Notes under the pieces: model-generated
What the model saw: the letters and a program-made list of their open reading frames with translations, nothing else
Database searches by the model: none
What the model was told of the DNA's origin: nothing
From: Pyrinomonadaceae bacterium
GTDB lineage: Bacteria > Acidobacteriota > Blastocatellia > Pyrinomonadales > Pyrinomonadaceae
Direction of reading: 5' to 3'
NCBI GenBank assembly: GCA_014380365.1
Contig: JACMJZ010000028.1
Location: 1-46,780 of the forward strand
Length of the DNA stretch: 46,780 bases
Program-made: the position numbers and the translations under genes
Shown: positions 1-46,780 of the stretch, one piece after another
How positions within the stretch are numbered: position 1 is the first letter of the stretch
Layout: every line of letters begins with the position of its first letter

Positions 1-85
1 GGGGGTTCTTACACCCCCCCCGTGGGGGGCCCTCCCGTGGGGGGGGGGGGCCCCCCTATCCCGCGGCCCCCCACCCCCGGTTCAC
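1..85. other. G/C homopolymer-rich contig end
   Basis: Runs of G and C dominate this stretch, with almost no ordinary sequence until about base 85. There is no coding potential. It resembles a low-quality assembly end or a strongly self-complementary repeat rather than natural coding DNA. Treat these bases as unreliable. Confidence 0.6.
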
Positions 86-290
86 TGCATATTTATTTTT
101 CTTCACGCCGAAGGCCGTGACAGACAGTAGCTAAGGGCAAGTGCCTGCGATAGCCGGTGGGTCTCTTCACCGCTCTTGTCAGTCCACCTGCGGCCCGGGG
201 GTCCCCGGCGGGGCAGCCCCGCTGGGGTGCCATACTGCCTGCTCTTGTCAGAACCGCCTGCGTGAGCGGGCAGGCCATTCTTCACCGCAA
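86..290. other. Gene-free stretch with GC-rich short repeats
   Basis: I see no supportable gene here. The stretch holds short related motifs of the form CCTGCG-(T/A)(G/A)AGC-GGGC/GGTGG near 143 and 252, separated by CTCTTGTCAG words. A similar motif recurs near 44274. These look like small dispersed extragenic palindromes. Confidence 0.4.
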
Positions 291-296
291 CAACAA

Positions 297-334
297 AACG
301 GCGTGAGCAATCCTTTCAGATCGCTCTCGCCGTT
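297..334 (-). terminator. Rho-independent terminator (bidirectional)
   Basis: Arms at 297-312 and 319-334 form a 16-bp stem with one A/A mismatch and one G-T pair around a six-base loop. On the minus strand the stem is followed by a T-rich tract, so it fits transcription ending downstream of the gene at 362-1021. On the plus strand it also runs into a TTTT tract, so it could act in both directions. Confidence 0.7.
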
Positions 335-361
335 TTGCTTTGCTTCAGTTCCACCACCGCC

Positions 362-1021
362 TTATAACGGTGGGCCTGCCAGCACCGTAAACGACGTCAC
401 CGGATGCACCTCCCAGGGCGTGGCTCTCCAGTTGGTTGGACCTCCTGGATTCGTGCTCTCTGTTTCCGACTCGTGAAAAACGTCATAGAGCAGCCAGCCT
501 CGGAAAGTCACCCACTTATTTTTGAACTTAGTGCTCGCAGCAGCCAGCATCGCATCGTAGTTGCTCGGGTCAAAGCCAAGCTTCTCCTGCCAACGCGGGC
601 TGATCTCCATGATCACAAATTTACGGTTCTTGTTCTTCTCCGAAGCTTTTGCTACCACGTTGATGTGGATGTCGCGCAGGTAGCCCTTGCCGCAATTACA
701 CCCTTCCTTGAAGCCGCCCTTTTCCACGCTGGCTACGTAGCCGGTCACTTCCACCTGCGTGTTGGGATCGAAGGTATCGTTGTTCGACGGCTTCCGGATG
801 TCAGCAATGGTAAGAGTTTTGACGTCGGTTGCTGCGTCGTCACGATTTTTCAGCACATTAAGTTTTTGCCCCTTGAGAGATGTTGCATTTCCGCAGGCCC
901 TACACCCACGAAACGCTGTCCCCATCGAGCAGGGCTCTTGTGGAACAGTGCCGCCCACGCCGAGCGAAAGCGAGAGCAGGACAACAAATAGAAACGCGAC
1001 CGTAGCGAAGCGTCTTGACAT
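362..1021 (-). CDS. Small exported cysteine-containing protein, function unknown
   Basis: 219 residues. The first ~25 residues form a signal peptide (MSRRF start, then a hydrophobic run), so the protein is probably periplasmic or extracellular. GGAG lies about 7 bases upstream of the ATG, which supports this start. Cysteines cluster at about residues 31-43 and again in GCNCGKG. The central part (about 85-215) has alternating hydrophobic residues and ends in a WEVHPVTSF segment, which reminds me of small secreted OB-fold-like proteins. I do not recognise a named family with certainty. It stands alone, convergent with nothing, and is followed by a strong hairpin terminator. The composition matches the rest of the contig. 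Confidence 0.75.
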   Translation of the reverse strand: MSRRFATVAFLFVVLLSLSLGVGGTVPQEPCSMGTAFRGCRACGNATSLKGQKLNVLKNRDDAATDVKTLTIADIRKPSNNDTFDPNTQVEVTGYVASVEKGGFKEGCNCGKGYLRDIHINVVAKASEKNKNRKFVIMEISPRWQEKLGFDPSNYDAMLAAASTKFKNKWVTFRGWLLYDVFHESETESTNPGGPTNWRATPWEVHPVTSFTVLAGPPL

Positions 1022-1318
1022 GAGATTCTCCTTTTCTGCCAGGTGTGAAACGCGAGGAATGCGCGCAGACTATTCCAGGACCACTACGGTGTCAATGATT
1101 CTTTGCAAAGAGTCTGTTATCACAGCGGCAGCTTCAATTGATTTTGGTATCACTCCCAGCTTTCCCTCTTCACCTGCCATTACTAGAACTCTTGTATTAA
1201 TTAGGGCAGAATGTGCCTTCCGCAGAAGGCCGCCGCACAAGAGTGCTCTTCAATCCCCGGCTTTCGTACACCCCGACTCGGCGATTTGAACGTTTCGACA
1301 AGTTAACTATCAAACGAA
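1022..1318. other. Divergent intergenic region before the restriction operon
   Basis: These 297 bases separate the minus-strand exported protein from the plus-strand hsd operon, so both promoters should lie here. I see no convincing -35/-10 pair and no clear ribosome binding site directly before the hsdM ATG. The sequence is relatively AT-rich around 1130-1215. Confidence 0.4.
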
Positions 1319-2842
1319 ATGATTACTGGCGAACTCAAGACAAAAGTTGATCGGCTGTGGGATGCGTTTTGGTCGGGTGGCATCAGCAATCCGCTCGAAG
1401 TCATTGAGCAGATCACTTACTTACTCTTTATCAAACGACTCGACGAGCTTCACACGGCGCAGGAGGCAAAGGCCAACCGCTTAAAGAAGCCGCTTGAAAA
1501 CGCAATCTTCAATCGCAAGCAGCAGGACTTACGCTGGTCGCGGTTCAAGCATGAAGCCCCGCCTGCCATGTACAAGATTGTCTCTGAGAAAGTCTTTCCT
1601 TTCATCAAGGAATTGAAGAGCGCGCGGGAAGATTCCACTTACTCGCACCATATGAGGGACGCGCGTTTCACCGTCCCAAACGCTGCTCTCCTCGCCAAGG
1701 TTGTCGACATGATCGACAACATCCCCATGGAGGAGCGGGACACCAAAGGCGATCTCTACGAGTACATGCTCAGCAAGATCGCGTCGGCGGGGCAAAACGG
1801 TCAGTTTCGCACGCCACGTCACATCATCCAGTTGATGGTTGAGATGGTCGCGCCAAATCCTGGCGACGTTATTTGCGATCCGGCGTGTGGCACGGCGGGC
1901 TTTTTGGTGGCCGCGGGTGAATATCTCCGGGAAAATCACAAGGAGATCTTCACTGACAACAAACTGCACCATCACTTTAACGAAAAGCTCTTCAATGGAT
2001 TTGATTTCGATTCGACCATGCTGCGCATTGGAAGCATGAACATGCTGCTGCACGGCGTCGAGAACCCAAACATTCGCTACAAAGATTCGCTTGCCGAAGA
2101 ACATGCCGGAGACGAAGAGCAGTACACACTCGTGCTTGCGAATCCGCCGTTTGCCGGTTCGCTGGATTACGAAAACACTGCCAAAGATCTCCAGCGCATC
2201 GTGAAGACGAAGAAGACTGAACTGCTCTTCCTCGCGCTCGTCCTGCGACTGCTCAAACCCGGCGGACGCGCCGCTGTCATCGTGCCTGACGGCGCGCTTT
2301 TCGGCTCATCCAACGCGCACAAGACACTGCGCAAGATGCTCGTGGATGAACAGAAACTCGACGCCGTGATTTCGATGCCCAGCGGCGTTTTCAAGCCTTA
2401 CGCTGGCGTCTCCACTGCCATCCTCCTTTTCACCAAAACCAATTCTGGTGGCACGGAGCACGTCTGGTTTTACGACGTGGACGCCGACGGCATGTCGCTC
2501 GACGACAAACGCACCGAACTCCTTCCAGCAGAAAAACTCGGGGCAGTTCCTAGGGTTGCCCTTACTGTAGACGAACATGTGAAGAACAATTTGCCCGATG
2601 TGCTGGCCCGTTGGAGGGAACGTGAGGGGAGTGAAGCCGAGCGCCCAAGAACGGCTCAATCATTCAGGATTCCGAAATCCGAAATCCAAAATCAAGGTTA
2701 TGACCTCTCGCTCAACCGCTACAAGGAAGTAGTCCATGAGGAAGTAGCTCATCGACCGCCGACCGAGATTTTGATTGCCCTGGGCCAACTAGAGGTAGAG
2801 ATTGAGCAGGGGATGAAAGAACTGGAGGGAATGCTGAAGTGA
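1319..2842 (+). CDS. hsdM: Type I restriction-modification system methyltransferase subunit HsdM
   Basis: 507 residues, the usual size for HsdM. The protein transfers a methyl group from S-adenosylmethionine to adenine N6 in the site read by HsdS. An N-terminal helical HsdM_N region (about 1-140) precedes the N6-methylase domain. The AdoMet-binding motif I is DPACGTAGF at D187 and the catalytic motif IV is NPPF at N275-F278. The C terminus (about 440-507) is the helical part that contacts HsdS. The stop overlaps the GTG start of hsdS by four bases, so the two are translationally coupled. This is the first gene of a five-gene operon. No strong Shine-Dalgarno sequence is visible before the ATG at 1319, but the N terminus (MITGELKTKVDRLWDAFW) is typical of the family. 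Confidence 0.96.
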   Translation: MITGELKTKVDRLWDAFWSGGISNPLEVIEQITYLLFIKRLDELHTAQEAKANRLKKPLENAIFNRKQQDLRWSRFKHEAPPAMYKIVSEKVFPFIKELKSAREDSTYSHHMRDARFTVPNAALLAKVVDMIDNIPMEERDTKGDLYEYMLSKIASAGQNGQFRTPRHIIQLMVEMVAPNPGDVICDPACGTAGFLVAAGEYLRENHKEIFTDNKLHHHFNEKLFNGFDFDSTMLRIGSMNMLLHGVENPNIRYKDSLAEEHAGDEEQYTLVLANPPFAGSLDYENTAKDLQRIVKTKKTELLFLALVLRLLKPGGRAAVIVPDGALFGSSNAHKTLRKMLVDEQKLDAVISMPSGVFKPYAGVSTAILLFTKTNSGGTEHVWFYDVDADGMSLDDKRTELLPAEKLGAVPRVALTVDEHVKNNLPDVLARWREREGSEAERPRTAQSFRIPKSEIQNQGYDLSLNRYKEVVHEEVAHRPPTEILIALGQLEVEIEQGMKELEGMLK

Positions 2843-4005
2843 AGTGGCCACTAAAACGGCTCGCTGACCTTGGTGCCATCTCGACTGGGTCGACACCCCG
2901 TACAACAGAGTCCCGCTTTTACGGGGGCGACCTCCCATTCGTGACTCCAGCAGAACTCGACACGGGTGTGCCAGTCATGAGCACGCCTCGAACCTTGACT
3001 GAGGAGGGGGCGGCAGAGGCGAGAGTGCTCCCGGAGGGGGCGGTAATGGTGTCTTGTATCGGTTCGCTGGGAAAGATTGGTATAGCCGGACGCTCGCTCG
3101 CGACCAACCAGCAAATCAACTCGGTTGTGTTCGAACGTGAAAAAATATGGCCAAAGTATGGCTTCTACGCCTGCCGCCTGCTGAAGCCAAAGCTAGATTG
3201 CATGGCTCCTGCAACGACGCTTCCGATCGTAAGCAAATCAAAGTTCGCAGAGTTAACGATCCCCTTACCGCCGCTGGCGGAGCAGCGCCGGATAGCGGAG
3301 GTGCTGGATCGGGCGGAGGCGTTGCGGGACAAGCGCAGCACCGTCCTCGCCCAGCTCGCCTCCCTCACCCAATCGCTCTTCCTCGACCTCTTCGGCGACC
3401 CGACCTACAACACAAAAAGATTTCCATCGAAGCCACTCTCATCGCTCGTTCGAGACGACGACACGATTAACTATGGTGTTGTCCAACCCGGTGATGACCA
3501 TGCAGAGGGTATCCCGCTGGTTCGGGTCGGCGATCTAATAGAGGGAAAGGTCAGACACGCAAACCTTAAGCGAATCGCCCCGTCAATTGAGGCAGCCTAT
3601 AAGCGTTCCCGGCTTCGAGGTGACGAGGTGCTCGTAAGCTGCGTCGGTTCAATTGGCGTCGTGGCTTTGGCAAGTGAGTCAGAGAAGGGGTTCAACATTG
3701 CACGAGCAATTGCTCGCATTCCGCTGACGGAAAATACGAATCGCGTTTTTCTATCAGCCTATCTCAACACCGACTTCGTTCAGCGCTATTTCACAAACGA
3801 GCTACGAACTGTGAGTCAGCCCACGCTTAACATCAAGCAGCTCTCCCAAACTTCTGTTGTACTTCCCCCCATAGAGTTGCAGCGGAAGTTCGCCCGCCGA
3901 GTCACAGTGGTTGAGAAGCTGAAGGCGGCGCATCGCGCGTCGCTGGCGGAGTTGGACGCCCTCTTCACAGCCCTCCAGCACCGCGCCTTTAAAGGAGAAC
4001 TTTGA
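2839..4005 (+). CDS. hsdS: Type I restriction-modification specificity subunit HsdS
   Basis: 388 residues with a GTG start overlapping the hsdM stop. HsdS reads the bipartite DNA target and holds HsdM and HsdR together. Two target-recognition domains are visible: about 1-140 (starts WPLKRLADLGAISTG) and about 200-340. Each is followed by a conserved helical region: LPPLAEQRRIAEVLDRAEAL at about 145, and LPPIELQRKFARRV at about 345. The two-fold internal layout and the length are standard for a complete HsdS. The recognition sequence cannot be read from the protein. One base separates its stop from the next gene. Confidence 0.95.
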   Translation: MKWPLKRLADLGAISTGSTPRTTESRFYGGDLPFVTPAELDTGVPVMSTPRTLTEEGAAEARVLPEGAVMVSCIGSLGKIGIAGRSLATNQQINSVVFEREKIWPKYGFYACRLLKPKLDCMAPATTLPIVSKSKFAELTIPLPPLAEQRRIAEVLDRAEALRDKRSTVLAQLASLTQSLFLDLFGDPTYNTKRFPSKPLSSLVRDDDTINYGVVQPGDDHAEGIPLVRVGDLIEGKVRHANLKRIAPSIEAAYKRSRLRGDEVLVSCVGSIGVVALASESEKGFNIARAIARIPLTENTNRVFLSAYLNTDFVQRYFTNELRTVSQPTLNIKQLSQTSVVLPPIELQRKFARRVTVVEKLKAAHRASLAELDALFTALQHRAFKGEL

Positions 4006-4006
4006 T

Positions 4007-4801
4007 ATGGCCGTCATTTCTCCTTTTCCAGAAGGACACGTCGAAGCCTTGGCAAAAGTGCTTGGCGACTGCGGTTCCGGCTCTGACATTTCTCGAGTTC
4101 TGCTTGATCGCGGTTTGTCAGACAACTCTGGTCAATCTACAAAGTGGCGGCGACTGTATTGGGTATTCCTTGATGCTCAAAGAAAGCATGGAGGTGCGAA
4201 TCGAATTCTCGATTTCATTAGATCGTTTCTGATCCCCGCTCGTTTTGTTGGTCGCAATGACGAGTTCGAAGCTCGTCGGCAACAACTCAACACAATTCTC
4301 GCCTTCTCCGGCCTTGAATACCAACCAGATGGAAGGTATCGCAAGTGCAGTGCTGCCCAGACCCTTGATGAAGCAGAAAAAAGAGTACGAACTATTCGGA
4401 TGAAGTTTCAAGGCAGACGCATTCATGCGGAGGTCTTGAAATACTGTCGGCCCGAACTCCTTCAAGACAACTATTTCCACGCCGTCTTCGAAGCCGCCAA
4501 GGGATTGGCTCAGCGAATACGAGATATGTCTGGAGTGCAGGCGGATGGGGCATCTCTTGTCGACAAGGTGTTCTCAATTGATCGGCCAGTTTTAGCGATT
4601 AATTCACTTCGTACCGAAACAGAAAAATCCGAGCACAAGGGATTTGCCTCACTGCTAAAAGGTTGTTTTGCGGCGGTGCGAAATCCACTGGCCCACGAAC
4701 CAAAGATTCTGTGGCACGGTGAAGACGACGCGGCAGATTATTTATCGCTCATCTCGCTTCTCCATAGAAAGCTAGACGAAAGTGTCCGGACGGGAAATTG
4801 A
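4007..4801 (+). CDS. TIGR02391/Ymh-family protein with HEPN-type Rx4H motif
   Basis: 264 residues. The C-terminal half (about 130-255) matches my recollection of the TIGR02391 (Hypoth_Ymh) family: an 'ILxxCxxEL...NYFHAVFEAAKGLAQRIR' type helix pair and a terminal 'RNPLAHEPK' segment. R225-N-P-L-A-H230 is the R-x4-H signature of HEPN superfamily RNases, so a ribonuclease role is plausible but inferred. The N-terminal ~75 residues (DISRVLLDRGL...KWRRLYWVFLDAQ) resemble the N-terminal domain seen in AbiJ-like abortive-infection proteins. The gene starts one base after hsdS and ends 13 bases before hsdR, so it is clearly part of the hsd operon. It holds the same slot (hsdM-hsdS-X-hsdR) as prrC, an unrelated-by-sequence HEPN anticodon nuclease of E. 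coli. It could instead be a non-catalytic accessory binding protein. Confidence 0.85.
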   Translation: MAVISPFPEGHVEALAKVLGDCGSGSDISRVLLDRGLSDNSGQSTKWRRLYWVFLDAQRKHGGANRILDFIRSFLIPARFVGRNDEFEARRQQLNTILAFSGLEYQPDGRYRKCSAAQTLDEAEKRVRTIRMKFQGRRIHAEVLKYCRPELLQDNYFHAVFEAAKGLAQRIRDMSGVQADGASLVDKVFSIDRPVLAINSLRTETEKSEHKGFASLLKGCFAAVRNPLAHEPKILWHGEDDAADYLSLISLLHRKLDESVRTGN

Positions 4802-4814
4802 GCAAGCATTTTAA

Positions 4815-7800
4815 ATGTCGAATTTTACTTTTCTTCAAACGGAATGGCCTGAGCTGCATCAGTCAGCTACGAAGGTTGAGTCCCTTGCGTGTACAGATGC
4901 GCGCGCGTGCTGCTTTTACGCTCGGCGCACGCTTGAGCTTGCCATCCATTGGCTGTACGAACACGACGCGGAGCTGAAGCGACCTTACGACGATAATCTC
5001 AGCGCGCTCATCTACGAACCAACCTTCAGAGACAACCTCACCAAGGATCTCTTCCTGAAGGTCAAAACGATCAAAGAAATCGGCAAATTGGCCGTTCACA
5101 GCCGAAAACCCATCACCGAACGAGACGCGCTGCGCGCCACTAAGGAACTGTTTCATTTTCTTTACTGGCTGGCACGCATGTATACGCAGCAATCTCCGGA
5201 GCAGTACAAGCACATTGCGTGGGATGAACAGAAGATCCCTGCGCGTCAGGTATCAATTTCAGCGACTACGCTCGATCAACTCAAAGCTGCCGAAGAACAA
5301 TTACGCGTACGCGATCGGGCGATTGCTAAACAAACGAAGGCTCAGGCCGACACGGATACGCAGATTGCTTTGTTGCGCGAACAAATCGCGGAAGCAAAGA
5401 AGCGCAACGAACTGATTCCCGACGACCACGATTATTCTGAAGCCGAAACTCGCGACTACTTCATCGATTTGCTTTTGCGGGAAGCCGGCTGGCCGCTCGA
5501 CAAAACCGAAGACCGCGAATACCCCGTTACGGGAATGCCGAATGAAGCGGGCGCGGGTTTTGTCGATTACGTTCTGTGGGGGAAAGATGGCTTGCCGCTC
5601 GCAGTTGTTGAGGCAAAACGCACCAAGAAAGATGCGCGCATTGGGCGACAACAAGCAAAGCTCTACGCCGATTGTCTCGAAACGCAATTCGAACAGCGCC
5701 CACTAATCTTTTACACCAATGGATACAACACGTGGTTCTGGGATGATCAGAACTATCCGCCGCGTGGAGTGGAGGGCTTTTACAAACGCGATGAGCTTGA
5801 ACTCCTGATCCAGAGGCGCAGCAAAAGGAAGGACCTGACAAAGGAAGGCGTAAACAAGGCAATCGTCGAAAGGTACTACCAGGAAGAATCGATCCGTGCA
5901 GTCACCGAACACTTCGCGAAGAAGCAGCGCAAGTCCCTTATTGTTATGGCCACCGGTGCGGGCAAGACGAGAACCGTCATCGCGCTGTGCGAGCTACTGC
6001 AAAGATGCAACTGGATAAAACGAGTTCTGTTCCTCGCCGACCGCGTGGCGCTCGTGCGCCAGGCTGCGAATGCTTTTAAGCAACATTTGCCCGATTCCAA
6101 CCCAGTGAATCTTGTAACTGAAAAATTCACTGACAGTCGCGTTTATCTATCGACCTACCCAACGATGATGGGACAAATCAATGAAGTCGAGGATGGCTTG
6201 CGGCGTTTTGGCGTGGGGCATTTCGACCTCCTGGTAATTGATGAAGCGCATCGATCGGTTTACCAAAAATATCGAGCGATATTTGAGTACTTCGACTCTT
6301 TGCTCGTGGGCCTAACGGCAACGCCGAAAGATGAAGTCGACAAGAATACCTACTCGTTGTTCGATCTGGAGAAAGGCGTGCCCACTTATTCCTACGACCT
6401 CGACCAGGCGGTATCAGATGGATTCCTGGTGCCGTACAAGCCGGTGGAGGTTCCGCTCAAGTTTGTTCGCGAAGGAATTAAGTACGACGACCTCACGGAC
6501 GAAGAAAAGGAAGAGTGGGACGCTATTGAATGGGACGAAGAAAAGGAAGACGTTCCCGAATCTGTTGATCCAGCAGCTTTGAATAAGTGGCTTTTCAATG
6601 CGGATACCGTAGACAAGGTGCTTGCGACACTGATGCAGCGCGGACAGAAGGTTGGCGGCGGAGACCTCTTAGGAAAGACTATTATCTTTGCCAAGAACCA
6701 CAAACACGCGATCTTTATTCAAGAGCGTTTCGATAAGAACTATCCGCATTACAAAGGAACCTTTGCGCGAGTGATAGACAGCCAGGAACCGTACGCACAA
6801 ACCCTTCTCGACGACCTTTCAACACCTAACAAGCCACTTCAAATTGCGGTTTCGGTAGACATGCTTGATACCGGGATCGACATTCCGGAATTAGTCAACC
6901 TGGTCTTTTTCAAGATTGTTCGTTCGAAGACAAAATTCTTTCAGATGATTGGGCGTGGTACTCGCTTGCGTCCGGATCTCTTTGGACCGGATATCGATAA
7001 AGAGTTCTTCTATATTTTCGACTACTGCGGAAATCTTGAGTTCTTCAATCAGGATGTGAAAGGCGTCGAAGGCTCAGCACAAGAATCTGTTAGCACCAAG
7101 ATCTTTAAGGCTCGCGTGGAGTTGCTTGAGAACTTTCGTAAAACCGGCGCGGTGACTGATGAAGCAATCGGCGAACTTGATGACGAAATCACGGCAACAC
7201 TGCGGCAGCAAATCCAGGCGATGAACACCGACAACTTCGTGGTTCGTGCTCACAGAAAAGAGGTTGAAAAATTTCGTGAGCCGGCAACCTGGGAAGAACT
7301 CGGACCTGATGAATTTGAGGAGCTCGATTTTGTTCTCGCCGGCTTACCAAACGAGTTAGACCCTGAGGATGAAACTGCGAAGCGATTTGACTTGCTCATT
7401 CTTAAGCTTCAACTGGCAGTGCTGACAAAGGAAGAATCGTTCATCAAACTTCGCGACAACGTGAAAGAGATAGCAAACCGCCTGGAAGAGAAGCGAACGA
7501 TTCCGATGGTTAGCGAACAGATGGAGTTGATTTGTGATTTACAGCAGGACGAATACTGGCCCGACATAACGCTGGCGATGCTCGAAGATATCCGCAAGCG
7601 ACTGCGCGATCTCGTGAAGTTCATTGATAAAAAACAGCGGAAGCTGATTTATACGGATTTTGAAGATGAACTGGGCGAGATTCGCGAGGTTAAATTCGGC
7701 ACAATCGGCTCGGCGGTAAACATCAAGCAATATCAAAAGAAAGTCATGCACTTTCTGAAGGAACATGAGAACCACATCGCAATTAATAAACTAAAGCGAA

Positions 7801-8192
7801 ATATTCCAATTACTCAGAGCGATGTCGAAGAGCTTGAGCGTATTCTGTTCGAATCTGACGGCATGGGAACCAGAGAAGATTTTGAGAAAGCCTATGGCAA
7901 GCAGGAGCATCTCGGTTTATTTGTCAGGACTCTCGTTGGTCTCAATCGAGAGGCAGCCAAAGAGGCATTCGGTCAGTACCTTTCTCAGAAGACTCTTAGG
8001 GCAAATCAAATTCGGTTTATTGATCAGATTATTGATTACCTTACTCAGAACGGTGTGATGGACCCGAGCCTACTCTATGAAGCGCCTTTTACAGACTACA
8101 ATAGCACAGGGCTTGATGGAGTGTTCGGGAACGACGACGCAACCGGGATTGTTTCCGTGCTCGATTCGATTAGAAGGGCAGCAGTGGCGTAG
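4815..8192 (+). CDS. hsdR: Type I restriction enzyme R subunit with N-terminal DUF4145 domain
   Basis: 1125 residues. HsdR translocates DNA with ATP and cleaves it. Residues 1-125 form a DUF4145-type helical domain (HEPN-like fold, but IGKLAVHS lacks the catalytic arginine), followed by a coiled coil at about 150-200. The PD-(D/E)XK nuclease has D251 and E266-A-K268. The SF2 motor has Walker A ATGAGKT with K384, the DEAH box D476-E-A-H479, the TATP segment near 497, and a helicase C region ending in QMIGRGTRLRPDLFG. The C-terminal third (about 850-1120) is the EcoEI-type HsdR C-terminal region that docks on the methylase. Architecture matches EcoEI-class HsdR. It has no frameshift and abuts the following gene with no spacer. 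Confidence 0.95.
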   Translation: MSNFTFLQTEWPELHQSATKVESLACTDARACCFYARRTLELAIHWLYEHDAELKRPYDDNLSALIYEPTFRDNLTKDLFLKVKTIKEIGKLAVHSRKPITERDALRATKELFHFLYWLARMYTQQSPEQYKHIAWDEQKIPARQVSISATTLDQLKAAEEQLRVRDRAIAKQTKAQADTDTQIALLREQIAEAKKRNELIPDDHDYSEAETRDYFIDLLLREAGWPLDKTEDREYPVTGMPNEAGAGFVDYVLWGKDGLPLAVVEAKRTKKDARIGRQQAKLYADCLETQFEQRPLIFYTNGYNTWFWDDQNYPPRGVEGFYKRDELELLIQRRSKRKDLTKEGVNKAIVERYYQEESIRAVTEHFAKKQRKSLIVMATGAGKTRTVIALCELLQRCNWIKRVLFLADRVALVRQAANAFKQHLPDSNPVNLVTEKFTDSRVYLSTYPTMMGQINEVEDGLRRFGVGHFDLLVIDEAHRSVYQKYRAIFEYFDSLLVGLTATPKDEVDKNTYSLFDLEKGVPTYSYDLDQAVSDGFLVPYKPVEVPLKFVREGIKYDDLTDEEKEEWDAIEWDEEKEDVPESVDPAALNKWLFNADTVDKVLATLMQRGQKVGGGDLLGKTIIFAKNHKHAIFIQERFDKNYPHYKGTFARVIDSQEPYAQTLLDDLSTPNKPLQIAVSVDMLDTGIDIPELVNLVFFKIVRSKTKFFQMIGRGTRLRPDLFGPDIDKEFFYIFDYCGNLEFFNQDVKGVEGSAQESVSTKIFKARVELLENFRKTGAVTDEAIGELDDEITATLRQQIQAMNTDNFVVRAHRKEVEKFREPATWEELGPDEFEELDFVLAGLPNELDPEDETAKRFDLLILKLQLAVLTKEESFIKLRDNVKEIANRLEEKRTIPMVSEQMELICDLQQDEYWPDITLAMLEDIRKRLRDLVKFIDKKQRKLIYTDFEDELGEIREVKFGTIGSAVNIKQYQKKVMHFLKEHENHIAINKLKRNIPITQSDVEELERILFESDGMGTREDFEKAYGKQEHLGLFVRTLVGLNREAAKEAFGQYLSQKTLRANQIRFIDQIIDYLTQNGVMDPSLLYEAPFTDYNSTGLDGVFGNDDATGIVSVLDSIRRAAVA

Positions 8193-9557
8193 ATGAGCGA
8201 CATCAAACTCTTTAGTCTTACCAGCGGCAAAGCGGCCGAGATGCGTGGCATGGCTTCTGATCTTGAGAAGCCGTTGCAAACGCTGATCGAGGGAAATCTC
8301 GAACCTTTGCTCGGCGTGCGATTCCTCGCGACTGAGTACTCAACGGGCAAGACTCACTCCGGTCGTATTGATACTCTGGGTCTCGACGAAAATAATTCGC
8401 CCGTGATCTTAGAATACAAGCGCTCATCCGGTGAGAACGTCATCAATCAAGGCCTTTTCTATCTTGATTGGTTGATGGATCACAAAGCGGAGTTCGAACA
8501 CCTCGTTCGCAAACAGATTGATACGACTGCCGCCGAAAGTGTCGAGTGGTCATCTCCACGGGTAATTTGCGTCGCTGCCAACTTCACCAAATATGATGAG
8601 CATGCGGTTCAGCAGATAAGCCGCAACATTGAACTAATAAGGTATCGCCAATTTGGATCCGAATTCTTGCTACTCGAACTAGTTAACTCAGGCGCCGGAA
8701 AACCTGCAAGCACTACCAAGCCAATAAAGGCTACTGCAAAAACAGAGACTGCATACGGAATTTCTGCCTTGGCGACGGCAAATCAAGAAACCCGGGATTT
8801 GTTTTCTTCCTTGGAAGGATTCGTCCTATCTCTTGGCGACGACGTGCAGCGTAAAGACCTGAAGCTCTATACGGCATTTAAGCGAATCAGAAACTTTGTA
8901 ACTGTCGAGTTTTATAAGGACAAGGTTCTCTTGCACGTTTCGCTTAACCCTGACGATGTGGAACTCGTGGAGGGGTTCACACGCGACGTCAGAACAATTG
9001 GTCACTGGGGAACCGGCGACCTGGAGGTGTGGGTGAGAAACAGTTTCGATCTTGAGCGCGCAAAGCCCTTAATTCAGCAAGCGTTTGATGGCGGACAAGT
9101 GCGCGCGGAGGGGGAGTGGACGGAAGAAGCTGTTCTGCAAACGATTGAAGAAAAGCGCGGGCTCGATGAGGCAAATACCGCTAAACAGTTGATTGAGTGG
9201 TCAAAGACGCACGCACAAAAAATCAACTGGGGTAAAGGGTCAAACGATGGTTCGTTCTGTCCGGTCTTTGAGTTGGGGGACGAATATCCGTTTATTCCTT
9301 TCCGAGTGTACACATATGGAAGCGTTGAGATTCTCTTCAACCGTATGTCGGTCAGGCAGAATGCTCCCTTCGACGCTCCTGAGAAGCGGTTAGAACTCCT
9401 GCGCCAGTTGAACGAGATTCCCGGAATTAATCTATCGACCGATGGAATCAACCGACGCCCTAGCATTCCTCTTGGACTTCTCGTTAATCCCCAGGCATTG
9501 GGAAAATTTATTGAAATTGTTCAGTCGGTGGTCAAAGAAGTGAAAAAGAACTCTTAA
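8193..9557 (+). CDS. PD-(D/E)XK nuclease-like protein with DUF5655 domain
   Basis: 454 residues. The ATG is the very next base after the hsdR stop, so it is co-translated with the restriction operon. Residues about 15-170 form a restriction-like nuclease fold: D60 in GRIDTLGLDE and E74-Y-K76 in VILEYKRSSG are the expected metal-binding D-ExK residues. Residues about 210-305 match a DUF5655 domain (KDLKLYTAFKRIRNFVTVEF...LHVSLNP...GTGDLEVWVRN). The last ~140 residues form a further domain with a conserved-looking FCPVFEL...FIPFRVYTYGS stretch that I cannot name. Proteins of this kind occur as solitary predicted nucleases; here the fixed linkage suggests a role with the type I enzyme, which is inference. 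Confidence 0.88.
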   Translation: MSDIKLFSLTSGKAAEMRGMASDLEKPLQTLIEGNLEPLLGVRFLATEYSTGKTHSGRIDTLGLDENNSPVILEYKRSSGENVINQGLFYLDWLMDHKAEFEHLVRKQIDTTAAESVEWSSPRVICVAANFTKYDEHAVQQISRNIELIRYRQFGSEFLLLELVNSGAGKPASTTKPIKATAKTETAYGISALATANQETRDLFSSLEGFVLSLGDDVQRKDLKLYTAFKRIRNFVTVEFYKDKVLLHVSLNPDDVELVEGFTRDVRTIGHWGTGDLEVWVRNSFDLERAKPLIQQAFDGGQVRAEGEWTEEAVLQTIEEKRGLDEANTAKQLIEWSKTHAQKINWGKGSNDGSFCPVFELGDEYPFIPFRVYTYGSVEILFNRMSVRQNAPFDAPEKRLELLRQLNEIPGINLSTDGINRRPSIPLGLLVNPQALGKFIEIVQSVVKEVKKNS

Positions 9558-9584
9558 TCTCTTCTTGCGTAAGCAGTGAGAATG

Positions 9585-9630
9585 AGCAGTCAGCAATCAG
9601 ACGTCAGCTATCAGCAATCAGCAAACGCTT
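9585..9630. repeat. Low-complexity tract, left arm (CAGCAATCAG words)
   Basis: Imperfect repeats of CAGCAATCAG/CAGTCAGCAATCAG. The complement of the same words occurs at 10434-10500, so the two tracts are inverted arms around the truncated gene and the first composite palindrome. Confidence 0.7.
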
Positions 9631-10116
9631 TTAGTTATCTTCGGTTGATTCGTCAGAAGCCAAACTGGAGTATTCGAATTCCAAGTCAGAGAATGGTTCT
9701 GAATCAAAGACCGGTTCTGGATCGAAGAATGGATCAAGTTCAAGTGTCTCGCCGCGGGCAAGGCGTTGTTGGCGTTCTTCCCACTTGCGATTGCACTCCT
9801 TATTAAACTCCTCCCGACGAAGGTTTTCCGCTTCCCACTCCTCTCGTGTGCGGTAGGACGAGAAAGCAAAATCGTCATCCATGTTACAGCCGTCGAGGTG
9901 CCAAAAACCCACTCCCATACCAAGAGGTGTTGTCTCATCGCCGAACATCTGGCAGACCGGACAATCCTCATCAATGATCATGTCTCGTGGACGAAGCGCG
10001 ATTGGCATCCGTTTGCGTTCATTGTCGAGGAGGATGGAGGGGTTGCGGCCGTCGTAATCGGGCTGAGGTTGTTCGAGCCAGGTGGACTTGAGTTCTTCGA
10101 GTTGCGCGATGAGGGT
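9631..10116 (-). pseudogene. 5'-truncated gene with CPVCQ and WHLDGCNMDDDF motifs
   Basis: An ATG-initiated frame covers 9631-10008 (125 residues). Protein-like sequence continues in the same frame upstream of that ATG to a TGA at 10117-10119: LEELKSTWLEQPQPDYDGR, then NPSILLDNERKR. That extension has no start codon. The visible part has a CPVCQ cysteine pair and FWHLDGCNMDDDF, then an acidic, charged tail. I recall unnamed proteins with this ending ('...NERRR...D.DCPCCQ...WHLDGCNMDDDFAF') in Acidobacteriota, where more protein precedes it. The simplest reading is that the front of the gene was lost, with the repeat region beginning right at the break. The 125-residue form could still be translated from 10008. 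Confidence 0.6.
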
Positions 10117-10194
10117 TCACTTAAATGCTCGTTGTGCCAGTGATTGCAAACCAGGAGTAAATTCGGAGTGAAACAAGACACCAGGCATTTCATG

Positions 10195-10425
10195 GATTGA
10201 TCCCATGCAGTAGGAAAGGAACGCCGACCCGTCGAGGGTCGGCGAATTGTTTTTGGGGGCGACGAAACCCGGGGCGTTGCCCCGGGCTATCACACGCACC
10301 CCACGCGGGCTGCCCGCGTGGGGACCCCGCTTATTGCGCGGCTACGCCGCTTCGACTCGACGCGCTGCGCGCGCGAAATGAAGAAGCAGGCAGGATGCCC
10401 GCGCTCCCAGCGAACAATAGTCTTT
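10195..10425. repeat. Composite palindromic repeat, copy 1
   Basis: The element begins with a 9-bp stem (CGCCGACCC at 10222-10230, GGGTCGGCG at 10236-10244), then AATTGT. A GC-rich stem CCCGGGGC/GCCCCGGG follows near 10270-10290, then further CGCG-rich palindromes to about 10420. The same order of parts is seen at 11158 and 12547. It contains no gene and is typical of dispersed extragenic repeats. Confidence 0.75.
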
Positions 10426-10433
10426 AGCAGAAG

Positions 10434-10500
10434 GCAAAAGGCGTTTACAGTTCACCTGTGTGCTGACTGCTGATTGCTGACTGCTGATTACTGATTGCAG
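10434..10500. repeat. Low-complexity tract, right arm (TGCTGATTGCTGA words)
   Basis: Repeats of TGCTGACTGCTGATT, the reverse complement of the tract at 9585-9630. Both arms also carry an AAACGC-TTTT / AAAA-GGCGTTT block, so the inverted relationship extends beyond the simple words. Confidence 0.7.
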
Positions 10501-10589
10501 ATGCCGCGATGGAGGGTAGCTGATGAAACTAATATCTGCATTACAAGATTCCACACGAGAACGAATCACCAGAGCTTTCGGCAAAGAAG

Positions 10590-11027
10590 CTATTCGCTCA
10601 AGGCAATGATTTCTTTTTTCAGAAAGTACAGGCTGTGGCCTTTGCTGATTTCCGGTAGCTCTCCGAAGATTTGATAGCCGAGTCCTTCATAAAAAGGAAG
10701 CGCCTGGAAGCTGGCGGTTTCCAGGTACATCAGCGGGTGACCGTGCTCGACGCCATAATTCTCGACTGCGCTCATTAAGTTTGCACCATGACCCTGGCCT
10801 CTGTGGTTCTCATCAACCCACAGCACATCGACGTGCGTGGATCGGCCCCAGAGCATTCCCTGCACGCCGCCGATAATTCGCCGCTGTTCGTCGCGAAGAA
10901 AGTATGCCACCGTGCGCGGACCTTCATTGCCGGTTCTGTCGCGATTAAAACTGCGAACACCATCGAGAAGCAGACGAGAATCTTCGGCGGTGGGAGGCTC
11001 GACTAGTTCGAGTGTCGGGTTGGGCAT
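10590..11027 (-). CDS. GNAT-family N-acetyltransferase
   Basis: 145 residues from the ATG at 11027. An in-frame ATG 30 bases upstream lies inside low-complexity sequence and is unlikely to be used. GNAT proteins move an acetyl group from acetyl-CoA to an amine. The core is clear: strand VAYFLRD...IIGGVQGMLWG (about 45-68), strand VDVLWVDENHRGQGHGANLM with the acetyl-CoA loop RGQGHG, then YLETASFQALPFYEGLGYQIFGE, the classic C-terminal GNAT ending. The substrate cannot be told. The gene stands alone between repeats, with no obvious Shine-Dalgarno sequence. Size is normal for the family. Confidence 0.9.
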   Translation of the reverse strand: MPNPTLELVEPPTAEDSRLLLDGVRSFNRDRTGNEGPRTVAYFLRDEQRRIIGGVQGMLWGRSTHVDVLWVDENHRGQGHGANLMSAVENYGVEHGHPLMYLETASFQALPFYEGLGYQIFGELPEISKGHSLYFLKKEIIALSE

Positions 11028-11040
11028 GGCGGGGAAAGAG

Positions 11041-11140
11041 TAGACAGTAAACAGCAAACAGTAAACAGCAGAAGGGCAGTGGGCAGTGGGAGAAGACAGG
11101 AGACAGAAGACAGGAGACAGAGAACAGAAAACAGGAGCAA
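11041..11140. repeat. Purine-rich low-complexity tract (ACAGTAAACAGC / GACAGGAGACAGA)
   Basis: Two kinds of short tandem-like words follow each other, AACAGTAAACAGC and then AGAAGACAGGAGACAG. The tract immediately precedes the second composite palindrome. It is not coding. Confidence 0.7.
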
Positions 11141-11155
11141 GGAGTTAATGGCAAG

Positions 11156-11325
11156 AACGCCGACCCATCGAGGGTCGGCGAATTGTGCATTGGAGGCTTG
11201 TTACCCGGGCGTTGGCACGGGCTATTGCATTACGCGCCTTCGGCGCTTTCAGAAGTGGCACGGGCGTCCCGCCCGTGGAATCACGCGCAAGATGCGCGTG
11301 CCACAATCGAACCGACCCGCGCCGT
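11156..11325. repeat. Composite palindromic repeat, copy 2
   Basis: Same leading stem as copy 1 (CGCCGACCC at 11158-11166, loop ATCGA, GGGTCGGCG at 11172-11180) and the same AATTGT. Then come a CCCGGGC/CACGGGCTATT block, ACGCGCCTTCGGCGCTTT and a GCGCGTG-rich tail. It ends just before the stop of the cyanophycinase-like gene, so it may form the 3' end of that transcript. Confidence 0.75.
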
Positions 11326-11330
11326 TTATT

Positions 11331-12365
11331 TCAATAAATGTTGCCGCCGGCTTGGGTTGAAGTGAGCGCGCCGGCGTTTACGTTTAGCGTGTAGGCCACT
11401 CCCCCGGTGCCGCTCCAGGTTGAGAAGTTGAAGGTGCCGCCTTGTGGGACTTTGTACACGCCGACATTGAAATAGCTGAGTGGAGTTCCGGGAGAGAGCA
11501 CCTGCGCCGGCCCGGGCGCCTGGAGGAAGTAAGCCGCGCCTGTTCCCACCATCGTGCTCGCGCCGTTCGGGGTTACCAGGATTGCCGTCCGTTCGTCTAC
11601 TCCGATGCCGCGAGGTTGCGACGCCCAACCGTTGCCGACGATACGCGCGAGAAACGCGAGCGACCGCCCCATGCGATCGCGCGTCACAAAATGTGAATCG
11701 TAGATTTTGTTTATCCCCAACGCCGATTGAAACAGGTCCCGGTCGAGCGTGACGTAGCGATGGAAGGGATCAGCCAGAGCCTGGCTCGACGTCACCGAGC
11801 CGGCCGCTCCGGTGTAAATGAACTGGCTGAGGACCGCGAGGCCTGCGCTCGTCCCGCCCACCGGTGCGCCCTTGGAATTGAGCAGATAGTTCACGCCAGA
11901 TTGCACGGCAGTTCCTCGCCAGAGGTTCATGTAAGTTGACTGGTCGCCACCCGCGATCCAGAGAGCCTCGGCGTTTTGTATGTGGCTACTGACGTACGAT
12001 GAGTTTGCGCCCGCCACAGTGGTGATAATGATGGTCTCCACCGAATCCATCTGCGGACACAGTTGCTGGATGTAAGGGTTGTAAGCGTCGGTCCCGGTGG
12101 TGCGGATAACTACGAAGTCGCCGCCCCCCGCACGCTGGCACATCCATTGAAACGCGGCATCCACGTCTGTGCCTCCGCCCATCAGCGCCAGTCCGGGAGT
12201 CAGGTTTGGAGATTGGGGAACATCAGCAGCATTACCGACAATGTACGCCTTGTATCCCGGCTTCGGGGCAGCGGAAAGCGGCAACGCAAGTACGGATAGG
12301 GCGGCGAAGGCGAGAGCCAGGGTGAGCAACAATCGCAGAGAAGCTGTAACGTGGACAATGAGCAT
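11331..12365 (-). CDS. Exported cyanophycinase-like (S51) peptidase
   Basis: 344 residues. GAGGAGG lies upstream of the ATG, a strong ribosome binding site. Residues 1-33 form a signal peptide. The rest fits the cyanophycinase/S51 serine peptidase fold: YIVGNAADV, a GGG-TDVDAAF segment, a Rossmann-like ALWIAGGDQSTYMNLW and the nucleophile elbow G171-T-S173-A-G175, with S173 the likely catalytic serine. Known members degrade the storage polymer cyanophycin or cleave at aspartate; the substrate here is unknown. The export signal argues for a role outside the cytoplasm, as in the secreted CphE group. The C-terminal 80 residues are a beta-rich extension (GTGAAYFLQAPG...TFNFSTWSG). It is not in an operon. 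Confidence 0.85.
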   Translation of the reverse strand: MLIVHVTASLRLLLTLALAFAALSVLALPLSAAPKPGYKAYIVGNAADVPQSPNLTPGLALMGGGTDVDAAFQWMCQRAGGGDFVVIRTTGTDAYNPYIQQLCPQMDSVETIIITTVAGANSSYVSSHIQNAEALWIAGGDQSTYMNLWRGTAVQSGVNYLLNSKGAPVGGTSAGLAVLSQFIYTGAAGSVTSSQALADPFHRYVTLDRDLFQSALGINKIYDSHFVTRDRMGRSLAFLARIVGNGWASQPRGIGVDERTAILVTPNGASTMVGTGAAYFLQAPGPAQVLSPGTPLSYFNVGVYKVPQGGTFNFSTWSGTGGVAYTLNVNAGALTSTQAGGNIY

Positions 12366-12452
12366 GAGAATCCTCCTCAGACAAGTTGAAGAACCGTTGT
12401 TCGTGGCGGTTTATATCATCGATGTGGATACCGCTACAAGAAACCTGTTAAC

Positions 12453-12530
12453 CAATGAGTGATGAGTGATGAGCGCAGCAGAGCTAGAGGTTCTGGAGCA
12501 GTGAGCAGGGGCAGAAGGCAGGGTCAGAGA
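12453..12530. repeat. Low-complexity tract before composite repeat 3
   Basis: GAGTGATGAGTGATGAGC-type words followed by AGCAGTGAGCAGGGGCAGAAGGCAG. It precedes the third composite palindrome as the other tracts do their copies. Confidence 0.6.
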
Positions 12531-12542
12531 GTGTTAACCGAA

Positions 12543-12715
12543 GGAACGCCGACCCATCGAGGGTCGGCGAATTGTTGTTTGGGCTTGGTCTCCAGGGGCG
12601 ACGCTGCGCTTGCCCCTGGCTACCTTATTACGCGCCTTCGGCGCTTTGAGTCGACGCAACTTCGGCGCTTTGAGTCGGCGAGGCCCGAGCCGCAGATCGA
12701 GCGCGCGGCAATATG
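12543..12715. repeat. Composite palindromic repeat, copy 3
   Basis: Leading stem CGCCGACCC (12547-12555), ATCGA loop, GGGTCGGCG (12561-12569) and AATTGT, as in copies 1 and 2. A CCAGGGGC/GCCCCTGG stem at about 12591-12620 and a duplicated CTTCGGCGCTTTGAGTCG word follow. No gene. Confidence 0.75.
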
Positions 12716-12726
12716 AAGCTGAATAT

Positions 12727-12756
12727 AAAAAGGCTGGCCCGAGGGGACCAGCCTTA
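12727..12756 (-). terminator. Rho-independent terminator after the subtilase gene
   Basis: Arms AGGCTGG (12731-12737) and CCAGCCT (12748-12754) form the stem. Read on the minus strand the stem is followed by a run of T (forward A tract 12727-12731). It sits 32 bases past the stop of the S8 peptidase gene. Confidence 0.8.
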
Positions 12757-12787
12757 ATCTTCGTTAGCGAATGATAGTTACAGCTGG

Positions 12788-14734
12788 TTAGTTCATGCCT
12801 GGCGTGTTGTCGCCGACTGTCGAGTCCATGAGCATGATGCCGTCCATGAGCATGATGCCGTCCATCAGCATGATGCCATCCATCAGCATGATGCCGTCGC
12901 TGTAGACCACGCCGTCCATGAGCATGATGCCGTCCATGAGCATGATGCCATCCATGAGCATGATGCCGTTGGGGCAGAAGACGCCGCCGCCGAACATGGC
13001 CGTGCCGTCGCTCTGCATCACGTAGGTGCCCAACGTCAGGCTGCCTTTCCATTTCGCCGTGTTCAGGCTTTGCGAAGTCTGCGTTTCAATTACACCATCG
13101 CCCAGCAAGTATCCGGCGCCATAGCTCTGCTGATACTTATTGATCAAGTCCTTGCCGGTGATCGTGGTGTGATTTAGGACGAGTCCCTGCGACCAGGGAA
13201 ACGCATGGTTGGAGATGGTGGTGGTCGCGGCGGGCGCGGCCTGAGTCAAAAACGAAGAACCCACTGTGGGTGTCTGACCAAGCAACGGTGCGCGCACAAG
13301 TTTGGCAAGCGCCACTGCGCCGACCACATTCAATTGGCCCGCACCCTGCTCGAAGGAGTTAGCACCCGCGAGAGGTTGGGCCGAATACATCATGATCATC
13401 TTCACCATGTTGGGTGTCAGATTCGGATTCGCTTCCAACATCATTGCCGCGGCGCCGGCAACCATCGGTGCTGAAACGGACGTGCCGCTCATGTACATCA
13501 TCTTCATGTTTGAAGTTGTGTACGCGTTGGTCTGAAGTTCGGGATGGGTTCGGACAAGCAGGTTGTTAGGGGCCTGGGCGGAGACGATCTTGTTGCCCGG
13601 CGCCACGAGGTCAGGCTTGATCAGGTTGTCGTAGTGCTTCACACCGTAACCGTCAGTTGAAAAACTGCGCGTTGGCCCACGCGAACTGTAAGTGGTGATC
13701 GAATCTTCGTTACGTGGATCGCTGCCGTAGCTGTTGCTGGCTCCGACCGTGATTGCCGACGGTTCGTTGCCGGGCGTGTGAATACCACCGTAGACTTTCT
13801 GGCCGTCCGGAGATTTTCCATTGTTACCCGCCGCTGCCACCACCACGATTCCGGCGTTCGACAGTTTGCGTACGGCGTTGCAGAGGGGATCATTCTTGTA
13901 GGAGTTGATTGCCGGCGCGCCCAAACTCATGTTGACGACGCGAATGTTGTACTTAGTGCGATTGGCGTAAACCCAGTCGAGCGCTTTCAAAACGCTGGAG
14001 ACGCTGCCAATGCCTTCCTTGTTCATCACGCGCAGGTTCAGCAGGTTTGCCGCTGAGGCAACGCCTTCATACTTTCCGCCCGTCGCTAGACCGCTACCGG
14101 CGGCGACCGCAGCCACGTGCGTGCCGTGGCCATAAGGATCGTCCGTGCGATTCTCGCCGGTGAAATCTTTGCTGAGGAGCACTTTGCCTGACTGGCTGGT
14201 GAACGATTTGTGATTGACGTCGATGCCGGAGTCGAGAATCGCAATCCTGACGCCCGAACCGTCGAGCACGTAGTTGGTTCCAAGTGAAGTTTTCTGTGCA
14301 CGACTCTGTTGTGTACCGGTAGTCTCTGTGACGTGACCGAAGGTGCGAATTTCAGTGTCGAGCGAGATGTAAGTGACATCCGGGTCTTGCGCTAAAGCGT
14401 CGACCGAGTTCGCCGGCGCCGTGATCAGAGTTATGTTCAAACTGGAAAGGAGGGTGCCGACGAGTCCTACAACTGTGTTGAGCAGCCCACCAATCAGGCC
14501 TGTCGACTGAGTCGAAGTCGGTTTTGATTGCACGATCAACTTCACTTGATCGTTGCCCTTACCGGAGCGGATTAGTTCCCGCAGGTCGGGGGAAACTTTG
14601 TCCATCGGGGTTGCTGTCGAAGTTGTTGTTGATTGCGCTTGGGCAGTGGCGCCACTGCTAAGCACGAGTGCCGAACAGATTGAAACCAGCAGGACAAAAG
14701 CAATCAGGCGATTCAGAGGGTTGTGGGGGTTCAT
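12788..14734 (-). CDS. Secreted S8 family subtilisin-like peptidase with C-terminal hexapeptide repeats
   Basis: 648 residues from the ATG at 14734, preceded by GGAGA; a longer frame to 14833 has no ribosome site and places basic residues before the signal peptide. Residues 1-34 form a signal peptide. A prodomain-like region spans about 40-135. The catalytic triad is D168 (AILDSGIDVNH), H203 (GHGTHVA) and S419 (SGTSVSAPMVAGAAA), with the oxyanion-type AAGNNG near 300. The subtilase domain is complete. The last ~60 residues are an array of GIMLMD units (seven perfect, one degenerate GVVYSD) ending STVGDNTPGMN. The array is rich in Met and hydrophobic residues and may be a surface anchoring, aggregation or sorting segment; this is inference. 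The function is extracellular protein degradation, substrate unknown. Its own terminator follows. Confidence 0.93.
   Translation of the reverse strand: MNPHNPLNRLIAFVLLVSICSALVLSSGATAQAQSTTTSTATPMDKVSPDLRELIRSGKGNDQVKLIVQSKPTSTQSTGLIGGLLNTVVGLVGTLLSSLNITLITAPANSVDALAQDPDVTYISLDTEIRTFGHVTETTGTQQSRAQKTSLGTNYVLDGSGVRIAILDSGIDVNHKSFTSQSGKVLLSKDFTGENRTDDPYGHGTHVAAVAAGSGLATGGKYEGVASAANLLNLRVMNKEGIGSVSSVLKALDWVYANRTKYNIRVVNMSLGAPAINSYKNDPLCNAVRKLSNAGIVVVAAAGNNGKSPDGQKVYGGIHTPGNEPSAITVGASNSYGSDPRNEDSITTYSSRGPTRSFSTDGYGVKHYDNLIKPDLVAPGNKIVSAQAPNNLLVRTHPELQTNAYTTSNMKMMYMSGTSVSAPMVAGAAAMMLEANPNLTPNMVKMIMMYSAQPLAGANSFEQGAGQLNVVGAVALAKLVRAPLLGQTPTVGSSFLTQAAPAATTTISNHAFPWSQGLVLNHTTITGKDLINKYQQSYGAGYLLGDGVIETQTSQSLNTAKWKGSLTLGTYVMQSDGTAMFGGGVFCPNGIMLMDGIMLMDGIMLMDGVVYSDGIMLMDGIMLMDGIMLMDGIMLMDSTVGDNTPGMN
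12824..12967 (-). repeat. 18-bp tandem repeat, eight units, inside the subtilase gene
   Basis: Eight contiguous 18-base units (GTCCATGAGCATGATGCC on the plus strand, with variation at a few positions) encode GIMLMD on the minus strand. Unit five, counted from 12824, is degenerate and encodes GVVYSD. Several units differ by CATCAG for CATGAG and CCA for CCG, so the array is not freshly amplified. Confidence 0.95.
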
Positions 14735-15216
14735 CGATTCTCCGTTACTACTAAATTTGACTACGAAATATTTTCCGTCACGTAAAAACTGAACCACCGC
14801 CAACGATAGAGAACGGTGAGACCTCGCGCGCACAACACGGGAGAGTCGAGCGCCTCGGTCTCTACAGCCTTTCGGAAACTCCCACTGCCATATCGCGTCT
14901 GTCTGGACCGCGACTTAGGCTGGTAAGTGTGTGCCCGCTCCTGCTTTCGCCGGGGGAAGGCCTTTATCGTTGACGGTGGTAAATGAAAAGAGCGAGCTCA
15001 CAGTTCGAGCGCGGTTCCTTTTGCGAGCGGTGTGCCAAGTGGTCTGAGGCAGGAGAAATAGCCAAAAAGCCTAATGATTCTGTACTGGACAGCGAGAGCG
15101 CTAGCGGCGCCGGCGAATGATTGGATTTTTGTGATTTCCAGTTTGACCGACGGGCGGGTCAATGTGGTGGAGTTATGTGTCTATTTGAAAACGAAGACTA
15201 AGGCGTTACCGCAGTT
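14735..15216. other. Gene-free region upstream of the subtilase
   Basis: About 480 bases without a supportable gene. It should contain the promoter of the minus-strand subtilase gene. There are short GC-rich stretches around 14890-14970, but I recognise no riboswitch consensus and no transposon end. Confidence 0.4.
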
Positions 15217-15349
15217 ACGCTGAAAGCGTTGGCTAAGTCCAGCCCAGGGTTGTTGCAACCCTGGGATTCCAATGCACAAAAATCTGTTCGCGAACTCTGA
15301 AGGAGTTCGCGAACTCCCTTCGGGCACGAATAGCCAACGCTTTCAGCGT
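15217..15349. repeat. Cloverleaf-like nested palindrome, copy A
   Basis: Outer arms of 19 bp are perfect inverses (15217-15235 and 15331-15349). Inside are two further perfect stems: CCCAGGGTTG/CAACCCTGGG (15243-15252, 15256-15265) and TTCGCGAACTC/GAGTTCGCGAA (15287-15297, 15303-15313). The RNA or extruded DNA could fold into a three-stem cloverleaf. A related, same-orientation element is at 21866-22016. Confidence 0.9.
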
Positions 15350-15394
15350 TATTCACTCTTCGACGTTTTGTGCAAAGCCAGTGAGAACACGTTT

Positions 15395-16102
15395 CTAGCT
15401 CGAGGCCGTTTCGCGTTCCAGAACAATATCAAAAACGCCAGTCTCAAAGTTCACGCCGTTAAGGATTCGCTTCACCGGCGCGATGGCGTTCTCAGGTCGA
15501 TACATGGAATCCGACTTCCTCGGGTCGTCCTTAAAATGAATCTCGGTAACGAGCGGTTTGTAACCCGGACAAACCGCCAGCAAATGAAAGTGCGCACAAC
15601 GCCAGAAGTTCGAGTTAGGATTGGACCGGTAGGGAATCGGACGAATGCCTTCCACTTCGTAGTAGCCCGCCTCCGAGGAGATCAGCCGCCCGCGGTTTCT
15701 GAAGTCGGTTACTCCGTCCGAATACTTCCCATTCGTATCGACATGCCAGAGATCGAGAACCACGCCTGGAAGCGGACGCTTCGTATCAAACGCCCACGCG
15801 CGTCCCGAAAGCACGAAAGTCGTTCCCGGTTCACCCGGCACTGAGAGCTTTGCGCGAAACGGCGAGCCCGGCTTGTACCAGGGGCCGTACGACACTGGAG
15901 TAACCAACTTCAGCGCGCCGGCGGCAGGCGTCGCCTCTTTGGGGATCGCCCCCATCTGGATCAGGATGCGGTTTGCTTCGTCACCGCCGACGGTGGCCAA
16001 CGTAGGACGAGTACCTGCTCGCAAAACCAGTCCTCCGACACCGAGCCCAGCTAGTCCCAAACCTGTCTGCTGTAGAAAATCCCGCCGCGTAGCGTTGCTC
16101 AT
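15395..16102 (-). CDS. Tat-exported intradiol ring-cleavage dioxygenase-like protein
   Basis: 235 residues. AAGGAGAG lies before the ATG. The N terminus carries a twin-arginine signal (RRDFLQQTG then a glycine/leucine-rich hydrophobic stretch to about residue 36). The rest is an intradiol dioxygenase fold of the protocatechuate 3,4-dioxygenase type: VLSGRAWAFDTKRPLPGVVLDLWHVD, then the likely Fe(III) ligands Y127 (NGKYSDG), Y158 (RPIPYRS), H171 and H173 (CAHFHL). All four are present, so activity on a catechol-type substrate is plausible. Known enzymes of this group open aromatic rings; the exported members are poorly characterised. There is no aromatic-degradation operon around it. The cloverleaf repeat lies just downstream. 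Confidence 0.88.
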   Translation of the reverse strand: MSNATRRDFLQQTGLGLAGLGVGGLVLRAGTRPTLATVGGDEANRILIQMGAIPKEATPAAGALKLVTPVSYGPWYKPGSPFRAKLSVPGEPGTTFVLSGRAWAFDTKRPLPGVVLDLWHVDTNGKYSDGVTDFRNRGRLISSEAGYYEVEGIRPIPYRSNPNSNFWRCAHFHLLAVCPGYKPLVTEIHFKDDPRKSDSMYRPENAIAPVKRILNGVNFETGVFDIVLERETASS

Positions 16103-16441
16103 GGTTTCTCTCCTTAAGATTCAATCGCGGTGCGTTGATGTCAGCTCGATTGCCCCTTTTGGCTTACTGGCAAAACTGTGAAGTGCGGATGGTAAGTCAA
16201 TCCTGAAGAATTCCAGCGTTTGAAGGGATGAACCGGACGAATGCGAGGACGATCTGGCTTTAAATACCCCTGACAGGATTCCAATCAACTGAGAGATTGG
16301 GACCGGGCTGGTGTAGAATACCGCCACTCAAGAGGGTCTACGTTGCGTACCCGCTGAACCAGGAGCGCCGCCTCATTCCTTGCGGCTCGACCACTCATCG
16401 CTTGCGCACAATAATCACAGTAACAGTCGGACGCACTAGAT
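16103..16441. other. Divergent region between dioxygenase and TIR-CHAT genes
   Basis: 339 bases with no gene that I can support. It must hold promoters for both divergent genes. A clear ribosome binding site is not seen right before the ATG at 16442 (the preceding bases are CGCACTAGAT). Confidence 0.4.
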
Positions 16442-19400
16442 ATGAGCAATCTCTTCATCTCTCACAGCTCGCAGGACGACGCATTCGTGCGCGAGCTCCG
16501 CGCGACTTTCGAACTTCACGGCGTGGACGCGTGGATTGATTCGCGCGAGCTGCGTGGCGGCGATCCGCTCTGGTTGGAAATCCAAAATGCCATCGAGCGA
16601 GCGTCGGCCTACGCGGTCGTCGTCAGTCCGAATGCGTTTCAGTCAGATTGGGTCGGCGATGAGTTGGCACATGCGCTGAAACTGCAGGAGCAGCGCGGCC
16701 GGAACAATTATCCAGTGATCCCGCTGTCTCTCGACGACACCAAGCTCGGCGTATTCAAGCGGCTCTTCGGTTACGAGCCTGTCTTCATCCCGGTAAGCAG
16801 CGGCGCGGGCGGAGTCGAGGCGGCGATGAATGCGCTCCTCGTTGCCTTGGGGATGCGACTGCCTGCGGATGTTCCCGCGGCCGTGCAGCCGAAGGCCGAG
16901 CCGTTGGAGGAACTGGTCCTCGAACTCACCGACTTGAAGTTTCATGAGAAGGACGGCAAGCGTCGTCCGTCCGCCCGGGCCCGTTTGGTCTATGAGCCGG
17001 CCACGCCGGGCCAGCCGCACGTCCAAAGCGCGCAGACATGGCGACTGGTTGCACCCATCGGTCCTATCGAGGCCGGAGAGCTAAGTTGGTATCTGGAGAA
17101 GTACGCGATCTGGCCGAGCCACTACTTTGCGGATCGCGCGCGCAAGGTGGAAGAGGACCTGGTCAAATGGGGGCGACTCCTGCACGAGGCGGCAATGCCC
17201 GTGGCCCATACGGCCAACGTGATGAATGCCTGGGCCAGGACCGGCGATCACGCTGGCCGCCGTTTCTCCATCCACGTGGATGTAGCACTCGAAGCCGGTG
17301 CTCCCGAGGCCGAAGTTAAGACCGCCAGGGAAGCCGCGACGGAATTGCTCAAGGTGCCGTGGGAGTTGCTTCACGACGGGGAGGGCTACCTGTTTCAGGG
17401 TGCGAAGCCCACGCGCGTTCGTCGGCGGCTGCCGAACACGAAAGTGCTCGATGTGCCCGCCGTCGCCACGCCCATTCGCATACTGCTCGTCACCGCGCGG
17501 CCCGAGGACGACTCGTGTGGCTACATTGACCATCGCGCGAGCGCGTTGCCGCTGGTTGAGGCGATGGAGTCCCTGCCCGGCTACGTCAAGATCCATGTCC
17601 TGAGCCCGCCCACTTTGGGGGCCTTACGGCAGGAACTCGAGCGCGCCCGCGACGAGAGGAAGCCCTATCACGTCGTCCACTTCGATGGCCACGGCGTCTA
17701 TAACCGCACCGTCGGCCTCGGGGGGCTTTGCTTCGAACATCCCGACGACACCGGCAAACTGGAGAAACGCCGACACGTTACCGTCTTCACCCAGGACAGC
17801 GCAGAGCACGGCACGGGACTGGGATCGCTCCTGCGCGATCACCGCATCCCGCTCGTCTTCCTCGAAGCCTGCCAAACTGCGCAGGCCGAAAAGGCGTCCG
17901 AGTCCGTCGCCTCTGAGTTGCTGAAGGTCGGCGTCGCATCGGTGGTGGCGATGACGCACAGCGTGCTGGTCGAGACTGCGCGGCGATTTGTAGAAGCGTT
18001 TTACGACGCGCTCGCCCGCGGGGCCCGCGTGGGCGACGCCATGCTCGCCGGCCAACGCCAGCTCAAGGACGACACCTTCCGCGGACGCATTTTCGGTGCC
18101 GGCGAGCTGCACCTTGAGGATTGGTTCGTGCCCGTGCTCTACCAGGAAAAGGACGACCCGCAGCTCTTCAAAACTACGCCCGCGAAGCAAACGCAGGAGG
18201 ACTTCCAGGCGGCGCTCGCCGCTCGTTTGGGCGATTTGCCGCGAGCGCCCGAAACCGGCTTCATCGGGCGCAGCCGTGAACTGCTCGCGCTCCAACGCCT
18301 GCTGGGTGGCACCGACTCCCAGCCCGTGACGAATTCACATGGACCGGAAGCCCATCCCACGCGCTATGCGGTGGTGCGCGGCCAGGGAGGGGAAGGCAAG
18401 ACCGCGCTCGCCGCCGAGTTCGCACGTTGGATGGTCCGCTCGCAGCAGATGCGCCGCGCCGCGTTCGTCTCGGTTGAGACGTACGGCAATCAGCGCGCGG
18501 TTCTTGATGCGCTGGGAAAGCAGTTGGTCAACAAAGAGTTCTCAGCCGCGGGCGATCTTGACAAGGCGATTCAGGAAGTCGAACGCGCGCTGCGGGAGCA
18601 GCCGACCCTGCTGGTGGTGGACAACATGGAGAGCGTTCTCCTGCCACCGTTCATGTTGGAAGAGACGCCGGAGGCGCTGTCGGAGGAGGCACGCGAGGAG
18701 TTGAAAGCCATCCTTGCGCTGTGCGAACGATTTCTGAAGGCCGGAGACGCCCGGCTCATCTTCACCAGTCGCGAGGCACTGCCTGCGCCGTTCGACGGCG
18801 AGCGGCACCGGCGCGAGCTGCACCGGCTTGATCGTGAGGACGCCGTGAAGTTGGTCGAGCGCGTGCTGAACGCAGCAGGCGGGGATGCCGGTGCTTCAAC
18901 CGATGCCGCGCGCGAGGAGATCGAGCAGCTCGTGGACGCCGTCAACTGCCACGCTCGTACCCTCGCGCTGCTAGCCCCGGCGCTGCGAAGCCACGGCGTC
19001 GAGGCTACCCGTGAATCGCTCGTCGAGCTGATGGCGGAGATGGACAAACGCTATCCGGTTGGGCACCCAGAAGCGCGGGAGAAATCGGTCTTCGCCAGCG
19101 TCGCACTTTCCCTGCGCCGCATGTCAGTTGCGAACCGAGAACGTGCGCGCGTGCTCGGCGTGTTTCACGGCGGATTCAAGCTGGAGATGCTCGGCTTGAT
19201 GATGGAGTGGGAAGAGGCGGATGTGGCCTCGCTAGCTGTCGAGCTACTCGAGACGGGGCTGGCGACCCCGAACCGCTACAACCATCTGACGCTCAACCCA
19301 GCGCTCTGCCCCTACCTGTGCGGACGGATGAGCACGATGGAGCGAGAATCGCTGACGACCCGCTGGGTCAAGGCCATGCGGGCTTATGTGGGGTTCCTCC

Positions 19401-20950
19401 ATCAGCAGCAGTTCCAGGAGGCCGAAGTCGCGGCGGCGCTGACAGTGTGGGAACTGCCGAACCTCTTTGCGCTGCTCGACCTCGTGCAGCGCGTGGGGGA
19501 TGCGGAGGCGACGATTGGTCTGGCCACTTCGCTCTACGGTCTGTTGCAGTTCGCCGGCAAACCGCGGCTGCTGGAGCGCGTGGGCCAGGTACGCGACGCC
19601 GGGGCGTCGGCGCTCGGCGACGCTTGGAATCATGCGCAGTTCGAGGCGTCGCGAACGCGCATCGAGCAGCAACTTGACGGCGGGCAATTGCGCGAGGCGT
19701 TCGACGGAGCCCAGCAATTGTTACAGCGCGCTCGAAGGATGGGCGAGCAGGCGTATCCCGGCGCCGATTACGATCTGGCGATGGCATGCGTCCTCCTGGC
19801 CCGCGTGTTGATGACTGCCGGCGGCTCGGAACAGGCCTTGCCGCTGCTGGACGAGGCGCGCCAACGATTCGAGGCCGTTGCGAAGGAGCGTCCAAGCAAA
19901 GCCGCAGAAGGAATGGCCTCACTTTGTTTCACGGAAGAAGGTGAGTGTCTGGACAGGTTGCAGCGATTTGACGCTGCCGCTGCTGCCTACGAAGAAGCCA
20001 TCCGCCGTGACGAGAAACGAGGAGCCAAACGGGATGTCGCAGTCGGAAAAGCCAACTTGGGAACGACTCGCATGAATCAGGGCCGCTACAAAGAGGCGCT
20101 AAATGGATTTGAAGAAGCACGCGAGCGGTTCACGCAGTTGGACGAACCGGGCTCGGTCGCTGTGCTCTGGCACCAGACTGGCATAGTGTATCAGGAGATG
20201 GGTGAATCGGAAGCAGCTGAGGATGCCTACCGGAAATCGCTCGCGATGAAGGTAAGGCTGGGAAATGTCGCCGGGCAGGCCGACACGCTTAGCCAACTTG
20301 GAGCCTTGTACTTAATTGTCCTCGGCCGCCTAGAGGAAGCGGCGGCTTTTTTCAGACAGGCGGCAGACAAAGATGTCGAAGGCGCTAACCTCGCCAACGA
20401 AGGAAAGTCGAGGAGCAATCTTGCGTCCACCCTCCGCAAGCTCCGCCGCCTCGACGAAGCGCGGCAGGAAATCCACCGGGCGATCGAATGTAAGGCGCAA
20501 GTCGGCCATGATGCAGAGCCGTGGAAGTCCTGGGCCATCCTCGCAGCCATCGAAACGGCCGCTGGAAACCCAGTCGCCGCCACAGAGGCGAAGCGCCAGG
20601 CCATCGCCTGTTACCTCGCCTACCGCCGCGACCGGGGCGAGAACCACGACGCGGAAGGACGCCTCAGCCTCACCGTGACCCAGTCCCTGCTCGTCGGCGA
20701 TTCAAACACCGCTGCGTCCCTGCTCCAGCAACTCGCCGCCGACCCTGACGCCGCGTGGCTGCTCGCTTTCATCCACGCTCTCCAAGCCATCGTCGCCGGC
20801 AGCCGCGACCGCACCATCGCCGACGCTCCGGATTTGAATTACGGGATGGCCGCCGAGATCCTCTTCCTGATCGAAACCCTGGAAAAGCCCCGCCAGCGGG
20901 TTTCTCTAAAGTTCGATGAACGATCGGCGGGCATTAGTCCGACCGTTTAG
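16442..20950 (+). CDS. TIR-CHAT-NB-ARC-TPR multidomain protein (NLR-like, putative defence)
   Basis: 1502 residues, uninterrupted. Residues 1-135 form a TIR domain: FISHSSQDDAFVREL, WIDSREL, GGDPLWLEIQNAIERAS, VVVSPNAFQSDWVGDEL; E46 lies where catalytic glutamates of NAD-cleaving TIRs are expected. About 150-340 is the beta-rich pre-CHAT region (KVPWELLHDGEGYL). About 344-560 is a CHAT caspase-like peptidase with the dyad H417 (FDGHG) and C477 (LEACQTA). About 600-900 is an NB-ARC-type NTPase with GQGGEGKT (K653), Walker B LLVVDN (D727) and a FTSRE sensor motif, then a winged-helix-like part. About 1100-1400 holds TPR repeats. NTPase plus repeats typically sense a trigger and oligomerise; TIR and CHAT are effector modules. 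Having both in one chain is unusual. No partner gene is adjacent. By eye its GC is higher than that of the hsd operon. A signalling role outside defence is possible. Confidence 0.9.
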   Translation: MSNLFISHSSQDDAFVRELRATFELHGVDAWIDSRELRGGDPLWLEIQNAIERASAYAVVVSPNAFQSDWVGDELAHALKLQEQRGRNNYPVIPLSLDDTKLGVFKRLFGYEPVFIPVSSGAGGVEAAMNALLVALGMRLPADVPAAVQPKAEPLEELVLELTDLKFHEKDGKRRPSARARLVYEPATPGQPHVQSAQTWRLVAPIGPIEAGELSWYLEKYAIWPSHYFADRARKVEEDLVKWGRLLHEAAMPVAHTANVMNAWARTGDHAGRRFSIHVDVALEAGAPEAEVKTAREAATELLKVPWELLHDGEGYLFQGAKPTRVRRRLPNTKVLDVPAVATPIRILLVTARPEDDSCGYIDHRASALPLVEAMESLPGYVKIHVLSPPTLGALRQELERARDERKPYHVVHFDGHGVYNRTVGLGGLCFEHPDDTGKLEKRRHVTVFTQDSAEHGTGLGSLLRDHRIPLVFLEACQTAQAEKASESVASELLKVGVASVVAMTHSVLVETARRFVEAFYDALARGARVGDAMLAGQRQLKDDTFRGRIFGAGELHLEDWFVPVLYQEKDDPQLFKTTPAKQTQEDFQAALAARLGDLPRAPETGFIGRSRELLALQRLLGGTDSQPVTNSHGPEAHPTRYAVVRGQGGEGKTALAAEFARWMVRSQQMRRAAFVSVETYGNQRAVLDALGKQLVNKEFSAAGDLDKAIQEVERALREQPTLLVVDNMESVLLPPFMLEETPEALSEEAREELKAILALCERFLKAGDARLIFTSREALPAPFDGERHRRELHRLDREDAVKLVERVLNAAGGDAGASTDAAREEIEQLVDAVNCHARTLALLAPALRSHGVEATRESLVELMAEMDKRYPVGHPEAREKSVFASVALSLRRMSVANRERARVLGVFHGGFKLEMLGLMMEWEEADVASLAVELLETGLATPNRYNHLTLNPALCPYLCGRMSTMERESLTTRWVKAMRAYVGFLHQQQFQEAEVAAALTVWELPNLFALLDLVQRVGDAEATIGLATSLYGLLQFAGKPRLLERVGQVRDAGASALGDAWNHAQFEASRTRIEQQLDGGQLREAFDGAQQLLQRARRMGEQAYPGADYDLAMACVLLARVLMTAGGSEQALPLLDEARQRFEAVAKERPSKAAEGMASLCFTEEGECLDRLQRFDAAAAAYEEAIRRDEKRGAKRDVAVGKANLGTTRMNQGRYKEALNGFEEARERFTQLDEPGSVAVLWHQTGIVYQEMGESEAAEDAYRKSLAMKVRLGNVAGQADTLSQLGALYLIVLGRLEEAAAFFRQAADKDVEGANLANEGKSRSNLASTLRKLRRLDEARQEIHRAIECKAQVGHDAEPWKSWAILAAIETAAGNPVAATEAKRQAIACYLAYRRDRGENHDAEGRLSLTVTQSLLVGDSNTAASLLQQLAADPDAAWLLAFIHALQAIVAGSRDRTIADAPDLNYGMAAEILFLIETLEKPRQRVSLKFDERSAGISPTV

Positions 20951-21063
20951 TCAGGGCTCATTGATTCAGCGCAGCTTCAATCAGTACCGCGAAGCGTACG
21001 AGACATTGGCAAGAGGACTCTAATGGACGCGGGCTTCTGCCAAGAACGTTTCCGGCGCTTTTA

Positions 21064-21154
21064 CTCTGCGGTCCTTTGCGTCCGCTTTGCGCTCTTTGCG
21101 GTTACCGTTTGTTTTAACGCAAAGGACGCAGAGAACGCGCAAAGAACCGCAGAG
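21064..21154. repeat. Long inverted repeat of CTTTGCG words
   Basis: Arms of about 40 bases (21064-21104 and 21115-21154) are imperfect inverses, both built from CTTTGCG/CTCTGCG words. The loop is about 10 bases. This type of element is common in many environmental bacterial genomes and creates misleading open frames. It lies between the TIR-CHAT gene and the TPR gene. Confidence 0.85.
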
Positions 21155-21249
21155 GAAATGGCAAACTGCACTACTGCATATAAATCCTTGCGGCGCTGCT
21201 CCAATCGCACAATAATGCAGCCGTCGATTCTTCACTTCGGAGGTTTCTC

Positions 21250-21849
21250 ATGTCCGAAAAACTTACCGCTCGCGAGCATTGGGATAAGGCGTTTGATTAT
21301 TGGTGGGAAGGGAATGTGCAACGAGCGATTGAGGAAGGTCGTTTGGCGATGGAACTTGATCCAAGCCTCGCCGGACCGCATTGGGTAGTGGGCCACGCCT
21401 ACTTGCGCATGGACCCACCGGATCGTGAGTCGGCCCTTAGAGAGTTTCGCGAACTGGTGCGTAAGGATCCACGATGGGTGGAGGGTCACGCAGCTCTTGC
21501 GAACACCTTGTTGCAACAGGGGCGTCGCGCAGAAGCGTTGAAGTCGCTTCGCGAAGTGTTGCGGCTCAAGCCAGATAACGCCTGGGCGAGGCGAGAGTTT
21601 AGCAAGCACTTGCTTGAGCGTGGCGAGTATCGCGAAGCAGTTGCCGTGCTACTTGGCAAACCAAATCCTCCGCGCTTCTGCTGCGCGGCGGATGCACACC
21701 TGTTGAGGGCGGAGCTGCTTTGGAATTGGAGTCACGAAGAAGCGCGCGCGGAGTGGCAACACATCCTGACGCTGGACGAGACGATCCCGGTTAATCGAGT
21801 TGCGCAGGTCGAGGCGCGGAAGCGATTGAAGGAAACGGAACAGCGCTAA
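21250..21849 (+). CDS. Small cytoplasmic TPR-repeat protein
   Basis: 199 residues, with GGAGG about 8 bases before the ATG. There is no signal peptide. At least three tetratricopeptide repeats are visible: about 12-38 (FDYWWEGNVQRAIEEGRLAMELDP), 43-75 (GHAYLRM...ALREFRELVRKDP) and 78-110 (AALANTLLQQGRRAEALKSL), with weaker helices after 115. The last part holds FCCAADAHLLRAELLWNWSHEEA. TPRs mediate protein contacts; no enzyme motif is present. It is 300 bases downstream of the TPR-ending TIR-CHAT gene and in the same direction, but a large inverted repeat lies between them, so a shared transcript is doubtful. Confidence 0.85.
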   Translation: MSEKLTAREHWDKAFDYWWEGNVQRAIEEGRLAMELDPSLAGPHWVVGHAYLRMDPPDRESALREFRELVRKDPRWVEGHAALANTLLQQGRRAEALKSLREVLRLKPDNAWARREFSKHLLERGEYREAVAVLLGKPNPPRFCCAADAHLLRAELLWNWSHEEARAEWQHILTLDETIPVNRVAQVEARKRLKETEQR

Positions 21850-21865
21850 CAACTAGTGAAGAGTG

Positions 21866-22016
21866 TTACGCCGAAGGCGTTGGCTAATTCCAGCCCTGGG
21901 TTGCGCTTTTGGCAACCCTGGGATTCGATGAGCCCCTTTTAATTTGTTCGAACTCTGAAAGAGTTCGCGAGTCTTCTCTCATCTCAATGAAATTTGCCAA
22001 CTCCTTCGGAGTTACA
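21866..22016. repeat. Cloverleaf-like nested palindrome, copy B
   Basis: Outer arms TTACGCCGAAGGCGTTGGCTA (21866-21886, shown as position only in part) and its imperfect inverse at 21993-22016 enclose a CCCTGGGTTGC/GCAACCCTGGG stem (21894-21922) and a TTCGAACTCTGAAAGAGTTCGCGA stem region (about 21947-21970). Order and sequence of the parts match copy A at 15217-15349, in the same orientation. Confidence 0.85.
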
Positions 22017-22036
22017 GCGCGCTGGGATCAGGAGTT

Positions 22037-25000
22037 CTAAAGTCGTATTCGAATGGTACCGGCGTTGCTGACTTGTGCATGGGCTTTTATCGTGACGATA
22101 CACGTACCGACCGCGAGGTTGTCGGGCAATCTGAAGGTCACCTGCGTAAAGGTGGAAGCGGGGCGCACATCTTCCGCGGGAACGTCGAAGCTTTGATTGT
22201 TACCATCGACCAGATGAACGACGACCGAGGATGAAGTTTCGCCTGGCAGTAAGCGCAGGTTGGAGGCAAACACGGTAACGCGTGTGTTTCGATCGGCACC
22301 GCGGTTGAGCACGTTGGTGTTCACAACCGGAAACGGATCTCTGATAGACAATAGTGAATCCAAAGCTGCTGCCTGGTCGATGACTGGGCCGGATGTCTCC
22401 AGCAGCAATTGAATTGGCCGGGGAGTATAGTCCACTAAATATCGTCCACCTGTGTTCAAGCGAAGAAAATTGCTGTCGTCTCCGCCCCAGACGATCATTT
22501 CGCTGCCGGTCCAAATCCCAGTGAAATAGATTCTGGCAGTTGGCGCATTGATATCGCAGGTAGCGATCCAGGCGTTGGCAGCGGTGCTGTACCTTCCCCC
22601 TATCGGCAAGCGGCCCCAGGTAATCATTTCAGTGCCGCTCCAGACTGCGACGTGCTGAGCCCGCCCGTCCGGCGCATTCGTGGTAGTGGTAGGTATCCAG
22701 CTATTAGTGACGGGATTATATCTGCCGCCTGTGTTTGGAAATCCTGAGCTGAATCCTCCCCAAACAACCATTTCACTGCCGTTCCAGATAGCGACGTGAT
22801 CACCTCGTGGAGTCGGAGCATTTGTGGTGCTAGTAGCTGTCCAGCTATCGGTGCCGGGACTGTATCGGCCGCCAGAGTTGAGTAGGGTGCCGCCTTGGGA
22901 ACCTCCCCAGATAATCATTTCGCTGCCGCTCCAGACTGCGGTGTGATAGCTTCGCGGAGCCGGCGCGTTTATGGTGCTGGTAGGGGTCCAACTATCTGTG
23001 CTGGGATTGTATCTGCCGCCCGAGTTTCCTCCTCCCGTGCCTCCCCAGACGATCATTTCGCTTCCTGTCCAAACCGTGCTCTGAAGAGTTCCCCCGAGAG
23101 GGGCGTTCACGGTGCTGGTGCTGCTCCAACTGTCTGTGATGGGATTGTAGCGACCGCCTGTTTGTAATTGGTTGAAACTGCTGGTGACGCCGCCCCAAAC
23201 GATCATCTCACTGCCGGTCCACACGGCTGAATGATAGAACCGCAAATCCGGTGCATTCGTTGAGCTGATCGTAGTCCAGGTATCCGTGCTCGGGTTGTAT
23301 CTGGCGCCGTTGTTAAAAGCATTGCCGGATTGGTTCTGGCCGCCCCAGACTATCATCTCGCTGCCGGTCCAGACCGTGGTGTGAAAACGACGTCCGGACG
23401 GCGCATTTGTCGTGCTGGTCGGACTCCACAGATCATCCAGGCACGGAGGTTTCGGCGTTGGGGTTGGCGTAGGAGTTGGCGTCGGCGTAGGAGTTGGTGT
23501 CGGAGTCGGTGTTGGAGTTGGCGTTGGGACAACGCCCGTAGCGTTCCAGTTCAGAGTGATATTTCCGTACTCACCATTCCAACCATCAACAGCAATGCGG
23601 TAAGTCGTGCCGGCAGTAATATTGAACTGAACGCGACTGGCCTTGTTTTGACCGTTGACGATGTCGTCATTCGCGGCGATGCCCGAGAGTTGGTTCACTG
23701 CGGCGCCGCTGTAAACGGCCAGCGTCGTATCGAAGGGACTGCCGATCGTGTCGATGGTTATCTGCCCATTAATGGGCGACAACCAGGAAAACCAAACTGA
23801 TTTGTCTCCAGTGAAACCCGCGTGGCTGGGTTCACCAGTCTCTCGAGTGGCGCTGACGTTGCTGCCCGTCAATGTTCCCGAATTATTCTGCAGCGCTATC
23901 CCGTTAACAAAGTTGTCATTTGGCGGTCGTACTGGAGCGGGCGCACCTATCGAGTAACCAAACAGGTCGATCGCCATCATGTCGTTTTCGCTAATCGTCC
24001 TTCGTAGGCCGCGCCCGAGCGTTGGATCCATCACGCCGATGTAGGGGCGGGTAGAAAAGAGAGCATCGTCTTTCCAGTGACTTGACTGTCGTCCGTCGCC
24101 CTCGCCAGGTCCGGGATCTGGACCACCCGTCGAGAGTGCCAGCTCAAGCGTCGCGAACGTGCTGGTCTGGTTGGTGAAGAATACCTGATTGCCGCCATTG
24201 GACATTACTCGGGTGGCGGTGGCGAACGTCCCCAGGCTGGCTACTGTGGGTCGGAAGCGGAACAGATCCCAGACAGTGATGGGCGAAGGGGTACCTTCCC
24301 CTGCGTCAGAAACGAAACCAAGCGCGTGGCCGATCTCGTGTGATGCAACTGAGTCAAAATCTGTTAAGCCGGACGAGACTCCGTCGTCGGGGTTAAAGTC
24401 AAATTGGAAAGCAGAATTGAAGCCGATGCCCGCGTCACCCTGGCCCAGGGGCAGTGAATCGGGATCTGAAATGTCGGGCACGATGCCGAGCGCGCGTGCG
24501 TTTGGCTTGCTGAGCTCCACGGTGGTCACATTGGAGGTCACGCCATTAAAATCCACAGGTACAGCCGCGGCAGGCAGCGCGTTGTAGAGCTGTTGCTCGG
24601 TTGCTGTCGACGCGCCATTAATCAGTCTCTGCCGAAGATCAGAATAGGGACCGCTCACGGCTGAGACACCAGTCGCACCCAGAATGCCGGGATCGGGATA
24701 GGCCTGGCCAAAAAACGTTGTGCCAAAGTCGACGTCGATGACGACTGTGATCGGAGTCGAGATGATGGCCTCCCAGCGGTTCGCGGCCACTATGAACGCG
24801 TTCTTCGCAGTCTGGTTTTGTTCCAACTGACTGGTGCCGTGTAACACTATACGCAGTCCCGCTGAGACGCGGAGCGGCAGGCCCGCCGTTTCATCCGAAG
24901 TCCACAGCTCGCCTCCGTCGGGACTGTCCTTGCGGCGTGGAGCGCCAGAATAAATCACTCGCATCGGCCCGCCACCGTTGCGCGCAACGGTGATATGACG

Positions 25001-25252
25001 CTCTTCCGACGTGGCATCGCGACAACCGATTATTCCCCCTTCGTTTTGAGAGACAACAAATGCTTTATCACGGATTGGGGTGTCGGTCGTCTTTGGAGTC
25101 CAGCCGCCTCGTGCTGATGCTGAGGGAGTAATGACCAGAAGCAGTAGGCATACCAGTAATCCGGTACTCACGGTACTCACCATCACGATGATGGACTCAC
25201 TGGAAGCCGTCCTTCGAATGATCTTCTTTCGTTGAAGAGATGAGGAAGACAT
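22037..25252 (-). CDS. Secreted zinc-metallopeptidase-like protein with PT linker and seven Kelch-like repeats
   Basis: 1071 residues. A hydrophobic export signal spans about 20-47 after a basic start. The peptidase region (about 90-430) has H305-E-I-G-H309-A-L-G-F, the zinc motif of a NF038122-like metalloprotease group; the third ligand is not clear. A pre-peptidase-C-like beta domain follows (PPNDNFVNG...SVWFSWLSP, about 450-570). A proline/threonine linker of about 28 residues (encoded at about 23445-23535) leads to seven ~45-residue repeats (NAP-x-R-x-x-HT-VWTGSEMIVWGG...GGRYNP-DSW), which should fold as a seven-bladed Kelch propeller. A C-terminal IPT-like domain ends the protein. No good ribosome site precedes the ATG. 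It probably acts outside the cell on an unknown substrate. Confidence 0.85.
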   Translation of the reverse strand: MSSSSLQRKKIIRRTASSESIIVMVSTVSTGLLVCLLLLVITPSASARGGWTPKTTDTPIRDKAFVVSQNEGGIIGCRDATSEERHITVARNGGGPMRVIYSGAPRRKDSPDGGELWTSDETAGLPLRVSAGLRIVLHGTSQLEQNQTAKNAFIVAANRWEAIISTPITVVIDVDFGTTFFGQAYPDPGILGATGVSAVSGPYSDLRQRLINGASTATEQQLYNALPAAAVPVDFNGVTSNVTTVELSKPNARALGIVPDISDPDSLPLGQGDAGIGFNSAFQFDFNPDDGVSSGLTDFDSVASHEIGHALGFVSDAGEGTPSPITVWDLFRFRPTVASLGTFATATRVMSNGGNQVFFTNQTSTFATLELALSTGGPDPGPGEGDGRQSSHWKDDALFSTRPYIGVMDPTLGRGLRRTISENDMMAIDLFGYSIGAPAPVRPPNDNFVNGIALQNNSGTLTGSNVSATRETGEPSHAGFTGDKSVWFSWLSPINGQITIDTIGSPFDTTLAVYSGAAVNQLSGIAANDDIVNGQNKASRVQFNITAGTTYRIAVDGWNGEYGNITLNWNATGVVPTPTPTPTPTPTPTPTPTPTPTPTPKPPCLDDLWSPTSTTNAPSGRRFHTTVWTGSEMIVWGGQNQSGNAFNNGARYNPSTDTWTTISSTNAPDLRFYHSAVWTGSEMIVWGGVTSSFNQLQTGGRYNPITDSWSSTSTVNAPLGGTLQSTVWTGSEMIVWGGTGGGNSGGRYNPSTDSWTPTSTINAPAPRSYHTAVWSGSEMIIWGGSQGGTLLNSGGRYSPGTDSWTATSTTNAPTPRGDHVAIWNGSEMVVWGGFSSGFPNTGGRYNPVTNSWIPTTTTNAPDGRAQHVAVWSGTEMITWGRLPIGGRYSTAANAWIATCDINAPTARIYFTGIWTGSEMIVWGGDDSNFLRLNTGGRYLVDYTPRPIQLLLETSGPVIDQAAALDSLLSIRDPFPVVNTNVLNRGADRNTRVTVFASNLRLLPGETSSSVVVHLVDGNNQSFDVPAEDVRPASTFTQVTFRLPDNLAVGTCIVTIKAHAQVSNAGTIRIRL

Positions 25253-25452
25253 GTTGCGGCGCTCTCTATTACAAATCCGCTTGTTTCATTGGCCACGCAT
25301 CAGGGTTATCTGCGAGTCAACTAGCGTTCTATGAGCGCGAATCTTAGCACAGACTGCCAGTCTGACATCGGAACTTAGATACAAGGTGGGGAGGCTCTGA
25401 AGTTTCTGGACGCGCAGCAAGATTACACGGGTGGTTAAGTGATTGAAAGAAT

Positions 25453-25496
25453 TGGCGTCCCGTACGGGAGTCGAACCCGTGTCGCCGCCGTGAAAG
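25453..25496 (-). repeat. 44-base copy of the 3' part of tRNA-Glu (att-like)
   Basis: These 44 bases are identical to 28520-28563, which is the 3' part of the intact tRNA-Glu: encoded CCA, acceptor 3' strand, T arm and the anticodon through the loop. Past 25496 the identity breaks down, with only a shared CCTAG nearby. It lies on the same strand as the intact gene. It fits an attachment-site remnant from integration at the tRNA gene. A decayed duplicate of the whole tRNA is the alternative. Confidence 0.85.
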
Positions 25497-25890
25497 AGAA
25501 GCGACCTAGTGTAATTCAAAGGAAGTTAGCGGCATGGATAGCACTCTACCGCACTTGAAGGACTCACGGGAACGCTTATTGGACCTTTAAATGGACGTGG
25601 GTTCGATGTGGGCGAGAACTGTGTGCGGGGACCAACTGAACCAAGGTGTTCCACCCCGAGAGCAGTTCCCACTTGGCGAAAATTCTTTCCTTTTTGTTGA
25701 CAAGAAAGCTGCGCTCGATTATCGTGCGCCCGAGAGAGCACTAAAAGAACGGACGAAAGTGAGTTTTGCTTTCGCCAGCAAGTCATCTGCAACCTCAACT
25801 CCGTAGGCTTCAACTATACATTTTTTGTGAGCGCACATTCGCAGCGCTGACCATTCCAATCATCCTTATCAGCAAGCATGGAGGTAACAA
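25497..25890. other. Gene-free region at one end of the putative island
   Basis: About 390 bases without a supportable gene. It contains the promoter region of the membrane-protein gene. GGAGGT lies just before its ATG at 25891. Confidence 0.4.
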
Positions 25891-26886
25891 ATGGCTACAG
25901 TGCCGCAAGGCGTTCAAGACAATAACCAGGGCCTGGGATCATCCAAGGCAAGATTGATCGTAGCCGTTGCGGTCATCGCCGCAATTGGTATTTATTTAGG
26001 CTACGTAGTGCACAATGAGAGCCTGCGCCGTGACTATTTTGTACAGAGACTGACTACCGGAATCTTAGTTCTTGGCGTGGTCGTTGTTCTCTTCACGCTT
26101 TTCAGGAATTTTGCCAGCGTACAGTTGCCGGTGCTTACCAACGCGGTTCCGCCCGTTGCCCAAGGAGCAGTCGTAACACTCGCAGGTGCAGCTGCACTTT
26201 TTTGGATTTTGCTGGGCCCTGTCAAGAACCTCATGTTTCCACCAGACCAGCTCTTTTCGGGAAACATTTATTACAAGATCGCGCAACCGGGCGATCCTCT
26301 CGAACCGGTGAAGGGCGTTGTAGTTCAGATACCCGAAACCGATCAGAAGTCGCAACCTTCAGGCGAAGATGGGCGCTTCACTATTACTAATCTTACATTT
26401 CACCCGGAAGATGTGAACGCATTGTATAGTGGTCTGACTTATCCGTTTGAGCCCGCGAAATATCAGCATTCCCGCTATGACGTAATTCAGCGTCCTTCAC
26501 TTCCTCCTACGACCCCGGTGATCAGCATCGCCCCAACAGAATGGACTGAAAGCGGAGGCAAGTGTACCGGCGTAAATACCTCCGGCTACACTAGAGTCGC
26601 GCTGTTTGTTCTCCAGAAGTCGCTCCCGACACGGCCGGGCTATTCCACGATGAGCATCAAGGTCAACACTCAAAGCAGCCGGATCGTCGATGCGCAAAAA
26701 GAAAAGCCTGACAACGAGGGATTTGAGGATCAACTCCCAGACGATCGGACTCTGGCACGTGGGTGGTCCGTGCCGGCTCAAGCAAGCCAGACCGAAGTCA
26801 AATTAACCCTCTGCCTGGGAACCAAGAAGGGTGGGCAGCCACCGGCTCGCAACGACATCAATACAGGTTTTTGGTTTGAGAAATAA
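25891..26886 (+). CDS. Membrane protein with three N-terminal helices and a carboxypeptidase-regulatory-like domain
   Basis: 331 residues; GGAGGTAACAA immediately precedes the ATG. Three hydrophobic segments are visible: about 27-46 (LIVAVAVIAAIGIYLGYVV), 54-72 and 90-112. The remaining ~215 residues are soluble, starting with GVVVQIPETDQKSQPSGEDGRFTITNLTF, which looks like a small beta-sandwich of the regulatory-like type. They end in a beta-rich region with paired cysteines (GGKCTG and LTLCLG). No enzyme motif is seen. It is followed after 10 bases by a gene with a similar beta-sandwich start, so the two probably form an operon and act together at the membrane. I do not recognise the family. 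Confidence 0.85.
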   Translation: MATVPQGVQDNNQGLGSSKARLIVAVAVIAAIGIYLGYVVHNESLRRDYFVQRLTTGILVLGVVVVLFTLFRNFASVQLPVLTNAVPPVAQGAVVTLAGAAALFWILLGPVKNLMFPPDQLFSGNIYYKIAQPGDPLEPVKGVVVQIPETDQKSQPSGEDGRFTITNLTFHPEDVNALYSGLTYPFEPAKYQHSRYDVIQRPSLPPTTPVISIAPTEWTESGGKCTGVNTSGYTRVALFVLQKSLPTRPGYSTMSIKVNTQSSRIVDAQKEKPDNEGFEDQLPDDRTLARGWSVPAQASQTEVKLTLCLGTKKGGQPPARNDINTGFWFEK

Positions 26887-26896
26887 GGAGAGCGCC

Positions 26897-28192
26897 ATGA
26901 ACGTCAAATACATTTTCGCGCTGGGCTTCGCGATTTTCTGTCTCACTTCTGCAGCATTCGCCCAGGACAAAACCGCTATTTATGGTCGCGTCATTGGTTC
27001 GGATCAGCGCAGTGAAGTTCCCGACGGTTGGGTAGTTCAAGTCACCGCAATTCGCGTGGACACCGGGCAACAAGTCGATCAACGTGATTCGTCGCGAGAC
27101 CTCTATTGCGTTTCTGTTCCTGCAAATTCCATTGTCCGCCTGATTTTCGCAACCAGTTTTCACAAACCTGGCGAACTGGGATACACGGCGACACGTTTGG
27201 TTCCTCCGGTCGATACCAGACCTGACGGCCGACATCCTACCTACCGAGCTCAACCGGACATAATCTTGACCAAAAAAGTGATCCATCGTGACGAGAACGC
27301 GAGGGCGCACGTACAACAAGAATTGAATACCGACCTCGATATTGCTCGAGAAACAGGATCCTTTGCCATCCTTGGCACCACCCTCATGAGTTATCGCCAG
27401 GCCTATCAGGCGAATCAAGACATCGTCGCGGACATAAACAAGACCGAGGCGGGCATGTCTACGGACCCCATAAATGCACCCTACAAGCAGTTCCAGCACC
27501 TCATGAATCAACTTCAGCAGCCCCGCCCAGATCTATTACTAATCCCAATCGACGTGGCGCCGATTCTGAAGTTCGCCGAGGAGAAGACTACCTTCTCAGA
27601 CGTGAGATCGCAGGTGCTGCAAGCGTTGACGACTTATTATTCGACCGCTGCGACGCCACCCAGGAGAAGACAACCCAAAGTTAATCAATTTTTGCGCCCC
27701 CGGGTGCCACCGGAAGTTTTGGCATTTTTCAGGAGTCAGTTATCGAAGCCATCCTCAGATGTGCTGCTAACCTCCATGATAGCTCTGGCAAAGTTAGGCA
27801 GCGAGGAGGATAAGCAGTTGATTGTCAAAAACGTGGTCAGCGAAGATGAGAATCGCGCGCGCGCTGCGATTGTCGCCATAGGGGAGGGTCGTTTGGGAGA
27901 AGGCACGCCGGCTCTAACGGCTATCGTGCATCAAGAGTCACGACTAGAATTGGAAAGGTCAGCTTTGCGAAGTTTGGTGCAACTCTATCAATTGAAATCA
28001 GACGAGGTGATGACCACGTTACGACAAGTAGTGCTTTCTGACTCGCAACCTTTACGCCTGAGCGCGGTGGAAGCGTTGGGCGGGATCGATTCTGCATTCG
28101 CGCAAAAATTATTGAAAGAGGTCGCGAAGAACGACAGATCCCCTGGTGTGCGTGCTGCCGCCACGACGTCCTTGCAACGCGCGCGGCAGTGA
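26897..28192 (+). CDS. Exported protein with beta-sandwich N-terminus and HEAT-like repeats
   Basis: 431 residues. AAGGAG six bases before the ATG at 26897 fixes the start; an in-frame ATG at 26831 lies inside the previous gene and is unlikely. Residues 1-22 form a signal peptide ending AFAQ. Residues about 25-145 are a beta-sandwich of the carboxypeptidase-regulatory-like type (IYGRVIGSD...VPDGWVVQVTAI). About 150-280 is helical and charged. About 290-430 shows HEAT/armadillo-type alpha repeats (SMIALAKLGSEEDKQLI, AAIVAIGEGRLGEG, ALRSLVQLYQL, AVEALGGI). HEAT repeats bind other proteins. It is co-directional with, and 10 bases after, the membrane-protein gene. Confidence 0.85.
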   Translation: MNVKYIFALGFAIFCLTSAAFAQDKTAIYGRVIGSDQRSEVPDGWVVQVTAIRVDTGQQVDQRDSSRDLYCVSVPANSIVRLIFATSFHKPGELGYTATRLVPPVDTRPDGRHPTYRAQPDIILTKKVIHRDENARAHVQQELNTDLDIARETGSFAILGTTLMSYRQAYQANQDIVADINKTEAGMSTDPINAPYKQFQHLMNQLQQPRPDLLLIPIDVAPILKFAEEKTTFSDVRSQVLQALTTYYSTAATPPRRRQPKVNQFLRPRVPPEVLAFFRSQLSKPSSDVLLTSMIALAKLGSEEDKQLIVKNVVSEDENRARAAIVAIGEGRLGEGTPALTAIVHQESRLELERSALRSLVQLYQLKSDEVMTTLRQVVLSDSQPLRLSAVEALGGIDSAFAQKLLKEVAKNDRSPGVRAAATTSLQRARQ

Positions 28193-28519
28193 TCAGTGAC
28201 AGACTAGCTGGATCTGAATTGTGGGATTTGTCTGTCGTTGAGGCCGTAGTGTCGTTGAGCAACAACCCGCGCGTATCGCAGGTGCTGATAGCACTCTTGG
28301 ATACACGTGCTTGTAGCGCAAAGGCGGCGATTGGGTGGGGCCTGTCGTTGATAGATGGCAGTACTGGCCCCCTCGGAACTGAGCTGGATTCACATCAAGT
28401 CTCCTCATACTCTTCCAGCCGCCGTTTCGAAGGTGATCCGGTTCCGGTGGTGCACAGAGTCCATTAAGAAAACTTCAGCCGCGAGACATCCACGTTGAGC
28501 TTGAAAATGATTAGAATGG

Positions 28520-28595
<76 letters not shown>

Positions 28596-29928
28596 GCATC
28601 TGGTGAAGTTCCTACGCATGCAGCAAACGGTAAACTTAACGTACCAGATTATTGGTGTCAAACGGGGTCCCGAAAACGGTTGCGCTAGTTTGTTGTTGGA
28701 CAAGCTTGCTTCTCATGGAGAGGCGACCAACTGAAGTTTGTCGGACAAGCGCTGCGACGAACTGACAGTCGGACAGGCAAAAATAAAAGGCGTCACTGTT
28801 CTCACACCAGCAACGCCCTCGACTCATAACTTGGAGTGGTTATGAGGTGCGCCGTTTCCGGCGCACGGCGAGCACATTCAGCGCTCGCCCAATTGTGGTG
28901 GCTTATATCCAAAGCGATATAGTGATGCAAGCCCTGGTGGGAATAGTGCTCGACACGCTACTTACCAGACTCTTTACATCAGCGCGAGGCGTGCATTGAA
29001 AGCGAAAGTCGGGCCTGATTCGTTTCTTTCATTTTGGCGTGGTCGAGTTGGGGCAAAGCATCTCAGTTCGGATGCGATCGTGCGCTTCGTTCATGCGCAT
29101 AAATCGCCTCTCGACAACTGAGCGCAAGTTGCGGGGCGTTTTCTCGCGGTTTGGGTCGTGAGGTATACGCTCGTCTTCCGGCGACTCAGACGAAGTAGAA
29201 AATAGAATCCCCGGTCGTGCTCCTATTTGATCGAGTTCAGTCCACCTAATTAGTCTCGTCGAAAGAATACCTTCCGCGTCCATTGTTCGTACCCTCCTCG
29301 AATCGAACCCACCACTGGCGTGCATGCCCGGATCCGGGCTAATGATTGGTTTTCCAGATCATGTACCTCAAGCTTTGGCAACCGATGTACCATCGATCCG
29401 CATGTTTTTGTCTCCAGTCCAGCCTGTATTTGCGGGGCTTTATGTTGACGTGGCGAATGGGGCGTATGGTTTGAAACGTTGGCGGTGAGAACGAATGTGC
29501 TGAAATCAGTCGCTTCGAACACGCAGGGTTGGCGGGAAAGCGAAGGCGTTGGTACCCTGGTAAACAGGATAATGTGCTGGGCGCTTCCAAGCGAGATCGA
29601 GCACTGGCTATGCGCAGATCTGGAACGCTGAGTCTAGCTGCGAGTCGATCCAAAATTTTGGACTGCGCCCCAATCCTTTGGATAAAAAACTTGACCCGAT
29701 CCGCGATAAATCTTAATACCGAGAAAATTGCTCAGTGTTATCGGCCACATAAAGCGGAACACTGGATGGAACGGGATATGCCTAAATGCCACTGAATTCT
29801 TTTCTGTAATCGGGCCAATGGTTTTCAAACCGGATGACCGAGGCATATATCCAGCACAAATGTAGATTGCGTACGCTACTCACGCGCAATTCTCTGTCTA
29901 ACTCAAACAACCAACCCCTGGAGGCCAC
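28596..29928. other. 1.3-kb region largely without genes
   Basis: Apart from a weak 84-codon frame at 29029-29283 on the minus strand I see no gene. A few short repeated words occur (GTCGGACA near 28735 and 28770; GGCGC-rich palindromes near 28855-28885). The last ~100 bases should contain the promoter of the large receptor gene. The stretch may be decayed sequence. Confidence 0.4.
29029..29283 (-). CDS. Possible small hypothetical protein
   Basis: 84 residues starting MDAEGILSTRLIRW. GAGGAGG lies about 9 bases upstream of the ATG at 29283, which is the main support. The protein is charged, with no signal peptide, membrane segment or recognisable motif. It may be chance. Confidence 0.25.
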   Translation of the reverse strand: MDAEGILSTRLIRWTELDQIGARPGILFSTSSESPEDERIPHDPNREKTPRNLRSVVERRFMRMNEAHDRIRTEMLCPNSTTPK

Positions 29929-32900
29929 ATGAGAAAAATCTTGTGTTCGAAAAGCTTTGTTGCTTTGCTGACGATCGTACTTGTCAGTGTTGTTGCTTAT
30001 GCCCAAGCTGGCAGATCCACTGTGCGAGGTACGATTAAAGACCCGCAGGGAAATTTGGTAGCTGGGGCTACGGTGACCCTTGCCAATGCAGAGAGAAACT
30101 TCACCCGTACGCAAACGACGTCACAAGAGGGAACTTATGTCTTCACGGCGGTTCCCCCAGGCACCTATAGCCTCGAAGTCGAGGCGCAGGGCTTCAAGAA
30201 GACGGCGGTGTCAAACGTAAATGCTTTGGTTGATAGTTCAGTTGACGCTGACGTCGCGCTTGAAGTCGGCGCAGTTTCGGAAACCGTAAACATAACCTCC
30301 GGCGGGGAAGTGCCGCTCAACACCACTGACGCGACAATTGGCGTCGCGTTTGAGAATCGCCGCATTGAGCAACTGCCGCTGAACGCGCGCAACGTGGTCG
30401 GATTGCTGTCACTCCAGACCGGTGTGACCAGTGCGGGCTACGTTAACGGCGGTCGCGCCGACCAGGCCAACGTCACACTCGACGGCGTCGACGTGAATGA
30501 GCAACAACGCGGCCTCGATGTGGTTACGGACGAAGCGTTTGCCAGCGTGCTGCGCTCAACCCCTGATAGCCTCCAGGAGTTTCGCGTTATTACAACGAAC
30601 CCCAATGCCGAGCAGGGCCGCTCTTCAGGTGCGCAAGTTTCACTTATCACCAAGTCTGGAACGAACGACTGGCATGGGTCGCTCTACCATTTCCACCGCA
30701 ACACGATCACGACGTCCAACGACTTCTTCAATAACAAGGATGGGGTCGAGCGCCCGCAGCTCTTGCGGAACATCTTTGGTGGCTCGCTTGGCGGTCCCCT
30801 TAAGAAGGATCGCGCTTACTTCTTTTTCACCTACGAAGGCTTCCGCGAAGCTACCGCGACCACCGTCGTGCGTGAGGTTCCGTTACCGACGCTGGGCCAG
30901 GGAATCGTCCGCTATTTCACGGCCAGTGGTGCGAGCGATGGTGGCTGCCCCGCCGGAACACCAGCGGGGGTCAACTGCCTAACGGTGGCGGAGATCAATG
31001 CGGGCTACAACGCTGCGAATGGTGTGTCACCCGGCGTCAACCCGAATGCTTTGGCCGTTCTGGCCGCGGCAGCAGCGAAGTATCCCGCAAACGTTTTCTC
31101 CGGTATTGGTGATGGCCTCAATACTGCCGGCTTCCGTTTCAATTCGAGCGCACCGTCGGAGTTAAACACCTATATCGGCAAACTCGACTTCAATCTCACG
31201 GACAGGCAGACGCTTTTTGTTCGCGGAAACTATCAACAGGATCTGGTCACGAAAGCCAATTCCTTTGCCACAGACTGTACCGACAGTGTCCAGTGCTTCC
31301 CGGACACCCTACCCCTGACAATCTGGAATCACCCGAAGGGACTCGCTTTCGGCCACACCTGGACCGCTTCGCAGAACGTGGTGAACCGGTTCACGTATGG
31401 CTTCACCCGTGCTGCTTTTACTGACGCCGGCGACTCAACATCGAACCTGGTCACCTTCCGATTTATTTTTCGACCGTCCGGCTTCAGCCGCACGCTTTCG
31501 CGCGTTACTCCCGTCCACAATTTTGTCGAAGACCTTTCGTGGATTCGCGGCAATCACACCATGCAGTTTGGGGGCAACGTCCGCCTGATTTCCAACAACC
31601 GTGATTCCTTTGGCGCGGCGTTTGACAGCGCGATTACCAATCCTTCGTTCTACGACGGTTCCGGTGCGGCAGTCACGCGTATCGACTTCGGCGGCGGACT
31701 ATACAGTGGCAACGTCTTCGCCACCCCTGCCAATCGTACTAATCTTCGCGACGCGCTGACTTCAGTTATCGGGCGCTTCTCGCAATACAGCGCTAACCTT
31801 CAATACGACGCCAACGGAGCGCTCCTGGCAACCGGATCACCCTCTCAGCGGTCCTTCGCCACGCAGGAATACGAAACCTACTTCCAGGATTCATGGCGCA
31901 TCCGGCCCAGCTTCACGCTGACCTACGGTGCGCGATGGTCTACCTCGACGCCCGTCTACGAAAAGAACGGCGTTCAGGTCACGCCCGTTCAGAGCCTCGG
32001 CGCCTATTTTGACCAGCGCCGCGCCAGCGCGTTAAACGGAATCCCGCTCAATACACCGATTACCCTTGATAAAGCCGGCAAGGCCAATGGGCGCAAGGGC
32101 TACTACGATCAGGATTGGAACAATTTTGCACCGTCACTGGCCTTTGCCTATTCACCTGATTTCGGCGACGGCTTCTTCGGAAGCCTGCTGGGACGAAAGG
32201 ACCAAAGCGTAATACGCGGCGGCTTCCGCATGACCTACGATCGCATCGGTAGTCAGCTGGCGGTGAACTTTGACCTCAACTCTTCTCTCGGCTTTAGTTC
32301 AAGTCAAACCGTGGCCGCCAACACTTTCAACGTCAGCGATCGACAGGGGCCGTTGTTCACTGGCTTCAACGCCAACCCGCGTACTTTCCCATTCCTCGCG
32401 GGCAATCTCCCGACCCAGCTGAACTTCCCACTGACTACACCGTCTGACGAAGCACAGCGCATCGAATCGTCGCTGGATGACACGCTCACGACGCCGTACA
32501 ACTACAGCGTTAATCTTTCCTACGGTCGCGAGCTGGGACGAGGGCTGTCATTTGAAACTAGCTACGTGGGCCGCTTTGCAAATAAGCTGCTCGCCTCCCG
32601 CGACATCATGCACCTGAACAACCTGCGTGACCCACAATCCCAACTGACGTGGTATGAGGCCATCAACAAATTGATCGATCACCGCTACGCCAATACTCCG
32701 ATTTCGCAGGTGCCGACCCTTCCTTACTTCGAGAATCTTTTCCCGGGAGCGGCGAATTTCATTCTGGGCGATCCTTCGCTCACCAATACACAGGCGGTTT
32801 ATATTTTGCTGGCAAGAGCTGGCACGGGTATGACCGGACCTTGCACCGCTATCGATCCGTGGTGCGGCTTCGACATTACTGACTACACGTTCATCCAGGT

Positions 32901-33810
32901 CTTCATGGATGATCAGCCCGTGGCCAAGTTTCCCAACAGCTTCTTCCATCCGCAGTATGCGGCGCTCTCGACCTTCGGGACGATTGCCCGATCCAATTAC
33001 AACTCGGCGCAGTTTAGTCTCCGTCAGCGGTTCCGCAACGACGTGACTTTCGACCTCAACTACACCTATTCCCATTCGCTTGATAACGCCTCCGGCCTGC
33101 AAGCCTCTACGTCTTACGGCACGGCGTTCATCGTCAACGCACTCGATCCTGACTCCAACTATGCGAGTTCAGACTTCGACACGCGTCATATCATCAACGC
33201 AAACTGGTTGGTGGGAATCCCCTTCGGCAGGGGCAAGCGCTTTGGCAGCGACTGGAATTCGGTTGCCAACACTATTCTTGGCGGCTGGCAGACTACGGGT
33301 ATCTTCCGCTGGAACACCGGCCTGCCGACCGGCGAACCTTTCCAGGCCGATCGCTGGGCTACCAACTGGAATGTCCAGTCGAACATGGTGCGGGTCTGCA
33401 AAGCCAATTCGTCACCGACCAGAACCGGTTCACCTAACCTGTTCGCCGACCCTCTGGCAGTCTTTAAGTGTTTCCGCGAGCCTCGCGCCGGTGAGGTCGG
33501 TGATCGAAACATTCTGCGAGGCGAGGGCTATTTCACCCTCGACGTTGGGATGTCCAAGACTTTCAAGATGCCGTGGGAGGGCCACTCGGTCCAATTCCGC
33601 ACGGAGGTCTTCAATCTTACCAACACGCAGAGATTTGCCAACAACAGCTTGGTGGGCTTCGGCTTGCCGGTCGATCCGTTCGCGCTATCCGACGCGGACG
33701 CGCGCGACGCCATGCCGACGAATTTCGGCCAGTACACGGCAACGCAAACACCGCTCAATGAGACCAAGTCCGGTCGGATTGTGCAGTTTGCACTGCGATA
33801 CCAGTTCTAA
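29929..33810 (+). CDS. Oar-like TonB-dependent receptor with carboxypeptidase-regulatory-like domain (1)
   Basis: 1293 residues. CTGGAGG nine bases before the ATG supports this start. Residues 1-26 form a signal peptide ending YAQA. About 27-115 is a carboxypeptidase-regulatory-like domain ([22 protein letters not shown]...[14 protein letters not shown]). About 120-250 is the TonB plug ([31 protein letters not shown]), then a long outer-membrane beta barrel ending in aromatic F ([11 protein letters not shown]), as required for outer-membrane assembly. Proteins of this design are greatly expanded in Acidobacteriota and take up large substrates or serve as outer-membrane proteins; the substrate is unknown. 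It is a single gene with a strong terminator. A second, diverged homologue is at 39429-43097. Confidence 0.93.
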
Positions 33811-33842
33811 CGCTGGGTCGGAACGGCTACCTGGTAAATTCA

Positions 33843-33885
33843 AGCGGGGCGAGAGATTTCAATCTCGCCCCGCTCTTTTTCTTTA
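33843..33885 (+). terminator. Rho-independent terminator after receptor 1
   Basis: A perfect 12-bp stem (AGCGGGGCGAGA at 33843-33854, TCTCGCCCCGCT at 33863-33874) with an eight-base loop is followed by CTTTTTCTTT. It lies 32 bases past the receptor stop and separates it from the convergent gene ending at 33916. Confidence 0.95.
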
Positions 33886-33915
33886 GTTGCTGAACTGCTT
33901 TGAAACGATTGCGGC

Positions 33916-34590
33916 TTAGGGGTTCTTCCCGCCAGATTTCGCTAGTCGTTGCGCGTCCTTGTTGATTAGATGACTGAATTCGAGGATCGTTTCCAGGTCC
34001 CGACTTGCTTTTTCAGCCTGGCTCACGTTGACCACACCGGGATTCGTAAAGATCGGATTCTTAATGAAGCTCATGATGACGCCATCGAGCGAAAGAAGAT
34101 TTGTCTTAAGTCCTCCAGCGTCCGGGGCCTTCATGTAGACAGGGCCCTTTTCGTCTTTTCCTGCTTCCACCTTTGCCAGGCGCAAGTTGTCTTTCATTCG
34201 GTTGGCGCGCATTTTAATCTCAGAGGCAGTTTCAGCAACGCGGGCGTAGTCAGGCGTGGAGGCCCCCATTGTAACGCTCATCATTTTGTTGTTAATGACT
34301 TGCAGCTTCTCGAAGTCTTCACCGATTTGCGCGAGGGCCAGCTTTTCCTCGTCCGGCGTTCGGACCTTGGCCAGTTCGCGTTCCATCTCGATTATTTTAT
34401 ATTGACGCTCCCGGATGCTCGGCTGTCTCGGCGCTTCCGGGATGCCGCCACCAGTGGGCGACGGCCTGGCTGCGCCACTGGGTGGCTCTCGTCTTTCCTG
34501 CGCGTTGATCGAGGGAAGCAGGATCAGCATAAACACCGCTGGAAGCACTGCTGAGACGATTCGAAGTGATTTCGCAGAAAAGACTTTCAT
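33916..34590 (-). CDS. Small exported helical protein, function unknown
   Basis: 224 residues from the ATG at 34590, which has GGAG upstream and begins a signal peptide (MKVFSAKSLR...LPSINAQ). A longer frame to 34764 runs into the neighbouring gene and lacks a signal, so I reject it. After a proline-rich stretch (PPSGAARPSPTGGGIP, about 35-50) the protein is mostly alpha-helical and charged: RERQYKIIEMERELAKVRTPDEEKLAL, then a second helical block with MRANRMKDNLRLAK and a C-terminal ILEFSHLINKDAQRLAKSGG. No catalytic motif is seen. It lies about 110 bases downstream of, and on the same strand as, the PAP2 gene. Confidence 0.8.
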   Translation of the reverse strand: MKVFSAKSLRIVSAVLPAVFMLILLPSINAQERREPPSGAARPSPTGGGIPEAPRQPSIRERQYKIIEMERELAKVRTPDEEKLALAQIGEDFEKLQVINNKMMSVTMGASTPDYARVAETASEIKMRANRMKDNLRLAKVEAGKDEKGPVYMKAPDAGGLKTNLLSLDGVIMSFIKNPIFTNPGVVNVSQAEKASRDLETILEFSHLINKDAQRLAKSGGKNP

Positions 34591-34703
34591 GGCGGCAACT
34601 CCTGAGTTGAAGTGAATCCGGGCGAGACGATGAGCGGTAATATAATTGGCCACCCTCCTCCTGACAATTCTATTGACGGGCCCGCCATGGTCGGCGCCAG
34701 GTG

Positions 34704-35396
34704 CTAATCCTGGTTTCGTAGTCGCCAGACGGTATACACGGTAGTCAAACAAAGCGACAGCCACGCTAATCCTTCTGCCAGCGCGCCCAACACATCGCTC
34801 AGGTAGTGGGCTCCGAGATATATCCGACTGAACCCGACAGTCGCGATCAATACGCTCGCCGCAAGGACTATGACTACGCGCCAGCCCAAGCGTTTGGTAT
34901 GCGCGACGAGATACGCGGCCAGGACAGCATAGAGCACGGTGGCTGTCATGGTGTGTCCACTGGGAAAGCTATAGCCTGTCAGAGAAAGAATTGGGTCGTC
35001 GAAGTAAGGTCGCGGGCGCTGGAATGTGTACTTCAAGAGTCTGTTCAATCCCATGCCGCCAAAAACTGCGAGCCACACAGCCGTGAACCAGTAAGGCTGC
35101 CGACGCCAGAGCAGGTATAGACCGGCGCATACCGCAGCGCAACTCGCCACCCACGTCGAGCCCAGCGCCGTTGCCAGCCACAGGGTAGTGGTTAGTGCCG
35201 GAAATCGATGCGCCGTGAGCCATGCGGTGAGTCTTAAGTCGACATGCGTCAAGGGCTCGCCATTGGATATTTGCTCTCCCATCTCTCCCACTATCAAGGT
35301 CATAGTGGCGAAAACCAGGAGACCGGCAACCAGGTGCCAACCGACGACAGCGTTTGCATGGAAGTGATTCTTCACGGAGAGATGTAGGACAGACAT
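34704..35396 (-). CDS. PAP2-family membrane phosphatase
   Basis: About 230 residues from the ATG at 35396. The start is uncertain: an ATG at 35432 and a GTG at 35375 are in frame, and the first two lie in or beside an extragenic palindrome (35384-35461). Five to six membrane helices are visible. The three PAP2 phosphatase motifs are complete: K-x6-RP (KYTFQRPRP), PSGH (SFPSGHT) and SR-x5-H-x3-D (SRIYLGAHYLSD). The family removes phosphate from lipid phosphates such as phosphatidate, phosphatidylglycerol phosphate or undecaprenyl pyrophosphate; which one cannot be told here. Neighbours on the same strand include a metallophosphoesterase and a diacylglycerol-kinase-like enzyme, which hints at membrane lipid or carrier-lipid turnover. 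Confidence 0.93.
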   Translation of the reverse strand: MSVLHLSVKNHFHANAVVGWHLVAGLLVFATMTLIVGEMGEQISNGEPLTHVDLRLTAWLTAHRFPALTTTLWLATALGSTWVASCAAVCAGLYLLWRRQPYWFTAVWLAVFGGMGLNRLLKYTFQRPRPYFDDPILSLTGYSFPSGHTMTATVLYAVLAAYLVAHTKRLGWRVVIVLAASVLIATVGFSRIYLGAHYLSDVLGALAEGLAWLSLCLTTVYTVWRLRNQD

Positions 35397-35461
35397 TCTT
35401 GTCTGTCCCCTTATCGATCTCTTTTTCTTCAAGTTTGGACCGGCAGGAATGCCCGTCCTAC
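35384..35461. repeat. Extragenic palindrome at the start of the PAP2 gene
   Basis: Arms at 35384-35398 (GTAGGACAGACATTC) and 35447-35461 (GAATGCCCGTCCTAC) are imperfect inverses. Repeats of this type are scattered through many environmental genomes. It overlaps the possible first codons of the PAP2 gene and ends five bases before the stop of the metallophosphoesterase gene. Confidence 0.75.
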
Positions 35462-35465
35462 GTTC

Positions 35466-36275
35466 TCAAACTCTCAACCAGCCGTCTGGCGTGTGATCGA
35501 AATGCTCCGTCATCGCCAGGACAAACTCCTTGCGCTCGGCCTTCCACTCTAATCGCTCCACGGTGATGCGCGGCCGGTCGACGTGGATCAGGTTGAACGA
35601 ATTTGCTTCGCCGCGTCCCCTGGTAGACGTAGCCGTGCCGGCTTGAATTACCAGCGCGGAGTGGCCTTTTATCTGGTAGCGAGTGGCGCTATGTGAAGTG
35701 TGGCTGACATGGAGGTGTCCCGCCAGGAAAACGTCAGCACCGCAGCCAGCCAGCGTTTCCATCGCCATGCGCGCGCGACCGACCAGCTGCTTTTCGTCGT
35801 GTCCCTCGGGCAGGTCGAAGGGATGGTGGGTAACGAGTATTTTCACCAGCTTAGGGTCCAGATCGCAAAATCGGTCGCGCATCAAGGCCACTTGATTCGC
35901 ATTGACGCGCCCGCCTTTGATGGTCAGGGAGCGTGCGGTGTTAACTCCCAAAACGGCGATTTCATTGTCAGCGTGAAACGGCCATAGGTCGTCGCTGATG
36001 TAGCGGCGGTATTTGGTCAGTGGTTCCAAAAAGCGCGCGAACACGTTGTGCAACGGCACATCGTGATTGCCAGGTACGATTACCTGTGGTTTGGGTAACC
36101 TGTCGAGAAAGGCCCGCGCCTCCTGAAATTGGCGGGACCTCGCGCGCTGCGTCAAATCTCCGGACACGGCCACCAGGTCGGGCTTGATCTTTGTAATCGT
36201 CTCAATCAGCGGCTCGACGACCGTCAGATCGACGCGCCCAAAATGCAGATCCGAGAGATGTACGATCGTGCGCAT
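35466..36275 (-). CDS. Calcineurin-like metallophosphoesterase (CpdA/class III phosphodiesterase-like)
   Basis: 269 residues. All metal-binding blocks of the family are seen: D9-x-H11 (LSDLHFG), GD40 (VSGDLTQRA), GN70-H71 (VPGNHDVP), HHPF near 148 and the GH-x-H block AGHLHVSH near 190. There is no signal peptide, so it is cytoplasmic. The close match to class III cyclic nucleotide phosphodiesterases suggests a phosphodiester substrate, but family members also cleave nucleotide-diphospho-lipids such as UDP-2,3-diacylglucosamine. It lies in a minus-strand run of genes for lipid-phosphate-type enzymes. It is complete and of normal length. Confidence 0.92.
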   Translation of the reverse strand: MRTIVHLSDLHFGRVDLTVVEPLIETITKIKPDLVAVSGDLTQRARSRQFQEARAFLDRLPKPQVIVPGNHDVPLHNVFARFLEPLTKYRRYISDDLWPFHADNEIAVLGVNTARSLTIKGGRVNANQVALMRDRFCDLDPKLVKILVTHHPFDLPEGHDEKQLVGRARMAMETLAGCGADVFLAGHLHVSHTSHSATRYQIKGHSALVIQAGTATSTRGRGEANSFNLIHVDRPRITVERLEWKAERKEFVLAMTEHFDHTPDGWLRV

Positions 36276-36304
36276 TACTTTGTCTCAAAACGAAAACGAA
36301 GTTT

Positions 36305-36360
36305 AGAGTACAAGCTTTAGCTTGCTGCCCGCATACTCCGCAAGCTGAAGGTTGTACTCT
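36305..36360. repeat. Extragenic palindrome between kinase and phosphoesterase genes
   Basis: Arms 36305-36325 and 36340-36360 are 21-base imperfect inverses (AGAGTACAAGCTTTAGCTTGC and its partner), with a 14-base loop. It lies in the short gap between the lipid kinase stop and the phosphoesterase start and could stall or end transcription. Confidence 0.85.
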
Positions 36361-36365
36361 GACGT

Positions 36366-37301
36366 TTATTGATCAGCCGTGATTGGTTGTTCCGGAACCA
36401 GCACGCGCAACCCGCGCGGATGGATGCGGTAATGAAGCGGAGGCTCAATAACCGTCACCTCACCATCAAGGGCAACCCGCAGCCGCTGGTGTTTAGTGCT
36501 TAACCAAAGCTCTTCCGTACGCAGAGCCAGGAAGTCTTTTTCCTGACGCAGCCCGCCAAACAAAGCGCGCAGCGTCAGGCGAATCAACCCGAGCCGACCC
36601 ATGCGATTAGTTAAATAGACGCTGAGTCTTCCCTCGTCGAGACACGCTCGCCCGCCAATATTCAATGTCTCCATTATATATTCGTTGTTGCCGATAAAGA
36701 TGAAGGGCGTCTTTCGAGTTAACTGCTCGCCCTCCACGCTTAAGCGAATTTCAAGGAATGGATAACGGCGCAACACAGCAAGTCCGGCCCAAACAAACGC
36801 GGGCCACTTCCCATATCCGAGTCTCTGTTTCTTCTCACGTTCGCGAACGATGCTGGGATAGAGACCGAGGCTTGAGTTGTTGAGGAAGATGTGGCCATTG
36901 ACTTCACCGAAGTCGACTTTGATTGTGTGGTTCGCGATGATCGTTTGCACCCCACCTTCAAGTTCGATCGGAATCTGCAGATCCTTCGCAAAATGATTCA
37001 ACGTGCCAAAAGGCAAAATGCCCAACACCTTGTCCTCGCCGATCACTTCCGAGGCCACTGCGCTGATTGTGCCGTCGCCTCCGCCGGCGACGATAGTGTC
37101 TGCATCACTCTTCGCAGCTCGGCGAGCAAACTCAGTGACCTCAGCTCCGGTGCGAGCGAGGGACACACGAGCTTCGACCCCGCCCGCGCGAAACATCTCA
37201 AGCAGTTGATCTTGCAGTTCCTCTTTGCCGTCAGCACCAGCTCCGGCGTTGATAATCACTTCAATTTTCACTGGCGCGATAGTAGGCGAAAGTTGTTGCA
37301 A
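36366..37301 (-). CDS. Diacylglycerol kinase-family lipid kinase
   Basis: 311 residues. The nucleotide-binding motif G73-G-G-D-G-T78 (VAGGGDGTISAVA) is followed by LGILPFGTLNHFAKDL, the standard DAGK/sphingosine-kinase catalytic block. The C-terminal beta-rich lid domain holds FLNNSSLGLYPSIV and an ending ALDGEVTVIEPPLHYRI with the conserved DGE. It phosphorylates a lipid such as diacylglycerol with ATP at the inner membrane surface. The start could also be the GTG ten codons in. It is the first gene of a minus-strand run leading into the phosphoesterase and PAP2 genes, separated by palindromes, so co-transcription is uncertain. Confidence 0.93.
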   Translation of the reverse strand: MQQLSPTIAPVKIEVIINAGAGADGKEELQDQLLEMFRAGGVEARVSLARTGAEVTEFARRAAKSDADTIVAGGGDGTISAVASEVIGEDKVLGILPFGTLNHFAKDLQIPIELEGGVQTIIANHTIKVDFGEVNGHIFLNNSSLGLYPSIVREREKKQRLGYGKWPAFVWAGLAVLRRYPFLEIRLSVEGEQLTRKTPFIFIGNNEYIMETLNIGGRACLDEGRLSVYLTNRMGRLGLIRLTLRALFGGLRQEKDFLALRTEELWLSTKHQRLRVALDGEVTVIEPPLHYRIHPRGLRVLVPEQPITADQ

Positions 37302-37318
37302 AGCCGTAGCGGCTATTC

Positions 37319-37413
37319 GGGGCAGTGGCCCGACCGTAAGGGAGGGCTCGGCTTCGCTAAACGGCCCGCCATGGGTGAACTGACGCCCTTGCTTACGCGC
37401 GGGCTACTGCCCC
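37319..37413. repeat. Extragenic inverted repeat between divergent genes
   Basis: Arms GGGGCAGTGGCCCG (37319-37332) and CGGGCTACTGCCCC (37400-37413) are near-perfect inverses. The interior carries GTAAGGGAGGGCTCGGC and GCCCTTGCTTACGC words that also pair. It fills the intergenic space between the lipid kinase and the RNB gene. A TATACT hexamer at 37431-37436 could be part of the promoter of the latter, but no matching -35 box is visible. Confidence 0.8.
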
Positions 37414-37447
37414 GGGCACAAGGGTTCAGCTATACTCACAACTTCCC

Positions 37448-38926
37448 ATGACAAAACAACGAGGGCACCATTCCGTCGACATCGTCGCAATAGCACATCG
37501 CTCAGTAGTCGAAGCGGGCTTTGAACCGGGCTTTAGCGATCAGGTCTTGAAAGAAGTGCGGTCGATTACAGCCGCTCCGCCGTCCACAACTCCCGACGCT
37601 TCTGTGCGCGACCTTCGCAACCTCCTTTGGTCATCAATAGACAATCGCGAGTCTCGTGACCTTGATCAGCTTGAATATGCAGAAGCGCTCGCTGGGGGCG
37701 ACACGCGCTTGTTAGTTGCGATTGCCGACGTTGACGCGTTTGTTCCCCAAAGCTCGGCAATTGATGCACGCGCCGCCGAGAACACCGCGTCGGTGTACAC
37801 CGGAGTAAAAACCTTTCCGATGCTGCCCGAGGAGTTATCGACAAACCTGACCTCGCTCATAGCCGGGCAGGATCGTCTCGCCGTGGTAACTGAGATGGTG
37901 GTGGATGCTGCTGGAGCGGTTAAGAAAATGGACGTCTACCGGGCAGTAGTTAAGAGTCGGGCAAAGCTTTCTTACGAATCAGTCGGCGCGTGGCTTGATG
38001 GAAAGGGCGAGGTCCCGCCAAAGATCGTGGCAGTGCCCGGACTGGAAGCGCAGATCAAGTTGCAGTTTGAAACTGCAAGTCGACTGGGCGATCTGCGCGC
38101 CCAACAGGGCGCACTCGAACTGGGCACTATTCAGGCGAATCCAGTCGTAAACGATCAGGGAAAGGTCACGGGGCTCGCGGTAGTAGAACCAAATGGCGCT
38201 CGCGAGCTAATAGCCAACTTTATGATTACAGCGAATGTCGCGATGGCGAAGTTTCTGGAAGCCGCCGGCCGCGCATCTCTCCGCCGCACGGTTCGCACTC
38301 CTAAATACTGGCCGCGCATTGTCGAGATCGCGGAAGACCTTGGCGAAAAATTGCCTGCTACGCCCGACTCCCAAGCCCTCGCGAAGTTTCTCGAGCGCCA
38401 AAAAGCTGCTGACCCGGATCACTTTGCCGACCTGTCGCTTGCTGTTGTTAAGTCGTTAGGCCCCGGCGAGTACACCGTGGAAACGCCGGGCAGCGAGGGC
38501 GAAGGTCATTTCGGACTGGCGGTCCAGGACTACACTCATTCCACCGCGCCGAATCGCCGCTACCCTGACCTGATAACCCAACGCCTGGTCAAAGCCCAAT
38601 TGGATAACAAGCCTGCGCCTTACAGCGAGGCAGAACTGCGAGCGATTGCCGCGCATAGTAATCAACGTGGCGAAGCAGCGCGCAAGGTTGAGCGAAAGAT
38701 GCGCAAGGTCGCGGCGGCGGTGTTGTTGCGAGACAAGATTGGTCAGGAGTTTGACGCGATCGTAACTGGAGCCACGCAGAAGGGAACTTTCGCTCGCCTG
38801 ATTTCACCACCCGTGGATGGACGCGTGATGCGCGGCGAGCGCGGTTTGCGTGTGGGCGACAAAACCCGCGTGCGTTTGGTATCCACCGATGCCGAACGCG
38901 GCTTCATAGATTTCGCGCGCGCATGA
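37448..38926 (+). CDS. RNB-domain exoribonuclease (RNase II/R-like)
   Basis: 492 residues, shorter than RNase R or RNase II because the N-terminal cold-shock domains are missing. The RNB catalytic domain starts at about 55 with SIDNRESRDLDQLEYAEAL, matching the block of magnesium-binding aspartates, although the usual DIDD reads DLDQ. It continues through the conserved LPEELSTNLTSLIAGQDRLA and ends with YTHSTAPNRRYPDLITQR (about 370). A C-terminal S1-like domain (FDAIVTGATQKGTFARLISP...GRVMRGERGL) closes the protein. The expected activity is 3'-5' RNA degradation in the cytoplasm. No Shine-Dalgarno sequence is visible before the ATG. It stands alone. Confidence 0.92.
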   Translation: MTKQRGHHSVDIVAIAHRSVVEAGFEPGFSDQVLKEVRSITAAPPSTTPDASVRDLRNLLWSSIDNRESRDLDQLEYAEALAGGDTRLLVAIADVDAFVPQSSAIDARAAENTASVYTGVKTFPMLPEELSTNLTSLIAGQDRLAVVTEMVVDAAGAVKKMDVYRAVVKSRAKLSYESVGAWLDGKGEVPPKIVAVPGLEAQIKLQFETASRLGDLRAQQGALELGTIQANPVVNDQGKVTGLAVVEPNGARELIANFMITANVAMAKFLEAAGRASLRRTVRTPKYWPRIVEIAEDLGEKLPATPDSQALAKFLERQKAADPDHFADLSLAVVKSLGPGEYTVETPGSEGEGHFGLAVQDYTHSTAPNRRYPDLITQRLVKAQLDNKPAPYSEAELRAIAAHSNQRGEAARKVERKMRKVAAAVLLRDKIGQEFDAIVTGATQKGTFARLISPPVDGRVMRGERGLRVGDKTRVRLVSTDAERGFIDFARA

Positions 38927-38987
38927 AGCCGAGACGCCACCGCTGACCTCTGACGGCAATCCCACCTTATTCAAGGCCAACAAAAAG

Positions 38988-39101
38988 TCAGAACCGGGAG
39001 CGGTAGCAACCGGGCGCTCTTAAAGCAAATTTGAGCTGGAGCGATGACTAATCTGTTGTTCGCACCTTTCGTAACCCGGTCGCTACTGCTCCCGGTTCTG
39101 A
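38988..39101. repeat. Inverted repeat with 27-base arms
   Basis: Arms at 38988-39014 and 39075-39101 are nearly perfect inverses built on CAGAACCGGGAGCGGTAGC. The loop is about 60 bases. It lies downstream of the RNB gene and looks like a dispersed palindromic repeat unit. Confidence 0.88.
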
Positions 39102-39428
39102 TTTCCTCGGTCCACGCAGAATAATCACCCTCGCCCACGCTGACGAAAAAATGTACGCCGCAGCCGCGGACCGGAATCACACTCCGAACCCTCATCCAAA
39201 ATACGCAACGTCCCTTCCCTAGTATCCAAATCTCGCAATCCCGCATTTTCGCCTCGCCGTTGAGTTGGCCGAGCCGAATGATGAGACGGCCTTTTAGGCG
39301 TGTGAGAAAGGAGGCACGATCGTTGCACTTTCTCGACGGCGTAATCTCCCCACCCGTTGTTAGCCATCCGAATTATCGTCCAGAACGAAATCGGCGTTAA
39401 CACTTTCACGATTCAACAGGAGCCCATT
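39102..39428. other. Gene-free region upstream of receptor 2
   Basis: I see no gene here. It should contain the promoter of the second large receptor gene; CAGGAG about 9 bases before 39429 is its ribosome binding site. Confidence 0.4.
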
Positions 39429-42400
39429 ATGAAAACCACGATCAGGTTTACGTTGATGCTTTCTTTGTTGGCGGTTGCGGCCCACGCCCCCTTATTCGCC
39501 CAGTCCAATACCGGCCGCTTGGTAGGAATAGTCGCCGATGCGAGCGGAGTCGTTCCCGGCGCGACCGTCGTTATCACCGACAGTCAAACAGGCAAGAAGA
39601 GGGAACTGGTCGCCAGCGGTGACGGCAGTTTCACAATGCCCCAACTTGATCCCGGCACCTACACGGTGACAATCACGGCGGCTGGACACAAAACTTTCAC
39701 AGCCAGTGCTGTAAAGATTGATGTCGGGAAAGATTACTCGCTGAATGTGACGCTTGAAGCTGGTGACATCAGCGAAAACGTCGAGGTGATTGCCGGAGCT
39801 GACGTTCTTAATTCAACGTCCGGTGAACTGAGCAATACGGTCAGTCCGCGTCAGATTCGAGAACTGCCGCTCAACGGGCGCGACCCGACGGCGCTGATTC
39901 AACTTCAGGCAGGCACGTCCTCAAATGGCGCGACCAACACCTCCGTTAATGGCCAGCGCAGTTCCTTTACTAACATCACGCGCGACGGCATTAACATCCA
40001 GGACAACTTTATTCGAGCCAACGCCTCGGATTTCTCGGTCGAACGTCCTAACACAGACAACGTCGCCGAGTTTACCTTCACGTCGCAGAACGCCAGTGCC
40101 GATCTGGGAACGGGCGCCTCGCAGGTACAATTCGTGACGCCGCGCGGGCAGAACGAATTTCACGGTGCGCTCTACCTCTACAATCGCAACTCGAAGTTTG
40201 CCGCGAACGAGTTTTTCAACAACGCCAGTGGTACAGCGCGTCCATTTCTGAATCGCAACCAGGTTGGCGGAGCCTTGAGCGGCCCGATTATCAAGAATAG
40301 AGTGTTCTTCTTCGGCAACTTTGAAGCTTTTCGCCTGCGCACTCAATTGCCCCGACTTCGCACCATCCTGTTACCCAGCGCACGCGCAGGTAACTTCACT
40401 TACGTCGACAATGGCGGCGTCACTCGGACCGTCAATCTCTTTACGGCGTTTGGAGCAGCGACCGGAGTCACTGGAATTGACCCGATAGTGAACAGCCGCA
40501 TTCTCGCGAATCTGCCGGGCGCCGGTAACACCACGGATCGAGGAGACCAACGCAACACGACTGGCTTCAGATTCAATCAACGCGACAATACTGATCGCGA
40601 AACCTACGCGACCCGCTTCGACTACGATATCAACTCGACCAATTCGATCAGCGGTGTGTTCAGTTTCACCGATGAGCGAGTCAATGACCGACCCGATGTT
40701 GACAATACCGTCGGCTATGGCGCGGCCCCGGTCGTAAATCAGCCAGCTAACAGGAAATTTCTCGCGGTTGCCTACCGTATGGCGCCGACGGCCAACTTCG
40801 CTAACGAGATCCGCGGCGGCTTTTTCAAAAGCGACCCGATCTTCCTGCGAACGACGCCCGAACCTGCTTTCTACCTCACGCTGCCGCTGATCAGCAGTCC
40901 GGAAGTGAACAATCAGGAACAGGGCCGCGACACGAACACTTACAGCATTCAGGACAATGCAAACTATCAATGGGGAAATCACAGCTTACGCTTCGGAGGC
41001 CAGGCACAGTTTTTCAGAATAGTTAACTTTGCCTCCTTCGATTCGATTCCGAGATACACGCTCGGCACCAATGCTTTCACCCCAGCATTATCAGCAGGCC
41101 AGTTCACCGGCGGCATTAGCGCGGGCCAGGTTACAACCGCCAACAGCCTGCTGGCCTTGTTGGGTGGAATCGCGGGCAGGATTGATCAAACTTTCAACGC
41201 CACCAGCCGCGACTCCGGATACGTTGCTGGTGCTCCCGGCCAAAATATCTTTGATTTTGAGAACCACTCGTTTTACTTCGCGGACCAGTGGCGCGTCACC
41301 CCGCGGTTGACCCTCAATCTGGGGCTGCGTTATGAGCTCTTCACTGCGTTGAGGGAGCGCAATGGCTTCTCTTTGGAACCCGTGATTCCCAGCGGTACCG
41401 ATCCAGTCGCCGCTATTCTTAACCCAGTTGGCACGGTGGATTTCATTGGCGGCAACGGCGGTGGCAACAACTACTTTAAGACCGACAAGAATAACTTTGC
41501 GCCGGTCGTGAGTTTTGCCTACTCGCCGCAATTCAGGAATACGTTTCTCAACAGCCTTTTCCCTGGTGAAGGCAGGACGGTGATTCGCGGCGGCTTCCGC
41601 ATGAGCTACGTTAACGATGAGTTCGTCAAGGGACCTGATAACGCCCAGGGCGGAAATGCCGGGTTGTCGACCGCACAAGCCTTCCTCTTAAATGATCGCT
41701 TGAATTCGTTAACCACGCTTCCGGTGCCTGCGTTCTCGGTGCCGCGCTCTTTCGCTCAAGGGAATGCGCTTTCAGGAAATAATTTTGGGACGATCTTTGC
41801 AATCGATCCAAACATCCAGGTGGCGCGCACGACGGAGTACAGCTTTGGTATCCAACGTGAAATTGGTTTCCAGACCGCTATCGAGTTGCGCTACGTCGGT
41901 TCGCGCGGCGATGGTCTCGTGCGCGCGACTGACGTGAATCAGGTCGACATTCTCAACAACGGTTTTCTGGCGGACTTTAACCGGGCCCGACAGAATTTGA
42001 TTTTGTCGGGTGGGGCCAGCGGCGCGTACAACCCCGCCGTTGCCGGCAGCCAACCACTGACGGTTTTCCCGAACATGATCCTGACGGGTACCGGCGCGCT
42101 TTCCAATGCCACGATTCGCAACTTCCTGTTGGCTGGAACGGCTGGTGACCTGGCAGTCAACTATATTACAACCGGCAGAACAGGCACCGTGCCATTCCTG
42201 GCTAATCCAAATGCCGGCGCGGTCGATCTGCTGACCAACTCGGGTAAGTCTCGCTATAACTCTCTGCAAGCTGAAATTCGGCGACGCTTCTCGGGCGGGT
42301 TATTCTTCCAGGCCAACTACACCTTCCAGAAAAATCTAACTAACGCTTCGGGCGTCGGCCAAACACGCTTTGAGCCCAATCTCGACAACGCTCGGCCGGA

Positions 42401-43097
42401 GCTTGAGTATTCACGTGCTGATACCGACCAGACGCACGTCTTCAACTTCAACGGCATTTACGAATTGCCGTTTGGCAAAGGCAAGAGGTTTCTGAACGAG
42501 GGCGGCTGGAAGAACCGTCTCCTCGGCGGTTTCCAAATCAGCTCCATCGTGCGCGCCGGCACGGGCGCTCCGCTAACCTTCGTCGACGCGCGTGGCACGC
42601 TCAATCGCGTGGCCAGATCGTTCCGTCAGACGCCGCAGACATCGCTAACGAAGGATCAGATCAAGAACCTGGTCGGCGTATTTCGCACGCCTTGCGGGGT
42701 TTTCTACATCAATCCTTCAGTCATCAACATCAACCTGGCAGACTGCTCCGGCACGGGACGTGGGGCCGAAGGTTTCGGTACCGCGGCTTTCCCCGGGCAG
42801 GTTTTCTTCAATAACGCGCCGGGTGAAGTTGGCAATCTCGAGCGCGCCTTTGTCAACGGGCCTTTCTTCTTCGGGATGGACGCTTCGATTATTAAGAACA
42901 TTCCGCTCACGGAGCGCGTGAGATTCCAGATTCGCGCAGAAGCATTCAACGTGCTGAACAGGGCAAACTTCTTTGCTTCGCAGCCTACTTCAGCGGCGGC
43001 GCTGGGTGCGTTGAACATCAACAGCACGACCTTCGGTCGTCTCGACACGACCTTCGATCCGCGCATCATTCAATTTGTGGGACGGATCGAATTCTAG
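39429..43097 (+). CDS. Oar-like TonB-dependent receptor with carboxypeptidase-regulatory-like domain (2)
   Basis: 1222 residues from the ATG at 39429; an in-frame ATG at 39357 has no ribosome site and no signal peptide at its start. Residues 1-25 are the signal (MKTTIRFTLMLSLLAVA...FAQ). About 26-115 is the regulatory-like domain (GRLVGIVADASGVVPGATVVITD...GTYTVTITAAGHK). The plug follows with IRELPLNGRDPTALIQLQAG and ITRDGINIQDNFI, then the barrel (FADQWRVTPRLTLNLGLRYELF; LEYSRADTDQTHVFNFNGIYELPFGKGKRF). It ends in IIQFVGRIEF with the terminal aromatic residue. It shares architecture with 29929-33810 but the sequences differ widely, so they are not a recent duplication. The ligand is unknown. 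A strong terminator follows. Confidence 0.93.
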   Translation: MKTTIRFTLMLSLLAVAAHAPLFAQSNTGRLVGIVADASGVVPGATVVITDSQTGKKRELVASGDGSFTMPQLDPGTYTVTITAAGHKTFTASAVKIDVGKDYSLNVTLEAGDISENVEVIAGADVLNSTSGELSNTVSPRQIRELPLNGRDPTALIQLQAGTSSNGATNTSVNGQRSSFTNITRDGINIQDNFIRANASDFSVERPNTDNVAEFTFTSQNASADLGTGASQVQFVTPRGQNEFHGALYLYNRNSKFAANEFFNNASGTARPFLNRNQVGGALSGPIIKNRVFFFGNFEAFRLRTQLPRLRTILLPSARAGNFTYVDNGGVTRTVNLFTAFGAATGVTGIDPIVNSRILANLPGAGNTTDRGDQRNTTGFRFNQRDNTDRETYATRFDYDINSTNSISGVFSFTDERVNDRPDVDNTVGYGAAPVVNQPANRKFLAVAYRMAPTANFANEIRGGFFKSDPIFLRTTPEPAFYLTLPLISSPEVNNQEQGRDTNTYSIQDNANYQWGNHSLRFGGQAQFFRIVNFASFDSIPRYTLGTNAFTPALSAGQFTGGISAGQVTTANSLLALLGGIAGRIDQTFNATSRDSGYVAGAPGQNIFDFENHSFYFADQWRVTPRLTLNLGLRYELFTALRERNGFSLEPVIPSGTDPVAAILNPVGTVDFIGGNGGGNNYFKTDKNNFAPVVSFAYSPQFRNTFLNSLFPGEGRTVIRGGFRMSYVNDEFVKGPDNAQGGNAGLSTAQAFLLNDRLNSLTTLPVPAFSVPRSFAQGNALSGNNFGTIFAIDPNIQVARTTEYSFGIQREIGFQTAIELRYVGSRGDGLVRATDVNQVDILNNGFLADFNRARQNLILSGGASGAYNPAVAGSQPLTVFPNMILTGTGALSNATIRNFLLAGTAGDLAVNYITTGRTGTVPFLANPNAGAVDLLTNSGKSRYNSLQAEIRRRFSGGLFFQANYTFQKNLTNASGVGQTRFEPNLDNARPELEYSRADTDQTHVFNFNGIYELPFGKGKRFLNEGGWKNRLLGGFQISSIVRAGTGAPLTFVDARGTLNRVARSFRQTPQTSLTKDQIKNLVGVFRTPCGVFYINPSVININLADCSGTGRGAEGFGTAAFPGQVFFNNAPGEVGNLERAFVNGPFFFGMDASIIKNIPLTERVRFQIRAEAFNVLNRANFFASQPTSAAALGALNINSTTFGRLDTTFDPRIIQFVGRIEF

Positions 43098-43129
43098 TTA
43101 GCGTCTCACGACATCGACGTTAACTAAAT

Positions 43130-43163
43130 GGGCGCTGCTCCTGGAAGCAGCGCCCTTTTTTTT
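43130..43163 (+). terminator. Rho-independent terminator after receptor 2
   Basis: A perfect 10-bp stem (GGGCGCTGCT 43130-43139, AGCAGCGCCC 43146-43155) with a six-base loop is followed directly by eight T. It is 33 bases past the receptor stop. Confidence 0.97.
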
Positions 43164-43551
43164 GGATGAAGTGCAAACTTTTAGTTTTGCGACGCTGTTA
43201 TGTTTCCGCCACCGCCGCAAACTAACCGGGGAGCGCCGCAGCCCGCGTGGGGTGGTAGCAGTTTGCGTTACATCGGCGCCCACAATGAAGGCCGCTCCCC
43301 ACTGGCCCATGCTGGTTCGTCAGACCTAAAGCCCGCTAGTCACAAACGCTCGCCAGCCCGTCACAAAACTCAACCTACAAAAACATTCGGGGCGTATAGC
43401 TTGGCGTGTCAATCCGGGTAATCAAAAAGTGGCGCGTGACCGGCTCGGAATATTTTTCTTTCGCGCTTCTTCGCATTGTTCATTTCCCAGTCGATTCAGC
43501 GAGCAATGAGTCCCCGGATGAAACTCCAGGAATCGAGTGAGGAGGTGCTCC
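43164..43551. other. Gene-free region before the HExxH gene
   Basis: About 390 bases with no supportable gene on either strand. It contains the likely promoter of the following gene; GGAGG lies 7 bases before the ATG at 43552. Confidence 0.4.
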
Positions 43552-44181
43552 ATGAAGTTGCGCGAGTTATTAATTGCCACGGCGATAATGTCATTCACTC
43601 TTGTTTCCGCGAGCGCCTTCAAGCTGCCGGTGCCATCGCCTTTGGTTACTGAGGACAAGATCATTGGCTCGGCTTATCACGATACGCTGAACATACTGAG
43701 CACTACGAACGAGTGTAGTGATTTCTTTGGCGGCCCTTCGATATCGGTAGACGTTTTTAACGATCTTCTCGGTAGCGTGCGGAAGGACTACCTCCCGGCA
43801 TCAATAGGAATCCAGATGTCGGGAGCGACCACCAATGTCTCGAGCATGAAAACCAGGAGTAAATACAGACTATTTGAGAAGGTGTCGATAAATGCTAATG
43901 GCCCTTTTTACCGGCGAAGGCATTCCGAAACGCAACCTACGATCCCACGAGTCGGGACCTTCCAGCCAAACACCAGAGAGGCTCGCGTCTTAATGTTCTT
44001 GCATGAGTTGGGCCACGTCGTTCAAGCGGATGGTAAATGGCTATTGCCTGACGATGGACGGGATGAGGGACTGAGCCGCAGGAACACCAGAAAGATCGAG
44101 GACGTGTGCGGAGACGAGATCAGGAATCTGGGGAAGGGAAACATCGCGCCGACTTCCGTTACTCGCGACGACGTCCGTTAG
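43552..44181 (+). CDS. Exported putative zinc peptidase (HExxH)
   Basis: 209 residues from the ATG at 43552, chosen because GAGGAGG is well placed and a signal peptide (MKLRELLIATAIMSFTLVSASA) begins there. The protein carries F-L-H151-E-L-G-H155-V-V-Q in a long helix. E183 in TRKIEDVCGDEI, 28 residues after the second histidine, is a fair candidate for the third metal ligand of a gluzincin-type site. Cysteines at ECSDFF and DVCGDE may form a disulfide. Two conserved-looking beta segments precede the motif. The peptidase role is inferred from the motif only. It is not in an operon with the neighbouring tRNA. Confidence 0.8.
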   Translation: MKLRELLIATAIMSFTLVSASAFKLPVPSPLVTEDKIIGSAYHDTLNILSTTNECSDFFGGPSISVDVFNDLLGSVRKDYLPASIGIQMSGATTNVSSMKTRSKYRLFEKVSINANGPFYRRRHSETQPTIPRVGTFQPNTREARVLMFLHELGHVVQADGKWLLPDDGRDEGLSRRNTRKIEDVCGDEIRNLGKGNIAPTSVTRDDVR

Positions 44182-44396
44182 TAGTATGCCAGCGGCTGAA
44201 CAGCCTGCTCCGGTCGAAATCAAGCCATAGCCGCAGCCGCATCCTGAAATCGGAAGTGATCTTGTCAGCACTGCCTGCGGTAGCGGGCGGGCCTCTTGTC
44301 AATGCTTCATTAGGAAGTGCCACATTTGGGGAGTGCTACAAACCGCCAGTGGACTTGAGCCACAACCTGCTCGTAAACTGTCCGTCGCTGAAACGA
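44182..44396. other. Short gene-free stretch before tRNA-Met
   Basis: 215 bases without a gene. A CCTGCGGTAGCGGGCGGG motif near 44274 resembles the short palindromes in the first 300 bases of the window. The tRNA promoter should be here. Confidence 0.35.
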
Positions 44397-44473
44397 GGCG
44401 GGGTAGCTCAGCTGGTTAGAGCGTGGGATTCATAACCCCAAGGTCGGGAGTTCGAGTCTCCCCCCCGCTACCA
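44397..44473 (+). tRNA. tRNA-Met (anticodon CAT), elongator type
   Basis: 77 bases including encoded CCA. The acceptor GGCGGGG pairs with CCCCGCT (one G-T pair at the end), the D arm is GCTC/GAGC, the anticodon loop TTCATAA gives CAT, and the T arm is GGGAG/CTCCC with TTCGAGT. The anticodon stem has one A-C mismatch next to the loop. The D arm (AGCTCAGCTGGTTAGAGC) and the paired first base point to an elongator rather than an initiator tRNA. A CAT anticodon could also be lysidine-modified to read Ile, which I think less likely. Confidence 0.93.
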
Positions 44474-44669
44474 ATAAAATCAACTACTTGACCCAAGTGC
44501 CCAAAGTGATCTCAGCCTCACTTGTGCCGGTTATTGTAACGGCGTTGATTTTTTGGCATCACTGAAAAAAGCCTTGACCCGGAGCGCGCCCAGCAATAGA
44601 ATTCCTGGTACCTCAATCTTCGAGGTTTATTTTCTCACCGCCTGCCAACCTTTAGGAGAGCCAATCACA

Positions 44670-45020
44670 ATGAACAATATTAGGTGCCCTCATTGCGGCC
44701 TCGTCAATCGTCTCGATGCTTTGACGTGTCTTCGTTGTAAATTAGCGCTTGCGCAAACCGCTGGCAGCGGTCAGGGTGCCGCGGCCGCCATCGCCGTCGC
44801 GATGACGATGGAAGAGTTTGCAGTGGAACGTCCGCTTTGGGTTGCGGTTGGATTGTGGGGACTCAAGACCCGCGACGTGGCCTGGGCGTTTGTCGTGCTC
44901 AGCATTCTTGTGGCCACGGGGTGGATTATGTACTGGAGTTGGTCGGGCGCGTTCATGTATCTGGCGGCCGTCTGGTACTTTCTTGCGATCCGATGGGTCG
45001 AGAAAAACAGTGCCTGGTGA
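44670..45020 (+). CDS. Zinc-ribbon membrane protein
   Basis: 116 residues from the ATG at 44670, with AGGAG upstream. A longer in-frame start at 44553 would put the zinc ribbon internally and has no ribosome site. The N terminus is a four-cysteine zinc ribbon: C6-x2-C9 and C20-x2-C23 (RCPHCGLVNR...TCLRCKLA). After a short linker come two hydrophobic segments at about 71-90 (VAWAFVVLSILVATGWIMYW) and 92-110. Small proteins of this design are common and mostly uncharacterised. It lies 200 bases downstream of tRNA-Met. Confidence 0.85.
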   Translation: MNNIRCPHCGLVNRLDALTCLRCKLALAQTAGSGQGAAAAIAVAMTMEEFAVERPLWVAVGLWGLKTRDVAWAFVVLSILVATGWIMYWSWSGAFMYLAAVWYFLAIRWVEKNSAW

Positions 45021-45367
45021 GCCTGCCGGACCACTCACGCCACCACAAAGTCCGATCGGCCGTCCAGGCATGATCTTTCAACTTGAAGTTCGCGATACCG
45101 AGCGATTTCGATTCTGGACCTTAGTCCATGACTGTCGTAACTTCTTTATCACTTCTTCTGCATTGCCGATCGGTCGTTCGGTACGTTCCCTTCGCCGAAA
45201 AAAACAAGGCTGACTGTGAGCGTTGACGCCTTCGCTCCGGAGGAACAAAATGTTTATAGCGCCGCGCAATCAATAGGAAGAACATCGCATCTCGGAAGTG
45301 GCTATGAAGCCAACCGCATTTCGTTTGTGGAGAAATCCAGCGGTAACTACGCGAATCGATCGATGGT
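45021..45367. other. Gene-free region between convergent genes
   Basis: 347 bases between the zinc-ribbon gene and the end of the minus-strand LVIVD-repeat gene. I see no gene and no clear terminator hairpin. Confidence 0.4.
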
Positions 45368-46780
45368 TCATGGCTTAACGGAAGACGAACCCTCCGGTCG
45401 CTTCAAGATTTCCGCCAGGGCCTGCAATCGGGTTGAGTCTGCTGCACTCTTCGTAATCACAGCACTCTTCTCCAACGACGGAGCGAGGCTTTTGAGTTTT
45501 GCGAGATCTCTTCGCCTCATGTTTGAACTCTCGGCGGTTTGAATCGCCTGTCGCAGGGCGGCAATACGACTGCCGGGCAGAGCTTGCGATCGCTCCAACT
45601 GATCCAAGTACGCCTTCGCCACGACCAACGTTCGCGGCCACTCGATTTTTTCCTGGTTCTGCACATTGAGTGCGGCCACCCGAACGGCTTCCGCGGCGTT
45701 GATCTCGTTCTGAGTCAGAAACTTCGTGGGCGTCAGCTCAAAGATGTCCAGGCCGCGGGCGATCTCCGAAGCGTAAATGTGGCCGTTGTACCAGTAGGCG
45801 GACCAGTGGCCGCCGAGCACGAGCATGTTCGGATCAATCGGTCCCCGGTCGAAATAGGCAATCTCAAAAGGATTGTCCGGGTCAGTAAAATCCATGAGCG
45901 AAATACCACCCTGATACCAGGCTTGTACCTTGATGTCCCGTCCGGGAACCGGAATGAGCGAGCCGTTGTGAGCGACACAGTTCTCGCTGTCGCCCTGAGC
46001 AGCCGGCAACTTGTAGTAGCTCGCGAAGCTCAACTTATTATCCGTCAAGCGGAAAAGCGCATTGGCTCCCCATTTGTTCGGATCGTTCGCACGGCAGCGC
46101 GCACCCAGTCCGCCGCCCCACTCATCGGTAAACACGACCTTTTTCCCATCATTCGAAAATGAGGCTGAGTGCCAGTATGCATAGTTCGGATCGTTTACCG
46201 CGTCTATGAGCTTTGGATTGACCGGATCTTTGATGTCCAGCAGGATTCCATTTCCCGAACAGGCGCCTGCCGCGAGCCCGATTTCCGGATACACGGTAAT
46301 ATCGTGGCACTGGTCGGTGGGGGACGGCTTTTCCAATCCTCCGTTATTGCCGTGTGTGCCGCCGTTATTCAGTCCGTTCAGAGCACCCGTTTTTGGATCC
46401 ATAAACAATCGAGGGCTCGACACTACCCGAGCATTTTGCGGCGTCGCCAACGGCACCTTAATCACGTCAATTCGAAAGAGCGCAGTATTTGGATCCTTGT
46501 CCGGCGGGGCGTCCGAGCACCCAGCCAGCTCTTGGCTTGGACGGACAAAAGAGGTTCCCGAGACGTAGATGTAGACGTTGTTTTTATCATTCGGATCGAC
46601 TACCAGGGTATGCGTGTGCGAGCCGCGGCAGGTTTGCACCGCTGCCACCTGCTTCGGATTCCTAATGTCGGTGATATCGAAAATCCTTACTCCGCGGAAA
46701 CGATCTTTTTGCGCTGTCGGCAGAGGCTCGGGCAGAAACCCCTGTTGACCGCAATCAACTCGACCGTTGGGCGTTTCCAC
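45368..46780 (-). CDS. LVIVD-repeat beta-propeller protein (5' end outside the window)
   Basis: At least 470 residues; the reading frame is open to the window edge, so the start, and probably a signal peptide, are missing. The visible part shows repeats of the LVIVD type: GVRIFDITDIRNPKQVAAVQ, GILLDIKDPVNPKLIDAV and GISLMDFTDPDNPFEIAYF, each with a strand-D-x-x-(D/N)P turn, as in beta-propeller surface proteins. Histidines (SHTHTLVV, QCHDITVYP, YWHSASF, GGHWSAYWYNGHIY) recur at blade positions and could bind metal. The last ~110 residues are helical and charged. It is likely an extracellular or outer-surface protein of unknown role. Confidence 0.85.
   Translation of the reverse strand: METPNGRVDCGQQGFLPEPLPTAQKDRFRGVRIFDITDIRNPKQVAAVQTCRGSHTHTLVVDPNDKNNVYIYVSGTSFVRPSQELAGCSDAPPDKDPNTALFRIDVIKVPLATPQNARVVSSPRLFMDPKTGALNGLNNGGTHGNNGGLEKPSPTDQCHDITVYPEIGLAAGACSGNGILLDIKDPVNPKLIDAVNDPNYAYWHSASFSNDGKKVVFTDEWGGGLGARCRANDPNKWGANALFRLTDNKLSFASYYKLPAAQGDSENCVAHNGSLIPVPGRDIKVQAWYQGGISLMDFTDPDNPFEIAYFDRGPIDPNMLVLGGHWSAYWYNGHIYASEIARGLDIFELTPTKFLTQNEINAAEAVRVAALNVQNQEKIEWPRTLVVAKAYLDQLERSQALPGSRIAALRQAIQTAESSNMRRRDLAKLKSLAPSLEKSAVITKSAADSTRLQALAEILKRPEGSSSVKP

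Follow-up and report, generated by a model that had tools for sequence, protein, structure and literature searches.

A Ymh-family HEPN-type protein in a type I restriction operon looks like a portable back-up defence

In the prr locus of Escherichia coli, prrC lies between hsdS and hsdR, and the restriction enzyme of the locus is of type IC. By the published classification PrrC carries a HEPN-type domain, which is joined to an N-terminal ABC ATPase. A passage of one review (PMC12707154) describes PrrC, together with PARIS, as a guardian. The Ymh proteins appear in a 2013 paper as an active-type HEPN family 'in operon with R-M', with RNase action predicted, and its passages on such families propose a control like that of PrrC, in which R-M subunits restrain the HEPN RNases linked to them until the subunits themselves are neutralised (Anantharaman 2013, PMC3710099). 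Other accessory defences have been placed in type I operons: DarTG2 of EPEC, described in its locus report as an ADP-ribosyl toxin-antitoxin pair (PMC12255303), and TgvAB of the V. cholerae island VPI-2, described as a modification-dependent nuclease that protects without HsdR activity (PMC11411939); both resemble the locus treated here in their setting and differ from it in not being HEPN proteins. A third comparison is with PD-lambda-3, the subject of an original paper (PMC9519451) and used in a later study, in the part concerned, as an abortive-infection control in which infected cells were lysed and a second round was blocked (PMC13190303).

We analysed a 46,780-nucleotide stretch (the window; positions 1 to 46,780 of contig JACMJZ010000028.1, forward strand) from a Pyrinomonadaceae bacterium, in which a gene of the Ymh family occupies the position that prrC holds in prr. 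The features to which we refer are as follows.

1319-2842, plus strand: hsdM, a type I modification subunit of 507 aa (Pfam N6_Mtase and HsdM_N; PADLOC MTase_I, E 5.9e-196)
2839-4005, plus strand: hsdS, a specificity subunit of 388 aa with two stretches matching Pfam Methylase_S, its start overlapping the hsdM stop
4007-4801, plus strand: ymh, a PD-Lambda-3_B-like gene of 264 aa with an ATG start (PF09509, TIGR02391, PADLOC PD-Lambda-3_B)
4007-4360, plus strand: Ymh N-terminal domain, residues 1-118, a six-helix, death-fold-like bundle in the AlphaFold2 model
4415-4774, plus strand: Hypoth_Ymh (HEPN) domain, residues 137-256 (Pfam)
4679-4696, plus strand: codons of R225-x4-H230, the predicted RNase site
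4815-8192, plus strand: hsdR, a restriction subunit of 1125 aa (Pfam HSDR_N, ResIII, EcoEI_R_C and an N-terminal DUF4145)
8193-9557, plus strand: a PDC-S18 defence candidate of 454 aa (PADLOC PDC-S18, E 1.9e-141; Pfam DUF5655 and a weak NucS_C)

The initial annotation, made from the letters of the sequence, had read the frame at 4007-4801 as gene X of an hsdM-hsdS-X-hsdR operon, set off from its two neighbours by 1 and 13 bases. Coordinates and Pfam neighbours agree with this, the hsdS stop (4005) and the ymh start (4007) lying 1 base apart and the ymh stop (4801) and the hsdR start (4815) 13 bases apart. HsdM, HsdS and HsdR are present in this single unit, which identifies it by Pfam and PADLOC as a type I restriction-modification system. 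The GC content is 0.48-0.51 across ymh, hsdR and the next gene (window positions 4001-10000) and 0.55-0.57 immediately outside, with hsdM and hsdS falling in the high-GC part. The PDC-S18-like gene begins at the hsdR stop without a spacer and may be one more passenger of the operon; its DUF5655 domain is also found at the C-terminus of a GmrSD protein that another locus (L029) encodes between hsdS and hsdR.

The assignment of X to TIGR02391/Ymh held up well. Pfam PF09509 (Hypoth_Ymh) matches residues 137-256 with E 1.1e-44 (151.5 bits against a cut-off of 25), and TIGR02391 scores 117.3 bits against a cut-off of 39.45. The R-x4-H motif consists of R at residue 225 and H at residue 230. Among 75 aligned proteins the R is conserved in 73 and the H in 72, the deviants being L032, whose frame is apparently broken, and L071 and L072, which are truncated at the motif; both residues are kept in 76 of the 77 rows of a second set that omits the latter two. 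The initial annotation had named loss of the R and H across homologues as an argument against its own reading, and we found the opposite.

For the fold itself, a structural comparison had been suggested, and we made it with an AlphaFold2 model of the full-length protein (mean pLDDT 87.0, pTM 0.56, lowest around the motif loop). Residues 127-262 matched HEPN-type structures with Z scores of 6-7, which are barely above those of unrelated helical proteins and which, by the tool's own caveat, may between helical bundles reflect merely a shared arrangement. The matches were to the Roquin ROQ domain (Z 7.1), TT1696 (6.6) and the HEPN homologue ST0689 (6.2), of which we take the ROQ domain and TT1696 to be HEPN folds. 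Foldseek returned no match at E 0.001 for either the full model or a separate model of the N-terminal domain, and no solved structure was related to Ymh by sequence at E 1. Judged from its sequence, the C-terminal domain is of HEPN type with a conserved R-x4-H, at which an RNase site is predicted.

The window protein is like PrrC in its HEPN-type domain and in its place between hsdS and hsdR. It differs in having no ABC ATPase, Hypoth_Ymh being its sole Pfam match, in keeping with the initial description of X as unrelated-looking to PrrC. The partner enzymes differ as well. The window HsdR carries EcoEI_R_C and gave no match to the EcoR124I HsdR at E 0.001, and the window HsdM is closer to EcoKI M (6.8e-34) than to EcoR124II M (9e-18); on these grounds, and by the generally known limits of the type I subtypes, the partner enzyme does not look type IC, as the prr enzyme is. 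The likeness to prr that had been drawn at the outset stands for gene order and probably does not extend to the type of enzyme.

Another way to view the protein is as a relative of the B component of PD-lambda-3. The PADLOC profile PD-Lambda-3_B matches residues 1-261 of 264 with E 7.6e-79 and is matched by all 64 members of alignment A1, and a homologue with 47% identity on the E. coli plasmid p22Q34-1 follows a PD-Lambda-3_A gene in a defence island with BREX and Hachiman genes. The window protein is likewise a full-length B-type protein, and differs from the E. coli version in its type I operon, in belonging to another clade of the family and in that its PD-Lambda-3_A partner was not found: PADLOC detected none among five window proteins, tblastn none in the first 14 kb, and a search of the window's genome none, the controls being equally silent in that last search. 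Across 82 loci PD-Lambda-3_A is present in two (L075, which is the E. coli locus itself, and L047), so most Ymh copies do without it. PD-Lambda-3_A has no Pfam domain. A role for it as a shared antitoxin was rejected, given its presence in just those two loci and a negative profile comparison between A and the Ymh N-terminal domain. One review, in its entry for the system, places PD-lambda-3 under PD(D/E)XK nucleases and not under HEPN, which fits poorly with a HEPN-only view of PD-lambda-3. Given how seldom A accompanies Ymh, PD-lambda-3 may also work differently from the window protein.

The pairing of B with A in E. coli raises the thought that Ymh needs the product of a gene that we have not recognised as its partner, whether a gene elsewhere or, for instance, the PDC-S18-like one (8193-9557). 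That a defence candidate lies directly behind hsdR, with no spacer, would suit such gating by a partner. The rarity of PD-Lambda-3_A speaks against it, as does the fact that no gene besides hsd was seen recurring next to Ymh across the clade, and we hold it to be highly unlikely.

We collected relatives by a pattern scan of genome contigs starting from the window protein, which gave 73 loci from bacteria and archaea, a sample skewed to near relatives, and mapped hsd genes by profiles made from these loci. In a tree of 77 proteins, built by a quick method with SH-aLRT as the support measure, the window Ymh falls inside a clade of 47 rows with SH-aLRT 100 on a stem of 1.09 changes per column. 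We counted as a neighbour any HsdM, HsdS or HsdR that scored at least 80 bits and lay within 5 kb on the same strand. By this rule hsd genes accompany Ymh in 37 of 48 clade members, and at least two kinds of them in 32, compared with 2 of 34 Ymh proteins outside the clade; L056 among the 48, and four loci among the 34 that were assigned by identity, stand outside the tree. Eleven clade members fail the rule, five of them on contigs too short for 5 kb on both sides and six with both flanks available. Within the window's phylum TIGR02391 occurs in 23 of 297 genomes, the window's included; among 23 matches besides the window, examined with such flanks as the contigs allow, two adjoin same-strand hsd genes, namely L104, which is a clade member, and L113, a HEPN-only match after an R-M-S set. 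With only 2 of 23 phylum matches beside hsd genes, the type I tie is a property of the clade and not of the Ymh family. A count of genomic contexts had been proposed as a check, and in this form it comes out strongly for the clade and not for the family as a whole; the clade-specific tie to type I operons is real and beyond chance.

This clade-specific position is a point in favour of the scheme in which the Hsd complex binds and silences Ymh until phage anti-restriction proteins release it and RNA is cut, as is the publication of a model of this kind for R-M-linked HEPN domains. The arrangement of the genes bears on the same scheme in both directions. In layout A, comprising the window and 16 other clade loci, Ymh follows hsdS, with another gene between in L028 and L031, and in 11 of the 17 loci the distance from hsdS to Ymh lies between -1 and 2 bases. 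In layout B, comprising 20 loci (some of them partial, and L022 placed on weak grounds), Ymh follows hsdM, directly or past another gene, and precedes hsdS; Ymh overlaps HsdM by 4 bases in 9 of the 20 loci and HsdS by 4 bases in 10 of the 20. Spacing of this tightness after hsdS in the one layout and after hsdM in the other would tie the output of Ymh to that of the Hsd subunits, a point for silencing by the Hsd complex. Between 12 layout-A and 7 layout-B loci, however, mean identity is 23% for HsdM and 21% for HsdR compared with 70% for Ymh. We conclude that two type I families unrelated to each other have taken up Ymh proteins of one kind, which counts against such silencing.

Distances between Ymh proteins and between their HsdM partners correlate with r 0.84 in layout A, falling to 0.50 after three near-copies are dropped, and with 0.37 (p 0.07) in layout B. 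With three layout labels, 18 changes were counted on the whole tree, with few starred branches, and only one is forced in the domain trees. In locus L008 a single open reading frame (10001-11647) comprises Ymh and the part of HsdS past the first recognition domain (profile positions 167-406). A joint of this kind speaks for silencing by the Hsd complex, but with the first recognition domain missing it could be either a real half-subunit fusion or the product of a deletion or an assembly error. In L002 an open reading frame runs through hsdS and ymh, but a fusion was rejected: by eye the usual hsdS end is still there in a different frame, with its stop immediately ahead of the ymh start, and we take the case to be a broken frame.

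Residues 25-110 of the window HsdR form a DUF4145 domain, which belongs to the HEPN clan. The same domain is present in the HsdR of L015, of L029 and of L144, an operon that has no Ymh, and gave no match at E 0.001 in the layout-B HsdRs of L010 and L012. Docking of Ymh on HsdR from HEPN to HEPN was consequently rejected as a general rule, and the absence from these layout-B proteins of a domain seen in layout A is a further point against silencing by the Hsd complex.

We then considered whether type I operons of the window's kind carry Ymh regularly. A close HsdM is present in 13 of 396 genomes of the phylum, the window's included. In six of the 12 others the HsdM is window-like and the sequence can be read as far as hsdR (L104, L141, L142, L143, L144 and L149, no HsdS being recognised in L143), and Ymh is present in one of these six operons (L104). 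The hsdS-hsdR interval is empty in L142 and L144, and holds a gene of the SLFN AlbA_2 cluster in L149. L145-L147, whose HsdM is more distant, have no Ymh, and L139, L140 and L148, which allowed no judgement, stand outside the count. Ten other genes inside the operons of Ymh loci were examined, and Pfam recognises six of them (GmrSD twice, Macro, DarT, RhuM and SLFN AlbA_2). The places of four are as follows.

L006, 8943-10001: RhuM
L013, 12210-12854: DarT
L003, 12895-13953: Macro
L019, 2546-4777: GmrSD_N

The slots of these operons thus accept assorted defence genes, as is the case for DarTG2 and TgvAB. Free variation of the other slot genes, together with the fact that Ymh shares a transcription unit with hsdS and hsdR and lies between them, might be taken to mean that Ymh tunes hsdR expression or is inactive and kept by linkage alone. 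Retention of the catalytic-type residues in all but one row, conservation over the full length with PD-Lambda-3_B, and the existence of two layouts, by which Ymh is not tied to hsdR, run counter to this, and of the explanations considered here we give it the least credit.

Some clade copies lie away from hsd genes. In six of them (L017, L027, L033, L035, L040 and L046) both flanks are available and neither holds an hsd gene within 5 kb. A genome-wide search for HsdS (PF01420) in the genomes of 11 clade members labelled 'other' found none in five (L033, L035, L040, L044 and L046), the same search giving matches in 9 of 14 control genomes, and in those five genomes N6_Mtase had no strong match (best 1.2e-15, in L046). 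Four clade members (L033, L035, L040 and L046) therefore have neither an hsd gene within 5 kb nor an HsdS domain detected anywhere in the genome; the HsdS-less genomes are mostly draft MAGs, L040 being Thalassospira sp. HJ, whose title does not name it a MAG. In the Dehalococcoidia MAGs L033 and L035 a common clade Ymh stands on the strand opposite to large genes; in L033 two of these encode an SNF2/NO VEIN helicase and a BTAD-domain protein of 1041 aa. That HsdS-less genomes carry clade Ymh proteins argues that a cell can tolerate Ymh without restraint by Hsd, and the hsd-free members together with the presence of Ymh in one of six operons argue against obligate silencing by Hsd. Of the PrrC-like proposal made initially, the HEPN-type domain, the R-x4-H motif and the clade-specific tie to type I operons stand, whereas silencing by the restriction enzyme is weakened; with the lack of an ABC ATPase in the window protein also counting against it, we consider release from an Hsd complex rather unlikely.

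The N-terminal domain of Ymh (residues 1-118), modelled alone with AlphaFold2, gave a mean pLDDT of 95.1 and a pTM of 0.88. The top VIA-align match was 8srz, a bacterial death-like domain of Lysobacter enzymogenes (Z 6.2 over 79 residues, rmsd 3.0), a Z that may mean a common arrangement only. Judged by title and by the known folds of the proteins, 29 of the best 30 VIA-align rows are death, CARD, PYD or DED domains, the exception being 7kdw; with Foldseek, 9 of the best 10 rows are death folds, at a best E of only 0.37. The bacterial death-like domains and CARDs 8srz, 8ss1 and 9cs7 match the modelled domain with Z 6.2, 5.4 and 5.5 over 79-80 residues and have no sequence match to it; a sequence search for its solved relatives gave only two poor matches, even at E 5. 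To our knowledge the known bacterial death-like domains occur in gasdermin and NLR-like systems and not on HEPN proteins. An identification with AbiJ_NTD3 is doubtful, 2 of 64 members being matched (best E 7.7e-5) and a direct comparison with an AbiJ_NTD3 protein being negative.

Within the R-M-linked set identity is 58-63% for the N-terminal domain and 77-79% for the C-terminal domain, the former evolving faster. Pairs within layout A, within layout B and between the two show N-terminal identities of 0.58, 0.63 and 0.585; there is no layout signal in this domain, a further point against its being fitted to a particular Hsd partner, and single columns gave nothing clean. The models suggest that the N-terminal domain is death-fold-like and that Ymh is an adaptor-effector protein.

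The reading that we prefer, to which we assign a probability of 0.58, is that X is a portable, normally silent abortive-infection RNase of the PD-Lambda-3_B/Ymh type, accessory to a type I operon and co-expressed with it. It is supported by the kept R and H, the full-length PD-Lambda-3_B match and the description of PD-lambda-3 as an abortive-infection system, the two host families, the optional presence, the other defence genes that fill the same slots, the resemblance of the two modelled parts to HEPN and death-fold structures and the hsd-free copies. It is weakened by the preference of the clade for type I operons, by the tight spacing and by the layout-A correlation of 0.84 (0.50 after thinning), which could mean dependence on Hsd, and also by the rarity of PD-Lambda-3_A, the listing of PD-lambda-3 under PD(D/E)XK nucleases, the negative Foldseek searches at E 0.001 and the draft state of most HsdS-less genomes. 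Under this reading restriction would be the first line of defence and Ymh the second. On infection, the death-fold-like N-terminal domain would sense a trigger or assemble with itself or a partner, the HEPN domains would then pair and cut RNA, and the infected cell would die or halt ahead of phage spread. Silence in the uninfected cell would come mainly from Ymh itself and not from obligate binding to HsdMSR.

A bolder version of this reading, which we put forward as speculation and consider doubtful, would see in Ymh a death-fold adaptor and a HEPN RNase combined in one protein. Infection would bring the death folds together, as happens in the CARD systems of animals and bacteria, so that the HEPN domains pair and suicidal RNA cutting begins. 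One clade would then have specialised as the second line of bacterial and archaeal type I operons, and would respond to a signal that unrelated type I enzymes share (their inhibition, for example, or ongoing restriction) instead of to one particular Hsd subunit.

The window protein is a member, by PF09509, of the Ymh HEPN family of the 2013 paper, whose passages on that family name paraMORC, AbiJ-NTD and AbiTii as fusions, and not the death-fold-like N-terminal domain or the clade described here (PMC3710099). The idea of a guard role for R-M-linked Ymh proteins is thus already in print, and the kind of finding was foreseen while its detail is new: the clade, its two host families and a death-fold-like domain on Ymh were not found in the papers searched, a set that did not include bioRxiv. 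Taken as a whole, Ymh looks like a back-up defence of a portable kind, for which restraint by the restriction enzyme would not be a necessity. Its natural copies, in two unrelated type I families and free of hsd genes, provide a testable case for distinguishing a wired guard from an independent passenger. If the N-terminal death fold is true, it would link the cell-death logic of CARD and death domains to a HEPN RNase and to restriction.
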